From NCBI GenBank assembly GCA_945902115.1, contig CAMDLY010000010.1, forward strand, positions 1 to 56,957: 56,957 nt of DNA, read 5' to 3'. Positions 1 to 56,957 of the stretch are shown here, piece by piece. Both the position numbers and the translations under genes were made by a program. Each line of letters begins with the position of its first letter. Position 1 is the stretch's first letter. This stretch comes from Lishizhenia tianjinensis. GTDB taxonomy: Bacteria; Bacteroidota; Bacteroidia; Flavobacteriales_D; Crocinitomicaceae. The notes under the pieces were generated by a model that worked only from the letters and a program-made list of their open reading frames with translations, made no database searches and was not told the origin of the DNA.

Positions 1-1131
1 TTTAATATTGATTTTAATGAGTTTGTTGCTGGTCAAAAATTCCTTGATATTGATGATATGAACTTATTGGGTAATCACAATGACCCCTCTCAATTACGTG
101 CCTGGTTATCTGGTAAAATCGTTCAACAAGCTGATTTACCGGCCTCAAGAAGTAGTTACGTTAAGTTATTTATCAATAATGAATGCAAAGGACTTTATTT
201 GAATAATGAAGCAATTGATGATGAGTTTTTACAATCTCGCTTTATAAATGATGACGGAGGGAATTTGTATAAATGTATTTGGGGAGCAGATTTAACGTAC
301 CAAGGAACTAATCCTCAAGCCTATTCTTCTGTTTATGAATTAAAAACAAATAAAACGTTAAATGATTATTCTGGATTGATTCACTTCATGGAAGTTTTGA
401 ATACAAGCTCCAGTACTAATTTCCCGTGTGCCATTCAAGAAGTTTTTGATGTGGATTTGTATTTAAAAACTTTGGTTTATGAAATTCTAATCGGACATTG
501 GGATGGGTATGCTGGCAATAAAAATAATTACTATTTATACCAGCGTCCATCCGATGGAAAATTTGTTTTCATTGAATACGACATGGATAATACTTTTGGG
601 ATTGACTGGTTTGGGATTGACTGGTCAACTCGAAATATAAATACTTGGCACATTGATAATCGGCCATTGATTCAACGCTTATTTTCAGTACCGTTCTTCA
701 AAGATCAATTTAACTTTTACATGCAAGAAGCCCTGTCGAATATTTTTACAGAGAATTTAATTCAAGATTTAGAGGCTAAACAAATTTTGATTCAACAAGC
801 TGCTTTTGATGATATATATAAAGAGTTAGATTATGGTTTTACGAATCAAGATTTCACGAACGCTATTAATTCTACATTTGGAAATCATGTAACTACTAAT
901 TTTAACGATTATATTTCAAACCGGAAACAATCAGCAACAAACCAACTTAATTCTTATCAAGGCTTTGAAAATCCTTGCTCATTATCAATTTCAGAAATTG
1001 CAAATAAAGCAGAGGTTGTTGAAAGGGTTGATCTTTTAGGGAGGACAATCAACGGTAAACCTTTGTCTAATCAAGTAATAATTGAAATTTTATCAAATGG
1101 AAAAAGTAGGAAAACTCTTTTTATGGATTAA
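1..1131 (+). CDS. CotH-family secreted protein, 3' part (5' end outside window)
   Basis: The reading frame is open from the first base, so the gene starts upstream and only about 376 C-terminal residues are present. The body resembles CotH kinase-like proteins: it has the GLYLNNEAIDDEF segment, a GNLYKC turn and a FIEYDMDNTFG motif, which corresponds to the acidic metal/nucleotide motif of the family. The last 45 or so residues (VVERVDLLGRTINGKPL onward, ending in KTLFMD) look like a type IX secretion C-terminal sorting domain. The protein would therefore be exported and then secreted or attached at the cell surface. Its stop lies 35 bases inside the next gene. The family assignment is fairly secure; the substrate, if any, is unknown. 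It may not belong functionally to the glucan genes that follow. Confidence 0.75.
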   Translation, partial: FNIDFNEFVAGQKFLDIDDMNLLGNHNDPSQLRAWLSGKIVQQADLPASRSSYVKLFINNECKGLYLNNEAIDDEFLQSRFINDDGGNLYKCIWGADLTYQGTNPQAYSSVYELKTNKTLNDYSGLIHFMEVLNTSSSTNFPCAIQEVFDVDLYLKTLVYEILIGHWDGYAGNKNNYYLYQRPSDGKFVFIEYDMDNTFGIDWFGIDWSTRNINTWHIDNRPLIQRLFSVPFFKDQFNFYMQEALSNIFTENLIQDLEAKQILIQQAAFDDIYKELDYGFTNQDFTNAINSTFGNHVTTNFNDYISNRKQSATNQLNSYQGFENPCSLSISEIANKAEVVERVDLLGRTINGKPLSNQVIIEILSNGKSRKTLFMD

Positions 1132-2956
1132 TCTCATTTTTTGTCTAGGATCAGGAATCTTTGCGCAAAAAAACTATAAAATAGAGCATATAGAACCCAT
1201 GAATTGGTGGTCGGGAATGAAGCATTCTCAAATTCAACTTTTGTTACACGGCGAAAATATTTCACGATTTACGGTTGAATCTCCGAGTTTTCCGATTGTA
1301 GGAATAGTAAAAACTGAAAACCCCAATTATTTATTCGTTACGATTGAAACAAAAGACAGAACTACAGGAAAATATCCGATTCGATTGATGGATAAAAAGA
1401 AAGTAGTTACCACCATCGATTATGAATTAAAAGAAAGAGAATACGGTTCTGCTGATCGCAAAGGTTTTACAACTGAAGACGTAATATATTTATTGATGCC
1501 AGATCGTTTTGCCAATACTTATCCCGGTGGCGACACCCATCCAGAAACCACCGAAAAAGCAGATCGCCTAAATCCAAGCGGAAGGCATGGAGGTGATATA
1601 TCAGGAATAATCGACCACCTTGATTACCTCAAAGAATTAGGAGCAACAACGATTTGGACCACCCCATTACTAGAAGATAATGAGGAAGCCTATTCCTACC
1701 ATGGCTATGCGCAATCGAATCTCTACAAGGTTGATCCGCGTTATGGAAATAACTATTACTTTCAGTTTTTAGTCCAAGAGGCGCACCGCAAAGGCTTGAA
1801 GGTCATTAAAGATGAGGTCCCCAATCATTGGTCGAGTAAGCATTGGATGATAAAAGATTTACCAACACAAACATGGATACATCAATTTCCAACGTTCACA
1901 CGCTCAAGTTACCGCACGAGTACTCAAATGGATCCATATAAAAGCGACAAAGACAAACGTGCCTCGGAAGACGGTTGGTTTGATACGAGCATGCCCGATT
2001 TAAATCAAGCGAATCCATTAGTACTAAATTACCTCATCCAAAATACAATTTGGTGGGTTGAATTCGCTGAATTGGATGGTTTGCGAGTAGATACATACTC
2101 CTACAATGACAAAGAAGCAATCGCTAAATGGACAAAAGAAATAATGGAGGAATATCCGAATTTCAATATGGTTGGGGAGATTTGGATGCATGACCAGGCC
2201 TTAATGTCTTATTGGCAAAAAGACAGTCCAATTGGCGCACTTCAAAGTTATAATTCAAACTTACCATCCGTAATGGATTTTACATTGCATGATGCCTTTG
2301 CGCAAGCGTTTAATGAACCTGAACAAGGATGGGACAGAGGAATGGTTCGCTTTTACGAGAATTTTGTCAATGATTTTCTTTACAAAGACCCAAATAATTT
2401 ACTCATATTCTTTGAAAACCATGACACGCAGCGCTTCAATGAATATTGTCCGAAAATAGAAGATTATAAATTGGCAACAACTCTTCTTGCTACTACGCGT
2501 GGAATTCCACAGATTTATTACGGATCTGAAATAGGAATGAAAGGAGATAAAGGAAAAGGCGATGCAGATATTCGCCGTGATTTCCCGGGAGGATGGCCAG
2601 GTGACACAAACAATGCCTTTACCGATAACGGGCGAACTGCAGAACAAAAAGCCTATTTTGATTTTTCAAAGAAGATATGGAATTGGCGAAAAGGAAAGTC
2701 TGTAATACATACTGGATCCTTCACGCAATTTCTCCCTCAAAACAATGTTTATGTCTATTTCAGACACAATGAAAATGAGACTGTAATGGTCGTTATTAAC
2801 AATTCGAAAGAAGTTCAGACACTTGACTTATCAAGATTTAGTGATCTAATTAAAAAACACAAGAGTAGTTTAGATATTATTTCAGGAAATACGATTCCCT
2901 TAGAAAGAACACTTACCATTGATTCCAAAAAATCGTTTATTTTGGAATTGAAGTAA
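1097..2956 (+). CDS. susA: SusA-like neopullulanase / cyclomaltodextrinase (GH13)
   Basis: This 619-residue GH13 enzyme is close in length and layout to Bacteroides SusA. It hydrolyses alpha-1,4 glucans such as pullulan, cyclodextrins and maltooligosaccharides, probably in the periplasm. Residues 1-24 form a signal peptide ending in FAQ. An N-terminal cyclomaltodextrinase-type beta domain (NWWSGMKHSQ) follows. The barrel shows all four GH13 regions: DEVPNH (D239), GLRVDTYSY (nucleophile D332), VGEIW (acid/base E361) and ENHDTQRF (D443). A short C-terminal beta domain closes the protein. I chose the ATG at 1097 over an in-frame TTG at 1082 because the signal peptide begins cleanly there. Either start overlaps the end of the CotH gene. 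A GH31 gene follows after 35 bases, probably on the same transcript. Confidence 0.88.
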   Translation: MEKVGKLFLWINLIFCLGSGIFAQKNYKIEHIEPMNWWSGMKHSQIQLLLHGENISRFTVESPSFPIVGIVKTENPNYLFVTIETKDRTTGKYPIRLMDKKKVVTTIDYELKEREYGSADRKGFTTEDVIYLLMPDRFANTYPGGDTHPETTEKADRLNPSGRHGGDISGIIDHLDYLKELGATTIWTTPLLEDNEEAYSYHGYAQSNLYKVDPRYGNNYYFQFLVQEAHRKGLKVIKDEVPNHWSSKHWMIKDLPTQTWIHQFPTFTRSSYRTSTQMDPYKSDKDKRASEDGWFDTSMPDLNQANPLVLNYLIQNTIWWVEFAELDGLRVDTYSYNDKEAIAKWTKEIMEEYPNFNMVGEIWMHDQALMSYWQKDSPIGALQSYNSNLPSVMDFTLHDAFAQAFNEPEQGWDRGMVRFYENFVNDFLYKDPNNLLIFFENHDTQRFNEYCPKIEDYKLATTLLATTRGIPQIYYGSEIGMKGDKGKGDADIRRDFPGGWPGDTNNAFTDNGRTAEQKAYFDFSKKIWNWRKGKSVIHTGSFTQFLPQNNVYVYFRHNENETVMVVINNSKEVQTLDLSRFSDLIKKHKSSLDIISGNTIPLERTLTIDSKKSFILELK

Positions 2957-2991
2957 ATCAGCCATTAAAGAATGCTTATTTTTACATTATA

Positions 2992-5400
2992 ATGAAGCAT
3001 TTACTCTGCTGTTTTTTATGTATTTCGTTTGGAGTTCTTTCTCAAAATAAGGGAAGAAGCCTAAAAAATATTGAGCGTTTAAATAACCGAATAAAAATTA
3101 CCGTTTCCGACGGAGAATATTACATATCGGCCTTTACAAAGAAAATTTTGGAGTGTAGTTTTATCCCGAACGGGGAGAAACAAAAGGTCAATTCGCACGC
3201 AATCAACGCTATTCCATCTCAACACCTGACACTTATGGTGAATAAACTGAGAAAAGTAGCCTACATAAGCTCGGGAGAAATAATGGTGAAGGTTGATTTT
3301 TCACCTTTTAAACTGACCTACTTACGAGATGGAGTTGAATTAATTTCTGAGCGTTGGGGGTATGAGAAAGAGGGAAATATCGAAAAAATTCAATTCAATC
3401 TTGATAAAAATGAATTGCTTTACGGCGGCGGTGCTCGGGCCCTAGGGATGAATAGGAGAGGATATAGACTAGCACTTTATAACCGCGCGCATTATGGTTA
3501 CGAGGAGAAGTCCGAGTTGATGAATTACACACTCCCTATGATTCTTAGTAGTAAGCGGTATGCCATACATTTCGATAATTCACAAATTGGCACCTTAGAT
3601 TTGGACTCAAAGGGGGATAATACCCTGACATACGAAACTATCGGTGGTCGTAAGACATACCAGGTAATTATTGGAGATGATTGGAAAGATCTAACGAAAG
3701 AATACACCTATCTTACCGGAAGGCAGCCACTTCCTCCGAGGTGGATGTTTGGAAATTTCGCCAGTAGATTTGGATACCATTCTGAGCAAGAAGCGCGAAA
3801 TGTAGTTCAACAATATAAGGACGAAAAAATACCCTTGGATGCCATTGTTTTCGACTTGTATTGGTTCGGAAAAGACATTCAAGGAACCTTGGGTAATTTT
3901 TCTTTTTACCGGGACTCTTTTCCTAATGGAGAACAAATGGTATTTGACTTCCGAAAGCAAAATGTTAAAACTGTACTTATCACCGAACCTTTTGTGTTAA
4001 CCACTTCAGCTAAATGGAAAGAAGCAGTAGATCAACAAGTACTTGCCACCGACAGCCTAGGGAAGCCATATACCTATGATTTTTATTTTGGTAACACAGG
4101 ACTCATAGACTTGTTCAAGCCCAATGCCCGAGAATGGTTTTGGAATATATACAAGGGGCTTATTAATACGGGGGTTGAAGGTTTTTGGGGTGACCTTGGC
4201 GAGCCAGAGGTACATCCGGCGAAATTGCTTCATAATGGAAATATTCCTGCGGATGAGGTACACAATATTTACGGTCACGAGTGGGCAAAATTACTAGCGG
4301 AAGGTTATCAGAAAGAATTTCCTGCAAAAAGACCATTTATTCTCATGCGCTCCGGATATTCAGGTTCCCAGCGTTATGGAATAATTCCTTGGTCTGGTGA
4401 CGTAAATAGAACGTGGGGTGGACTTAAGCCACAAATGGAAATAACCATGCAGATGGGACTTCAGGGAATTGCTTATATGCATTCCGACCTCGGGGGCTTT
4501 GCGGGGGCAAACGACGATCCTGAACTCTACACTCGATGGTTGCAGTATGGGGTGTTTCAGCCCGTATTTCGTCCACATGCCCAAGAGGAAGTTGCTGCAG
4601 AACCGATATTCAAAGATCCTGAGACAAAAAGAAGAGCGAAAGAGGCAATACAATTACGCTATGCACTGTTGCCATATAATTATAGTTTAGCCTATCAAAA
4701 TCATATTGTTGGAACACCCCTCATGCGACCTGTTTTTATGGTAGATACTGCAGAGCATTGGTCTGAGGAACTCGCAGATGCATACATGTGGGGAGATGCT
4801 TTTTTTGTGAAACCTATTACTGAGAAACAAACGAAGCAGTATACGTACTTCCAACTCCCTAAGCAATCTACTTGGTTTGATTTTTATACGGGTAAAAAAG
4901 TACGGGTTGGTGTGAAAGGAGCATCCTTACCTAATTTTTATGCCGTGGAAAACACGCTAGAACATATCCCAGTTTTTGTGCGATCAGGGGCTTTTATTCC
5001 TATGGCCAATGACTTATTTTATACCACCGAAGAATATAATCCCAACGATGTTAGTGTGCATTTTTATGTAGACGAAGCGCTTACAAAAAGTACAGGTGTT
5101 TGGTACGAGGACGACGGTATTACCGCTGGATCAACAGAAAGTGGACAATATCAAGCGGTGACTTTTTCGTTTGATCGCAAAAAGAAATATGGTCAAATAG
5201 CGATAGAATCGCTTTCACCGTCTAATAAGTTATTTATCGAGAAAAGCACTTTAGTGGTGCATGTAGAAAATTATGGACCTACTAAAATTAAATTGAACAA
5301 CAAGAAAATTACATACGAAGTCGCTGAAAATGGTACGATTTCTATTCCAATCACTAAAGAAATGCTCAAGAGGGCGAACATTCAATTTTATTGGAAATAA
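2992..5400 (+). CDS. GH31 alpha-glucosidase
   Basis: This 802-residue family 31 glycoside hydrolase is expected to release glucose (or xylose) from the non-reducing ends of oligosaccharides produced by the upstream amylase. It has a signal peptide (MKHLLCCFLCISFGVLSQ), an N-terminal beta-sandwich, the catalytic barrel, and a C-terminal DUF5110-type domain containing WYEDDG. The nucleophile motif is GFWGDLGEPE with D401. The acid/base motif is WSGDVNRTW with D470. The lipoprotein motif is absent, so a periplasmic location is likely. In the classical sus operon this place is held by SusB, a GH97 enzyme; here a GH31 enzyme takes it. The gene sits between susA and susC and has no obvious promoter of its own. 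Alpha-glucosidase is the best guess from the neighbours, but GH31 also includes alpha-xylosidases. Confidence 0.88.
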   Translation: MKHLLCCFLCISFGVLSQNKGRSLKNIERLNNRIKITVSDGEYYISAFTKKILECSFIPNGEKQKVNSHAINAIPSQHLTLMVNKLRKVAYISSGEIMVKVDFSPFKLTYLRDGVELISERWGYEKEGNIEKIQFNLDKNELLYGGGARALGMNRRGYRLALYNRAHYGYEEKSELMNYTLPMILSSKRYAIHFDNSQIGTLDLDSKGDNTLTYETIGGRKTYQVIIGDDWKDLTKEYTYLTGRQPLPPRWMFGNFASRFGYHSEQEARNVVQQYKDEKIPLDAIVFDLYWFGKDIQGTLGNFSFYRDSFPNGEQMVFDFRKQNVKTVLITEPFVLTTSAKWKEAVDQQVLATDSLGKPYTYDFYFGNTGLIDLFKPNAREWFWNIYKGLINTGVEGFWGDLGEPEVHPAKLLHNGNIPADEVHNIYGHEWAKLLAEGYQKEFPAKRPFILMRSGYSGSQRYGIIPWSGDVNRTWGGLKPQMEITMQMGLQGIAYMHSDLGGFAGANDDPELYTRWLQYGVFQPVFRPHAQEEVAAEPIFKDPETKRRAKEAIQLRYALLPYNYSLAYQNHIVGTPLMRPVFMVDTAEHWSEELADAYMWGDAFFVKPITEKQTKQYTYFQLPKQSTWFDFYTGKKVRVGVKGASLPNFYAVENTLEHIPVFVRSGAFIPMANDLFYTTEEYNPNDVSVHFYVDEALTKSTGVWYEDDGITAGSTESGQYQAVTFSFDRKKKYGQIAIESLSPSNKLFIEKSTLVVHVENYGPTKIKLNNKKITYEVAENGTISIPITKEMLKRANIQFYWK

Positions 5401-5415
5401 TTTTCTATGTGTCAT

Positions 5416-5446
5416 TTTGACATTAAGAAAATAAAGGATATATTTG
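5416..5446 (+). promoter_or_regulatory. Bacteroidota-type promoter for susC
   Basis: TTTG at 5416-5419 is followed after 19 bases by TATATTTG at 5439-5446, an exact match to the Bacteroidota -33/-7 pattern (TTTG, TAnnTTTG). Transcription would start near 5451, giving a leader of about 17 bases before the ATG at 5468. This lets susCD be expressed apart from the two enzyme genes. Confidence 0.75.
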
Positions 5447-5467
5447 ACTAAACTAATTCTTGGAACT

Positions 5468-8400
5468 ATGAAGTATATGTTGAGTTTGTTTTTTGTCCTG
5501 CTTTCAGTTGCTGGCTTCTATGCCCAGACAATTTCAACTGTTATATCGGGAACTGTTAAAGATCCTGAAGGAAAGGCAGTTTTTAACGCTACGATAGTCT
5601 TAGAGGGCAAAAATGTGGGAGCTAGAACAGATGAACAAGGTAAATTTCAATTTACGGCAGCCGGCACCGGCACCTACACACTGTCTTGTAGATTTATAGA
5701 CTTCGAAACTATTAGTGAGCAAATTGAATTAAAAGGCGGTGAAATAATTGTTGGCTTTACCTTTAATAAAAATCCCAAAGGATTGAATGAAGTTGTTTTA
5801 ATAGGTTATGGAACAACAAGAACAAAAGATTTAACAGGGTCTGCAGTCGTTATCAATGAAAAAAACTTCACAAAAGGATCCATGTCGACGCCTGAGCAAC
5901 TTATTATGGGTAAGGTTTCTGGACTAAAAATAAACACCAACGATGGAGCTCCCGGATCAGGCAGTACCTTAAGATTGCGCGGAGGAACATCAATCAATGC
6001 GAGCAACGATCCCTTAATTGTGGTAGATGGGGTTCCTCTAGACAATGGAGGCATCGCCGGAGCTGCAAATCCACTATCGCTGATCAATCCTAACGACATA
6101 GCCTCTTTCGTAGTCCTAAAAGATGCCTCTGCTACAGCTATCTATGGTTCTCGGGCGGCAAACGGAGTTATTCTTATAACTACAAAAAAAGGGAGCAGTG
6201 GAAAATCTCCATTAAAAGTAATAGTAGATTCAAAACACTCCTTGTCAACGGTAGCGAAATATGCAGATGTCTTTAGCGGCGATAGCTTGAGAAATTTGGT
6301 TATGCGAACAGGAAATCCAACGCAGCAGGCATTGTTGGGAAGTGCGAATACAGATTGGCAGAGAGAAGTTTTTAGACCAGCCTATGTTACAGATAACAAT
6401 GTTTCCTTGACAGGTGGTATAGAAGGCTTACCCTATCGGTTATCTTTTGGTAATCGCTTAGAAAATGGCGTTTTAACTAGAGACCAATTTCAACGAAATT
6501 CGTTATCACTGAGTCTCACACCTTCATTTTTTAAAGATGTGTTACAGTTAGAGGTTAACAATAAGCTTGTCAATACCCAATCATTTTTTGCAAATAGAGG
6601 GGCATTAGGTGCCGCTTATTTCGATCCAACACAACCGGTTTATTCTGATACGTCTTCCTATGGAGGGTATTTCGAATGGATAAACAACAATGGAAAACCA
6701 AATACTCTTTCTGCACGCAATCCTGTGGGATTATTGTGGCAACGTGAGGATAAAAGTAACGTTTGGAGATACATTGGGAATGCCAAGCTTACTTATAAAA
6801 TTCCAACTGTTGATGGGCTAAGAGCTGTGGTGAACGGTGGAATCGATCAATCCGAGGGCACAGGGTTTAGTGTTACCCCAGCAAGCTCAGCGTCAGGATA
6901 TTTTTCTAATGGATCTTACAGTGAATACAGAAGCAATAAGGGTAATAAACTTGTTGAGGCATATTTGAATTACAATAACGGCAAGCCTGGTATTACACCA
7001 TACGCCTTAATAGATTTAACGGCTGGTTATAGTTACCAAGATTGGTATACGACTAGTCCGAATTGGCCAACATACAATGAAGCGCAAGACTCCATTATAT
7101 CTCCTGCCTCTGCCAATCCTTTCTATACTAAAAACGCATTGTTGTCATTTTACACTCGGGGTATTATTACTTTGCAGGATCGTTATGTACTGAACGCATC
7201 CGTGCGCTACGACGGATCGTCTCGATTCAGTCCCGAAACACGTTGGGGTTTATTTCCGGCAGTATCGGCAGCATGGATTATTTCTGACGAGTCATTCATG
7301 GCTAATTTTAAACAAATTAACATGCTGAAGTTGCGCGCAGGATACGGTGTTACAGGGCAACAAGATGGGATTGGCGACTATGCATACATATCCAATTATT
7401 TCGAAGGAGGTCAAACGGCACAATACATCTTTGGACCGGATACAGTAACAGTTTTTAGACCTTCTGGTTTCGACGCAAACTTACGTTGGGAAACAACAAC
7501 CTCTTTCAATGTGGGTCTAGATTTTGGTATTCTCAAAGACAGATTCTCAGGATCTATTGATATCTACAGAAAAATAACAACCGATTTACTCGCTGTAGTT
7601 CCAGTGGCAGCGGGAACAAATTTCACAAACGAAATTTTAACCAACGTCGGTAGTATGAGCAATCAGGGTATAGAAATGTCAATAAGCGCAGGGTTATTCG
7701 CAAACAAGAATTCCCGTCTCGATCTAATGGCCAATGCTTCTCATAACATTAATCGCGTAATTAAGCTATCGCAAATTGAAGATCCTGAGGCTGTGGGTGT
7801 GCAGGTGGGGGGTATTTCAGGTGGTATTGGAAATACCGTTCAAGTACATCGCGTAGGTTACCCTACCTTTTCTTTTTTATTGTATGAGCAACTCTACGAC
7901 GCTAATGGTGCTGTAATTCAAGTTGGGCAGCAAGCAAACATAGACATAAATGGAGATTCCTCAGTTACAGCCTCAGATAAATGGAAAGATATCCATGCCT
8001 ATGCTGACAGAAATGGAGATGGGTTAATAAACATCAAAGACAGATATATGTACGATCAATCGGTTCCAGATTGGTTTCTTGGCTTATCATTGAATTATCA
8101 ATACAAGAACTGGTCTTTTGGTATGTCTATGAGAAGTGAATTAGGGGGTCATATATACAATAACATACATTCAAATTCAGGAACTTTCCAATCTGTAAAC
8201 GGTACGCAAGGTTTTTTGAACAATATCAGTTCCTTATATTATGAGGATGAAATTCAAAAGGTTGCAACAAACCAGTTATTAAGTGATCATTACATGGAGA
8301 GAGCAGATTTTTTACGGATGGATTTCCTAAGTATTGGATACGATTTCGGAAAGTTGAAATTATTCTCAGAAAAAATTGGACTTAACGCTACGTTTGTCGT

Positions 8401-8521
8401 GAATAACGTATTTGTGCTGACGCAATATAAGGGGCTAGATCCTGAAATCGGAGGAGGAATCGATAACAACATATATCCTCGACCACGTATTTACTCATTG
8501 AATTTGTCATTTGATTTTTAA
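5468..8521 (+). CDS. susC: SusC/RagA-family TonB-dependent outer-membrane transporter
   Basis: This 1017-residue protein is a SusC-type outer-membrane porin that imports oligosaccharides using TonB energy and works with the SusD lipoprotein encoded next. A signal peptide (MKYMLSLFFVLLSVAGFYAQ) is followed by a carboxypeptidase-regulatory-like domain (SGTVKDPEGKAVFNATI), the plug with the family signature (DPLIVVDGVPLDN, then LKDASATAIYGSRAANGVI), and a long beta-barrel ending in the aromatic LNLSFDF. Two DxNGD loops at D826 and D847 look like calcium-binding insertions seen in some relatives. The TTG at 5444 cannot be the start, because it lies inside the -7 promoter element; the ATG at 5468 fits both promoter and signal peptide. 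Substrate (alpha-glucan) is inferred from the neighbouring GH13 and GH31 genes. Confidence 0.93.
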   Translation: MKYMLSLFFVLLSVAGFYAQTISTVISGTVKDPEGKAVFNATIVLEGKNVGARTDEQGKFQFTAAGTGTYTLSCRFIDFETISEQIELKGGEIIVGFTFNKNPKGLNEVVLIGYGTTRTKDLTGSAVVINEKNFTKGSMSTPEQLIMGKVSGLKINTNDGAPGSGSTLRLRGGTSINASNDPLIVVDGVPLDNGGIAGAANPLSLINPNDIASFVVLKDASATAIYGSRAANGVILITTKKGSSGKSPLKVIVDSKHSLSTVAKYADVFSGDSLRNLVMRTGNPTQQALLGSANTDWQREVFRPAYVTDNNVSLTGGIEGLPYRLSFGNRLENGVLTRDQFQRNSLSLSLTPSFFKDVLQLEVNNKLVNTQSFFANRGALGAAYFDPTQPVYSDTSSYGGYFEWINNNGKPNTLSARNPVGLLWQREDKSNVWRYIGNAKLTYKIPTVDGLRAVVNGGIDQSEGTGFSVTPASSASGYFSNGSYSEYRSNKGNKLVEAYLNYNNGKPGITPYALIDLTAGYSYQDWYTTSPNWPTYNEAQDSIISPASANPFYTKNALLSFYTRGIITLQDRYVLNASVRYDGSSRFSPETRWGLFPAVSAAWIISDESFMANFKQINMLKLRAGYGVTGQQDGIGDYAYISNYFEGGQTAQYIFGPDTVTVFRPSGFDANLRWETTTSFNVGLDFGILKDRFSGSIDIYRKITTDLLAVVPVAAGTNFTNEILTNVGSMSNQGIEMSISAGLFANKNSRLDLMANASHNINRVIKLSQIEDPEAVGVQVGGISGGIGNTVQVHRVGYPTFSFLLYEQLYDANGAVIQVGQQANIDINGDSSVTASDKWKDIHAYADRNGDGLINIKDRYMYDQSVPDWFLGLSLNYQYKNWSFGMSMRSELGGHIYNNIHSNSGTFQSVNGTQGFLNNISSLYYEDEIQKVATNQLLSDHYMERADFLRMDFLSIGYDFGKLKLFSEKIGLNATFVVNNVFVLTQYKGLDPEIGGGIDNNIYPRPRIYSLNLSFDF

Positions 8522-8532
8522 GTGTTTGTGCT

Positions 8533-10119
8533 ATGAAAAAAACAATATACACACCCCTATTAATTCTCCTTTTGTTAGGAGTAAGCTTTACTTCTTGTAG
8601 AAAGCAATTGAACCAAGCACCGATGTATGGCTTGAATGCCGAAAAGGTTTATAGTGACCCTAACAATTACATCAATGTGTTGGCAAAACTATACGCTGGT
8701 TTGTCCATGACCGGTCTTCAAGGCCCAGCGGGAGCTGGAGATATAGCAGGTATCGACGAAGGTTTTTCGGCCTACGTACGTGTACTTTGGAATTTACAAG
8801 AGTTGCCGACTGATGAGGCTGTTTGTGGATGGTCAGATCCGGGAATTCCTGCCATGAATAAAAGCGAATGGACGGCCGATGATGGATGGATTAAAGGAAT
8901 GTATTACCGAATCTATTACCAAATAACTTTGTGTAACGAGTTTATCTGGCAATCACGCGATGAAAAATTAGAGGAAAGAGATTTTTCAGACCCCGACAAA
9001 GAACGTATTCGCACCTATAGAAATGAGGCTAGATTCTTGCGGGCATTGAGTTATTATCACGCCATGGATTTGTTTGGAAATGTACCATTTGTTGTCGAAA
9101 GTGATCGCGTTGGTGCTTTTCAGCCTGAACGGATTGAGCGAGCAGCACTATTTAATTACATCGAGCAAGAGTTAAAAGGGATAGAAGATTTATTATTGGC
9201 TCCGGGAGTTGCACCGTACGGTAGGGCTACGAAATCTGCCGCTCATGCTTTACTTGCTAAGATGTATTTGAATGCCGAAGTATATACCAATTCCCCTCGG
9301 TATTCAGATTGTAAAACATACTGTGAGAAAATCATTAATTCAGGTGCTTATCAACTAGATGATGTCTACCAAGATGTTTTCTTGGCAGATAATCACACCT
9401 CTCCTGAAATTATTTTCCCTGTAGTTTATGATGCAATCGTAGCTCAAGCATATGGAGGTACAATTTATCTTATCAACGGATCAATTGGCGGAACTATGAG
9501 CCCTGCTGATTATGGTGTAAATGGCAACTGGGGTGGACTAAGAGTGACACCTCAATTTGTAAATAAATTTCAAGATTCCACCATCGATTCGAGGTATTTG
9601 TTTTACACAAATGGACAAATATTGAATTTTTCAGAATCTAGTCATTTGTCCCAATTTAAATATGGTTACGCTTTTCCTAAATTTAAAAATAAAACCAAGG
9701 CAGGATCTAATGGATCAAATAACGCAACAAGCCCATTTGTAGACACAGATTTCCCTATGTTTCGATTGGCGGATGTATACTTAATGCTCGCTGAATCTTC
9801 TTTGCGTTTAGGAGACCAGGGTACAGCGCTACAATATGTCAATTTAATCAGAACCAGGGCGTACTTTACAAGCGCATTCAATTTGACTTCTATTTCATTG
9901 GATGATATTTTAGATGAACGAGCAAGAGAATTGAGTTGGGAAGCTACGCGCAGAACAGACCTTATTCGATTCGGAAAATTTACGGGAGGTGACTATTTGT
10001 GGGCATTTAAAGGAGGTGAGGTTGAAGGTATTGCAACAGAGGCATTTTTGAATTTATATCCGATACCAAATGCAGATATTGCGCTTAACCCTAATCTAAT
10101 TCAAAACTTAGGATATTAA
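8533..10119 (+). CDS. susD: SusD/RagB-family surface glycan-binding lipoprotein
   Basis: This 528-residue protein is the partner of the SusC transporter and forms the lid that binds oligosaccharide at the cell surface. It has a lipoprotein signal (MKKTIYTPLLILLLLGVSFTSC) with lipidated C22. The N-terminal tetratricopeptide-like helices and the NEARFLRALSYYHAMDLFGNVPFV segment are characteristic of SusD. The C-terminal part has FPMFRLADVYLMLAESS and the LDDILDERARELSWEATRRTDLIRFG block that ends nearly all family members. It begins 11 bases after susC and must be co-transcribed. No susE or susF lipoprotein gene follows; the locus ends here at a hairpin before the convergent lnt gene. Confidence 0.93.
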   Translation: MKKTIYTPLLILLLLGVSFTSCRKQLNQAPMYGLNAEKVYSDPNNYINVLAKLYAGLSMTGLQGPAGAGDIAGIDEGFSAYVRVLWNLQELPTDEAVCGWSDPGIPAMNKSEWTADDGWIKGMYYRIYYQITLCNEFIWQSRDEKLEERDFSDPDKERIRTYRNEARFLRALSYYHAMDLFGNVPFVVESDRVGAFQPERIERAALFNYIEQELKGIEDLLLAPGVAPYGRATKSAAHALLAKMYLNAEVYTNSPRYSDCKTYCEKIINSGAYQLDDVYQDVFLADNHTSPEIIFPVVYDAIVAQAYGGTIYLINGSIGGTMSPADYGVNGNWGGLRVTPQFVNKFQDSTIDSRYLFYTNGQILNFSESSHLSQFKYGYAFPKFKNKTKAGSNGSNNATSPFVDTDFPMFRLADVYLMLAESSLRLGDQGTALQYVNLIRTRAYFTSAFNLTSISLDDILDERARELSWEATRRTDLIRFGKFTGGDYLWAFKGGEVEGIATEAFLNLYPIPNADIALNPNLIQNLGY

Positions 10120-10141
10120 AGAGTAAACGTGTTGATTGAAG

Positions 10142-10177
10142 AAAAGGAGGTTTGAAGTAATTCGGCTTCCTTTTTTT
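10142..10177. terminator. Possible terminator after susD
   Basis: An AAAAGGA arm at 10142-10148 can pair with TCCTTTT at 10168-10174, followed by a T-run to 10177. The loop is long, so the hairpin is weak. It sits between the convergent susD and lnt genes, and the T-run overlaps the lnt stop codon. Confidence 0.4.
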
Positions 10178-11780
10178 ATGCAAACTTTCGTTTTATTGAG
10201 GCTATAAAATTTATTACTAAGATGGCGCAGGTAGCAAAAAGCGCAAATCTTCCGAGATAATCGCCGTGCTTAGAATAAAAAGTCAACTCAGAAAATAAGT
10301 CAACTTCCTGTTCGATGGTGGCAGGTACCCAATAGGCAGTTTCTTGAGTGATTTCACCCTTCGGGTCTATAAAACCACTTTTTCCTGTATTTGCTGAACG
10401 AATAACCCAACGCCTGTTTTCAATAGCTCTTAGTCTCGCTAAACTAAAGTGTTGCTTATATCCTGGTGAATCGCCCCACCAGCCGTCATTTGTAATAATA
10501 CAAATCACTTCGGCTCCCTTGGCACACTGCGCTGCAATAAATTCTCCGTAGATGGATTCGTAGCAAATGACGGGCGCAAGAGTCCTCTCACGAGTCGCAA
10601 CAACTCTAGGTTCTTTTTCAATCCCTAGTGAACCAGAAGCCCCACCATTTTGTAAGGCGAGACTTTCCAAAAATGGAAACCATGCAGCAAAGGGAATTTT
10701 TTCCACCCCTGGAACCAATTTAGATTTATGTATCAATGTTTTTTCCAAAGAATTCGATAAAAACAATGAGGTATTGTAATTCTCGACATACCCTTTACCG
10801 TTCTCTAGAGGCTTTGCAGCAGGTGAGACCTTCTCCTTAAAAAAATTTGATGTAGATGCTCCAACTAGAAATTCTGTATTTGGCCAATTTGCTTTTTCAT
10901 TTTTCATCATCTTAATTACCCCAAATTCATCTATATATTCCTCCCAGATATCAGCACTAAGCATGGTTTCTGGTCCCATAACGAGGTCAATTTTCTTATC
11001 CTTGTATGGCGCAATCAACCCATAAAATTTTGCTAATTGGTCTTCGGGGGTATATTGGCGAGAGAATTTCTCGTTGTATGGATCAATGTTGGGTTGTACA
11101 GACAGTATCCGCATTTTTTTTTCTGAGCTATAGGAAGTTTGCATTAAACAGAATGAGAGTACCAATGGAACTACTAATACCATTCCGCTGGCAACCGACA
11201 ATCGAAGCATTATTTTTTTATCACATTCAGATTTCCATCCCAACAGAAGTTTAAAAAATAGAGAATTAATAAGCAAAACCCATAAACTGCCACCTAATGT
11301 CCCGGTGTATTCATACCATTGAATCCACGAAGGACTGTCAGAAAATACATTTCCCATGGTCAACCAAGGCCACGAAAGTTCCCAATTGAAGTGGCAAAAT
11401 TCGAAAGCCACCCAAACTATTGGAAAAAAGAATAAACTATAGGAAAAGGAAAATCTTTTTCGGAGGTAGTGATAAAGGATGAAAGCCAGACTCATCAATA
11501 ACGAGTTGAAAATAAAGGCAAATACACCACCTATCATGGTTGAATTCGATACCCACCAGGTACTTCCGAGATTATAAATTAAAAAACTAAGATAGGCATG
11601 AATAAAAAGGTGAAATCCACTGTTTTTTTTTTCAGAAAGATTGTTTTCTATCAATAGAAGTGGTATCCACGCTATAAAGATTAAAGGGGTAATACTTCCG
11701 CTGTATGGAAAAGATAGCGTGAGTAGCAGTCCACTTAAAATGGATAACCCGTAACGCTGTAGTTTAGAAAATACCATCAT
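10176..11780 (-). CDS. lnt: Apolipoprotein N-acyltransferase
   Basis: This 534-residue inner-membrane enzyme transfers the third acyl chain from phospholipid to the N-terminal cysteine of lipoproteins. The N-terminal half has several hydrophobic segments, starting with FSKLQRYGLSILSGLLLTL. The C-terminal half is a nitrilase-type domain with the catalytic triad visible: E271 in VMGPETM, K352 in LIHKSKLVPG, and C406 in PVICYES. Length matches the family (about 510-540). Two ATG codons lie in tandem at the start (11780 and 11777). A TATATTTG -7 element ends only four bases upstream, so the mRNA may start at the initiation codon. It stands alone, with ribosomal genes behind it and susD convergent to it. 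Confidence 0.92.
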   Translation of the reverse strand: MMVFSKLQRYGLSILSGLLLTLSFPYSGSITPLIFIAWIPLLLIENNLSEKKNSGFHLFIHAYLSFLIYNLGSTWWVSNSTMIGGVFAFIFNSLLMSLAFILYHYLRKRFSFSYSLFFFPIVWVAFEFCHFNWELSWPWLTMGNVFSDSPSWIQWYEYTGTLGGSLWVLLINSLFFKLLLGWKSECDKKIMLRLSVASGMVLVVPLVLSFCLMQTSYSSEKKMRILSVQPNIDPYNEKFSRQYTPEDQLAKFYGLIAPYKDKKIDLVMGPETMLSADIWEEYIDEFGVIKMMKNEKANWPNTEFLVGASTSNFFKEKVSPAAKPLENGKGYVENYNTSLFLSNSLEKTLIHKSKLVPGVEKIPFAAWFPFLESLALQNGGASGSLGIEKEPRVVATRERTLAPVICYESIYGEFIAAQCAKGAEVICIITNDGWWGDSPGYKQHFSLARLRAIENRRWVIRSANTGKSGFIDPKGEITQETAYWVPATIEQEVDLFSELTFYSKHGDYLGRFALFATCAILVINFIASIKRKFA

Positions 11781-11784
11781 GCGG

Positions 11785-11792
11785 CAAATATA
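11785..11792 (-). promoter_or_regulatory. -7 promoter element of lnt
   Basis: On the minus strand the sequence reads TATATTTG, then CCGC, then ATG. It matches TAnnTTTG exactly and predicts a transcription start at or next to the start codon. No convincing TTG/TTTG was found at the -33 position, so the call rests on the -7 element alone. Confidence 0.5.
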
Positions 11793-11877
11793 GCTTAGAA
11801 TTTGATTTTAATAGATTAGTTTTAGTCGACTTAACAAAGTGTTTATATAGATCTTCTTTTCTGATAAAAACTTAGGC

Positions 11878-11909
11878 AAAAAAAAAGCCGTTCCGAAGAA
11901 CAGCTTTTT
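11878..11909 (-). terminator. Rho-independent terminator of rplU-rpmA
   Basis: Read on the minus strand, GCTGTTC (11904-11898) pairs with GAACGGC (11893-11887) around a TTCG tetraloop, allowing one G-U pair. A run of nine T follows at 11886-11878. It lies just past the rpmA stop and is a strong terminator. Confidence 0.88.
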
Positions 11910-11924
11910 GCAATTAGATTTCTT

Positions 11925-12197
11925 TTAAGCTTCTGCTCCTTTTTCAAATGGAACAACAGAAACAAAAGACCGATTTTCTTTTTTCTTACGGAATTCTACT
12001 AAACCATCTGTGAGGGCAAATAGGGTATGGTCTTTACCAATACCTACATTGTTTCCTGGGTGATGTTGTGTGCCTCTCTGACGAACAATAATGTTTCCAG
12101 CTATAGCTGCTTGTCCACCAAATATTTTTACTCCCAATCTTTTGCTATGGGATTCACGACCGTTTTTTGAACTACCAACTCCTTTTTTGTGTGCCAT
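11925..12197 (-). CDS. rpmA: 50S ribosomal protein L27
   Basis: This 90-residue protein matches bacterial L27 of the large ribosomal subunit, whose N-terminal tail reaches the peptidyl transferase centre. The start [16 protein letters not shown] is the canonical form without the cleaved leader found in Firmicutes. The conserved [13 protein letters not shown] and [16 protein letters not shown] segments are present. It follows rplU by 30 bases and is followed by a strong hairpin terminator, so the two form a closed bicistronic unit. Confidence 0.97.
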
Positions 12198-12227
12198 CGT
12201 ACTATGTTTTTATTCGCTATGCGAAGA

Positions 12228-12539
12228 TTATGCTTTTATTTCTTTTATACTTATCGCCGTAAACTGTTGACGGTGACCATTACTTTTTTGATATCCCTTT
12301 CTTCTTTTCTTTTTGAAAACGATTACCTTGTCTCCTTTGACATGGTCTAGGACTTCTGCGGTGACTTTAGCACCTTCTATAGCTGGGGCGCCAAGAGATA
12401 TTTTTCCACCGTTATCAACTAACAAAACACGATCAAATTCCACTTTTGAACCTGTTTCAGCTGACAACCTGTGTACAAAAACCTTTTGATCTTTTTGCAC
12501 TTTAAACTGCTGCCCTGCTATCTCTACAATTGCGTACAT
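12228..12539 (-). CDS. rplU: 50S ribosomal protein L21
   Basis: This 103-residue protein is L21 of the large ribosomal subunit, which binds 23S rRNA. It shows [20 protein letters not shown] at the start, and the conserved [19 protein letters not shown] block near the end. It is the first gene of the rplU-rpmA unit and has a textbook Bacteroidota promoter just upstream, leaving a leader of about 25 bases. Confidence 0.97.
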
Positions 12540-12567
12540 ATAGCTTATTTTATAATTTTTTGGATTG

Positions 12568-12598
12568 CAAAGATACGCCTTTATCTTGATTTTCCAAA
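12568..12598 (-). promoter_or_regulatory. Bacteroidota-type promoter for rplU-rpmA
   Basis: On the minus strand TTTG (12598-12595) is followed after exactly 19 bases by TATCTTTG (12575-12568). Both elements match the -33/-7 consensus of the phylum. This is the best-formed promoter in the window and serves as an internal reference for the others. Confidence 0.85.
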
Positions 12599-12618
12599 CA
12601 ATTTATTGGCTTTTAAAA

Positions 12619-13551
12619 CTATTTTAACGCATTATTTTTATTCCGTTGTTTTGCAAGTATACTGGGTAAATTTGCAAGGAGTATTCCCAAAAGAATGATG
12701 AACATTGAGCCTATTTGTTGCCCTGTGATGCTTTCTCCGAATTGTAAACCGATGAAAATGGAAACTATCGGCATCAAATAAGTAACACTACTCGCAAATA
12801 AAGCGGATGATAGTCTAATCGTGGTATTAAATAATATGGTAGCAACTGCAGTTCCGAATAAAGCGAGAATTACAATAGCAGTAAGGCCATCGGTAGCAAG
12901 TGGATTATTAGATATCACATTCTGGGTCTCTAATAGGAATACAATAATAAGTGATGGGACCCAAATTAATGACAAAGAAATACTAGTTACTTCCATGGAA
13001 GAATAATGTTGTAGTTTATATCGGATAATACTGAGACTTATTGCGTAACAAAGAGTAGCTAATACCACAGCTAGAATATGGGTTAAATCTCCTGACAAGG
13101 TACTTTGCTTTCCTGTTAAAACAAGTAAAACAATCCCTACGGTTCCTAGTAGAGCTCCAAAATATTGATAATTCGAAAGACGCTGTTGGAAAAAGAGTAA
13201 TCCAAGTATGATGGTGAAAATAGGTGTAAAACTATTTAACATACCTGCTAATCCAGAAGTGATACTTGTTTCTGCATAAGTAAATAAAAAAGAAGGAAAA
13301 AAACTTCCACAAGTTCCCACGAGAGAAAAGTAAATCAGGTCTTTGGTTGATTTTAAGCCTTTCCAGGCTTTAATTGCCCAAGGCAAGAGTAAGGTCGAAG
13401 CAATAAGCATGCGAAGAGCACCCACTTGTGGGGCACTGAAGATCAATGCTCCGGCATCTCCATACATGCCTTGTTTCATCAAAATGAATGAGCTTCCCCA
13501 AATAATAGATAGTATTATTAAGAGTATCCAGCTTTTTAAAATGTTTGACAC
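12619..13551 (-). CDS. DMT-superfamily (EamA) membrane transporter
   Basis: This 310-residue integral membrane protein has about ten hydrophobic helices in two repeats of the EamA/RhaT type. The first repeat begins SWILLIILSIIWGSSFILMKQG, a pattern typical of the family. Members export amino acids, purines or other metabolites, and the substrate cannot be read from sequence. The start is GTG at 13551; no alternative start exists before the first helix. A TAATTTTG -7 element ends four bases upstream of that GTG, which suggests a leaderless transcript. It is divergent from mraZ across a 258-base gap. Confidence 0.82.
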   Translation of the reverse strand: MSNILKSWILLIILSIIWGSSFILMKQGMYGDAGALIFSAPQVGALRMLIASTLLLPWAIKAWKGLKSTKDLIYFSLVGTCGSFFPSFLFTYAETSITSGLAGMLNSFTPIFTIILGLLFFQQRLSNYQYFGALLGTVGIVLLVLTGKQSTLSGDLTHILAVVLATLCYAISLSIIRYKLQHYSSMEVTSISLSLIWVPSLIIVFLLETQNVISNNPLATDGLTAIVILALFGTAVATILFNTTIRLSSALFASSVTYLMPIVSIFIGLQFGESITGQQIGSMFIILLGILLANLPSILAKQRNKNNALK

Positions 13552-13555
13552 GATG

Positions 13556-13563
13556 CAAAATTA
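13556..13563 (-). promoter_or_regulatory. -7 promoter element of the DMT transporter gene
   Basis: The minus strand reads TAATTTTG, then CATC, then the GTG start. It matches TAnnTTTG and shares the four-base spacing to the start codon seen at lnt, mtnB, rpe and gpsA. No clear -33 element was seen. Confidence 0.45.
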
Positions 13564-13640
13564 CACCGAATGAAAAGTATTGACTCGAGTTAAATAAAAA
13601 CTTGTTAACGGAGTATGTGTATTACTATGTTAAAAAAATT

Positions 13641-13655
13641 CCCACTAAGTCCCAC
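13641..13655 (-). promoter_or_regulatory. Putative MraZ box pair 1 (GTGGG-N5-GTGGG)
   Basis: On the plus strand CCCAC occurs at 13641-13645 and 13651-13655; on the minus strand this is GTGGG-ACTTA-GTGGG. MraZ proteins are known to bind direct TGGG-type repeats with five-base spacers in their own promoter region. Only two repeats are present rather than three. The site is about 155 bases upstream of mraZ and 90 bases upstream of the divergent transporter. Confidence 0.55.
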
Positions 13656-13731
13656 TAATCTAAAAAAGCCCATAAAATATAAGAAAATAAAGATTTTTTA
13701 TTCTCAAATATAAGCCATTACTTTGCATTAA

Positions 13732-13747
13732 GTTAATAGTTATTAAC
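13732..13747. repeat. 16-base palindrome upstream of mraZ
   Basis: GTTAATA at 13732-13738 and TATTAAC at 13741-13747 form a perfect 7-base inverted repeat around GT. It lies between the two GTGG repeat pairs and could be a dimer-type operator. It is AT-rich and small, so chance is possible. Confidence 0.4.
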
Positions 13748-13760
13748 AATTTAAAATACA

Positions 13761-13775
13761 GTGGTAAAAAGTGGT
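13761..13775 (+). promoter_or_regulatory. Putative MraZ box pair 2 (GTGGT-N5-GTGGT)
   Basis: GTGGT occurs at 13761-13765 and again at 13771-13775, separated by AAAAA. Spacing and phase match pair 1 and the known MraZ site, but in the opposite orientation and with T in the fifth position. It ends 34 bases before the mraZ ATG, a good position for autoregulation. Confidence 0.55.
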
Positions 13776-13809
13776 AATTATTCTACTAAATTTACCCATT
13801 ATTTGAGCT

Positions 13810-14268
13810 ATGGCAGGATTAGTAGGAGAATTTGAAGTAAAACTTGACGAGAAAGGTCGGTTTCTATTTCCTTCCGGTTTACGGAAGCAGCTCCCTACTG
13901 CGTCCCAGCGAGATTTCATGTTGAATAAGGGTTTTGAAGATTGTTTGACTTTGTTTCCTCTCTCAGATTGGGAGGGAATAAGCGAAAAGCTTTCTAAAAT
14001 GAACTTATTTAAGCCAAAGAACAGAATGTTCTACCGTTTATTTCACCAAGGTGCCAAACAGGTTTGCTTGGATAATGCAGGAAGGGTGTTGATTCCCGTT
14101 GCATTGATGGAAAGGGTAGGGCTTGTTGCTGAGGTTATGCTGATTGCATACAACGACAGAATTGAAGTCTGGGACAAATCCAAATACTTCGAGATGATCG
14201 AAGGAAACATGGCCGATTTCGCTGATTTAGCGGATGAAGTAATGGGTGATTTAGACAATGGAGAATAA
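13810..14268 (+). CDS. mraZ: Transcriptional regulator MraZ
   Basis: This 152-residue protein is MraZ, a ring-forming DNA-binding protein that regulates the dcw cluster from its first position. It contains the two AbrB-like half-repeats expected of the family, each with its DxxxR motif: DEKGR at residues 13-17 and DNAGR at residues 88-92. Length fits the family (about 140-155). The start at 13810 is supported by MAGLVGEFEVKLDEKGR and by GTGG direct repeats 34-49 bases upstream. The stop overlaps rsmH by 11 bases, and the whole downstream cluster to yqeY appears to be co-transcribed. Confidence 0.95.
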   Translation: MAGLVGEFEVKLDEKGRFLFPSGLRKQLPTASQRDFMLNKGFEDCLTLFPLSDWEGISEKLSKMNLFKPKNRMFYRLFHQGAKQVCLDNAGRVLIPVALMERVGLVAEVMLIAYNDRIEVWDKSKYFEMIEGNMADFADLADEVMGDLDNGE

Positions 14269-15169
14269 TACGGCATACCACATACCAGTGCTCTTCAACG
14301 AGTGTATCGAAGGTTTGAATATCAAGCCTAACGGCGTTTATGTCGATGTTACCTTTGGGGGTGGTGGGCATTCAAGGGCTATATTCGAAAAATTAAACGC
14401 TAAGGGAAAATTACTTGCCTTTGACCAAGACGAAGAGGCCAAGAAAAACACTTGGGAAGCACCTAATTTTACGCTAATTCCCGCCAATTTCGCATATCTA
14501 AAAAATCATTTAAAACTTCATAGAATTACAGGTGTCGACGGGATCTTGGCGGATTTAGGAGTTTCTTCCCATCAATTTGACGAACCAACAAGAGGTTTCA
14601 GTATTCGAGAAAATGCGCGATTAGACATGCGTATGAATAAACAAGCTTCCTTATCGGCGTTTGAGGTAGTTAACCAATACGAGGAATCGCAATTAGCAAG
14701 CATTTTTAGGCATTATGGCGAATTAAATGCCTCTCGGGCCATGGCCGCGACTATTACCGCAAAACGTGTAGATAGCGACATTGAAACCACCGCCCAATTA
14801 ATGGAAGTATTACGTCGCTTTGCTCCGAAATTTAAGGAGCATAAATTTTATGCACAAGTATTTCAGGCTATTAGGATTGAAGTGAATCAGGAATTAGAGG
14901 TCTTAAAGGCAATGTTATCTCAAGCGGTAGATCTATTGAATCCTGGCGGAAGATTGGTGGTAATGTCTTATCACTCACTAGAAGATAGGATCGTGAAAAA
15001 TTTTATGAAACGAGGGTCCTTTGATGGGAATATTGAGAAAGATTTTTTCGGGAATATGCTAAAGCCACTTCGCGAAGTTACACGTCATCCCATGGTGCCA
15101 AGTGAAGAGGAAATACAGAAAAATTCTAGATCGAGAAGCGCAAAACTACGCATAGCAGACAAAATATGA
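14258..15169 (+). CDS. rsmH: 16S rRNA (cytosine(1402)-N(4))-methyltransferase
   Basis: This 303-residue methyltransferase (formerly MraW) modifies C1402 in the ribosomal P site using S-adenosylmethionine. It has the HIPVLFNECIEGL opening, the glycine-rich SAM loop DVTFGGGGHS, the GILADLGVSSHQFD block, and the C-terminal VMSYHSLEDRIVKNF motif with the SRSAKLR ending. Length is usual. It starts within the last codons of mraZ and ends with an ATGA overlap into the FtsL-like gene, so its translation is coupled on both sides. Confidence 0.96.
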   Translation: MENNTAYHIPVLFNECIEGLNIKPNGVYVDVTFGGGGHSRAIFEKLNAKGKLLAFDQDEEAKKNTWEAPNFTLIPANFAYLKNHLKLHRITGVDGILADLGVSSHQFDEPTRGFSIRENARLDMRMNKQASLSAFEVVNQYEESQLASIFRHYGELNASRAMAATITAKRVDSDIETTAQLMEVLRRFAPKFKEHKFYAQVFQAIRIEVNQELEVLKAMLSQAVDLLNPGGRLVVMSYHSLEDRIVKNFMKRGSFDGNIEKDFFGNMLKPLREVTRHPMVPSEEEIQKNSRSRSAKLRIADKI

Positions 15170-15588
15170 CAGAGAAAGATTACATAGTATACAATCTTCC
15201 TGAAGATAAGGAGCCCTCCAAAAATACGGAAAAGGCTTCATCTTCTCAGTCACAGGCCAATGCAAAAAAGCCAAGTGTAAAAGTCAACGCATTCACTCAA
15301 ATATTGAATGGAGACTTTCTCACCAAAGAGTTCTTCCTAAATAACCTCAGCTTTCTTTTCTTCCTTATGTTTTTACTCATCCTACTTATTGCTAAGGGTT
15401 ATTACGGAAAGCAATTGGGCAAAGATATAGTCAAAGCACAACGAGACTTTGATCAAAGCGCCGCAGAATACGTGGAGATGAAAGCAAAATTGGAGACTGA
15501 AACCAGAAGAATTAGGCTTGTTGAAAAATTGGACTCAACAGGTCTCAAGGAAACTAAAAATGCCACAAAAGTAATACGGATAAAGTAA
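15166..15588 (+). CDS. FtsL-like cell division protein
   Basis: This 140-residue single-pass membrane protein sits where ftsL is found in dcw clusters. A charged, Ser/Lys-rich cytoplasmic tail (about 1-57) is followed by a hydrophobic helix (NNLSFLFFLMFLLILLIAKG) and a periplasmic helical segment rich in Lys, Glu and Arg that could form a coiled coil (VKAQRDFDQSAAEYVEMKAK). FtsL proteins link FtsQ and FtsB to the FtsW-FtsI synthase. Sequence identity within the family is always low, so the call rests mainly on position, topology and length. The cytoplasmic tail is longer than in E. coli FtsL, as usual for Bacteroidota. It overlaps rsmH by four bases and ftsI by one (TAATG). Confidence 0.78.
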   Translation: MTEKDYIVYNLPEDKEPSKNTEKASSSQSQANAKKPSVKVNAFTQILNGDFLTKEFFLNNLSFLFFLMFLLILLIAKGYYGKQLGKDIVKAQRDFDQSAAEYVEMKAKLETETRRIRLVEKLDSTGLKETKNATKVIRIK

Positions 15589-17681
15589 TGAGTAAGGACA
15601 AGAATTTTCTTTATTACCGCGCATACGCCATTTACTTTGGCTTTGTAGGGCTGATGATGATTGTATTATTTAAAACAGTTGAGCTACAAGTTGAGGGCAA
15701 GTCCAATGTTTTTTCGAGTTCTGATGATAAAATACCCTATCGCACTGTCGCACGAATACCTCGAAAAGGAGAAATTCTTGATAGAAATAACACCACCTTG
15801 TTGACACACGTCACCTACTTTGACATATACATGGATCCAACTGTAGTATCTCAAAAGGCAATTGACGACGACTTAAATAAATTAGGAGAAGCCCTCAATA
15901 AATTATTTCCTAAAGAAAACAATGACTATTACGTGAACCTAATTCTAAAGGCAAGAAGTGAGGGTAACAAAAGTGTCCTGATAAAGAAAGCTGTTACGAA
16001 TGAAGTTCGCCTCAAGTTAAAGGAATTTCCAATTTTTAAACTTGGTCGTTTTAAAGGAGGATTGATTGATGACATAGAACATATCAAAATAGAAAAGCCG
16101 TATAATCCCATGCTCGAAAGGACTCTTGGGGATGATCGAATGATAGGAATCTATGGGGCTTATTATGAATATTTAAAAGGTGAACAGGGAGAGGAGATAG
16201 AACAAAAATTTGCTACTGGATGGAAAAAAATTGGACAAGTAACAAAGGATGCTATAGAGGGTGCAGACGTGGTTTCTACCATAGACAAGGATATTCAAGA
16301 AGTCGCTCATTCAGAATTATATAGGCAGGTCCTAGCGTTAGAAGCAGACCATGGTTGTGTTATTGTCATGGAAGTAAAAACCGGATATATCCGTGCGATT
16401 GCCAATTTAAAAAGGAAAGCTAATGGAACTTGCTCAGATGAATTCAATTATTCCATCGCCCAAGGTGAAGTCCCGGGGTCAACCATGAAATTAGCCTCAC
16501 TCATGGCAGGGCTCGAGGATGGTAAATTTAAAATCACTGATAAAGTAAATGCTGTTGGGACTTACAATTTTTCTTCTGGACATAAGCTTAAGGATTCCAA
16601 TCATGGAGCGGGTTATGGTCAGATTACTATTCAGCAGGCTTTTGAGAAGTCATCCAATGTTATATCTCAAATAATTCACCAGTCTTATAAAAATGAGCCA
16701 CAGAAATTTATCGAAAAATTAGAGCAATTCGGTGTCTTGGATCCCCTAGGAATTGATTTGAAAGGGGAGGCCAACCCATTATTTCCCAAACCAGGAACAG
16801 ATGTTTGGAATGCGATATCGCTGCCATGGATGGCTATAGGTTACGGGGTTTTGCAAACTCCTCTTCAAACGCTGGCGCTTTACAACGCTGTGGCAAATAA
16901 TGGAAAATTGCTACGCCCTTTATTTGTTCAGGAAATAAAAAGAGCAGGAAATACAGTGAAAACATTTGATCCTGTGGTCCTCCGCGAAAAAATATGCTCT
17001 GACCAAACAACGGCAATCATGCAAAAATGTCTGAAAGGTGTGATGACCGATGGTACAGGTAAAAAACTTATCAGTTCCATGTTTCAAATAGCAGGAAAAA
17101 CAGGAACGGCAGAGATTCAAGGTGATAAAGGACAATATGGTGAGGATGAGTCAAACAGTAGTTATCAAGCATCTTTCGTTGGTTATTTCCCGGCAGATAA
17201 GCCAATCTATAGCTGCATTGTGGTCATTTCAAAACCTAACCCGAAAATCAGCTATTACGGTGCGGAAGCAGCAGGGACAGTTTTTGCGGAGGTGGCTAAT
17301 AAAGTTTATGCCTCTTCTTTGAGCTATCATAAAGCTGTCAATGAAGGTGTAAAATCCAAAGATTTACCCAATTTCAAAATAGCCTATACCAAAGACATTT
17401 TGGCGGTGGCTCAAAAATTAGGCTTGCCTTACACAATCGCCTCTTTGGGAGAATGGCAGGGCGCTGACACAATTAAAGGTAGGGTGGTAATCTCCAATAG
17501 AATTAAACTAGACACAAAAGTACCCAATGTGATAGGGATGAACGCCAGAGATGCCATTTATGTGCTTGAAAGTAAAGGCCTTGTTGTAAAGTTAGTTGGA
17601 TTTGGAAAAGTAACCGCTCAGTCGTTAGCCCCGAGTTCCACAATTACGAGAGGTCAAATAATAAGATTGGAATTGAGATGA
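15588..17681 (+). CDS. ftsI: Septal penicillin-binding protein (FtsI/PBP3 type) with PASTA domain
   Basis: This 697-residue class B penicillin-binding protein is the septal D,D-transpeptidase. After a short cytoplasmic tail and one membrane helix (AIYFGFVGLMMIVLFKTVEL) comes the dimerisation domain with IPRKGEILDRNN. The transpeptidase domain carries all three active-site motifs: S298-T-M-K301, S355-S-N357 and K504-T-G506. The last 60 or so residues (VPNVIGMNARDAIYVLESKG) form a single PASTA domain, absent from E. coli FtsI but usual in Bacteroidota and Gram-positives. It should work with FtsW, encoded seven kilobases downstream. Overlap with neighbours is one base upstream and four downstream. 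Confidence 0.95.
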   Translation: MSKDKNFLYYRAYAIYFGFVGLMMIVLFKTVELQVEGKSNVFSSSDDKIPYRTVARIPRKGEILDRNNTTLLTHVTYFDIYMDPTVVSQKAIDDDLNKLGEALNKLFPKENNDYYVNLILKARSEGNKSVLIKKAVTNEVRLKLKEFPIFKLGRFKGGLIDDIEHIKIEKPYNPMLERTLGDDRMIGIYGAYYEYLKGEQGEEIEQKFATGWKKIGQVTKDAIEGADVVSTIDKDIQEVAHSELYRQVLALEADHGCVIVMEVKTGYIRAIANLKRKANGTCSDEFNYSIAQGEVPGSTMKLASLMAGLEDGKFKITDKVNAVGTYNFSSGHKLKDSNHGAGYGQITIQQAFEKSSNVISQIIHQSYKNEPQKFIEKLEQFGVLDPLGIDLKGEANPLFPKPGTDVWNAISLPWMAIGYGVLQTPLQTLALYNAVANNGKLLRPLFVQEIKRAGNTVKTFDPVVLREKICSDQTTAIMQKCLKGVMTDGTGKKLISSMFQIAGKTGTAEIQGDKGQYGEDESNSSYQASFVGYFPADKPIYSCIVVISKPNPKISYYGAEAAGTVFAEVANKVYASSLSYHKAVNEGVKSKDLPNFKIAYTKDILAVAQKLGLPYTIASLGEWQGADTIKGRVVISNRIKLDTKVPNVIGMNARDAIYVLESKGLVVKLVGFGKVTAQSLAPSSTITRGQIIRLELR

Positions 17682-19141
17682 AATTGATTCAAGACATATT
17701 AGCAGGAGTAACCTTGACAAGTTTTAGAGGGGAGATGCATACGGAAATTTCTGAGCTCACTTTTGACTCGAGAACCGCTATGGAATCTTCCTTATTTATA
17801 GCCATTAAAGGAACAAGCACTGACGGTCACGATTATATCCAAATGGCTTACGACAAAGGGTGTAGGAACTTTTTAGTTGAGGATTCGATAAGAGTAACTC
17901 AAGGTGAGGTTAATGTTTTGGAAGTTCAAGATACAGCAGTTGCTCTCGCGATAGTAGCTTGTAATTTTTACGACAACCCTTCTAAGAAACTTAAACTGAT
18001 TGGTGTCACCGGCACGAACGGAAAAACCACTACCACCACCTTATTACATGAATTATTTACCAAGTTAGGAAATAGGGTAGGTTTAATTTCGACAGTGGTA
18101 AATAAAATAGCTAAGAACGAAATTCCATCCACGCATACTACCCCTGATCCGATACGTTTGAATGCTCTACTCAGTGAAATGAGTGAGGACGGCTGTGAGT
18201 ATTGTTTTATGGAGGTTAGTTCTCATGCAATCCATCAGCACCGAATTGGTGGTTTGAACTTTACAGGAGCTGTTTTTACAAATATCACACACGATCACTT
18301 AGACTATCACAACACTTTTGCTGAATATCTTTCGGTGAAGAAAGCCTTTTTCGATAGACTTTCTCCCAGTGCATTTTCCCTGACAAATGTTGACGACAAA
18401 AATGGATTGGTCATGTTGCAAAATACAAAAGCGCAGAAACTGACCTATGCCTTAAAAACCCCTGCTGAATTCAAGGGTAAAATTATTGAAAATGCTTTGA
18501 GTGGTTTGATCCTACAAGTGAATAACCAGGAGGTCTATACAAAACTTGTGGGCGAATTTAATGCGTACAACCTATTGGCAGTTTACGGTGTAGCAGTGTC
18601 CTTAGGGCATGAACCACTAGAAGTACTTACCGTTTTGAGCGACTTAAATGCTGTCGACGGTCGCTTTCAATATTTTAGAAGTGAAGGTGGAATAACAATA
18701 ATTGTTGATTACGCGCATACCCCTGATGCTTTGGAGAATGTTCTGAAGACCATTTCGGGTATACGAAAAGGGACAGAAAAGGTATTAACTCTTGTTGGTT
18801 GTGGCGGTGATCGCGATAAAACCAAACGACCGGTTATGGCAAGAATCGCTGCAGATATGAGTCATCAAGCGATACTTACCTCTGACAATCCTAGAACCGA
18901 AGACCCATCAGCTATTCTACATGAAATGGAAACAGGTTTGTCTGTCGATCAACAGGTTAAAACCTTGTCAGTTTTAGATAGAAAACAGGCTATTAAAACA
19001 GCAATTCTCTTGGCAAATGCAGGCGATATTATACTTATAGCAGGTAAAGGTCATGAGAAATACCAAGAAATTATGGGTGTGAAATACGGTTTTGATGACC
19101 TCGAAATAACAAAAGAAATTACTAACGAATTGAGAAAATAA
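17678..19141 (+). CDS. murE: UDP-MurNAc-L-Ala-D-Glu: meso-diaminopimelate ligase
   Basis: This 487-residue Mur ligase adds the third amino acid to the peptidoglycan stem peptide in the cytoplasm. It shows the ATP-binding [12 protein letters not shown] loop, a central domain with [13 protein letters not shown], and the C-terminal domain with [13 protein letters not shown]. The substrate-choosing motif is DNPR at residues 403-406, which marks enzymes adding meso-diaminopimelate rather than lysine. It overlaps ftsI by four bases and mraY by one base. Confidence 0.97.
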
Positions 19142-20385
19142 TGTTCTACTATCTATTTGATTATCTAGATAAACTAAATTTTCCAGGAGCTGGACTTTTT
19201 GACTTCATTTCTTTTAGAGCTGCAATGGCCTTGATAACATCCTTGATTGTTTCCATTGTTTTCGGAAAGAAAATCATATTGGCGTTGAGTAAACAACAAA
19301 TTGGAGAGACGGTTCGTGACCTTGGTTTGACGGGTCAAATGGAAAAATCAGGAACACCAACAATGGGAGGTATAATCATTTTGAGTGCCATTCTTATTCC
19401 TACAATTTTATTTGCGAAGCTCCATAACATCTACGTAATAACGATGATCATTTCTACCGTTTGGTTGGGGATGATAGGTTTTCTTGACGATTATATCAAA
19501 GTTTTCAAAAAAAATAAGGAAGGACTAAAAGGTACTTTCAAGATAATTGGTCAGATTGGAGTAGGCCTAATTGTAGGGTGTATGTTGTATTTCTCTGATG
19601 AGGTCACAGTCCATAAAAGAGTTGACGCAGACTACGTCCTTCAAAATGACGAAGAATTTGTAACGCAATTGCATGTGCAAAATAGCGGGGAGAATTATAA
19701 GTGGATCAAAACGGATGACATGACAACCACTATTCCATTTATAAAAGACAACGAATTTAATTATAACTGGCTCATTGGCGACATGAATAAGTCTTATGGG
19801 TGGTTATTGTTCATCCCAATGGTGATCTTCATTGTCATTGCCGTATCCAACGGGGCAAATATGACGGATGGATTAGACGGTTTAGCAACAGGCAGCTCTG
19901 CTATTATCGGTTTGGCACTCGCTGTCCTTGCGTATGTGAGTTCTCATGCAAAATTCGCTGATTACTTAGATGTGATGTATATCCCGCAAGCCGAGGAGAT
20001 GGTAGTGTTTATCGCTGCATTTGTCGGGGCTTGTATTGGATTTATGTGGTATAATTCATACCCTGCTCAAGTTTTTATGGGTGACACAGGAAGTTTAGCC
20101 ATTGGCGGAATAATAGCTGTTTTTGCTATTGCGATAAGAAAAGAACTCCTAATACCAGTTTTATGCGGAGTCTTTTTGATTGAAAATTTATCTGTAGTAC
20201 TTCAGGTAGGGTATTTCAAGTTTACAAAAAAACGCTTTGGTGAGGGTAGAAGGATATTTCTTATGGCTCCCTTACACCACCATTACCAGAAAAAAGGCCT
20301 TCACGAAGCCAAGATAGTATCCAGGTTTTGGATTGTAGGTGTCTTACTCGCGGTTGTGACTATTGTAACGCTAAAATTGAGATAA
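19141..20385 (+). CDS. mraY: Phospho-N-acetylmuramoyl-pentapeptide transferase
   Basis: This 414-residue integral membrane enzyme makes lipid I from UDP-MurNAc-pentapeptide and undecaprenyl phosphate. Conserved active-site motifs are visible: [41 protein letters not shown] and [11 protein letters not shown]. It is about 50 residues longer than the E. coli enzyme. The extra length is a charged, hydrophilic loop roughly at residues 155-215 ([17 protein letters not shown] onward) between two membrane helices, a feature I associate with MraY of this phylum. It follows murE with a one-base TAATG overlap and precedes murD by four bases. Confidence 0.97.
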
Positions 20386-20389
20386 TTAC

Positions 20390-21733
20390 ATGCTAGGCAA
20401 AGGAAAACATATAGCAATTTTGGGAGCCGGAGAAAGTGGCCTTGGTGCAGCAATTCTAGCACATAAAATGGAATGGAATGTATTTGTTTCAGATGCCGGA
20501 AAAATTAAGGAAGAGTTCAGACTTGAGTTAAAGAATTTAGGCGTGGAGTGGGAGGAAGGCAGGCACGACGAAGAGCGTATTTTGAATGCGGATCTAGTGG
20601 TGAAATCTCCGGGAATACCCAATACGATTCCTTTAATTATTGCCTTGCGAAACAGGTCAATTCCCGTTGTCTCGGAAATAGAATTTGCAGGATACTACTC
20701 AAAAGGTAAAAAGATTTGCATTACCGGTAGCAACGGAAAAACCACTACTACCATGCTCATTCATCATATTTTGAAAAAAGCAGGACTAGATGTCGCATTA
20801 GCAGGAAATGTAGGTCAAAGTTTTGCTAAGCAAGTTGCCGAGGCTGATCGCGAATGGTATGTCATAGAATTGAGCTCATTTCAACTGGACGACATGTTCG
20901 ATTTTAAGGCTGAAATTGGAATTCTGACCAATATCACGCCAGATCATTTAGATAGGTATGAAAACGAAATGCAACGATATATCGATGCGAAATTTAGAAT
21001 TATAAACAATCAAACCCAAGAGGATTGGTTCATTTACAACTTTGATGACCCTATTATAAAAGCAGAAATTGCTAAAAGAAAACTTTCCATGAAAACAGCT
21101 CCATTTTCATTGAAAGAGGAAATCAAACTTGGAGGATTTGCAACTAAGGAACAACTAACAATAAATATAAAAAACCAATTTACTATGTCTATTCATGATT
21201 TAGCTTTGAAGGGTAAGCACAACACCCAAAATTCGCTGGCAGCCGGAATTGCCGCAAGAATCGTTGAAATCCGCAAGGATATCGTCCGAGAAAGTCTAGA
21301 GGACTTTGTAAATGTTGAACATCGATTGGAATTTGTCGCAAAGGTCAATGGAATAGAATTCATCAACGACTCGAAAGCAACAAATATCAACTCTACTTGG
21401 TTTGCCCTTGAAAGTATGGAAAAGCAGGTGGTATGGATAGTAGGGGGTGTCGATAAAGGCAACGACTACACCGAGTTGATAGAATTGGTGAAAGATAAGG
21501 TGAAAGCCATTATCTGTCTTGGAAAAGAGAATCAAAGAATTATTGAGGCCTTTTCTTCATCAGTAGATACAATCGTAGAGGCGTCTTCGGCTTTAGAAGC
21601 TGTAGCCTATGGTTACCGATTAGCTAATAAAGACGAGGTAGTGTTGTTATCTCCAGCTTGTGCTAGTTTTGATCTTTTTGAAAACTATGAAGACAGAGGG
21701 AACCAATTCAAACAAGCTGTTAGACTTCTCTAA
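20390..21733 (+). CDS. murD: UDP-MurNAc-L-alanine: D-glutamate ligase
   Basis: This 447-residue Mur ligase adds D-glutamate to UDP-MurNAc-L-alanine. The N-terminal Rossmann domain has IAILGAGESGLGAA, the ATP site is ITGSNGKTTTTMLIHH, the central domain contains NVGQSF and ITPDHLDRY, and the C-terminal domain ends with VVLLSPACASFDLFENYEDR, all typical of MurD. Length is as expected. An unknown 142-residue gene starts one base after its stop, where ftsW would usually follow directly. Confidence 0.97.
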   Translation: MLGKGKHIAILGAGESGLGAAILAHKMEWNVFVSDAGKIKEEFRLELKNLGVEWEEGRHDEERILNADLVVKSPGIPNTIPLIIALRNRSIPVVSEIEFAGYYSKGKKICITGSNGKTTTTMLIHHILKKAGLDVALAGNVGQSFAKQVAEADREWYVIELSSFQLDDMFDFKAEIGILTNITPDHLDRYENEMQRYIDAKFRIINNQTQEDWFIYNFDDPIIKAEIAKRKLSMKTAPFSLKEEIKLGGFATKEQLTINIKNQFTMSIHDLALKGKHNTQNSLAAGIAARIVEIRKDIVRESLEDFVNVEHRLEFVAKVNGIEFINDSKATNINSTWFALESMEKQVVWIVGGVDKGNDYTELIELVKDKVKAIICLGKENQRIIEAFSSSVDTIVEASSALEAVAYGYRLANKDEVVLLSPACASFDLFENYEDRGNQFKQAVRLL

Positions 21734-21734
21734 A

Positions 21735-22163
21735 ATGAGCATAGAAGAATTTCAAAAGATAGAAAACCAATTGGTAGAAGCGAGAAAAAATGGCTTGCTT
21801 CATGACCGTGACACGTGTCTTGTCGCCAAGGGTAAGGTGCTAGAAATGGATGCATTTAGTTGGCAGTATCCGTCAATTGAGGTTTTGGAAAAAACTATAC
21901 TTTCTTTTCCGTTTTCTGTGCTTTGGATTGGAAACAAACAAGAGATAAATGCACTGAAGGAACGCGGATTTATAGAAAAGGATAAACTCATTACCCTAGT
22001 GTACGATACCGAAGAGGTAGGAAAAGATATTTCTTGGGCACTGGCATGTTTTGTCACCATGAAATTTAAACCTGGGATATTGCTTTTCACGAGCTCAAAT
22101 AGCAATACGGAATATAATATGCGACAGTTTGAAGAATTCATTCAACTGATTCAAACTAAATGA
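21735..22163 (+). CDS. Unknown 142-residue protein between murD and ftsW
   Basis: I do not recognise this protein. It begins with ATG one base after the murD stop and ends in an ATGA overlap with ftsW, so it is held within the cluster by tight spacing. Earlier in-frame starts lie inside murD and are less likely. There is no signal peptide or membrane helix, so it should be cytoplasmic. An N-terminal helix-rich part is followed by an alternating strand/helix region (FPFSVLWIGNKQEINALKER, then PGILLFTSSNSNTEYNM). By eye the second half resembles the C-terminal domain of the MurD just upstream (ICLGKENQRIIEAF, then VVLLSPACASFDLFENYEDR). It may be a stand-alone, degenerate Mur-ligase C-terminal-like domain. 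It lacks the ATP-binding GTNGKT loop and so cannot be a ligase on its own. Confidence 0.7.
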   Translation: MSIEEFQKIENQLVEARKNGLLHDRDTCLVAKGKVLEMDAFSWQYPSIEVLEKTILSFPFSVLWIGNKQEINALKERGFIEKDKLITLVYDTEEVGKDISWALACFVTMKFKPGILLFTSSNSNTEYNMRQFEEFIQLIQTK

Positions 22164-23344
22164 GAGAATACCTGAAATATCTAAAAGGAGATCCTGTGAT
22201 TTGGATAATAACCATTTTACTCATGGCTTTCTCTTTAGTGACAGTTTACAGTTTCGTCCCGATACTCGTTAAGATTGAAGGTGGTTCTCCCCTTCAGTAT
22301 TTAGGAAAACATTTATTATATGTAATTATCGCTTTTTCTGCGATGTTTTTTATTCACAGGGCTGACGCCAAGTATATCGGACAATTAGCTAAGTTCAGTT
22401 ATTATTTGGCCATTTTAATTTTACTTTTTACCATGTTCTTTGGAACTCAAGTCAATGACGCTGGCCGGTGGATTAAAATTCCATTCATTGGTCTTACATT
22501 TCAATCATCTGATTTTGCCAAATTAGCGCTCATCGTATACCTATCTCGCCTTTTAGTAAAGAAGAAAGATAAGTTCAACGATTGGAAAGAAGGTATTTTC
22601 CCAGTTCTATTGCCCATTATTGTTATTTGTTTTTTGATTTTAAAAGATAACTTTTCTACTGCTGCCATGCTATTCATGTTGTCTTTTACAATGTTGTTCA
22701 TTGGTCGTGTCCCCATTCTTAAGTTGTTTACCATGATGGGGGTCGGGGTTGCCTTAGTGGTATTGGTTATCTCAATTCATAAAGCCACTCCTCAATTAAA
22801 TATATTGCCTAGATACGATACCTGGGTGAGTCGATACAATTCTAAAATGGATGAAACATCCGTGGATCTTATAAAAAATGCTCAGGCAAACAATGCTAAA
22901 CTCGCTATTCATAATGGTTCTTTCTTGGGCCAAGGTGTTGGAGACGGTAAACTAAAAGAATTTTTACCAGAAGCATATGCAGACTTTTACTATTCATCTT
23001 TTGTAGAGGAATTTGGCCTAGTCTCTGCGGTATTTTTAATCTTGATGTACATGATTTTATTACTTAGGATTATACGTATCGCGCTGAAAACCGATGATCT
23101 TTTTCAGACATACGTATGCATGGGTATAGGCATTCATCTGCTCATACAAGCCAGTATAAATATGTTAGTGTGTACAGGTGTATTTCCTGTTACAGGACAG
23201 AATATGCCTTTTTTAGCCATGGGTGGATCAGCATTAATAATGGCCTGTGTTTCAATCGGTATTGTGCAATCATTTGCATACCAATTACAAAAAAGAAAAA
23301 TAAGCGGCAGTGAAACAAACTTTCAATCATCTAGCGAATCATGA
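22160..23344 (+). CDS. ftsW: Septal peptidoglycan polymerase FtsW (SEDS family)
   Basis: This 394-residue polytopic protein belongs to the SEDS glycosyltransferases that polymerise lipid II, here at the division septum with FtsI. About ten hydrophobic helices are visible. Conserved segments include GRWIKIPFIGLTFQSSDFAKLALIV, FLPEAYADFYYSSFVEEFGL and TGQNMPFLAMGGSALI. The position between murD and murG supports FtsW rather than RodA. It overlaps both neighbouring genes by four bases (ATGA). Confidence 0.94.
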   Translation: MREYLKYLKGDPVIWIITILLMAFSLVTVYSFVPILVKIEGGSPLQYLGKHLLYVIIAFSAMFFIHRADAKYIGQLAKFSYYLAILILLFTMFFGTQVNDAGRWIKIPFIGLTFQSSDFAKLALIVYLSRLLVKKKDKFNDWKEGIFPVLLPIIVICFLILKDNFSTAAMLFMLSFTMLFIGRVPILKLFTMMGVGVALVVLVISIHKATPQLNILPRYDTWVSRYNSKMDETSVDLIKNAQANNAKLAIHNGSFLGQGVGDGKLKEFLPEAYADFYYSSFVEEFGLVSAVFLILMYMILLLRIIRIALKTDDLFQTYVCMGIGIHLLIQASINMLVCTGVFPVTGQNMPFLAMGGSALIMACVSIGIVQSFAYQLQKRKISGSETNFQSSSES

Positions 23345-24447
23345 TGGATAGGGTTATCATATCGGGAGGTGGAACAGGTGGACATATATTTCCAGCTGTT
23401 GCCATTGCAGATGAGTTGAAGAAAAGAAACCCTGAAATACAGATATTATTTGTAGGCGCTGAAGGTAGAATGGAGATGGAAAAAGTGCCACAAGCCGGTT
23501 ACGCCATTCAAGGATTACCAATTGTTGGCTTACAAAGGAAATTGACACTTTCGAATTTTTTACTTCCATTTAAGCTGTTAAAAAGCCTCATTAAGGCAAG
23601 AAGTATAATAAAAAAGTTTAGTCCAAAATTGGTTATTGGTGTTGGGGGGTATGCAAGTGGACCAACATTGAAAATGGCGAACTTACTTGGGATTCCTACA
23701 TTAATTCAAGAACAAAATTCATTTGCTGGAAAAACCAATAAATTACTGGCAAAAAAAGCAAGTAGGGTATGTGTGGCTTACGAAGGCATGCAGTCTTTTT
23801 TTTCAGAAACTAAAATAGTGCTCACGGGAAATCCTGTTCGAAAGGAAATAGTAAATTCTGAGGTGTCAAAAGAAGAAGCGTATTCCTTTTTTAACATCAG
23901 TCCCGCGAAGAAAACATTATTGGTAATTGGGGGTTCCCTTGGCGCAAGATCCATCAATAATGCACTGATGCAAGAACTTAATAAGTGGAAATCTTTAGAG
24001 GATTCAGTTCAAGTGTTATGGCAATGCGGGAAGTTGTATTTCCCAGAATTAAAAAATAAAATTTCCGAAAGTGAGGCTAAAAATATTCACTTAATGGAAT
24101 TTATTCAGCGCATGGATTTAGCCTATGCAGCCTCAGATTTAGTCGTATCTCGAGCGGGAGCTCTTTCAGTTTCTGAATTGTGCTTGTTAGGTAAAGCGGC
24201 AATTTTAGTCCCTTCACCAAATGTGGCTGAGGATCATCAAACAAAAAATGCCATGGCTCTTGTTGTAAAGGATGCCGCGATAATAATGAGAGACGCTGAG
24301 CTAGAGAATAATTTATTTAACCGTGTTGCTCACTTACTTGATGATAAAGAGGCCTTAGATAATTTGTCAAAAAACAGTATGTTATTATCAAAACCTCTTG
24401 CAACAGAGTCGATTGTGGACGAATGCGAAAAAATTATGAAGCAATGA
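23341..24447 (+). CDS. murG: Lipid II synthase MurG (UDP-GlcNAc transferase)
   Basis: This 368-residue GT-B glycosyltransferase adds GlcNAc to lipid I on the cytoplasmic face of the membrane. It has the N-terminal glycine-rich loop ISGGGTGGHIFPAVAIA, the GVGGYASGP segment, a second glycine motif (VIGGSLGARSINNA), and the UDP-GlcNAc-binding region VSRAGALSVSELCLLGKAAI with PNVAEDHQTKNA. Length is standard. Start and stop both overlap neighbours with ATGA junctions. Confidence 0.97.
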   Translation: MMDRVIISGGGTGGHIFPAVAIADELKKRNPEIQILFVGAEGRMEMEKVPQAGYAIQGLPIVGLQRKLTLSNFLLPFKLLKSLIKARSIIKKFSPKLVIGVGGYASGPTLKMANLLGIPTLIQEQNSFAGKTNKLLAKKASRVCVAYEGMQSFFSETKIVLTGNPVRKEIVNSEVSKEEAYSFFNISPAKKTLLVIGGSLGARSINNALMQELNKWKSLEDSVQVLWQCGKLYFPELKNKISESEAKNIHLMEFIQRMDLAYAASDLVVSRAGALSVSELCLLGKAAILVPSPNVAEDHQTKNAMALVVKDAAIIMRDAELENNLFNRVAHLLDDKEALDNLSKNSMLLSKPLATESIVDECEKIMKQ

Positions 24448-25829
24448 ATAGGATCAGTTTAGATAAGTTTAAAGCGATCTATTTCATTGGTATCGGTGGT
24501 ATTGGAATGTCGGCATTGGCGCGTTATTTCTTAAGTCTAGGGAAAGAAGTAGGCGGATATGATAGAACACCGAGTGAGTTAACTAGTCAATTAATTGCAG
24601 AAGGTATTTGGGTGCATTTCCAAGATGATATTGATGAGTTGCCAAATTGTTTCTTAGATAAAGAAATGACGCTGGTTATTCACACACCGGCTATTCCAAA
24701 GACACTTTCAGAACTAGTATTTTTTCAAAAGGGAAATTTTATTCTTTTAAAAAGAGCAGAGGTTTTGGGATTGATTACCCATTCTTCAAAAGGGCTATGT
24801 GTAGCGGGGACGCATGGAAAAACAACAACTAGCTCTATGTTGGCGCATATTCTCAATGAAAGCTCTTGGAAATGTAATGCTTTTCTTGGAGGCATTGCGA
24901 CGAACTTTAATTCAAATATTGTATTGTCCAACTCAAGTGATTGGACGGTTATTGAGGCTGATGAATTTGATCGATCATTTCTTCAACTTACCCCGCATAG
25001 CTCCATAATAACTGCGGTCGATCCAGATCATTTAGATATCTACGGCAGTAAGGATCAATTTGTTGAGGGGTTCAGGCAATATGCTATGAAATCGGATATG
25101 ACAGGATTTTCCGTACAAAAAGAAGGCCTCGATTTACCAAGCCTATCCAAGGTTATTACTTACGCCTTAAATTCCGAAACGGCTGATTACCGTATGATGA
25201 ATCTTCGTTGGTATGAAGGTTATTTGTACGGGGATGTTTTTGGAAAGAATTGCACTTTATTAAATATTAAACTGGGATTTCCGGGAACACATAATGCGGA
25301 GAATGCTTTAGCCTGTATTGCCCTTTTAACGGAGCTTGGAATGGAAGAATCAGAAATTCGTGAGGGATTAGCAACTTTCTTAGGCGTGAAAAGAAGATTT
25401 GAATACCACATTCGAACACAAGATTTGGTATTTCTTGACGATTATGCTCATCATCCTATCGAAATAAAAAGTTTAATTGCTTCGCTTAGAATGCTCTATC
25501 CGAAAAAAACAATAATTGGAGTCTTTCAACCTCATCTTTTCTCAAGAACAAGAGATTTTGTAGAGGGCTTTGCTAGTGAATTATCTGGGCTTGATGAACT
25601 GATTCTGATGCCAATTTACCCGGCACGCGAAGAACCGATTCATGGCATAACTAGTGATTGGTTGATGCAACAGGTAAAGCTCACAAAAAAATCTTTGAAA
25701 TCGCCTTCACAGGTAATACAATATTTTAAAAACCTGAAAAAAGGGGTGGTGGTAACTATTGGTGCGGGGGATATTGATCGTATTGTGTTGCCTTTGAAAG
25801 AAATATTAGAAACTAATATAACAGAATGA
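24444..25829 (+). CDS. murC: UDP-MurNAc: L-alanine ligase
   Basis: This 461-residue Mur ligase attaches L-alanine to UDP-MurNAc, the first step of stem-peptide assembly. The N-terminal domain has IYFIGIGGIGMSALARYF, the ATP site is VAGTHGKTTTSSMLAHIL (with the histidine typical of MurC), and DDYAHHPIEI lies in the C-terminal domain. I chose the ATG at 24444, which makes an ATGA overlap with the murG stop like the other junctions of the cluster; an in-frame ATG at 24423 would add seven residues. Confidence 0.96.
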   Translation: MNRISLDKFKAIYFIGIGGIGMSALARYFLSLGKEVGGYDRTPSELTSQLIAEGIWVHFQDDIDELPNCFLDKEMTLVIHTPAIPKTLSELVFFQKGNFILLKRAEVLGLITHSSKGLCVAGTHGKTTTSSMLAHILNESSWKCNAFLGGIATNFNSNIVLSNSSDWTVIEADEFDRSFLQLTPHSSIITAVDPDHLDIYGSKDQFVEGFRQYAMKSDMTGFSVQKEGLDLPSLSKVITYALNSETADYRMMNLRWYEGYLYGDVFGKNCTLLNIKLGFPGTHNAENALACIALLTELGMEESEIREGLATFLGVKRRFEYHIRTQDLVFLDDYAHHPIEIKSLIASLRMLYPKKTIIGVFQPHLFSRTRDFVEGFASELSGLDELILMPIYPAREEPIHGITSDWLMQQVKLTKKSLKSPSQVIQYFKNLKKGVVVTIGAGDIDRIVLPLKEILETNITE

Positions 25830-26623
25830 AGTTTTGGCTCAAAATAGTAGGTTGGATACTCCTGATTATGGGTGTAGGGGTTATTTTCTATTTCGCAAAT
25901 GTGTTAGATGATAACAAGATAATACAAGCACCGCGTGTAGCTATTCATTATGAAGGAGAAAATGCTATGCTTATTGAAAAAGAATTAATTGATCGACTAA
26001 AACAAGCTAACTTATTATTCAGTGGGCAACGTGTTGACGAACTTAATGTTGAAGCCATCGAAAAAGTATTAACTGAAATGCCTGAAATCAAAAGTGCTCA
26101 TGTTTTTAGAGATATTGGAAGTTCATGGAATATCGAGGTTGTTTTAAGACGTCCAATAGCTAGGGTATTTAATAGATATGGGCAATCTTTCTATATAGAT
26201 TCAGAAGGCTATTTAATGAATATTTCTGCCACGCATGTTGCAAGAACTTTGATTTTTACGGGTAATATTTTGGATAAATTTCAACGAGGCAGAATTAGTG
26301 AGATTATTAACAACGATTCCTTGAAAAGTATTAAAAAATTAGATGATATCTATAGTATTTCAAATTATGTTTGTAAAGATCCATTATTGTATCATTTGAT
26401 TGCCCAAGTGCAAGTTGACACGCAAGGAAATTATCTTATGATACCTATACTGGGAGAGACATTGATAAATTTTGGTAAGGTGGAATCCGACAAAAAAGTT
26501 GCAGATAAGTTTGAAAGATTAAAAGTCTTTTATCAGCAAGGACTGCCATACGAAGGATGGAATAGATATGCTGAAATTAATTTAAGTTATGATGGACAAA
26601 TCGTTTGTAGAAAAAGAAATTAA
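25826..26623 (+). CDS. ftsQ: Cell division protein FtsQ/DivIB
   Basis: This 265-residue bitopic protein is the divisome component FtsQ. One N-terminal membrane helix (FWLKIVGWILLIMGVGVIFYF) is followed by a periplasmic region with a POTRA-like domain (about residues 40-115) containing VEAIEKVLTEMPEIKSAHVF, then the beta domain ending near INLSYDGQIVCR. Sequence conservation in FtsQ is weak, so the call also leans on its place between murC and ftsA. It overlaps murC by four bases and ftsA by 35 bases. Confidence 0.9.
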   Translation: MKFWLKIVGWILLIMGVGVIFYFANVLDDNKIIQAPRVAIHYEGENAMLIEKELIDRLKQANLLFSGQRVDELNVEAIEKVLTEMPEIKSAHVFRDIGSSWNIEVVLRRPIARVFNRYGQSFYIDSEGYLMNISATHVARTLIFTGNILDKFQRGRISEIINNDSLKSIKKLDDIYSISNYVCKDPLLYHLIAQVQVDTQGNYLMIPILGETLINFGKVESDKKVADKFERLKVFYQQGLPYEGWNRYAEINLSYDGQIVCRKRN

Positions 26624-27941
26624 TAACCAGCCAGCTAGAAAAAGTCAGGTAGTTATTGGGCTAGATATTGGCACAACCAAGATAGCTTGTTTTGTGGGTC
26701 GGAAAAACGAACACAATAAAATAGAAATAATTTCAATGGGAAAGAGTGAGTCTCTCGGTGTAATGAGAGGTGTTGTCTCTAATATCGAAAGAACTATTCA
26801 GTCTATCACTGCTGCGGTTCAGGAGGCTCAAAAGTGTAAAGAAGGAAATTTAATTATTAAAAACGTGTATGTCGGAATCGCAGGCCAGCATATTAAAAGT
26901 TTACAACACAGAGGTATATACACACGAAGAGCAAAAGACGGAGAAATTTCACAGCGAGATATTGACGACTTTATTGACGATATGTATCAGATGGTTATGA
27001 ATCCTGGCGAAGAAATCATTGATATAATCCCCCAGGAATATATTGTAGACAATGAGCCTGAAATAAAGTATCCTATTGGAATGGCTGGTACTCGGTTAGA
27101 GGCGAATTTTCATATTATAACGGGTCAAGTTAGCAATGTCCTCAATATTAGAAAATGTATAGACCGTTCCAACCTCAATACAAAAGGAATTATTCTCGAA
27201 CCGATAGCATCCGCAGAGGCTGTGTTGAGTGAAGAAGAAAAAGAGGCAGGAGTTGTATTAGTCGACATAGGTGGAGGTACAACGGATGTAGCTATCTTTC
27301 AAGAAGGTCTTATTCGGCATACAGCAGTTATTCCTTTCGGCGGTAACGTTATCACACAAGACATAAAAGAAGGTTGTACTATTTTGCAACGACATGCGGA
27401 AGCGTTGAAAGTTCGCTTTGGAAGTGCACTAGCTTCCGAAAGTAAAGACAATGAGGTGGTATGTATTCCAGGTATTCAAAAAAGAGATCCCAAAGAAATT
27501 ACCATTAAAAATTTGGCAAGTATCATTCAAGCAAGAATGGAGGAAATCATTGAATTAATAAATTATGAAATTCGAAATTCAGGATACGGTAAAAAATTGA
27601 TTGGTGGAATTGTAGTTACAGGTGGAGGTTCTCAGTTGAAGCATGTTAAACAGCTGTTTGAATATATGACTGGCATGGACACAAGAATAGGATATCCTAA
27701 CGAACATCTGGCCAATACAAACGATATTAAAAATTTATCAAGTCCTATGTATGCAACCGGTGTTGGATTGGTACTGAAAGGATTCGAGGAATTAGAGAAG
27801 AAATATAAAAATGAAGCCCCAGCCGAAGAGGAAGTTACTAAAGCTGAGGTAGCAAACCACTCGGAAAAAGAAAGAAGGGGAAGCTTTTTTGATAAAATAT
27901 TGCCTAAAGTGAAAGGCTTTTTTGAGGATAACGAGAATTAA
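26589..27941 (+). CDS. ftsA: Cell division protein FtsA
   Basis: This 450-residue actin-like ATPase tethers FtsZ filaments to the membrane. The phosphate-1 loop is VIGLDIGTTKIACFVG, phosphate-2 is VVLVDIGGGTTDVAIF, and the adenosine motif is GGIVVTGGGSQLKHV. After a charged linker rich in Glu and Lys, the C-terminus (RGSFFDKILPKVKGFFED) forms an amphipathic helix fit for membrane attachment. Two ATG codons (26589, 26592) open the gene within the end of ftsQ, a 35-base overlap that is unusually long for this cluster. ftsZ follows after 17 bases. Confidence 0.96.
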   Translation: MMDKSFVEKEINNQPARKSQVVIGLDIGTTKIACFVGRKNEHNKIEIISMGKSESLGVMRGVVSNIERTIQSITAAVQEAQKCKEGNLIIKNVYVGIAGQHIKSLQHRGIYTRRAKDGEISQRDIDDFIDDMYQMVMNPGEEIIDIIPQEYIVDNEPEIKYPIGMAGTRLEANFHIITGQVSNVLNIRKCIDRSNLNTKGIILEPIASAEAVLSEEEKEAGVVLVDIGGGTTDVAIFQEGLIRHTAVIPFGGNVITQDIKEGCTILQRHAEALKVRFGSALASESKDNEVVCIPGIQKRDPKEITIKNLASIIQARMEEIIELINYEIRNSGYGKKLIGGIVVTGGGSQLKHVKQLFEYMTGMDTRIGYPNEHLANTNDIKNLSSPMYATGVGLVLKGFEELEKKYKNEAPAEEEVTKAEVANHSEKERRGSFFDKILPKVKGFFEDNEN

Positions 27942-27958
27942 TAAATAAAACTAACTAT

Positions 27959-29827
27959 ATGTCATTAGAATTTGATTTACCGAAAGGAAATAACTCCATT
28001 ATCAAAGTGATAGGTGTTGGAGGTGGTGGTAGCAACGCAGTCAACCATATGTACAACCAAGGGATTGTAGGTGTTGATTTTATCGTTTGTAATACCGATC
28101 GTCAAGCACTTGACATTTCTCCTGTTCCATTTAAAATTCAGTTAGGACCAACATTGACTGAAGGCCGTGGTGCTGGGATGATTCCAGAAATTGGGATGAA
28201 TGCCGCAATGGAGAATATTGAGGAGATAAGAGAATTACTATCTGGGAACACAAAAATGGTGTTCGTTACTGCAGGTATGGGTGGCGGAACCGGAACTGGC
28301 GCAGCTCCTGTGATTGCACAAGTAGCAAAAGATCTAGGAATCCTTACTGTCGGTATAGTTACTGTTCCCTTCAATTTCGAAGGAAGAAAACGTAGACAAC
28401 AAGCGGAAGATGGTTTAAATAAGATGAGGGAGAATGTTGATACTCTATTGATCATAAATAATGAACGTTTACGAGATTTTGGAAAAGACATGTCTCTTTC
28501 TCAGGCGTTTGGTCATGCGGATAATATCTTGACCGTAGCAGCAAAGGGAATTGCAGAGGTTATTTCAGTCACAGGTATCATTAACGTAGATTTTAACGAT
28601 GTGAATACCGTTTTGCGTAAATCTGGAAGAGCTATTATGGGCAGTGCCATAGGAGAAGGAGAAAATCGGGCCATTGACGCTGTTCAAAATGCTTTGGTTT
28701 CCCCATTGTTAAATGATAACGATATCAACGGTGCTAAGTATGTTTTATTAAACATAACATACGGAGATCGTGAAGTTATGATGGACGAAATCACGGAAAT
28801 TACGGATTATATTCAAGAGGCTGCTGGTGCAACAGCAGATGTAATTTGGGGACATGGTTTTGATGCAACTTTAGGAGATAAATTAAGTATTACCCTAATT
28901 GCGACAAGTTTTTCATCTGAACCCTTAACCGGTTTTGAAAAGTCTCCCGAAAGAAAGGTTGTCTCCCTCGAAGAGGATACAAGAAAAGAATTAACCTCGC
29001 CACTAAATTCGCCAGTATACAATAGCGAGGAGGAGAAAAAAAATATTTCCGTTGAGCCAACTGTAACTGAACAATTACAACAAGAGCCTTTTTTAAAGTC
29101 TGAATTATCTGAAGAATTGGATAATTCGTCTAGTGTTGAAAATGTAAGTACGGACCCTGTAGACGCAACTGATCAAGGAATGTATCAGGTTATTTCTGTT
29201 GATAATTCTCAAGGAGTTTTAGCAGATAATAATGAAGAGACACTTGCCTCTAGTGAGGAAAAAGTATCCTATGATCTTTTTGGTTCATCAGAAGAAAATG
29301 ATGAATCGCCAAAGGTAACCCCTGTTTACAATGAAAGTCTCATTAACGAAACGGAGGAAACAGAATGGGCTGATAATTTAGTTCAAGAAGACCAGGAAGT
29401 GACGAACATTCAAACAAATGCGACTGAAGGGTTTACTTGGGAGTTGTCAGGAGAGGTAGAAGAAGAAAACAGTGTGCAAGCAGAATCACCAGCAGAGGAT
29501 GTTATTGTACGTCACATGTTGGATGAAGAGTTCGTGAACGAAACCACGACCTTATCGGATGAGGTTAAAAAGCCAATTTCAGCAGAAGATTTAAATAAAA
29601 GAAATCAGGAACGAGTAACGAGAATCCAAGAATTTACGGCAAAACTAAAAAAAGCTGATGGAATAAATGAATTTGAGAAGGAACCTGCCTTTGTGAGAAG
29701 AAATATAAATTTAAATACCTCAACGCCGAGTAGTGAAGATAATTTTTCTCGATTTGGTTTAGCTGACGATGGAAGCGGACAATTTTCATTGAGAAATAAT
29801 AATTTTTTACACGATAACGTAGATTAA
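27959..29827 (+). CDS. ftsZ: Cell division protein FtsZ with long acidic linker
   Basis: This 622-residue tubulin homologue forms the division ring. The GTPase core (about residues 1-325) has GVGGGGSNAVNHM and the tubulin signature GMGGGTGTGAAPVI. About 245 residues of acidic, low-complexity linker follow, far longer than in E. coli FtsZ (383 residues in total). A likely conserved C-terminal peptide that binds FtsA is EFEKEPAFVRRN, near residues 571-582. It is not at the very end; another 40 or so residues follow, finishing in FSLRNNNFLHDNVD. It is preceded by ftsA and followed after one base by yqeY. Confidence 0.97.
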   Translation: MSLEFDLPKGNNSIIKVIGVGGGGSNAVNHMYNQGIVGVDFIVCNTDRQALDISPVPFKIQLGPTLTEGRGAGMIPEIGMNAAMENIEEIRELLSGNTKMVFVTAGMGGGTGTGAAPVIAQVAKDLGILTVGIVTVPFNFEGRKRRQQAEDGLNKMRENVDTLLIINNERLRDFGKDMSLSQAFGHADNILTVAAKGIAEVISVTGIINVDFNDVNTVLRKSGRAIMGSAIGEGENRAIDAVQNALVSPLLNDNDINGAKYVLLNITYGDREVMMDEITEITDYIQEAAGATADVIWGHGFDATLGDKLSITLIATSFSSEPLTGFEKSPERKVVSLEEDTRKELTSPLNSPVYNSEEEKKNISVEPTVTEQLQQEPFLKSELSEELDNSSSVENVSTDPVDATDQGMYQVISVDNSQGVLADNNEETLASSEEKVSYDLFGSSEENDESPKVTPVYNESLINETEETEWADNLVQEDQEVTNIQTNATEGFTWELSGEVEEENSVQAESPAEDVIVRHMLDEEFVNETTTLSDEVKKPISAEDLNKRNQERVTRIQEFTAKLKKADGINEFEKEPAFVRRNINLNTSTPSSEDNFSRFGLADDGSGQFSLRNNNFLHDNVD

Positions 29828-29828
29828 A

Positions 29829-30278
29829 ATGAGTTTTTCAGTAAGAATAAATGACGCCATAAAACAAGCGATGTTGGCAAAAGAGAAAGAACGTTTGGCA
29901 GCATTAAGGGATATTAAGTCTAAATTATTACTAGAGGCCACCTCGGGAGGGAGTGGAGAGGTAAGTGAAGAGGCAGCGCTAAAGATTTGCATGAAATTAC
30001 ACAAACAGCGAATGGAGACATATGAATTGTATGTTGCGCAAGGAAGAGAGGATTTGGCATCTGACGAATTGTTTGAAGCGAAAGTGATTGAAGAGTACCT
30101 GCCAAAAATGTTAAGTCAAGAGGAAATTAGTAAAGAGGTGAGTCTTGCCATTCAAGAAACAGGTGCTGAGGGACCACAACATATGGGTAAAGTTATGGGA
30201 GTATTGACTTCGAGACTTGCAGGAAAGGCAGATGGAAAAGTCATATCCCAGTTAGTCAAGGAGGCGTTAAGCAAATAA
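29829..30278 (+). CDS. GatB/YqeY domain protein
   Basis: This 149-residue protein belongs to the YqeY family, related to the tRNA-binding tail domain of the GatB amidotransferase subunit. It starts with a helical segment (RINDAIKQAMLAKEKERLAALRD) and ends with the compact helical domain (GKVMGVLTSRLAGKADGKVI). The exact role is not settled; a link to tRNA-dependent amidation is assumed from the fold. It is the last gene of the mraZ unit, one base after ftsZ, and is followed by a strong terminator. Confidence 0.9.
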   Translation: MSFSVRINDAIKQAMLAKEKERLAALRDIKSKLLLEATSGGSGEVSEEAALKICMKLHKQRMETYELYVAQGREDLASDELFEAKVIEEYLPKMLSQEEISKEVSLAIQETGAEGPQHMGKVMGVLTSRLAGKADGKVISQLVKEALSK

Positions 30279-30300
30279 ACAAACAACAAATACATATAAG

Positions 30301-30326
30301 AACGCACCGAAAGGTGCGTTTTTTTT
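30301..30326 (+). terminator. Rho-independent terminator of the mraZ-yqeY unit
   Basis: AACGCACC (30301-30308) pairs perfectly with GGTGCGTT (30313-30320) around a GAAA tetraloop and is followed by T to 30326. It closes the 16.5-kb dcw transcription unit. Its T-run abuts the -7 element of mtnB. Confidence 0.9.
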
Positions 30327-30333
30327 ATCTTTG
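30326..30333 (+). promoter_or_regulatory. -7 promoter element of mtnB
   Basis: TATCTTTG is identical to the rplU -7 element and is followed by AATT and the mtnB ATG at 30338. The start of transcription would fall on or beside the ATG. The -33 region lies inside the upstream terminator hairpin and shows no TTG. Confidence 0.55.
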
Positions 30334-30337
30334 AATT

Positions 30338-30940
30338 ATGAATTTGAACCAATTGAAAGATGAAATGGTCCAAGTGATAAAATCATATCATTTGAAAGGA
30401 TGGTCTCCTGCAACTTCCACAAATTATTCATTCAAGGATGAAGACGGTCAAATTTGGGTATCTCGTTCTGGAATTGATAAGTCTCAAATGACAACCGAGG
30501 ACTTTATGAGTGTCAACACAGATGGAGAAGCATCTCCAGAATATACCGGTGTTAAACCCTCAGCTGAAACTGTTATACATTGTGTAATTTACGAATTATT
30601 TCCTGATGTCAGGTTTATACTGCATAGTCATGGAGTATTTCCTGTAATGCTTTCTTCAATATTAACCAATGAGCTCATCGTTCAGGGATACGAAATCCAA
30701 AAGGGTTTCGAAGGTGTAGATACGCATGAAGTTAAATGTATAATTCCTATTTTGCAGAATAACCAAGAAATGAGTTATTTTAAACAGGAATTGGCATATA
30801 AAAAAACACAATTAAATCACGGGTGTTTTATTATTAAAAGGCATGGCACCTATGCTTGGGGAAGTTCGTTAGCCGAGGCAAAAAGACATTTAGAAACTTT
30901 AGATTACATTTGTCAATGTGAATTTTTAACTAATAATTAA
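30338..30940 (+). CDS. mtnB: Methylthioribulose-1-phosphate dehydratase
   Basis: This 200-residue class II aldolase-type enzyme dehydrates 5-methylthioribulose 1-phosphate in the methionine salvage pathway. The zinc-binding motif LHSHGVFPVML and a second histidine region (IIKRHGTYAWGSSLAEAKRH) are present, together with the opening GWSPATSTNYSFKDEDGQIW. Length matches bacterial MtnB. It begins a four-gene unit with mtnD, mtnC and a wecE-type gene, each joined by a one-base TAATG overlap. Neither mtnA nor an MTA phosphorylase gene is in the window, so the earlier steps must be encoded elsewhere. Confidence 0.9.
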   Translation: MNLNQLKDEMVQVIKSYHLKGWSPATSTNYSFKDEDGQIWVSRSGIDKSQMTTEDFMSVNTDGEASPEYTGVKPSAETVIHCVIYELFPDVRFILHSHGVFPVMLSSILTNELIVQGYEIQKGFEGVDTHEVKCIIPILQNNQEMSYFKQELAYKKTQLNHGCFIIKRHGTYAWGSSLAEAKRHLETLDYICQCEFLTNN

Positions 30941-31476
30941 TGGCAGTATTATCAATACCAGAAATGAATTTTCAAACAAATGATGTAACGAGTATACGTG
31001 CGTTTTTCGTTGAGAGAAATATATTTTTTGACCAATGGTCCTGTGACGTAGAATTTCAAAATTCTGCAACACAAGAAGAAATTCTATCTGCCTATAACAA
31101 AGAATTAGTACCCTTTATGAAGCATGGGGGTTATCAAACAGCAGATGTAATATCAATTAATTCGGACACAGAAAATTACGTGGCTATAAGGGCTAAATTT
31201 ATAGCTGAACATATTCATACAGAGGATGAAATTCGCTTCTTTGTGGATGGAAAGGGTCTTTTCTGGTTTCACTTAGACAATCAACCTATTTTCAATTTAC
31301 TCTGTGAAAAAGGAGATTTAATTTCTGTTCCTGCAGGAACCAAGCACTGGTTTGACGCAGGTCAAGAAAATCCATTTGTGAAGGCAATAAGAATTTTTAT
31401 TGATATGAGTGGTTGGGTACCTCATTACACGGAGTCCACTATAGAGGAATCATTCCTTGATTTCAAAATGCCGTAA
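30940..31476 (+). CDS. mtnD: Acireductone dioxygenase
   Basis: This 178-residue cupin is the metal-dependent dioxygenase of methionine salvage; with iron it gives the keto acid precursor of methionine, with nickel an off-pathway product. The metal ligands are visible: H91, H93 and E97 in EHIHTEDEIRFF, and H136 in PAGTKHWFDAG. Length fits the family. It overlaps mtnB and mtnC by one base each. Which metal is used cannot be told from sequence. Confidence 0.95.
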   Translation: MAVLSIPEMNFQTNDVTSIRAFFVERNIFFDQWSCDVEFQNSATQEEILSAYNKELVPFMKHGGYQTADVISINSDTENYVAIRAKFIAEHIHTEDEIRFFVDGKGLFWFHLDNQPIFNLLCEKGDLISVPAGTKHWFDAGQENPFVKAIRIFIDMSGWVPHYTESTIEESFLDFKMP

Positions 31477-32183
31477 TGGGTTACAAATGCCGATTTTTAC
31501 TTTCGGATATTGAGGGAACGACGTCCTCCATATCGTTTGTAAATGATGAATTGTTTCCCTATTTCAGAAAGAACATCGATCAAGTTACTCTTTTTGCTCA
31601 TTTACCTCAGGTGAAAAACGCTTTTAATGAAATTATAGCGATAAGCCAACGGGAAGATGGGACTATATTAACAACGAGTGAGGAGGTTAAACAGAAACTT
31701 TTACAATGGAGTTTAGCAGATAAAAAATACACGCCCCTTAAAATGCTTCAAGGCCTGATTTGGGAAAAAGGGTATAAATTGGGAGAGCTCAAGGGACACA
31801 TGTACGATGATGTGGCACCGAGCTTCGAAAAGTGGAAGCTTAATGGCATCGATTTAGGTATTTATTCGTCGGGATCTGTTGCTGCTCAAGAGTTAATATT
31901 TAAATACGCTTCTTGCGGAGATATGACAAAATGGATTTCTCATTATTTTGATACAAGAATAGGCGGAAAAAGAGAATCTAGATCATATGAGCAAATTGTA
32001 AATGTCCTCGGGATAAATCCAGATGAAATAGTATTCCTCTCAGATATTGAAGAAGAACTTAGTGCAGCAAATCAGGCGGGATTGAAGATTATACATCTCC
32101 TTAGGAACGATAATGATAAAAGTTCCTCAAGTTACTTTGCAAGAGATTTCTTGGAAGTGGATAAACTCTTACATCAGATCTAA
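31476..32183 (+). CDS. mtnC: Acireductone synthase (enolase-phosphatase E1)
   Basis: This 235-residue HAD-family hydrolase converts 2,3-diketo-5-methylthiopentyl-1-phosphate to acireductone. The catalytic motif is LLSDIEGTTSSISFV with D11 as nucleophile and E13 in second place, which is the hallmark of MtnC against other HAD phosphatases. Motif II is IYSSGS, and motif III/IV is IVFLSDIEEELSAANQAG. It is placed between mtnD and a wecE-type aminotransferase with one-base overlaps. Confidence 0.93.
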   Translation: MGYKCRFLLSDIEGTTSSISFVNDELFPYFRKNIDQVTLFAHLPQVKNAFNEIIAISQREDGTILTTSEEVKQKLLQWSLADKKYTPLKMLQGLIWEKGYKLGELKGHMYDDVAPSFEKWKLNGIDLGIYSSGSVAAQELIFKYASCGDMTKWISHYFDTRIGGKRESRSYEQIVNVLGINPDEIVFLSDIEEELSAANQAGLKIIHLLRNDNDKSSSSYFARDFLEVDKLLHQI

Positions 32184-33307
32184 TGAAACCATTTCATTCT
32201 CCATTTGATTCTCCCAATGCCATTAATTATATCAGTGACGTCTTAAGTAGTGGAAATACCGCAGGTGGGGGGAAATATTATAATTTTTTAGCACAATACT
32301 TCTTCAAAAAATTTAGCCGAAGTTCATATTTCACAACGAGTTGTACATCCGCAATGGAACTTCTTGCTTTGACAATGAATATACAAAAGGGAGATGAAGT
32401 AATTCTCCCAACATATACATTCCCAAGTACTGCAAATGCTTTTGCGCTTCGTGGTGCGAAATTGGTATTTGTCGATAGTCAGATAGATCATCCGAATATA
32501 GATTTGAATAAACTAAAGGACTGTATTACCCCAAAAACAAGGCTTATCATACCTATGTATTATGGGGGAGTATCGTTAGATTGGGATGTGTTGAATGATA
32601 TAAGATCAACTTTCGGGGTGCCAATTTTAGAGGAGGCTGCTCATGCATTTGGTGCATTGCATGTCAAAGATAATTCGAGTATTCCTCTCGGAAAACTGGG
32701 AGATTATGCAGTTTTTTCCTTCCATGAAACTAAAAATATTAGTTGTGGCGAAGGAGGTTTACTGCTAGTTAGCGATGAAAAGTATGAAGATTCAATGTCG
32801 GTTTCTTTTGAAAAAGGAACCAATAAACGAGAATATCTTGAGAAAAATTTAGATTTTTACGAATGGAGGTCTTTGGGTTCATCTTTCGTGGGGTCAGAAC
32901 TAAACGCTGCGTATCTTTTAGCTCAATTGGAACAATATGAGGCAGAATTAATTAAAAGATTGGAAAGGTGGCGTGAATTATATGTGGGTCTCTCAGAAAT
33001 TTCAACTGATAGATGGAGTTTACCTATTATCCCTGAATTTGCTCAACACAATGCACATATATTTTATTTACGTTTTTCACAAATGGATGATCGTATATCC
33101 TTTGAAAAATGGATGTTACAAAATGAAATTCCTGTTTCAGGGCATTACAGGTGTTTGCATAGCAGTTATTTTGGTAGTTTAACAAAGCAAAAAGGTTCCT
33201 TTGAAAATGCCATTAGTTTTCAAGATGGATTATGCAGAATTACCATGAATAGTGAAATTGATACTTCCCTAATTATAGATGTTATCAATGAATACAATAA
33301 ACTGTAA
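32183..33307 (+). CDS. wecE: WecE/RffA-like DegT-family aminotransferase
   Basis: This 374-residue PLP enzyme is closely similar along its length to WecE (RffA), which makes dTDP-4-amino-4,6-dideoxygalactose. Shared segments include TTSCTSAMELLAL, GDEVILPTYTFPSTANAF, LRGAKLVFVD and FSFHETKNISCGEGG, where K184 should bind PLP. The EKGTNKREYLEKNLDFYEW stretch is also WecE-like. It is the fourth gene of the mtn unit and overlaps mtnC by one base, which is an odd place for a sugar aminotransferase; no dTDP-sugar genes are nearby. It could serve surface glycans, or less likely supply the final transamination of methionine salvage. The family call is strong; the role is open. Confidence 0.85.
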   Translation: MKPFHSPFDSPNAINYISDVLSSGNTAGGGKYYNFLAQYFFKKFSRSSYFTTSCTSAMELLALTMNIQKGDEVILPTYTFPSTANAFALRGAKLVFVDSQIDHPNIDLNKLKDCITPKTRLIIPMYYGGVSLDWDVLNDIRSTFGVPILEEAAHAFGALHVKDNSSIPLGKLGDYAVFSFHETKNISCGEGGLLLVSDEKYEDSMSVSFEKGTNKREYLEKNLDFYEWRSLGSSFVGSELNAAYLLAQLEQYEAELIKRLERWRELYVGLSEISTDRWSLPIIPEFAQHNAHIFYLRFSQMDDRISFEKWMLQNEIPVSGHYRCLHSSYFGSLTKQKGSFENAISFQDGLCRITMNSEIDTSLIIDVINEYNKL

Positions 33308-33320
33308 ATATGGATTTTCG

Positions 33321-33692
33321 CTAATTGGGAATTACAAATACGTTTAGCCAAAGACGCTCTATTTTCCTCCGTGTATTGGTAGTCAACGTAATGAGTCTTT
33401 TTTGATAAAAGAATTTCTCCCGAGTATTGAAATACACTTCAATCTTTTTTGTTTCACCGGGTAAAATAGGATTACTAGGCAGTTGCACATCAGTGCATGA
33501 ACACTCAGTATCAGAGGCATATATGATTAACGGTGCCTTTCCCTTATTGGTGACTAAATAGGTGTAATGAAGTACAACACCTTCATTTGTTTTTGGGAAT
33601 TTTGCCGTTCTGTATGGAACAGAAAAAACCGCCGATTGCGAAAAAACAACGGCGGTTAATAGTAAGAAAGTTATCGAAAGAGATATCTTCAA
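33321..33692 (-). CDS. DUF1573 secreted protein (second of pair)
   Basis: This 123-residue exported protein has a signal peptide (MKISLSITFLLLTAVVFSQ) and one DUF1573 domain, an immunoglobulin-like fold, recognisable from ECSCTDVQLPSNPILPGETKKIEV. It starts at a TTG codon five bases after the stop of the other DUF1573 gene; no other start would keep the signal peptide. The function of DUF1573 proteins is unknown; they are common and often multiple in Bacteroidota. It converges with wecE, with only 13 bases between the stops. Confidence 0.8.
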   Translation of the reverse strand: MKISLSITFLLLTAVVFSQSAVFSVPYRTAKFPKTNEGVVLHYTYLVTNKGKAPLIIYASDTECSCTDVQLPSNPILPGETKKIEVYFNTREKFFYQKRLITLTTNTRRKIERLWLNVFVIPN

Positions 33693-33697
33693 GCTGT

Positions 33698-34147
33698 TTA
33701 ATTATTTGTTGGGGCGCCTGAATTATTTACAGGTGTACCATTTTCAGGAGCAGGACCAACCTCGCCTTTTATCCTTAAAACTGAAATACCACCTTCAACA
33801 TTCACAGCATTTGAATTAATGGTTACGCTTTTGTTGATGGGACCTGGTCTGTTAGTATCATATTTTACACTAATAGAACCTTTAGCTCCTGGAGCAACTG
33901 GCTCTTTTGAGTATTCTGGAACAGTACATCCGCATGAACCTTTGGCACCAGAAATAATAAGCGGTTGATCTCCCGTATTTTTAAATTCGAAAGTACAATA
34001 AGGTTCACCTCCATACTTGATATTTCCATAGTCGTGTGTTTCCTTGCTAAACTCAATTTTTGCTCCGCCTTGAACAGCTGTGTTTTGCGCATTAGCAGAC
34101 ATCGCAGCAACCACTAAGAATGCGAAAGAGAATAATAATTTTTTCAT
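33698..34147 (-). CDS. DUF1573 secreted protein (first of pair)
   Basis: This 149-residue exported protein carries a signal peptide ending in SANAQ and a DUF1573 domain with the typical GDQPLIISGAKGSCGCTVPEY and EPVAPGAKGSISVKYD blocks. A Pro/Asn-rich tail ends the protein. The two cysteines in SCGC are conserved across the family. A TATTTTTG -7 element lies about 29 bases upstream. It and the following DUF1573 gene share the ACSC/GSCGC-type core and probably arose by duplication. Confidence 0.85.
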   Translation of the reverse strand: MKKLLFSFAFLVVAAMSANAQNTAVQGGAKIEFSKETHDYGNIKYGGEPYCTFEFKNTGDQPLIISGAKGSCGCTVPEYSKEPVAPGAKGSISVKYDTNRPGPINKSVTINSNAVNVEGGISVLRIKGEVGPAPENGTPVNNSGAPTNN

Positions 34148-34176
34148 GATATTTATTTTAACTGTTATTTACCTAA

Positions 34177-34184
34177 CAAAAATA
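34177..34184 (-). promoter_or_regulatory. -7 promoter element of the DUF1573 pair
   Basis: The minus strand reads TATTTTTG, an exact TAnnTTTG, 29 bases before the start codon. No clear TTG/TTTG was found 19 bases upstream. Confidence 0.45.
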
Positions 34185-34232
34185 AGACCTAAATTGAAAC
34201 AGTCGTATTTTTTAACACTTCGTTAACAAGAA

Positions 34233-35240
34233 CTATTTTTCGCGATTTAACCATCCTTTTCGAATAAAGTATAATAATAAGCTTATTGAAAGAATGGCCA
34301 TTACTACAAGTACATTGAAGTAACCCTTCGGGTTGTCTAGTTCAGGCATATATTTAAAATTCATACCATAGATCCCGACGATAAAAGTTAGTGGAATAAA
34401 AATAGAAGAAATGACAGTTAAAAACTTCATTATTTGATTCATGCGTTGACCTTGGGCGGCATAATATAAATTAGCCAACCCTTCTAAAATTTGCTTATTT
34501 GCATCTATTTCTTCTAAGATGGTATTGCAAGATTTTTGGAGATTATTAAAATACCGAGTATTATCCTTTTGTATAAAAATACTGTCTGATGAGAGAAGTT
34601 CACTGCAAATTTCACGCATTGGTAGTACTATTTTTCGCAAGATGATTAGTTTTCTTTTTTCGTTTTCTAAATCTCTGAAAAGTTGTTTGCTTTGATATTT
34701 TAAAATTTTCTCATCTATTTCCTCGATATTTTTTATTGTATCGGATAGTACTTCAAAATAATTATCGATAACAGATTCCAACATTCTATGCATCAGAAAA
34801 TCTGCACCTTTAGATCTTATTTTCCCCCTTGAATTTTCAATTCTGTCACGAACTTCACTGAAATGACACGAAGATTTATCTTGGTATGAGATGAGGTAAT
34901 TACTTCCTAGAATAAAACTTATCTGGTCCTTATTAAGGGTGTTATCTTGGTTGTCATTTGGTAACAACGAACTTACTGTAAAATAAATAAATGAGGGGTA
35001 TTCTTCAATTTTTGGCCTCCGAACTGGCAAGTGTAAAGCTTCAATAATCAATTTGTCTATTCCCAATTTCTTGGCCAGGTCACCAATGTTTTCTTTTTCA
35101 TCGAGACCATGATAATTTAACCAGTATACATGGTCATTATCCAAGTCGTTCGTCGAGAAGTTCTCTGCAAAATAGGAACTTGACTCTTTCTGAATGAAAA
35201 AAAACGATTGGTTATATTTATATAATTGACAACTACTCAT
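34233..35240 (-). CDS. corA: CorA-family magnesium/cobalt transporter
   Basis: This 335-residue protein is a CorA-type Mg2+/Co2+ channel. A large cytoplasmic domain with long helices (LEAKQILEGLANLYYAAQ-like region near 250) precedes two C-terminal membrane helices. The first helix ends in the defining GMN motif (FIVGIYGMNFKYMPE), and the protein ends with a basic tail. I chose the ATG at 35240 (MSSCQLYKYNQ) rather than the GTG at 35282, because the latter would extend further across the preceding small gene. With this start the overlap with that gene is eight bases. Confidence 0.88.
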   Translation of the reverse strand: MSSCQLYKYNQSFFFIQKESSSYFAENFSTNDLDNDHVYWLNYHGLDEKENIGDLAKKLGIDKLIIEALHLPVRRPKIEEYPSFIYFTVSSLLPNDNQDNTLNKDQISFILGSNYLISYQDKSSCHFSEVRDRIENSRGKIRSKGADFLMHRMLESVIDNYFEVLSDTIKNIEEIDEKILKYQSKQLFRDLENEKRKLIILRKIVLPMREICSELLSSDSIFIQKDNTRYFNNLQKSCNTILEEIDANKQILEGLANLYYAAQGQRMNQIMKFLTVISSIFIPLTFIVGIYGMNFKYMPELDNPKGYFNVLVVMAILSISLLLYFIRKGWLNREK

Positions 35241-35379
35241 ATTCAGCTTTTCTATCGGTTTTCCCGAAAGCACAACTATCACAGGCAGTTTGTTTTTTAA
35301 TGAATCTAGTGTAATACTGATAAATCAAATAGGCAACAGCAACTATAATTATAAAGGCTACTAAAATTTGTTGAATCAT
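35233..35379 (-). CDS. Small Cys-rich membrane protein (FeoB-associated type)
   Basis: This 48-residue gene is short and easily missed. It starts with ATG at 35379 in an ATGA overlap with the preceding aminotransferase stop and ends at TAG 35235-35233, overlapping corA by eight bases. The protein is one N-terminal membrane helix (MIQQILVAFIIIVAVAYLIY) followed by a basic segment and a CDSC motif. Helix, basic patch and CxxC match the small FeoB-associated Cys-rich membrane proteins of Bacteroidota. Here it is about 9.5 kb from feoAB. Its role in iron uptake is not established, and the CxxC might bind a metal. Confidence 0.72.
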   Translation of the reverse strand: MIQQILVAFIIIVAVAYLIYQYYTRFIKKQTACDSCAFGKTDRKAEYE

Positions 35380-36236
35380 AATCCCAGTTCTTTTTCCCAA
35401 TATTCATTCAATAATACAACTAATTTTCTTGACATATTGTTATAAAACTTTTTAGTTCGATATCCCCCAATCCAATTAATACCTCGGATGGCATTTGTTA
35501 TAAATATTTCATCAGCTGCGAGTAGATTTTGTGGCAAAATTGCACATTCATAAACCTTTATTCCATGTGCCAATGCCAAATTTATTATCTGCATTCTCAT
35601 TGTCCCGGCCAAGCAGCCCTCGTCTAACCCCGGAGTATATAAAACGCCGTTACTAACAACAAAAATATTACAGGATGAAGTTTCGAGGATATTTCCTCTG
35701 TCATTAGCAAGAAAAAGATCATCTAGTCCTTTTTCTTGAGCAGAAATTGCGGCCATGACATAGGGTAAACCGGCTTTTGTCTTGTAATTCGATAAGAAGT
35801 TTTTCTGAAGTTTTATATCTTGGTAAATATCTATTTCTAGGCCTTTGGCATTCAATTCAAAATGATTTATGTCATAAGGATATACCTCTATATAATAATT
35901 ACATTCATTAGAATCAGGAAGATAAGCTCCGCCAGTCACACGGTCTAAAGAAAGGCGACATCTGCCACCTTGCTTAATACTGGAGCGGTATAAAAGTTCT
36001 TTTATTTTTTCCTCAAAAAAGGCAGTGTTAAAGTTATTAGGAACACGCAGTTTTATGGCTTTGGCTCCCTCTAAAAGTCTTTTAGTATGATTTTCCATGT
36101 TTAATGGAGAACCTTCAATAACTCTTATACTTTCAAAGACACCATCACCATATAAATACGCCCTATTTCCTGGTTGGATAGTTGGCGCATCTCCCGTTAA
36201 AACGGTACCATTGTTGTTGACATAGAAAATAGCCAT
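35376..36236 (-). CDS. Class IV PLP aminotransferase / aminodeoxychorismate lyase
   Basis: This 286-residue fold-type IV PLP enzyme resembles D-amino-acid and branched-chain aminotransferases and PabC. It shows AYLYGDGVFESIRVIEG, the lysine region NYKTKAGLPYVMAAI (PLP lysine), and GNILETSSCNIFVV with the glutamate that contacts the pyridine nitrogen. IFITNAIRGINWI closes the active site. Length suits PabC (aminodeoxychorismate lyase, folate synthesis) better than IlvE, but sequence alone does not settle it. It starts inside the stop of the rhomboid gene (TAATG) and ends in an ATGA overlap with the small Cys-rich gene. Confidence 0.82.
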   Translation of the reverse strand: MAIFYVNNNGTVLTGDAPTIQPGNRAYLYGDGVFESIRVIEGSPLNMENHTKRLLEGAKAIKLRVPNNFNTAFFEEKIKELLYRSSIKQGGRCRLSLDRVTGGAYLPDSNECNYYIEVYPYDINHFELNAKGLEIDIYQDIKLQKNFLSNYKTKAGLPYVMAAISAQEKGLDDLFLANDRGNILETSSCNIFVVSNGVLYTPGLDEGCLAGTMRMQIINLALAHGIKVYECAILPQNLLAADEIFITNAIRGINWIGGYRTKKFYNNMSRKLVVLLNEYWEKELGL

Positions 36237-36869
36237 TAAAAAAGAATTTGTAAGAAGGTTAACAACTTATTTGGGTCTAACAAAGTTACATAAAGAATAC
36301 CAAAAATAGCACCACCTATATGAGCTTCATGTGCTACGCCCGTATTGCCTCGCTTCATTGCGAAGTATTCAATTAACAAATATACAGGCCCAAATACAAA
36401 AGCTGGTATTAGGAACGGGAATAAAAAATAAACCGAGTTTCATGGTTGGATGCCAAAAGATTGCCGCAAAAATAACTGCAGAAACAGCCCCCGAGGCACC
36501 TAGGCTTTGATAATACATATTATCCTGGTGTTTAAGATATAAGAAACCAGTGGCAAAAATTCCACCAAATAGATACAAAATAGCAATATGCATGGCTCCA
36601 TCTACGATCCCAAATTCATAACTCCATTGGTATTCTAAAAAAGAACCAAGAAAATATACCGATAACATATTGAAGGCTAAATGTTGGAAATCTGCATGAA
36701 CAAATATGTGGCTAACTAACCTTAAAAGTTCATTATTTCTTTTCATTCTGTAGGGAAAAAAAGTCAACTTGGATTTCCAACTCTCAGAATTGAAGCAAAT
36801 TACAGAAATAACTGAGGTCACTAACATGATTATTAAAATAATACCTAATCCTTTACTGATAGTGATCAT
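36236..36869 (-). pseudogene. Rhomboid intramembrane protease gene with a frameshift
   Basis: The first frame starts at 36869 and gives 166 residues ending at a premature TGA. It contains the rhomboid segments HIFVHADFQHLAFNM and LGASGAVSAVIF, with the catalytic serine in GASG. The stop falls just after FFIPVP. In another frame the sequence continues without stops as IPAFVFGPVYLLIEYFAMKR, then AHEAHIGGAIFG, which carries the expected catalytic histidine, and ends at 36236. The span is 634 bases, one more than a multiple of three, so one extra base joins the halves. Likely sites are the AA at 36409-36410 or the A6 run at 36423-36428 (plus strand). It could be a real mutation, a sequence error, or recoding. 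Joined, the product would have about 210 residues. Confidence 0.8.
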
Positions 36870-36901
36870 ATTTTACTAAATTAACTAATTATTTAAATAT
36901 T

Positions 36902-38494
36902 GTGTTTAGAATTATTGTTTTAGTTTCTCTCATTTTCTCTATCTCTTCTTGTGGCGAAGGGCATGATTTGGTAATTAAAAAAATTGATAAATCATTTTTA
37001 GAAGATAATAACATATCAAATAAAGACAAGCTTTTAAAAGTTTTAGAAAAAGACTACCTAAATTTTTTAGGTTTTAATAAACAGCAACAAGATGCCGTAA
37101 TAAGTTTCTACTCGGCCAATGGAAATAATTTCAAACAATTCGATAAAGGTAAGTTATCTAGTTTCGGCAAACTTTCTGTCGATTGCTTAGAAAAACCCTT
37201 ACAATTTGGAGTCCCTGAAAGTCGTCTTATTTCGATGAATAAGAATGGACATTGGATTGAAAAAGAGGTTATTATGACCTGTAATCTATTGTCTATAGGT
37301 GGTTTAATTAAAAATGGAATCGTCGATTTTAAACTTAAATCTAAAAAGTCTACGACAACGTTAGACGGTAGAGAATTTCACAGACAACTTAAACAACTTG
37401 ATACGATCAGTCTTGCTAATTTGATTATTAAACAAGGGCCGAGCGACACAAATTACATGTTTATAGCAACACATCTTTTTGAGTTTTGTAAGCGTTTTCC
37501 TATTGATACAGGCACTTTTTCATTAAAGTCAAAAAAGGAGGATACGTTAAACTTTGAAAAGAATATTAGGGAATGTTTGGAGAAAAAAGGTTTCTTAAAG
37601 AAAAAGTCTTCTGACGAAGATTTAAATATGGCTATTAGGACTTTTAAAAAGTATTGTGGCTATACAATTGATTCTAAAATTGATGAGGCAACGCTCACCG
37701 CCATGAATGAAAGTACTTATAACAAGGTGCTACGAACTGCACTTGCCATGGATAAGTTGCGTCAACAGATAAAAAAAGAAAATAAACATATTCGCATCAA
37801 TTTACCATCATTTGAATTACTTTTCTACTCGGACGATACGTTAAGAAGCACCCATAGAATAATAATAGGTAAAACAGTTAATCCCACACCTGAATTGTCG
37901 GCTAGAATCAATAGTATTGTCTGTTACCCATATTGGAAAGTTCCTCAATCAATTGCAGATAAAGAGATTTTACCGGCAGTAAAAGCCAATGTTGGCTATC
38001 TCTCCAAAAACCAGTATCGAATCTTTAGAGATAAAAAGGAAGTAGAACCAAGCACTGTAGCCTGGAGGCGCTATTCCACTCATTTTCCCTATACGATAAT
38101 TCAAGATCCCGGACCAAAAAATAGTCTGGGTATAATCAAACTAGAGTTTTATAATTCCTATAATGTTTATGTTCACGACACGCCATCGAAGTCCTTATTT
38201 AGAAGAAGTTTTAGGAGCTTCTCTCATGGATGTATGCGCTGTGAAAATCCGGTAGAGTTGGCGAAAATAATATTAGACTTTGATTCAATAAGTCCCAGAA
38301 ATCGAAATGTTTATGTACGGGATTCGATAGACAGTGTCTTATACCGAGCTAAAAACTTCAAAATCCCATTGAAGCGAAATATACCAATCTATATCGAATA
38401 TTTAACCGTTAGTGCAACCCGAGAACACTTATTTTTTCACATAGATTTGTATAAGAGGGACGATGAATACATTAAGATTATGATTGGCGCTTAA
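36902..38494 (+). CDS. L,D-transpeptidase (YcbB/LdtD type, YkuD domain)
   Basis: This 530-residue protein should cross-link or modify peptidoglycan through 3-3 bonds. It begins at GTG with a lipoprotein-like signal (MFRIIVLVSLIFSISSC), suggesting membrane anchoring. A long N-terminal scaffold and a peptidoglycan-binding-like helical repeat (MAIRTFKKYCGYTIDSKIDE) precede the YkuD domain. The catalytic motif is FSHGCMRCENP with H442, C444 and R446. Domain order matches LdtD/YcbB, including the KVPQSIADKEILP segment. It is divergent from the broken rhomboid gene. It could aid envelope stress resistance to beta-lactams, but that is inference. Confidence 0.9.
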   Translation: MFRIIVLVSLIFSISSCGEGHDLVIKKIDKSFLEDNNISNKDKLLKVLEKDYLNFLGFNKQQQDAVISFYSANGNNFKQFDKGKLSSFGKLSVDCLEKPLQFGVPESRLISMNKNGHWIEKEVIMTCNLLSIGGLIKNGIVDFKLKSKKSTTTLDGREFHRQLKQLDTISLANLIIKQGPSDTNYMFIATHLFEFCKRFPIDTGTFSLKSKKEDTLNFEKNIRECLEKKGFLKKKSSDEDLNMAIRTFKKYCGYTIDSKIDEATLTAMNESTYNKVLRTALAMDKLRQQIKKENKHIRINLPSFELLFYSDDTLRSTHRIIIGKTVNPTPELSARINSIVCYPYWKVPQSIADKEILPAVKANVGYLSKNQYRIFRDKKEVEPSTVAWRRYSTHFPYTIIQDPGPKNSLGIIKLEFYNSYNVYVHDTPSKSLFRRSFRSFSHGCMRCENPVELAKIILDFDSISPRNRNVYVRDSIDSVLYRAKNFKIPLKRNIPIYIEYLTVSATREHLFFHIDLYKRDDEYIKIMIGA

Positions 38495-38512
38495 AAAGAT
38501 TGAGTAAATTTG
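38484..38512 (+). promoter_or_regulatory. Promoter of rpe
   Basis: TTG at 38484-38486 is followed after 18 bases by TAAATTTG at 38505-38512, then TTTC and the rpe ATG at 38517. Both elements fit the flavobacterial TTG / TAnnTTTG pattern. It overlaps the end of the upstream gene and predicts a leaderless rpe mRNA. Confidence 0.6.
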
Positions 38513-38516
38513 TTTC

Positions 38517-39164
38517 ATGACAATTGTTTCACCTTCTGTACTTTCTTGTGATTTTGCCAATATACAACGGGATATTGAGATGCTTAATTTGTCAAGTGCA
38601 GAATGGATTCACATAGATGTAATGGATGGAGTTTTTGTTCCTAACATTTCTTTCGGTTTTCCTGTTTTAGCTGCTATAAGAAGGCATACACAAAAAGTAT
38701 TAGACGTGCACCTAATGATAGCTAATCCAGATGCTTATTTGTCGGATTTTGCGTCAGCGGGGGCGAACGTGCTCACCGTTCATGTTGAGTCATGCACACA
38801 TCTTCATAGAACAATTTCAGAAATTAAACGCCTTGGAATGAAAGCGGGTGTTGCATTGAATCCGCACACACCGGTGTCAGTACTCGAAGAAATTATTGTG
38901 GATTTAGATTTGGTGTTGATTATGTCAGTAAACCCGGGATTTGGAGGGCAAAAATTTATTCCTTCAGCAGTGGAAAAAGTTGCTAAACTGACAGCCTTAA
39001 TAGAAGAAAAAAAATCGAAGGCCTTGATTGAAGTCGATGGTGGAGTCAATCTTGAAAACGGAAAACCATTAGTTGAAGCGGGCGCAAATGTCCTAGTAGC
39101 GGGCAGTTTTGTTTTTGGATCATCTTCTCCCACTGATACCATTGCGTCTTTGGTTAACTTGTAG
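38517..39164 (+). CDS. rpe: Ribulose-phosphate 3-epimerase
   Basis: This 215-residue TIM-barrel enzyme interconverts ribulose 5-phosphate and xylulose 5-phosphate in the pentose phosphate pathway. Active-site motifs are VSPSVLSCDFANI, WIHIDVMDGVFVPNISFG with the metal-binding H32 and catalytic D34, DVHLMI, MSVNPGFGGQKF and EVDGGV. Length is standard. It starts 22 bases after the L,D-transpeptidase stop and has its own promoter match. Confidence 0.96.
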   Translation: MTIVSPSVLSCDFANIQRDIEMLNLSSAEWIHIDVMDGVFVPNISFGFPVLAAIRRHTQKVLDVHLMIANPDAYLSDFASAGANVLTVHVESCTHLHRTISEIKRLGMKAGVALNPHTPVSVLEEIIVDLDLVLIMSVNPGFGGQKFIPSAVEKVAKLTALIEEKKSKALIEVDGGVNLENGKPLVEAGANVLVAGSFVFGSSSPTDTIASLVNL

Positions 39165-39197
39165 TAACTTTTTTTTGCAAAAAGCGTTAGTTTAATC

Positions 39198-40250
39198 ATG
39201 AAAATCATTCTTATTTTATCTTTAGTTTTTGTCACTGTAGGATATTCTGCTCAAGAATTATTGGAAAAAGAGCGCGAACTCAATAAATCACTTATCTCAT
39301 TAAGAGGTGCGTCGACTGATGAAGAGATGAATGAGCTCAACATTAAGTTCAAAGCAAAAATGTTGAATTTCTTAAAGAATGATGGTGCTATGAAATATAA
39401 ATTCGTAGAATGTAAAACCATCGCTGTTTTAGATAGTCCTGATGATTTAGTAAGGGTTATAACGTGGAATGTAGAGTACACAGACTTCACTTATGCTTTC
39501 GACGGTATTGTAATGTTTTATGATGACCGTAAAGAAAAAGTCAAAATATTTGAGCTTAACGATGTCCTTGATCCATATTCAGAAAGGCCAACTGGCGTAA
39601 TTGATGCCAAAAACTGGTATGGGGCATTGTATTATCAATTGATACCTTTCGAAAGAAATGGGAAAATGGAATATATTCTTTTGGGATGGGATGGAGGAAC
39701 ACCGGGTAATAATTACAAAGTGATCGATGTCCTAACGGTTTCATCAAGTGGTGTTAAATTCGGCAGCCCAATTTTTAAGGAGAAAAAACAAATTCATAAA
39801 AGATTGATTTTTGAGTTTTCTGAACAGGCAAAAATGACTTTAACTTTTGAGAAAAAGTATAATCGAATTGTTATGGATCACCTGTCACCTGAATCTCAGA
39901 GCCTAGCCGGCGTTAGATCATATTATGTTCCAGATATGTCATATGACGCATTTTACTTGGAAGATGACATGTGGTATCTACGAGAGGATGTTATTGCTAA
40001 CAACAGCGGAGACTCCAAAAGAGATCTAAAATACTGGAAAAATCCTGACGACGATGGTCAAGTGGAATCAGTGAAACATGTGCCAAGAACACCTGAGTCA
40101 GAAATGGAATCTGCGGTAAATGAGGTAAACTTTACGCCAAAAAAGGGGACAAGAACTAAGCGACCGAGTAAAAATGATTTAAAAGTAACAACAGGAAAAT
40201 ATAAATCAAAAAAGAAACCACGTAAGGTAAAAGAAATCAATCCAGAGTAA
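39198..40250 (+). CDS. Unknown secreted protein with basic C-terminal tail
   Basis: I do not recognise this 350-residue protein. It has a clear signal peptide (MKIILILSLVFVTVGYSAQ), so it is exported, probably to the periplasm. The body looks like a mixed beta-rich globular domain (VRVITWNVEYTDFTYAFDGI, YILLGWDGGTPGNNYKVIDV). The last 40 residues are highly basic (KKGTRTKRPSKN, then KYKSKKKPRKVKE), which may contact DNA, LPS or another acidic polymer. It lies between rpe and cvfB, one base before cvfB. Gaps and codon use look like the neighbours, and no mobile signs are seen. Confidence 0.8.
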   Translation: MKIILILSLVFVTVGYSAQELLEKERELNKSLISLRGASTDEEMNELNIKFKAKMLNFLKNDGAMKYKFVECKTIAVLDSPDDLVRVITWNVEYTDFTYAFDGIVMFYDDRKEKVKIFELNDVLDPYSERPTGVIDAKNWYGALYYQLIPFERNGKMEYILLGWDGGTPGNNYKVIDVLTVSSSGVKFGSPIFKEKKQIHKRLIFEFSEQAKMTLTFEKKYNRIVMDHLSPESQSLAGVRSYYVPDMSYDAFYLEDDMWYLREDVIANNSGDSKRDLKYWKNPDDDGQVESVKHVPRTPESEMESAVNEVNFTPKKGTRTKRPSKNDLKVTTGKYKSKKKPRKVKEINPE

Positions 40251-40251
40251 T

Positions 40252-41079
40252 ATGCAATTAGGAAGAATAAATAAGTTGACAATTAATAGGTTAACGCCTC
40301 CCGGTGCATATCTTGAAGACTTTAAAGGTGATGAGGTGCTGTTGCCAAAGAAATACTTAATTCCTGAGGATGAATTTCAGGTTGGTAATGAGGTGGAGGT
40401 TTTTGTATTCAAGGATTCTCAAAATAGGATTGTTTCTACCACCGAAAAACCCCATTTATATTTAGGAACAGTTGCCCTACTCAATGTGGTTCAAGTAAAT
40501 ACCTATGGCGCATTTGTAGATTGGGGATTGGATAAAAATTTGTTTGTGCCTTTTATCGAACAAGCACAAAAAATGATCGAAGGTAAATCCTATCTCGTGA
40601 CCTTAAGATACGATAATCAAACGGATAGGTTATTCGGTAGCAGCAAAATCGGAAAGGTTCTTGAGCCTTGTAGGGAGGACTTAACTGAACAAATTGTAAA
40701 AGGTTTGGTTTGGCATTCCACTGAGTTGGGGACAAAAGTGATAGTGAATCAACGATTTGAAGGCCTAATATTTAAAAATGATATCAATAGAAGATTAACC
40801 CTAGGGGATGAGCTTTCGTTCTACGTGCGAAAAGTAAGAGAGGATGGGAAATTGGATTTACAACTTGACCCATTGGGTTTTGAAAAATACGATAGTGCAT
40901 ACACAGCACTTCTTAATTTATTGAAAGATCAAAAAGAAATTTTTCTTCATGATAAATCTTCTCCTGAAGAAATCAACGACCAAACAGGAATGAGTAAGAA
41001 ATTATTTAAACAAACTGTGGGGAAATTACTGAAACAGCAAATGATTGAATTATCCAAGCAGTCTATTCGCTTAAAATAA
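40252..41079 (+). CDS. cvfB: S1-like RNA-binding protein CvfB
   Basis: This 275-residue protein matches CvfB/YitL. It has several S1-type beta-barrel domains in series (first: GRINKLTINRLTPPGAYLED; a later one: LNVVQVNTYGAFVDWGLDKN) and a C-terminal winged-helix domain (SSPEEINDQTGMSKKLFKQTVGKLLKQQ). In Staphylococcus it affects virulence gene expression through RNA; its role in Bacteroidota is not known. It begins one base after the upstream gene and converges with the next gene across 10 bases. Confidence 0.9.
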   Translation: MQLGRINKLTINRLTPPGAYLEDFKGDEVLLPKKYLIPEDEFQVGNEVEVFVFKDSQNRIVSTTEKPHLYLGTVALLNVVQVNTYGAFVDWGLDKNLFVPFIEQAQKMIEGKSYLVTLRYDNQTDRLFGSSKIGKVLEPCREDLTEQIVKGLVWHSTELGTKVIVNQRFEGLIFKNDINRRLTLGDELSFYVRKVREDGKLDLQLDPLGFEKYDSAYTALLNLLKDQKEIFLHDKSSPEEINDQTGMSKKLFKQTVGKLLKQQMIELSKQSIRLK

Positions 41080-41089
41080 TTTAGTTTAT

Positions 41090-42292
41090 TTACTTTTCAA
41101 AATCAAAGCTTGAGCCTTTAAAAGGAAATACCTCTTGTAATTCTCCTGAATAATAAAATTCAAAGGCAACCGCACCGAAGGAATAAATAGAATTTCCAAC
41201 CTCGAAACTAGATCCACCTACCTCAGGATTTGATTTCGGCTTTGATTTGTTAAAGCCAAGGTTGAATAGCGATGCAAAAATTTCTGGTCTGTCATCGATA
41301 GGGTATCCCGCTCTTTCCCATTGCATTTTTATTTGTTTAACAAAAAGTGCGGTATATAAGTACGAGTAGTAATGATTTTTCATTTGTACGAGTCTTTTAA
41401 CCGTTGGGCTCATACCTTCGTTCACTGGTGCGTCAAAATTTTGGATTGAATCATAATCGAGTAAATTCGAATATTTTTCCCCTAAGTAATAGGAGGAATT
41501 CTTATCTTTTAAATTACGTTCAATATTCTTAGCGGTGTTTTCTTTTATTCCTGTAACACCATATGATAAATTATTTTCGACGACGAGAATTTTAAGGGGG
41601 CCTATATATCTTTTATACGACTCGCGTTTTGAATTGAATAACCTTATTTGCTCCCCAACTAAACATGCTACTATGAGCCGAGGTTCAACTCCAGATACTT
41701 TAGAGGCAGAATCAATGTAAAATTTATCCTTAACAACGGCGGCTTTAAACGCTTGCCATTCAGCAATATTCATCCATTCAAAAACACTGAGATTAGTATT
41801 TTGCCTTACAGATAAGTTACCTTTCATTTCGGCCAAATCTAATTGATAATTTGAATTACCTTTCAATCTAATGTCAACGGCATCTAACATTCTCAAAGTA
41901 AGCTTTTCGTCTTTTGTATCTGTCCAAGCCTTGAGGATGTAATTGGCATTTAGTGGGTAGTACCTATTCAAGACCAAAATACGATTCAATGCTTCATACC
42001 TGTGCTTAATAACATTGATGCTGTCTTTTTTGAAACCCTGGTTGTACTTATCGTCCATTTCTTGGAAATAACGATTGTTCGGATCTACGAGACCAATATC
42101 GTTGGAGGACACTGCTCCGCTTTGAAAAAGTAGCCAAACTAATAGTAGTCCCGCGCCTATGCATGCAAATAGATATAACAAGATCAGATAGGGTATTCTT
42201 ACCCATTTATTGGAAAAAAAATTACGCATGCGAGAAAGGAAAGACATAAAGTTTAATCCTTGTATTACGAAGTGAATGTTGTTAGGTTGCAT
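41090..42292 (-). CDS. Membrane-anchored lysozyme-like (transglycosylase-fold) protein
   Basis: This 400-residue protein has one N-terminal membrane helix (WVRIPYLILLYLFACIGAGL) and a long periplasmic part. The core region (SGVEPRLIVACLVGEQIRLF, then LSYGVTGIKENTAKNIERNL) resembles lytic transglycosylase folds: an acidic residue after a helix in which Glu is expected, then a Ser-x-Gly/Gln-like segment and a TA motif. I cannot confirm catalytic residues. A C-terminal part (FASLFNLGFNKSKPKSNPEV) is glycosidase-like in the same sense. The start could be the ATG at 42292 or 42247 (MSFLSRMRNFF). It is divergent from gpsA. A cell-wall role is an inference from fold resemblance only. Confidence 0.6.
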   Translation of the reverse strand: MQPNNIHFVIQGLNFMSFLSRMRNFFSNKWVRIPYLILLYLFACIGAGLLLVWLLFQSGAVSSNDIGLVDPNNRYFQEMDDKYNQGFKKDSINVIKHRYEALNRILVLNRYYPLNANYILKAWTDTKDEKLTLRMLDAVDIRLKGNSNYQLDLAEMKGNLSVRQNTNLSVFEWMNIAEWQAFKAAVVKDKFYIDSASKVSGVEPRLIVACLVGEQIRLFNSKRESYKRYIGPLKILVVENNLSYGVTGIKENTAKNIERNLKDKNSSYYLGEKYSNLLDYDSIQNFDAPVNEGMSPTVKRLVQMKNHYYSYLYTALFVKQIKMQWERAGYPIDDRPEIFASLFNLGFNKSKPKSNPEVGGSSFEVGNSIYSFGAVAFEFYYSGELQEVFPFKGSSFDFEK

Positions 42293-42321
42293 TCTTCAGT
42301 TATGCTTCTCTCGGGAAATTG

Positions 42322-42329
42322 TATCTTTG
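42322..42329 (+). promoter_or_regulatory. -7 promoter element of gpsA
   Basis: TATCTTTG, identical to the rplU and mtnB elements, is followed by TGCT and an ATG at 42334. This decides the gpsA start, because the in-frame TTG at 42319 lies upstream of the predicted transcription start. No clear -33 element was found. Confidence 0.55.
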
Positions 42330-42333
42330 TGCT

Positions 42334-43338
42334 ATGCTAGATATGGAGAAAGGAGGAATTGCCATAATAGGAGGAGGAAGTTGGGCCACTGCCCTAACTA
42401 AAATTATCACTTCCAACGGACATAAAGTTCATTGGTGGATGAGGAATACGAAGGCATTGGATCACCTAAAGACATTCCGCCATCATCCAAACTACTTACA
42501 ATCGGTAGAGTTTGATTTATCTAAAATAGTTTTTTCGAATGATTTGAGTTTTACCATCAGAGAAGCTGAGATCATCATTATCGTCGTTCCTGCGGCATAC
42601 TTGAACGAAACTTTTAAAGATATTAGCGCCGATAATTTTTCGGGAAAAACAGTTTTTTCTGCAGTTAAGGGTATAGTTCCAGAATATAATGCCATCCCAG
42701 CAAGATTCCTTCACAAGTCTTTTTTGATTCCTTATGAAAATATTGGAATTATTTGTGGGCCTTGCCATGCCGAAGAGGTGGCGATGGAGCGTTTAAGTTA
42801 CCTGACAATTGCCAGTTCCGATGAGTCTAAGGCTGAAAAAATGTCATCGATTTTGGCAAATAGATATATACGAACGGCAATTTCTGACGATCTTTTCGGT
42901 ACGGAGTTGTCAGCCGTTTTGAAAAATGTTTATGCCCTGGCTGCCGGCATTTGTTCAGGACTTGGATACGGAGATAATTTTCAATCTGTGCTTATTTCAA
43001 ATGCTGTTCAGGAAATAGAAAGATTTATCGATGTAGTAAGTCCTGTTCATAGAGACACTAAAACAAGTGCTTACTTAGGGGATCTATTAGTGACCGCGTA
43101 TTCAAATTTTTCTCGAAATAGAACTTTCGGCTTTATGATCGGTAAAGGTTATTCCGTCAAAAATGCTCAACTTGAAATGAATATGGTCGCTGAAGGATAT
43201 TATGCGACAAAATCTCTGACAGAAATCAACCTTAAATTTCAAGTGTATATGCCCATCTTGGAAATGGTAAATTCCGTTATATATCAGGGGACAAGTCCCC
43301 AAGTTGCAGTTAAAATATTATCCGATAAACTAACGTAA
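42334..43338 (+). CDS. gpsA: NAD(P)H-dependent glycerol-3-phosphate dehydrogenase
   Basis: This 334-residue cytoplasmic enzyme reduces dihydroxyacetone phosphate to glycerol 3-phosphate for phospholipid synthesis. The nucleotide-binding loop is IAIIGGGSWATALTKI, and the catalytic domain has SAVKGIVPEYN, GPCHAEEVAMERLSYL, ELSAVLKNVYALAAGI (with the active-site lysine) and TSAYLGDLLVTAYS. I place the start at ATG 42334, four bases after a TATCTTTG promoter element. lysC begins directly after its stop (TAAATGG), so the two are co-transcribed. Confidence 0.95.
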   Translation: MLDMEKGGIAIIGGGSWATALTKIITSNGHKVHWWMRNTKALDHLKTFRHHPNYLQSVEFDLSKIVFSNDLSFTIREAEIIIIVVPAAYLNETFKDISADNFSGKTVFSAVKGIVPEYNAIPARFLHKSFLIPYENIGIICGPCHAEEVAMERLSYLTIASSDESKAEKMSSILANRYIRTAISDDLFGTELSAVLKNVYALAAGICSGLGYGDNFQSVLISNAVQEIERFIDVVSPVHRDTKTSAYLGDLLVTAYSNFSRNRTFGFMIGKGYSVKNAQLEMNMVAEGYYATKSLTEINLKFQVYMPILEMVNSVIYQGTSPQVAVKILSDKLT

Positions 43339-44616
43339 ATGGTGAAAGTATTCAAATTTGGTGGAGCCTCGGTAAAAGACCCATCTGCCATTCAAAATGT
43401 TGCTTCTATTCTTTCAAGATTCCCAAAAGATAATTTAATTGTGGTGGTATCTGCCATGGGAAAAACTACAAATAAATTGGAAGAAATCGTCTCTGCTTAT
43501 CAGCATAAGGATGAATATACTTTTTTACGTTTAGTGGAAGAATTAGAAAATTTTCATTTTGATATTTTACATGCTTTATTTCCCGACAGACATGTTAAAA
43601 TATACGACATTGTAAATGAAGTTTTTCACCTACTGAAAGCACGATTTAAAAAATCTTTTTCAGAGAATTATTCCTACGAATACGACCAAATAGTTTCACT
43701 CGGTGAGATCATTTCAACACATATCATAAATGCTTTTCTTGTGGAGAGGGGTTTTTCCTCGGCTTGGGTAGATGCGCGTTTATTGGTTCGCACAGACAAT
43801 AGTTTTCAAGAAGCTAATGTCGATTGGAAGAAAACAAACGAATTGATAGGGGACTATCTCGAACCAATGTTTGCTTTAAATAAAATATGTGTGACACAAG
43901 GTTTTATCGGACATACCTCGGAAGGGATGACTACTACCTTAGGGCGAGAAGGTTCTGATTATACGGCGGGTATTTTTGCCTTTTGCTTGCAGGCAGAAAG
44001 CGTAACTATTTGGAAGGATGTCCCTGGAATGCTGAATGCCGATCCAAAGTTATTTGAAGACACGGTGTTGTTAAAGCAAATTTCTTTCAAGGAAGCCATT
44101 GAACTTTCTTACTATGGAGCGAGTGTTATACATCCTAAAACAGTGAAACCACTTCAAAATAAAAATATTCCTTTATTTGTGAAGTCCTTTATAAAACCTG
44201 ATGAAAATGGCACTTCCATTCAAGAAAAAACAGACTTTGACAACCTTGTCCCCTCATATATCTTAAAGTTTGATCAAGTATTATTTACCATTACCCCCAA
44301 GGATTTCTCTTTTTTAGTAGAGGAAAATTTAAGTGATATCTTCAAACGATTGGCAGAGGCAAATGCGAAAATAAATATGATGCAGAATTCAGCATTAAGT
44401 TTTTCCATTTTGGTGGATAGGAAAAGAATAGATCCAGAAAAATTATTAGCAGTTTTTGCTGATTCCTATCAAATTCGTTACAACGAAGGGCTTGAACTCA
44501 TAACAATTCGTCATTACGATGAGAAAACGATTTCGAAAGTTACCGAAAATAAAGAAATACTCGTGCAGCAAAGAACTCGACAAACGGCTAGGTTCGTCGT
44601 TAAAAAAATCAAATAA
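43339..44616 (+). CDS. lysC: Aspartate kinase
   Basis: This 425-residue monofunctional aspartokinase phosphorylates aspartate, the first step to lysine, diaminopimelate, threonine and methionine. It has the KFGGASVKDP opening (K6-F-G-G), the catalytic region VTQGFIGHTSEGMTTTLGREGSDYTA, and the KDVPGMLNADP motif. A C-terminal ACT region (MMQNSALSFSILVD) can bind a feedback inhibitor; the specific one (lysine or threonine) is not clear. It directly follows gpsA without a gap. It has no homoserine dehydrogenase domain. Confidence 0.94.
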   Translation: MVKVFKFGGASVKDPSAIQNVASILSRFPKDNLIVVVSAMGKTTNKLEEIVSAYQHKDEYTFLRLVEELENFHFDILHALFPDRHVKIYDIVNEVFHLLKARFKKSFSENYSYEYDQIVSLGEIISTHIINAFLVERGFSSAWVDARLLVRTDNSFQEANVDWKKTNELIGDYLEPMFALNKICVTQGFIGHTSEGMTTTLGREGSDYTAGIFAFCLQAESVTIWKDVPGMLNADPKLFEDTVLLKQISFKEAIELSYYGASVIHPKTVKPLQNKNIPLFVKSFIKPDENGTSIQEKTDFDNLVPSYILKFDQVLFTITPKDFSFLVEENLSDIFKRLAEANAKINMMQNSALSFSILVDRKRIDPEKLLAVFADSYQIRYNEGLELITIRHYDEKTISKVTENKEILVQQRTRQTARFVVKKIK

Positions 44617-44654
44617 TACCTCATTAAGGGTACCATATTTTCTGCGATTCCTAT

Positions 44655-44662
44655 TACTTTTA
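44655..44662 (+). promoter_or_regulatory. Degenerate -7 promoter element of feoAB
   Basis: TACTTTTA (consensus TAnnTTTG with the last G changed to A) is followed by CATA and the feoA GTG at 44667. The four-base spacing to the start repeats that of the other genes here. I saw no clear Fur box in the 50-base gap. Confidence 0.35.
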
Positions 44663-44666
44663 CATA

Positions 44667-44897
44667 GTGTCTACCATTGATGATTTACATATCGGAGAAA
44701 AAGCTATCGTATTGACGGTATCTCCCTCGGCGATATGTTCAAAAATGGCAGAGATGGGTTTGGTAGAAGGTGTCGAAGTGTGTGTTGCTTTCAAAGCGCC
44801 ATTTGGCGATCCAATAGCCATAGAGTTGAATGGCACCTTATTATCTTTAAGAAGAAAAGAAGCATCATTGGTTAATATCAGATTATTGCAAACATGA
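44667..44897 (+). CDS. feoA: Ferrous iron transport protein FeoA
   Basis: This 76-residue SH3-like protein is the cytoplasmic partner of FeoB. It has LHIGEKAIVLTVS, the MAEMGLVEGVEVCVAFKAPF segment and DPIAIELNGTLLSLRRKEA, all usual in FeoA. It starts with GTG and overlaps feoB by four bases (ATGA). It has a domain of its own rather than the fused FeoA-FeoB arrangement seen in some Bacteroidota. Confidence 0.94.
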   Translation: MSTIDDLHIGEKAIVLTVSPSAICSKMAEMGLVEGVEVCVAFKAPFGDPIAIELNGTLLSLRRKEASLVNIRLLQT

Positions 44898-46846
44898 AAG
44901 TAGCATTATTTGGTAATCCGAATACGGGAAAAAGTTCACTTTTCAACCACTTAACGGGTCTTAAGCAACATGTGGGAAATTTTCCTGGCGTAACAGTGGA
45001 GAAAAAAATAGGTTTGCTAAAATTTGGGGATATAAATCATTCGATTATTGATTTCCCAGGGGTTTATTCCATTTATCCGAGTAGCGAAGATGAACAGGTT
45101 GTTTATGATGTAATTAATAATCCCGAACATAAGGATTATCCTGATGTGGCATGTGTAGTATTAGATAGCTCCAATTTATCACGAAATTTACTCTTACTAT
45201 CTCAACTATACGATTTGAAAATCCCACTAGTGGCTGTTTTGAATATGTGGGATCTTGTGGATAAAAGGAATATTCTTGTCGATGTTGAAAAATTAGGGAT
45301 AGTATTTCCTGGTGTAGAGTTTATACAGACTAATGCAAGAGTAGGTTTTGGAAAAGAACGATTACTTTCTGCTTTATTTAATAGCACCAGTGCAACAGTT
45401 TATTGCCCTACAAAAGACAATTACATTCCAGCAGTTCTTGATGACAAAGTAGCCCAAGAAGAGGATATAAAATTTCGCTATACTTGGATCAATGAACGAA
45501 TTTCTCAAATTGTTAGATCAAAGCCAAATGTGGATGACAGGACTAAGAAATTAGATCGCTTATTAACTCACCCTATTATCGGATACTTTATATTTTTATC
45601 CATTTTGTTTCTGGTATTTCAATTCATATTCAGCTTTGCCGTTGTACCTATGGACTTTATTGACCTGAAGTTTTCTCAATTTTCCAATTGGGTAGGAATG
45701 AATATGCCAGCGGGGTTACTTACTGACTTAGTATCACAGGGTATTATTCCAGGAATTGGAGGTGTCGTGGTGTTCATTCCGCAGATTGCATTACTTTTTT
45801 TCTTTCTTGCTATTTTAGAAGAGACAGGATATTTGTCGAGAGTGGTGTTTATAATGGATCGATTAATGCGACCTTTTGGCTTGAATGGAAAAAGTGTTGT
45901 CCCGCTGATGTCAAGTGTTGCCTGCGCAATTCCTGGGGTAATGGCTACGAGAACAATTGCCGATTGGAAAGAACGCCTCATTACTATTTTAGTTTCCCCC
46001 TTGATGAGTTGCAGTGCAAGAATACCAGTATTTACCTTGCTTATTTCACTCAGTATACCTCAAAAGCAGGTCGCCGGGATATTTAATTTACAAGGTTTAG
46101 TACTAATGGCTTTGTATCTATTAGGAATTGTATCAGCCTTATTGGTTTCTATAATCTTGAATCGCCTTATCACTAGGAAATCAGCAGGATTTTTACTCCT
46201 TGAATTACCGAGTTACAAAAATCCTAGATGGACAAATGTATTGCTAAATGTATGGGAGAAAGTCAGAATTTTCTCGTGGGATGCTGGAAAGGTGATTTTA
46301 GTGATTTCTGTATTACTATGGGCACTAGCGTCTTTTGGCCCAGGAGATAATATGGAAAAAGCGGCCTCAAATTGCCAGTCAACGCAAGACTTCGCTCGTT
46401 TAAGTCAACAAGATCAGGAGCAACTTATAGCAAGTAAAAAACTTGAAAACTCTTACATAGGGATAATGGGGAAGGGCTTGGAACCCGTTATAAAACCTCT
46501 CGGCTATGATTGGAAAATCGGAATCTCGTTAATCACATCTTTTGCAGCAAGAGAGGTTTTTGTTGGATCATTGGCAACGATTTATGCAGTACATGATGAA
46601 AGCGCGGATAATCTGCGTTTAATTGATAGAATGAAACGTGAAAAAAAATTAGATGGCACCCCTGTATATTCGTTAGCTTCTGGATCAAGTTTAATGGTAT
46701 TCTATGTTTTCGCGATGCAATGTATGGCTACTTTGGCTGTGGTAAAGCGAGAAACCAACTCATGGAAATGGCCGCTTATTCAAATTCTCTTTATGGGAAT
46801 AATGGCATACAGTGCTGCTCTGCTAACTTTTTTGACCTTGTCTTAA
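44894..46846 (+). CDS. feoB: Ferrous iron transporter FeoB
   Basis: This 650-residue inner-membrane transporter imports Fe2+. The N-terminal G domain has the P-loop GNPNTGKSS at residues 7-15, the DFPGVYS segment and the NMWD guanine-specificity motif. A membrane domain with two Gate regions follows (GIGGVVVFIPQIALLFFFLA; SVACAIPGVMATRTI; MSCSARIPVFTLLI) with the conserved cysteines in SSVACAIPG and MSCSARIP. The periplasmic loop around residues 480-530 is larger than minimal. feoC is absent. A small Cys-rich protein of the kind often encoded next to feoB lies instead at 35233-35379. Confidence 0.96.
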   Translation: MKVALFGNPNTGKSSLFNHLTGLKQHVGNFPGVTVEKKIGLLKFGDINHSIIDFPGVYSIYPSSEDEQVVYDVINNPEHKDYPDVACVVLDSSNLSRNLLLLSQLYDLKIPLVAVLNMWDLVDKRNILVDVEKLGIVFPGVEFIQTNARVGFGKERLLSALFNSTSATVYCPTKDNYIPAVLDDKVAQEEDIKFRYTWINERISQIVRSKPNVDDRTKKLDRLLTHPIIGYFIFLSILFLVFQFIFSFAVVPMDFIDLKFSQFSNWVGMNMPAGLLTDLVSQGIIPGIGGVVVFIPQIALLFFFLAILEETGYLSRVVFIMDRLMRPFGLNGKSVVPLMSSVACAIPGVMATRTIADWKERLITILVSPLMSCSARIPVFTLLISLSIPQKQVAGIFNLQGLVLMALYLLGIVSALLVSIILNRLITRKSAGFLLLELPSYKNPRWTNVLLNVWEKVRIFSWDAGKVILVISVLLWALASFGPGDNMEKAASNCQSTQDFARLSQQDQEQLIASKKLENSYIGIMGKGLEPVIKPLGYDWKIGISLITSFAAREVFVGSLATIYAVHDESADNLRLIDRMKREKKLDGTPVYSLASGSSLMVFYVFAMQCMATLAVVKRETNSWKWPLIQILFMGIMAYSAALLTFLTLS

Positions 46847-46924
46847 GTAAGAATAATTTAGTTTTTCACAACTGTAATATCTTGGTGCAAAAAGATTATC
46901 TTTAAAATCCTATAATTATTTTTC

Positions 46925-49900
46925 ATGTACCTCATTTTTGATACCGAAACAACGGGTTTACCAAAGAATTTTAACGCGCCAATAAGCGATACAGAGAATT
47001 GGCCGAGGGTGGTTCAAATTGCTTGGCAGTTGCATGATGAATGGGGTGTTTTGTTGGAACAAAAAGACTTTGTCATTCGCCCAGCAGGCTTCAATATTCC
47101 TTTTGAATCTGAAAATATTCACGGTATCTCCACGGAACTAGCTAACATGGTTGGGGAAGAATTGGAAGATGTATTTTTCTTGTTTAAAAAAGCCATCCAA
47201 AAAGCAAATTTTATCATAGGGCACAATGTTGGTTTTGATTTAAAGGTCATTGGCTGTGAGTTTTATCGGCTAGAGGAGGAGGCTCCTTTTGACAAGCCTA
47301 TTTTAGATACTTGTACCGAGGCTACTGCAGAACTTTTAAAATTGCCCGGAGGAAAAGGAGGAAAATTTAAGTTGCCAACCTTGACAGAATTAAATGTCTT
47401 TTTATTTCAACAAGCTTTTGAAGAGGCGCATAATGCTACAGCAGACGTCGAGGCAACGACAAGATGTTTTTTAGAACTTATACGCTTAGGAAACTTTTCT
47501 GAGGAATCCCTTGTTTGCGGTGCTGATTACTTAAGTAAATTTCGCGAAGTTAATAGTGCTAGCATACCACCAATTGGTATTGCTCATATAAACTTGAAAA
47601 GTGAAAGCGCTAAACTACGCCCTAAAATTAAAACAGCTAAGTTAGATAAGGTTGTTTCATCAAAAGATGTCTCGGCACTTCAATCACTTCCTTTCGCTCA
47701 CTTACACAATCATTCCCAATTCTCCATTTTACAATCAACAGCTGATGTTAAATCGCTCGTTAACAAAGCCATTGCGTTTGAAATGGAAGCAGTGGCCATT
47801 ACGGACACTGGCAACATGATGGGTGCATTTCAATTTGAAAAGGCAGTATCTATACACAACGATAAGATAAGGGCCGAGCGAATTGAGGCTGAAGAAAAGG
47901 GTCAGTTATTTGAAAAAAAAGAACTTTTGCCCATTATAGGGTGTGAGTTTAATTTATGTAAAAACAGGTTAGATAAATCCATAAAAGATAACGGTTATCA
48001 CGTGGTTCTGTTGGCAAAAAATAAACGAGGTTATGAAAATCTCATAAAGCTGGCGTCATTAGCATATACGGAGGGGATGTATTATGTGCCGCGTATAGAC
48101 AAAGAGCTGCTTTCTGTATATGCAGGTGAATTGATTGCACTTACAGGAAATTTATTAGGTGAAGTGCCGAATTTAATACTGAACGTGGGAGAGAGGCAAG
48201 CTGAGGAATCTTTGTTGTGGTGGAAATCGCTGTTCGGAGATGATTTTTATATTGAATTGAATAGACATTTTTTAGAGGTTGAAGATAGAGTCAATACTAC
48301 GTTAATTGAATTTTCAAGAAAACATCAAGTAAAGTTAGTTGTCACAAACAATACCTATTATATATCCAAGGAAGATGCAATTGCTCACGATATTCTACTT
48401 TGTGTTAAGGATAATGAGTTAGTGCAAACTCCGAAAGGAAGGGGAAGAGGCTTTCGTTATGGATTGGAAAACGATCAGTATTACTTTAAGTCTAAGCAAG
48501 AGATGATAGATCTTTTCGCCGATTTGCCAGAGGCAATTGAAAGTATCGGTGAGATTATTGCAAAATGTGAACCTTATGGACTTTCAAGAGATGTTTTATT
48601 ACCTGCGTTTGAAATTCCTGAGGCTTTTTGCGATGAAAAAGATTTATTGGATAGTGGAAAGAGAGGGGAAAATAATTATTTGCGTCATTTAACCTATCAA
48701 GGAGCAATCAAAAGATACAAAGAACTTACAGATGCGATTAAAGAAAGAATAGATTTTGAATTAGATACAATTCAAAGAACGGGGTACCCGGGTTATTTTT
48801 TGATTGTTCAAGATTTTTGCCAAGCGGCGAGAGATATGGGGGTTTCTGTCGGACCTGGTAGAGGTTCAGCAGCTGGATCAGTGGTTGCTTATTGTACAGG
48901 AATCACTAATATAGACCCTATCATTCATGACTTACTTTTTGAGAGATTTTTGAATCCAGATCGTGTTTCTATGCCTGATATAGATATTGATTTTGACGAT
49001 GAGGGAAGGGGAAAAGTAATTGACTATGTCATCAATAAATACGGAGCCAATCAAGTTGCACAAATAATAACGTTTGGCACAATGGCTGCAAAGTCCGCGA
49101 TCCGCGATACAGCGAGAGTGATGAATTTGCCCTTACCAGAGGCAGATCGATTGGCAAAAATGATTACCGATTTATCCCTGAGAGATACGCTGACACTTGA
49201 CGAAGCAGTTTTGGTGGATAAGTTGAGAAATCAGGAGGCTGTCGCGTCTGCAAAACAGCTTAGAAAAATTGCCCAAACAAATGACTTGCAGGGAGAAGTT
49301 TTGCGAAAAGCAATGGAGATTGAAGGGTCTGTGCGAAATACTGGGATACATGCGTGCGGGGTAATAATCACTCCCGACGATTTAACAAAATTTGTTCCTA
49401 TTGCCACGGCGAAAGACTCTGATTTAGTATGCACACAATACGATAACTCTGTTGCGGAATCTGCAGGCTTACTGAAAATGGATTTTCTAGGGCTGAAAAC
49501 ACTCACCTTAATTAAGGATGCCGTAAAGTTTATTAAATCGGCATACGACATAGATCTAGACCCCGATACATTTCCTATTGACGACGAAAAGACTTATACG
49601 CTATTTCAAAAAGGAGAAACTGTGGGTATATTTCAATATGAATCTGTGGGCATGCAGAAATATTTAAAGGAACTGAAACCGACTCAATTTGCTGACTTAA
49701 TCGCCATGAATGCTTTGTATCGTCCGGGTCCCATGGAATATATTCCTTCATTTTGTCGCAGAAAGCATGGTGAGGAACCAATAGTTTATGATTTACCAGA
49801 TTGTGAAGACTATCTTAAAGAGACTTACGGTATTACGGTTTATCAGGAACAGGTTATGTTGCTGTCTCAAAAATTAGCTGATTTCACGAGGGGTGAAGCA

Positions 49901-51280
49901 GATACCCTACGAAAAGCAATGGGAAAAAAAGACAGAAAGGTCTTGGATAAAATGAAGCCAGCGTTTATTCAAGGGGCCACAGCAAAAAATCATCCTCCAA
50001 GTGTGTTAGAAAAAATTTGGAAAGATTGGGAGGCTTTTGCGGCATACGCATTCAATAAATCTCATTCTACTTGCTATGCTTGGGTTGCTTACCAAACGGC
50101 CTATTTGAAAGCAAATTATCCTGCAGAGTATATGGCATCTGTACTGAGTAATAATATGAATGATATTAAACAGGTATCATTTTTCATGGAGGAGTGCAGA
50201 AGAATGGGGATAGCTGTGTTAGGGCCTGACATTAATGAATCGAATTATGCATTTACTGTTACTAAGGTAGGAGCGATTCGGTTTGGGCTAGGCGCCATAC
50301 GAGGGGTGGGGGAAGGACCTGTTGATACCATTATCAACGAACGAAATACCAACGGGAATTTCACTTCAATTTTTGATTTAACCAAGCGTTTACCATCTAG
50401 TGCTTGCAATAAGCGTGTGTTAGAAAACATGGTGTATTCCGGAGGATTTGATTCCTTTAAAAATATGCATAGAGCGCAATATTTTGTCCAAGATGGAAAT
50501 GGTAGGTTATTTCTAGAAACGGCTATTCGTTATGGTAATAATCATCAAGGAAATAGTAATTCCACCCAACACAGCATGTTTGAAATGTCTGAAGAAGTCA
50601 ATGCTCTTGAGCCGTCCGTTCCAAAATGTGACGAATGGCCAAGTATTTATAAGTTAAATAAAGAAAAAGAAGTCATCGGTATTTTTATCTCAGGACACCC
50701 CTTGGATGACTATAAAATTGAAATCGATTCTTTTTGCAACGGTAAAATATCCATGTTACAAAACATGAAATCATTTGCTAATAAAGAATTAGTGGTCGCA
50801 GCTGTGGTGACAGATTCTGAGCACCGTTATACTAAAAATGGAGATCCTTTTGGCACCTTAACAATAGAAGATTACAATGACTCCTTCCGTTTATTTCTAT
50901 TCAAAGAGAATTACCTTAAGTTCAAGCATTTTATGGAGTTAGGTACTTTTATCGTGATAAGGGGGAGAATTGAAATACCAAGACATCGTTCAGAATTAGA
51001 GTTTGTTGTCAGCTCCATAGAGTTACTCAATGATTTCAGAGAAAAGAAGACGAAGCAAATTTCTATTAAATTATCAAATCGCGAGGTGGATCAGTTACTG
51101 CTTGACAAACTGAATAATTTGTTTACTCAAAATAATGGTAATTGTCAGGTTCAGTTTACCATATATGACGTTAACGAAGGCATAGAAGTCAATATGCCGT
51201 CACGATCAGTGCGTATTAAGCCAACAAAAGAATTGTTCAAAGAACTCGCAGCTTTAGATTTAGAATTTCGATTGAATTGA
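46925..51280 (+). CDS. dnaE: DNA polymerase III alpha subunit with fused 3'-5' exonuclease domain
   Basis: This 1451-residue protein is the replicative polymerase. Residues 1-185 form a DnaQ-type proofreading exonuclease (FDTETTG with D6 and E8, GHNVGFD, and HNATADVEAT). The PHP domain follows (HLHNHS at 259-264), then the polymerase with GPGRGSAAGSVVAYC and the catalytic aspartates in MPDIDIDFDDEG (D685, D687, D689), the YQEQVMLLSQ block, and the C-terminal OB fold (KNGDPFGTLTIEDY). In the PHP domain T295 stands where many active enzymes have a metal-binding histidine (TDTGNM versus TDHG), so PHP proofreading is probably lost, with proofreading done by the fused domain. The gene ends at a strong bidirectional terminator. 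Confidence 0.94.
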   Translation: MYLIFDTETTGLPKNFNAPISDTENWPRVVQIAWQLHDEWGVLLEQKDFVIRPAGFNIPFESENIHGISTELANMVGEELEDVFFLFKKAIQKANFIIGHNVGFDLKVIGCEFYRLEEEAPFDKPILDTCTEATAELLKLPGGKGGKFKLPTLTELNVFLFQQAFEEAHNATADVEATTRCFLELIRLGNFSEESLVCGADYLSKFREVNSASIPPIGIAHINLKSESAKLRPKIKTAKLDKVVSSKDVSALQSLPFAHLHNHSQFSILQSTADVKSLVNKAIAFEMEAVAITDTGNMMGAFQFEKAVSIHNDKIRAERIEAEEKGQLFEKKELLPIIGCEFNLCKNRLDKSIKDNGYHVVLLAKNKRGYENLIKLASLAYTEGMYYVPRIDKELLSVYAGELIALTGNLLGEVPNLILNVGERQAEESLLWWKSLFGDDFYIELNRHFLEVEDRVNTTLIEFSRKHQVKLVVTNNTYYISKEDAIAHDILLCVKDNELVQTPKGRGRGFRYGLENDQYYFKSKQEMIDLFADLPEAIESIGEIIAKCEPYGLSRDVLLPAFEIPEAFCDEKDLLDSGKRGENNYLRHLTYQGAIKRYKELTDAIKERIDFELDTIQRTGYPGYFLIVQDFCQAARDMGVSVGPGRGSAAGSVVAYCTGITNIDPIIHDLLFERFLNPDRVSMPDIDIDFDDEGRGKVIDYVINKYGANQVAQIITFGTMAAKSAIRDTARVMNLPLPEADRLAKMITDLSLRDTLTLDEAVLVDKLRNQEAVASAKQLRKIAQTNDLQGEVLRKAMEIEGSVRNTGIHACGVIITPDDLTKFVPIATAKDSDLVCTQYDNSVAESAGLLKMDFLGLKTLTLIKDAVKFIKSAYDIDLDPDTFPIDDEKTYTLFQKGETVGIFQYESVGMQKYLKELKPTQFADLIAMNALYRPGPMEYIPSFCRRKHGEEPIVYDLPDCEDYLKETYGITVYQEQVMLLSQKLADFTRGEADTLRKAMGKKDRKVLDKMKPAFIQGATAKNHPPSVLEKIWKDWEAFAAYAFNKSHSTCYAWVAYQTAYLKANYPAEYMASVLSNNMNDIKQVSFFMEECRRMGIAVLGPDINESNYAFTVTKVGAIRFGLGAIRGVGEGPVDTIINERNTNGNFTSIFDLTKRLPSSACNKRVLENMVYSGGFDSFKNMHRAQYFVQDGNGRLFLETAIRYGNNHQGNSNSTQHSMFEMSEEVNALEPSVPKCDEWPSIYKLNKEKEVIGIFISGHPLDDYKIEIDSFCNGKISMLQNMKSFANKELVVAAVVTDSEHRYTKNGDPFGTLTIEDYNDSFRLFLFKENYLKFKHFMELGTFIVIRGRIEIPRHRSELEFVVSSIELLNDFREKKTKQISIKLSNREVDQLLLDKLNNLFTQNNGNCQVQFTIYDVNEGIEVNMPSRSVRIKPTKELFKELAALDLEFRLN

Positions 51281-51281
51281 C

Positions 51282-51316
51282 AAAAAAAAAGACTGCTGAA
51301 GAGCAGTCTTTTTTTT
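51282..51316. terminator. Bidirectional terminator between dnaE and the zinc-ribbon gene
   Basis: GACTGCT (51291-51297) pairs with AGCAGTC (51302-51308) around a GAAG loop. Nine A flank it on the left (51282-51290) and eight T on the right (51309-51316), so it can act on both convergent transcripts. Confidence 0.9.
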
Positions 51317-51329
51317 GATTACGATTAAT

Positions 51330-52127
51330 CTATGATCGCGCACTGGCTTTTCTTCTACCAGTTTTAACTTCTTTTACTTCTTCAATCCCATCAAAAGGAA
51401 CAAGGATTCTTCCACAGTGCTCGCACACTATAATTTTCTTTTTCGTAACAATATCTAATTGTCGTTGCGGTGGAATTTTATTGAAACAACCTCCGCACGA
51501 ACCTCTCATAACTTGAACAACACCGAGTCCATTCTTCGCGTTGTCTCTTAAGCGTTCGTATGCGCTAATCAATCTTGGCTCAATGTTCTTTTTCGCAGCG
51601 TCCGACTCTTTTTGGAATTGTTCTTCCTCTTTCTGTGTTTCTTTAATGATAGCGTCCAACTCTGACTTTTTACTATCTAAATCAGCTTGCTTTGAAGTTA
51701 GTTTTTCGACTGCTTCGTTCAATACTTCTTGCTTGCTATCAATTTTGAATTTAACTTCCTTGCTTTTCTTTTCGTGCAATTTAATTTCTAATTCTTGAAA
51801 CTCAATTTCTTTTGCAAGTGATTCGAACTCGCGATTATTTCGCACATTGTTTTGTTGCTCTTTATATTTAGCAATAGCGGTTTCGGAGTCCTTTGAAGCA
51901 ACTTTTCTATCGTTTATTTCGGTTTCAAGTTCTTTAATTTCATCATTGATTTTTCCGATACGGGTGGTTAAACCACTCACTTCGTCTTCTAAATCGAGAA
52001 CTTCTAAGGGTAATTCACCTCGAATGGTTCTAATTCTATCGATTTCGGAATCAATTTTTTGAAGATTGAAAAGTGCGTCTAATTTGTCCGCTACCGTAGT
52101 CTCTTTTTTTGTTGCAGTTGCTGCCAT
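51330..52127 (-). CDS. Coiled-coil protein with C-terminal C4 zinc ribbon
   Basis: This 265-residue cytoplasmic protein has a long helical coiled coil (about residues 15-190; for example LDLEDEVSGLTTRIGKINDE and EIEFQELEIKLHEKK) and a C-terminal four-cysteine zinc ribbon (GSCGGCFNKIPPQ, then VCEHCGRILV), as in the C4-type zinc-ribbon family. It ends in a basic tail. The gene begins three bases after the nif3-like gene, and this pairing is common in many bacteria, suggesting a shared role. The family has no firm function, although tRNA or nucleic acid binding has been proposed. Confidence 0.88.
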   Translation of the reverse strand: MAATATKKETTVADKLDALFNLQKIDSEIDRIRTIRGELPLEVLDLEDEVSGLTTRIGKINDEIKELETEINDRKVASKDSETAIAKYKEQQNNVRNNREFESLAKEIEFQELEIKLHEKKSKEVKFKIDSKQEVLNEAVEKLTSKQADLDSKKSELDAIIKETQKEEEQFQKESDAAKKNIEPRLISAYERLRDNAKNGLGVVQVMRGSCGGCFNKIPPQRQLDIVTKKKIIVCEHCGRILVPFDGIEEVKEVKTGRRKASARS

Positions 52128-52130
52128 TGA

Positions 52131-53225
52131 CTATAGATAATTTATTGGATTCGTATTAATTTGGGTTAATTGGATGGCAAAGGTACTAAATTTTTCTTTT
52201 AGTTTTTCAGCAATTAATTCTCCAGTAAATTGTTCACTTTCGAAATGTCCAATATCTGCAATTATTAGTTGATTATCTGCCTCAAAAAAGTCGTGATACT
52301 TAATATCCGCAGAGATGAAAATATCCGCTTTTTCTCTGATGGCCCGTTCAATTAAGAAACTTCCGGATCCACCACATATGGCTACCTTTTTTATCATGGA
52401 TTGATGAGGTTTGGTAAATCGTATGCTTTCACAGTTAAAAGTGTTTTTTAGCTCGGCAAGAAACACTTCGACAGGAACCTCTACTTTAAGTTCCCCAATC
52501 ATTCCCGCACCTATCTCTTGATTTACATTTTTTATCGGAATCCACTCATGAGCTACCTCTTCATATGTGTGTGCGGCAAGCATAGCTTTATGGACCGTTT
52601 CTTTCAGTTGCTGAGGTACTAAGTACTCTACCCGGTATTCTGCAATTTCTTCTCGAACCAATGCTTTTCCAACAGTAGGATTTGCCTCTTCATTGGGCAT
52701 AAAAGTTCCTACACCTCTGCTTCGAAAGTGGCACTCAGAATAATTACCAATTTGTCCCCCACCATTTTCGAAGATGGCTTTATCAATTTGTTCTAAGTTA
52801 TCCAAAGGAATAAAGACTACTAGTTTCAGCAAACCGTCAGCTTTTGGTAATAAGACTCTTGTCTTAATTAGGTCGAGTTTCTCAGCAATTTTACCATTTA
52901 CTCCTTGGTTGTGATTATCAAGATTGGTATGCAGCGCGTACAAGGCGATGTTATGGCGAATGCACTTTATAATCACTCTATTGACAAGATTGTTTTTGGA
53001 AAGATTTCTTATTCCTTTGAATATTATGGGGTGATGTGCCACAATCACATTACATTTTTTTTCGATAGCTTCTTCCACGATAGCTTCGGTAACGTCAAGA
53101 GAAATAAGTACTCCCTTTATTTCAGCAGAATCGTCACCGACAAGAAGTCCACAATTATCGTAGGACTCTTGTAGCGATAAAGGAAATGAAGATTCCAAAA
53201 ACAATCTTAAATCAGCAATGAACAT
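52131..53225 (-). CDS. Nif3-like dinuclear metal centre protein
   Basis: This 364-residue protein belongs to the Nif3/YbgI family, hexameric proteins with a two-metal centre. Metal-binding residues are visible in NVIVAHHPIIF, LYALHTNLDNH and the C-terminal IADIGHFESEQF. A central insertion of about 100 residues (LLKLVVFIPLDNLEQIDKAI onward) is the PII-like domain found in longer members such as YqfO. Proposed roles include GTP cyclohydrolase-type chemistry, but none is settled. It lies two bases after an unknown envelope gene and three bases before the zinc-ribbon gene. Confidence 0.92.
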   Translation of the reverse strand: MFIADLRLFLESSFPLSLQESYDNCGLLVGDDSAEIKGVLISLDVTEAIVEEAIEKKCNVIVAHHPIIFKGIRNLSKNNLVNRVIIKCIRHNIALYALHTNLDNHNQGVNGKIAEKLDLIKTRVLLPKADGLLKLVVFIPLDNLEQIDKAIFENGGGQIGNYSECHFRSRGVGTFMPNEEANPTVGKALVREEIAEYRVEYLVPQQLKETVHKAMLAAHTYEEVAHEWIPIKNVNQEIGAGMIGELKVEVPVEVFLAELKNTFNCESIRFTKPHQSMIKKVAICGGSGSFLIERAIREKADIFISADIKYHDFFEADNQLIIADIGHFESEQFTGELIAEKLKEKFSTFAIQLTQINTNPINYL

Positions 53226-53227
53226 GG

Positions 53228-53968
53228 TTAAATTTTTTTGGTAAGTGAGAGGCTGTATCCTACGCCAAATGGTTTATGAATATAGTTTCCGTATTTGGTG
53301 AAGGTATTTGTAAGTGAATATCTGTAATGAACAGCCGCTCGAAATCCCCAACTTGATCTGGAATACAAGGAAAGACCGCTTGAGATATGCCAGCTAAACA
53401 TGAATGAATTTGGGTTTTCCAATGAATTTATTTTTTCCGACTCTTTGGAACCTAAGGTGGTAGTCCAATCTTTTCGTTGTAAAAACGATTGGTATAAATG
53501 AGGAATTCCCCCTGCCCGAATAAAGAAACTATAAAGTGTCTCAGATTGCCCCGGATTTAGTGGAAGTGAAAACATCAAATTTACCGGCATTCCAAAATAC
53601 CGATAACTAGAAGCATAATTTAAAGTGCTGTCAGAGTTTGGGTCATCATAAGTATATAACTCACCATTTTGCAACCAAGATATTCCGGCATCTACATAGA
53701 TATATTTGTTGATAGGAACTCGAATACCCAATACATGTGAAAACAATCCTCTTTTGGTTTCATTTGTCTTTTCTCCTAAAGTCGTTGCAGTATAATAAGG
53801 ATTCAACGATAGGGTGCGTTCCATTTCGTAATAGCTCATCTCATAAAAAACCTCCACCGCAGTATCCTTTAGACGCTCTTTCTTTTGTTCAACGTCCTTG
53901 AGATCTATAATTTGGTTAAAAGCAAGATTGGAGCAAAGCAATAGGACTACTATAAATAAAAACTTCAT
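53228..53968 (-). CDS. Unknown envelope protein, beta-rich
   Basis: This 246-residue exported protein starts MKFLFIVVLLLCSNLAFNQ, a signal peptide. I chose the ATG at 53968 because a TACCTTTG promoter element ends three bases upstream; a TTG two codons earlier overlaps that element. The mature part is rich in alternating aromatic and polar residues (YIYVDAGISWLQNGELYTYD, SSWGFRAAVHYRYSL) and ends FGVGYSLSLTKKI, which suggests an outer-membrane beta-barrel of eight or so strands. I do not recognise the family. It leads a unit with the nif3-like and zinc-ribbon genes. Confidence 0.78.
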   Translation of the reverse strand: MKFLFIVVLLLCSNLAFNQIIDLKDVEQKKERLKDTAVEVFYEMSYYEMERTLSLNPYYTATTLGEKTNETKRGLFSHVLGIRVPINKYIYVDAGISWLQNGELYTYDDPNSDSTLNYASSYRYFGMPVNLMFSLPLNPGQSETLYSFFIRAGGIPHLYQSFLQRKDWTTTLGSKESEKINSLENPNSFMFSWHISSGLSLYSRSSWGFRAAVHYRYSLTNTFTKYGNYIHKPFGVGYSLSLTKKI

Positions 53969-53971
53969 AGT

Positions 53972-53979
53972 CAAAGGTA
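53972..53979 (-). promoter_or_regulatory. -7 promoter element of the envelope-nif3-zinc ribbon unit
   Basis: The minus strand reads TACCTTTG, then ACT, then ATG. It matches TAnnTTTG and gives a three-base spacing to the start. No -33 element was clear. Confidence 0.45.
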
Positions 53980-54100
53980 CAATGAAAATTCCTTTTTTAC
54001 TTCTAATTAAAGCCTAGGTTTTCTACCTACGGAGTTTGATAATAACTCACCAATCTGTATGATATCGCTAGGATAAAATAGTAAAACGAAAATCGTTGTC

Positions 54101-54934
54101 TTACCAATCTTTTTTCAGAAGTAAAAGATAAGTGCCATAAATAAAGACGATAGAATAGCCAATAGATAGGAATACATGACTCCAGGGTGTTTCGAAAACA
54201 TAATTTGATTGTGTGATTTGGCTAATTGTTTTTATTCGCTCAAAAGGGTAATCCACCAATTTATGCATATTGGCCAGGGGTAAGTAGTCGTTGTAGAGTT
54301 GAAAATTTTCTGATCCTCTTTCTACAAAAAGTTTGAATTCCACGATGCGCAATATAATTTCGACCACCCAAAGAACAAAAAAGCTCATCAATACCAACAC
54401 TATTCGTTTCAGTAAAACACTGAGCAGCAGAAATAACAACAGAAAATTAACCAGTTTTAGGAAATAACCTAAAACAAAATAAATTTCTTTATAGACAGTT
54501 TCAAAAGAAGTTTGTGTAGAGTATTTATACCCAAGCCACATGCCGGTTAAATAGACGATTAAAGTCGATATAAAACTGAGTAAAATAATTGTAGTTACTT
54601 TTGAAATGAGGTACTCTTTTTTACTCAAACCATCTATTAAATTTTGTTTAAACAGTTTTTCAGTGAACTCGTTAGTTACCGTAAACATAATGATTAAGCC
54701 CAAAAATATTTTGATTATCCCTGCCATATAAAATAAGAAATTCCACAGTTGTGGAAACTCCAATAAACCCTGTTCAACAAGGTCTACCTCCACACCAAAA
54801 AAGGGAATGCTTTGGGAGCAAATCAAGCCAAATCCTACTAGTAACAACAGATATATAGTTCCAAAAACTATCACGGGTTTATACGAAGCATTTTTCAGCC
54901 ATTCGATGGTAATCAATCTGAATAGTTTATTCAT
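54101..54934 (-). CDS. ABC-2 type transporter permease
   Basis: This 277-residue protein has six hydrophobic helices in the ABC-2 arrangement (KPVIVFGTIYLLLLVGFGLI near the start; VLMSFFVLWVVEIILRIVEF in the middle; HVFLSIGYSIVFIYGTYLLL at the end). A GLSKKEYLISKV segment after the second helix is typical of permeases in this family. It overlaps the ATPase gene by eight bases and must work with it as an exporter. The cargo is unknown; bacitracin-type and lantibiotic resistance transporters share this layout. Confidence 0.85.
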   Translation of the reverse strand: MNKLFRLITIEWLKNASYKPVIVFGTIYLLLLVGFGLICSQSIPFFGVEVDLVEQGLLEFPQLWNFLFYMAGIIKIFLGLIIMFTVTNEFTEKLFKQNLIDGLSKKEYLISKVTTIILLSFISTLIVYLTGMWLGYKYSTQTSFETVYKEIYFVLGYFLKLVNFLLLFLLLSVLLKRIVLVLMSFFVLWVVEIILRIVEFKLFVERGSENFQLYNDYLPLANMHKLVDYPFERIKTISQITQSNYVFETPWSHVFLSIGYSIVFIYGTYLLLLKKDW

Positions 54935-55823
54935 GTCTTACAAGATCGATAAATTGTTGTTCAAGTTTTTGACTACGTTTCACCAAATGGGATAGAACTA
55001 CTCCGTGCTTCATGAAAAATGCATTTACATCAACAGGATCAACATTTTCATTAAGCTCAATTTCAATGATGTTGCCATTCAATTTTGTGTCCCCAAACGC
55101 GCTGAATTCTCCCAAAAGTGAAATCATTTTATCGGTGTCGTTGGAGCCAAGTTCTAGTATTCCATGAGCAGATAAAAACTGATTCACCGCGCCACAGTAC
55201 AAGGATTTTCCTTCTTTCAAAATAATTACATGAGAACAGACCTTTTCTACTTCATCAAGTAAATGACTCGCTAGTAATATGGTGGTTCCCCCAGCAGCGA
55301 TTTTAACAATAAGTTCCCTTATTTGAATGATGCCTTCTGGATCTAAGCCGTTGGTAGGCTCATCTAAAATCAATACTTCAGGATCTGATAACATAGCGGC
55401 AGCAATAGCCAAACGTTGTTTCATTCCGAGCGAAAAGGAAGAATACTTGTCCTTTTTTCTCTCCAATAAGCCGACGAGAGAAAGTTTCTCATCTATGCGA
55501 TTAAAGGCTACATTTTTTATTTTTGCGGTAATTTTTAAATTTTGTTCCGCGGATAAATAAGAGTAGAAATTTGGTTGTTCTATAATCGCACCGATTCTAT
55601 GAAGCGTTTCAGTAGTTGTTCCTGATTTGTTAAACCACTCCCATTCTCCTCCTGAAGGATTTATGGTGCCAAGCAACATACCGAGAGTTGTAGATTTTCC
55701 ACTACCGTTTGGACCTAACAAACCGTATACATTTCCTTTCTGCACACTGAAAGAAAGATCTTTCACCGCATGAATTCTTCGAAATTGTTTATCAAGGTTA
55801 TTAACTAAAAGTACTTCTGACAT
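54927..55823 (-). CDS. ABC transporter ATP-binding protein
   Basis: This 298-residue ATPase has Walker A (GLLGPNGSGKSTTLGMLLG), a Q-loop in IGAIIEQPNFYSY, a signature loop in FSLGMKQRLAIAAAML, Walker B (VLILDEPTNGLDPEG) and the H-loop histidine in LLASHLLDEVEKV. A C-terminal extension of about 80 residues is like that of CcmA/BcrA-type subunits. It pairs with the overlapping permease and follows bcp by 18 bases. Confidence 0.93.
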   Translation of the reverse strand: MSEVLLVNNLDKQFRRIHAVKDLSFSVQKGNVYGLLGPNGSGKSTTLGMLLGTINPSGGEWEWFNKSGTTTETLHRIGAIIEQPNFYSYLSAEQNLKITAKIKNVAFNRIDEKLSLVGLLERKKDKYSSFSLGMKQRLAIAAAMLSDPEVLILDEPTNGLDPEGIIQIRELIVKIAAGGTTILLASHLLDEVEKVCSHVIILKEGKSLYCGAVNQFLSAHGILELGSNDTDKMISLLGEFSAFGDTKLNGNIIEIELNENVDPVDVNAFFMKHGVVLSHLVKRSQKLEQQFIDLVRHE

Positions 55824-55841
55824 TGCCTGTAAAGGCGGAAG

Positions 55842-56306
55842 TTACTTATTTTTTTGCTGTTGTGCTAATTTTACTAGCTTAAGAGCCTCATCGATATGAC
55901 CAACGGGATTCAATTGAGAATTGAACAACCCAATAAGATGGCTCGATTCATCGAAGGTATATGTTACACGACCTGGTATAAGACCAAAAAGGGATGAGGG
56001 CACATCAAATAACTTCCTTACCTCTCCTTTTGTGTCTGCAAGCAGGGTGAAGGGCAAGTTGTACTTTTGGCTAAATTTTTTGTGCTTGCTTTCGTTGTCC
56101 GAAGAAATACCAATAACATGGCAACCAAGAAGTAAAAATTCTTCATAACGGTCTCTAAACGTGCAAGCCTCCTTCGTGCATCCCGGAGTATCGTCCTTAG
56201 GGTAAAAATAAATGACTGTATATTTTCCTTTAAAAGTCGAGGAGTCGATCAGATAACCATGTTGATCAAATAAACTAAAACTGGGACACTGATCTTCAAT
56301 TTTCAT
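55842..56306 (-). CDS. bcp: Thioredoxin-dependent thiol peroxidase (BCP/PrxQ)
   Basis: This 154-residue peroxiredoxin reduces hydrogen peroxide and organic peroxides in the cytoplasm. The peroxidatic cysteine is C43 in KDDTPGCTKEACTFRD, with C48 as the likely resolving cysteine, as in atypical two-cysteine PrxQ. GISSDNESKHKKFSQKYNLP follows as usual in this group. It lies three bases after the photolyase stop, so the two oxidative/UV defence genes may share a transcript. Confidence 0.95.
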   Translation of the reverse strand: MKIEDQCPSFSLFDQHGYLIDSSTFKGKYTVIYFYPKDDTPGCTKEACTFRDRYEEFLLLGCHVIGISSDNESKHKKFSQKYNLPFTLLADTKGEVRKLFDVPSSLFGLIPGRVTYTFDESSHLIGLFNSQLNPVGHIDEALKLVKLAQQQKNK

Positions 56307-56309
56307 AAA

Positions 56310-56957
56310 TCAACTTGTTAAGGCACTTTTAAAACGCTCTAATACTCTGATTCGTGCATAGGCATGGTCTATGACCGGTGAAGGATAATTTTGTGTTCCG
56401 TATTCAGGAACCCATTTTCGTATATATTCTAGAGATTTATCAAATTTTTCTTGCTGAGCTTGCGGACTAAATACCCTAAAGTAAGGAGCGGCGTCACATC
56501 CGGAACTCGCTGCCCATTGCCAACCACCAACATTACTAGCGAGTTCGAAGTCTAGTAGTTTTTCGGCGAAATAAGCTTCTCCCCATCTCCAATCAATCAA
56601 TAAGTGCTTCGTCAGAAAACTTGCTACAATCATGCGTACTCTGTTGTGCATAAATCCTGTTTCATTGAGTTCTCGCATGCCTGCATCTACAATTGGATAA
56701 CCGGTCATTCCCTCGCACCAGGCCTTAAAATGCTCCTCGTTATTCTCCCACTGCACCAGATCATATTTAGGTTTAAATGCTCTATCGACAGATTCTGGAA
56801 AATGGTAGATGATCATTTGGTAGAAATCCCTCCAAATTAATTCATTTAGAAAAGTTTCACTTGTTTTATGTGCAAGTTCTGCAAGTTCTCGAATACTAAT
56901 TGTGCCGAATCTAAGATGAATACTTAAGCGCGAAGTTCCATTTTCAGACGGATAATC
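56310..56957 (-). CDS. Cryptochrome/photolyase family protein, C-terminal part
   Basis: The frame is open to the window edge, so 215 residues are present and the N-terminal part lies outside. This is the FAD-binding domain. It begins with SIHLRFGTISIRE, then ELIWRDFYQMIIYHFP, KAWCEGMTGYPIVDAGMREL, GFMHNRVRMIVASFLTKHLLIDWRWGE and ELASNVGGWQWAASSGCDAA, all family landmarks. The Trp residues used for electron transfer (WRDFY, GGWQWA) are kept. A class I CPD photolyase that repairs UV dimers is most likely, but a (6-4) or cryptochrome assignment cannot be excluded without the N-terminus. Confidence 0.92.
   Translation of the reverse strand, partial: DYPSENGTSRLSIHLRFGTISIRELAELAHKTSETFLNELIWRDFYQMIIYHFPESVDRAFKPKYDLVQWENNEEHFKAWCEGMTGYPIVDAGMRELNETGFMHNRVRMIVASFLTKHLLIDWRWGEAYFAEKLLDFELASNVGGWQWAASSGCDAAPYFRVFSPQAQQEKFDKSLEYIRKWVPEYGTQNYPSPVIDHAYARIRVLERFKSALTS

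Follow-up and report, generated by a model that had tools for sequence, protein, structure and literature searches.

Two opposed GTGG repeat pairs upstream of mraZ, conserved in the Crocinitomicaceae, as a putative variant of the MraZ operator

In a 56,957-nucleotide stretch of the Lishizhenia tianjinensis genome (assembly GCA_945902115.1, contig CAMDLY010000010.1, positions 1 to 56,957; hereafter the window) mraZ is preceded by two pairs of GTGG repeats that face in opposite directions, and we found this arrangement to be real, conserved and specific to mraZ. We regard it as a putative variant of the MraZ operator; among the matches listed from the open-licence literature, the titles and the beginnings of the abstracts made no mention of opposed or distal MraZ sites. 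The reading we prefer, which in our judgment has about an even chance of being right, is that the sequences form a bipartite operator whose two opposed pairs may be bridged by a ring-shaped MraZ.

Read directly from the window, the distal site (positions 13,641-13,655) is CCCACTAAGTCCCAC and the proximal site (13,761-13,775) is GTGGTAAAAAGTGGT, with a gap of 105 bases between the two sites. The original prediction of two opposed GTGG pairs of ten-base period, 105 bases apart and with two units each, was exact in both coordinates and letters when we re-read the sequence. Within these sites the putative distal MraZ-box pair (GTGG-N6-GTGG, GTGGGACTTAGTGG) occupies 13,642-13,655 on the minus strand and the putative proximal pair, of the same pattern (GTGGTAAAAAGTGG), occupies 13,761-13,774 on the plus strand, giving a start-to-start distance of 119 bp; the proximal pair starts 49 bases before the mraZ ATG. 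The mraZ gene itself (13,810-14,268, plus strand, ATG at 13,810) encodes a 152-residue protein with matches to two MraZ domains (PF02381), and across 11 aligned family sequences, that of the window among them, its DXXXR motifs D13-R17 and D88-R92, which we take to be the DNA-binding motifs of MraZ, were invariant, so that the same genome encodes a cognate MraZ with intact motifs. Downstream are rsmH (mraW; 14,258-15,169, plus strand), which comes next in the division and cell-wall cluster, and then an FtsL-like gene. We assigned TAAATTTA (13,787-13,794, plus strand) as the likely -7 element of the mraZ promoter from TAnnTTTG, which we take to be the Bacteroidota -7 consensus, and 12 bases separate the last proximal box from this element. 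On the other side of the distal pair, and 91 bases from it, is the GTG start (13,551) of a divergent EamA-family transporter (12,619-13,551, minus strand), for which the likely -7 element is TAATTTTG (13,556-13,563, minus strand).

Conservation of the repeats was followed through the mraZ upstream regions of relatives, mraZ being located in 80 of the 86 genomes of the window's genus and in 144 of the 150 sampled from the family. Both pairs were present in 65/65 distinct upstreams from the same genus and in 58/59 from the rest of the family, counts that omit three too-short upstreams (L027, L028, and L059) and five duplicates. Once the named loci were included, both pairs, in opposed orientation, were carried by 136 of 137 distinct mraZ upstreams of the family; the sole exception (L049) has no exact pair at its proximal site, which reads GTAGTAAGAAGTGG. 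The alignment of relatives that had been proposed as a check on the GTGG repeats therefore found them conserved. All 135 family sequences counted had two proximal boxes (one more being without an exact pair), and in 135/135 the distal pair was opposed. When we compared conservation column by column, using the box columns as the anchor and hence not as evidence themselves, the distal pair was a conserved island with hardly conserved flanks, and around the proximal pair, whose spacer is nearly constant within the family, conservation extended over the boxes, the promoter-like stretch TAATTTTA and a block CGTTA-AA-TTAT-AACA. We also saw in the family consensus a conserved GAAAC/GTAAC-TTTT block between the two pairs, ~50 bases before the proximal boxes. 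In many relatives (e.g., L007) a reversed half box, CCA[C/T], lies at bases 21-24 from the start of the first proximal GTGG and overlaps the promoter side; the window itself reads TCTA at this position.

A single GTGG pair is not evidence by itself, because GTGG-N6-GTGG occurs at 30 places genome-wide as against 45 for the reversed-pattern control, and we rejected the single pair as a signal in its own right on these counts. Within the window the pattern occurs five times, as against 0.45 expected from shuffles; one GTGG pair, at 13,307, sits within the transporter, and another, at 45,247, sits in a coding frame (44,894-46,846). At the latter place (45,247-45,264, minus strand) the pair is followed by a perfect TTATCCACA, which we took as chance. 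The composite is another matter: a search for both pairs at a start-to-start distance of 99-128 found it in 56 of 60 family genomes, once per genome (the pattern is palindromic, and each match, listed on both strands, was counted as one), with 0 matches to the control. All 56 composites sit 30-52 bases before mraZ, and the family genomes that lack one are G112, G113, G115, and G139.

We then scanned 299 genomes of the order for the composite at 104-133 bp, the distances to which the scan was restricted in families f3, f9, and f10. By per-family totals counted by hand, it was found in 113/117 genomes of f1, 35/39 of f3, 43/114 of f9 (the remaining 71 had no match at 104-133 bp), 3/3 of f10 and 1/1 of f6, and in 0/25 from the other families sampled; the reversed-pattern control matched in 5 of the 299. 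The composite was at mraZ in all 35 cases in f3 and in 42 of 43 in f9, the exception being G492. Matches away from mraZ were this one and second matches in G296, G279, and G523; G074 also has a second match, the position of which is not listed. Among 33 sequences from other orders, 25 had an exact proximal pair, 22 of them as three direct boxes and 3 as two, and one of the 33 had an opposed pair 60-160 bp upstream; from other classes, six of seven sequences had a proximal pair and one of these six an opposed pair. Overall, 232 sequences had a proximal pair, and 185 of these had an opposed pair 60-160 bases upstream, including 27 f9 loci that were picked by pattern and whose distal pair is thus present by construction. 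In the same 232 sequences there was no same-direction pair 60-160 bp upstream, and opposed pairs at 160-330 bp numbered five in total. Because of this distribution across families, orders and classes, it is likely that the three-box direct array is ancestral in the class and that the two-plus-two layout is a feature of part of the order.

The suggestion that the pairs are MraZ-box-like was supported by their ten-base period, by their position in front of mraZ and by the three direct GTGG boxes found in roughly that position in 22 of the 33 sequences from other orders. As in known MraZ operators, the repeats have a GTG/GTGG core in both pairs and lie immediately before mraZ, where the division cluster starts, in the window and in relatives alike. 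One paper (PMC7761207) describes repression of the cluster by E. coli MraZ via a repeated sequence upstream, and in Burkholderia cenocepacia four MraZ-bound 7-nt repeats with 3-nt spacers and hence a ten-base period; it places MraZ in the AbrB-like superfamily and, citing work in Mollicutes, considers it probable that each such repeat carries a toroidal MraZ octamer. In Mollicutes the MraZ boxes are direct repeats of AAAGTG[T/G] (PMC8475190); the proximal pair here reads AAAAAGTGG. Solved MraZ chains exist (1n0e, 9qlr, 9qlg, 9sx6 and others). The likeness to E. coli, Mollicutes and B. cenocepacia thus lies in the direct GTG/GTGG repeats before mraZ; however, those systems have one array in one direction, with at least three repeats in an uninterrupted run, whereas here there are two proximal boxes and an opposed pair ~105-133 bases upstream. 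In addition, the E. coli and B. cenocepacia sites are located downstream of the -10 box (PMC7761207), whereas here the site is upstream of the likely -7 element.

The distance between the two pairs is quantized. Start-to-start distances in 215 cases (families f1, f3, f9, and f10) fell into three groups, with 33 at 105-110, 143 at 116-124 and 39 at 128-133, and none of the 215 had a distance of 111-115 or 125-127; one locus that spans an N run (G474) was dropped from this tally. By family, the distances were 106-110 or 116-124 in f1, 105-108, 117-119 or 128-129 in f3, 119-122 or 130-133 in f9 and 107 in f10, the last three within the scanned range of 104-133. Single sequences of other families had distances of 78, 94 and 96, and of 176 and 209, beyond the usual range. 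A step of about one helical turn was seen even within single genera, with 107-108 or 117-118 in genus g54 and 108-109 or 118-120 in genus g19. In three-box proximal arrays the distance changes by ten depending on which box is taken (in at least 12 f9 sequences it is 130-132 when measured to the first pair and 140-142 when measured to the last, and those of f10 and G247 behave likewise), and the empty bins stay empty. Phase concentration at the genus level outside f1 was 0.70 at 11.0 bp (n=21, P=2e-5) and 0.58 at 10.5 bp (P=0.0008), and it was 0.83 at 11.0 bp (n=8, P=0.002) when each cluster of a family was entered as a single value set by hand; the P-values assume a uniform null and take genera as independent, with cluster means set by hand. 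With bins fixed before the scan (94-97, 104-108, 116-120, and 127-131), 51 of 63 unseen genomes, G474 included, fell within them, 22/22 in f3 and 29/41 in f9; since the bins covered half of the scanned range, the f3 result carries most weight. The 12 misses, all in f9, were one or two bases outside the bins (one at 122, ten at 132, and one at 133). In the window's own genus distances are spread over 106-124, often 120-124. The distance is therefore constrained and helically phased as expected of a looping pair, but the phasing is loose in the window's genus. Of the looped control that had been proposed, the set distance stood, as its quantization fits looped or bridged control; looping itself we infer from it.

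Two distant operators at a set, helically phased distance are a feature of looping repressors of the lac, gal and AraC type, and the two candidate operators here share this property; they differ in that the predicted regulator is MraZ and that each operator is a direct-repeat pair. Bacteroidota promoter spacing presumably puts the -33 region of mraZ inside the proximal pair, and because of this MraZ bound there would block polymerase. In a bridged operator of this kind two adjacent subunits of one MraZ ring would bind the proximal pair, covering the predicted -33 region and shutting the mraZ promoter, and the distal pair, opposed and one loop away, would simultaneously be bound by that ring or by another stacked on it. 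A ring that offers many binding faces could accommodate such a second pair, and bridging would compensate for the presence of two proximal boxes rather than three. It is the opposed orientation of the distal pair together with its phased distance that suggests a role in ring bridging. Besides the loose phasing in the window's genus, the 12 misses in f9, the 71 f9 genomes with no match and the deviant distances in single sequences of other families, two points speak against bridging: a distal activator site contacting polymerase would show helical phasing as well, and, if the subunits on one ring all face the same way round, opposed boxes would probably need a crossed loop, which would be strained at 105 bp.

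The distal pair might instead control the divergent gene or opposite-way transcription, so that there would be two independent back-to-back operators, a reading that the mirroring of the mraZ side by the distal orientation would fit and that we think quite improbable. We compared 78 sequences with the divergent EamA transporter, seeking the distal pair 130-190 bases before mraZ, and found it 27-317 bases from the transporter start (SD 44.2), whereas the distance from distal to proximal pair was 109-124 (SD 3.0). On these spreads we rejected the distal pair as a general transporter operator; in the window itself the distal pair and the transporter's likely -7 element are separated by 78 bases. 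A separation of no more than 27-28 bases between transporter start and distal pair occurs in seven of the 78 sequences, and because of this closeness the pair could touch or overlap the transporter promoter there too and serve both directions. Judged by eye, L080, L081, L090 and their near relatives seem to have the transporter start very near the distal pair. The distal pair is also independent of its neighbour. Where family members lack the transporter, the longest frame within 700 bases varies from genome to genome, and in 11 family sequences (10 clusters) the neighbour frame faces the same way as mraZ and the distal pair is kept; these frames were picked by length, so that a few may be spurious, and the translations of seven of the 11 were inspected. 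Since L049 alone has no exact pair, all family sequences with a changed neighbour keep the distal pair. Bidirectional control touching the transporter, which the original prediction had raised, was hence not supported as a general rule, given the variable distance to the transporter, the near-fixed one between the pairs and a pair that outlasts changes of neighbour.

The main rival to bridging is that MraZ binds the distal pair separately, to activate from upstream, with no bridge to the proximal pair, which we consider rather unlikely. In Mycoplasma gallisepticum MraZ is said to raise expression of the cluster, which would agree with such a role, as would the need of activator sites, too, for a set helical face and the conserved block between the pairs, GAAAC and then CGTTA-AA-TTAT-AACA. 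In the same organism MraZ overexpression was linked to more FtsZ (PMC8475190). However, activation alone leaves the opposed orientation unexplained, and by eye the family consensus has no second promoter in the mraZ direction beside the distal pair. Least probable in our view, and very unlikely, is that the pairs serve as stem arms, in RNA or in a cruciform, or as the target of some other protein than MraZ. The 16-base arms are indeed near-perfect inverted repeats in part of the relatives (of 136, five pair at 16 positions, 29 at 15, and 35 at 14), but the distal spacer drifts within A/T against a nearly constant proximal one, so that pairing is not maintained beyond the GTGG cores, and on this ground we rejected an RNA stem between the arms; the distal arm, moreover, is upstream of the predicted transcript. 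Also against this reading, the proximal boxes occupy the position of the direct array in other orders.

Between the two pairs lies a further element, TTWTYMACA, represented in the window by the DnaA-box-like candidate TTATTAACA (13,740-13,748, plus strand) in ten-base register with the proximal boxes. In the 45-base stretch that leads up to the first proximal box the element was found in 60/65 sequences of the genus, 52/58 from the rest of the family, 10/13 named loci, 37/39 from the order, 22/28 pattern-chosen f9 loci and 15/25 from the class, and in none of six sequences from other classes. Counted back from that box, its position was mostly 11, 20-22 or 31-32 bases (four were at 23 or 40), a ten-base register, and further upstream it was less frequent (0 to 0.16 per 45 bases, both strands). 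It occurs also in sequences without a distal pair. The DnaA-box-like form TTATCCACA was present in 10 order sequences, and the family form, TTATCAACA, differs at one position from what we take to be the DnaA-box consensus. Elsewhere in this genome there was no copy of TTWTYMACA in 3480 bases around dnaA, a two-copy cluster on contig C6 falls within a coding frame, and the TTWTCMACA form occurs 326 times as against 221 for its reversed control. It is conceivable, if unlikely, that a MraZ ring bridging the opposed pairs one phased loop apart would enclose a DnaA-like protein in ten-base register inside the loop, and that one complex reading both the MraZ level and the replication initiator would thereby switch expression of the division genes.

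MraZ is, to our knowledge, a very widespread bacterial regulator for which the reason for a closed ring is not settled. If the bridged bipartite operator is true, a second operator kept in opposed orientation and at a quantized distance would give the MraZ ring such a reason, namely the holding of two stretches of DNA.
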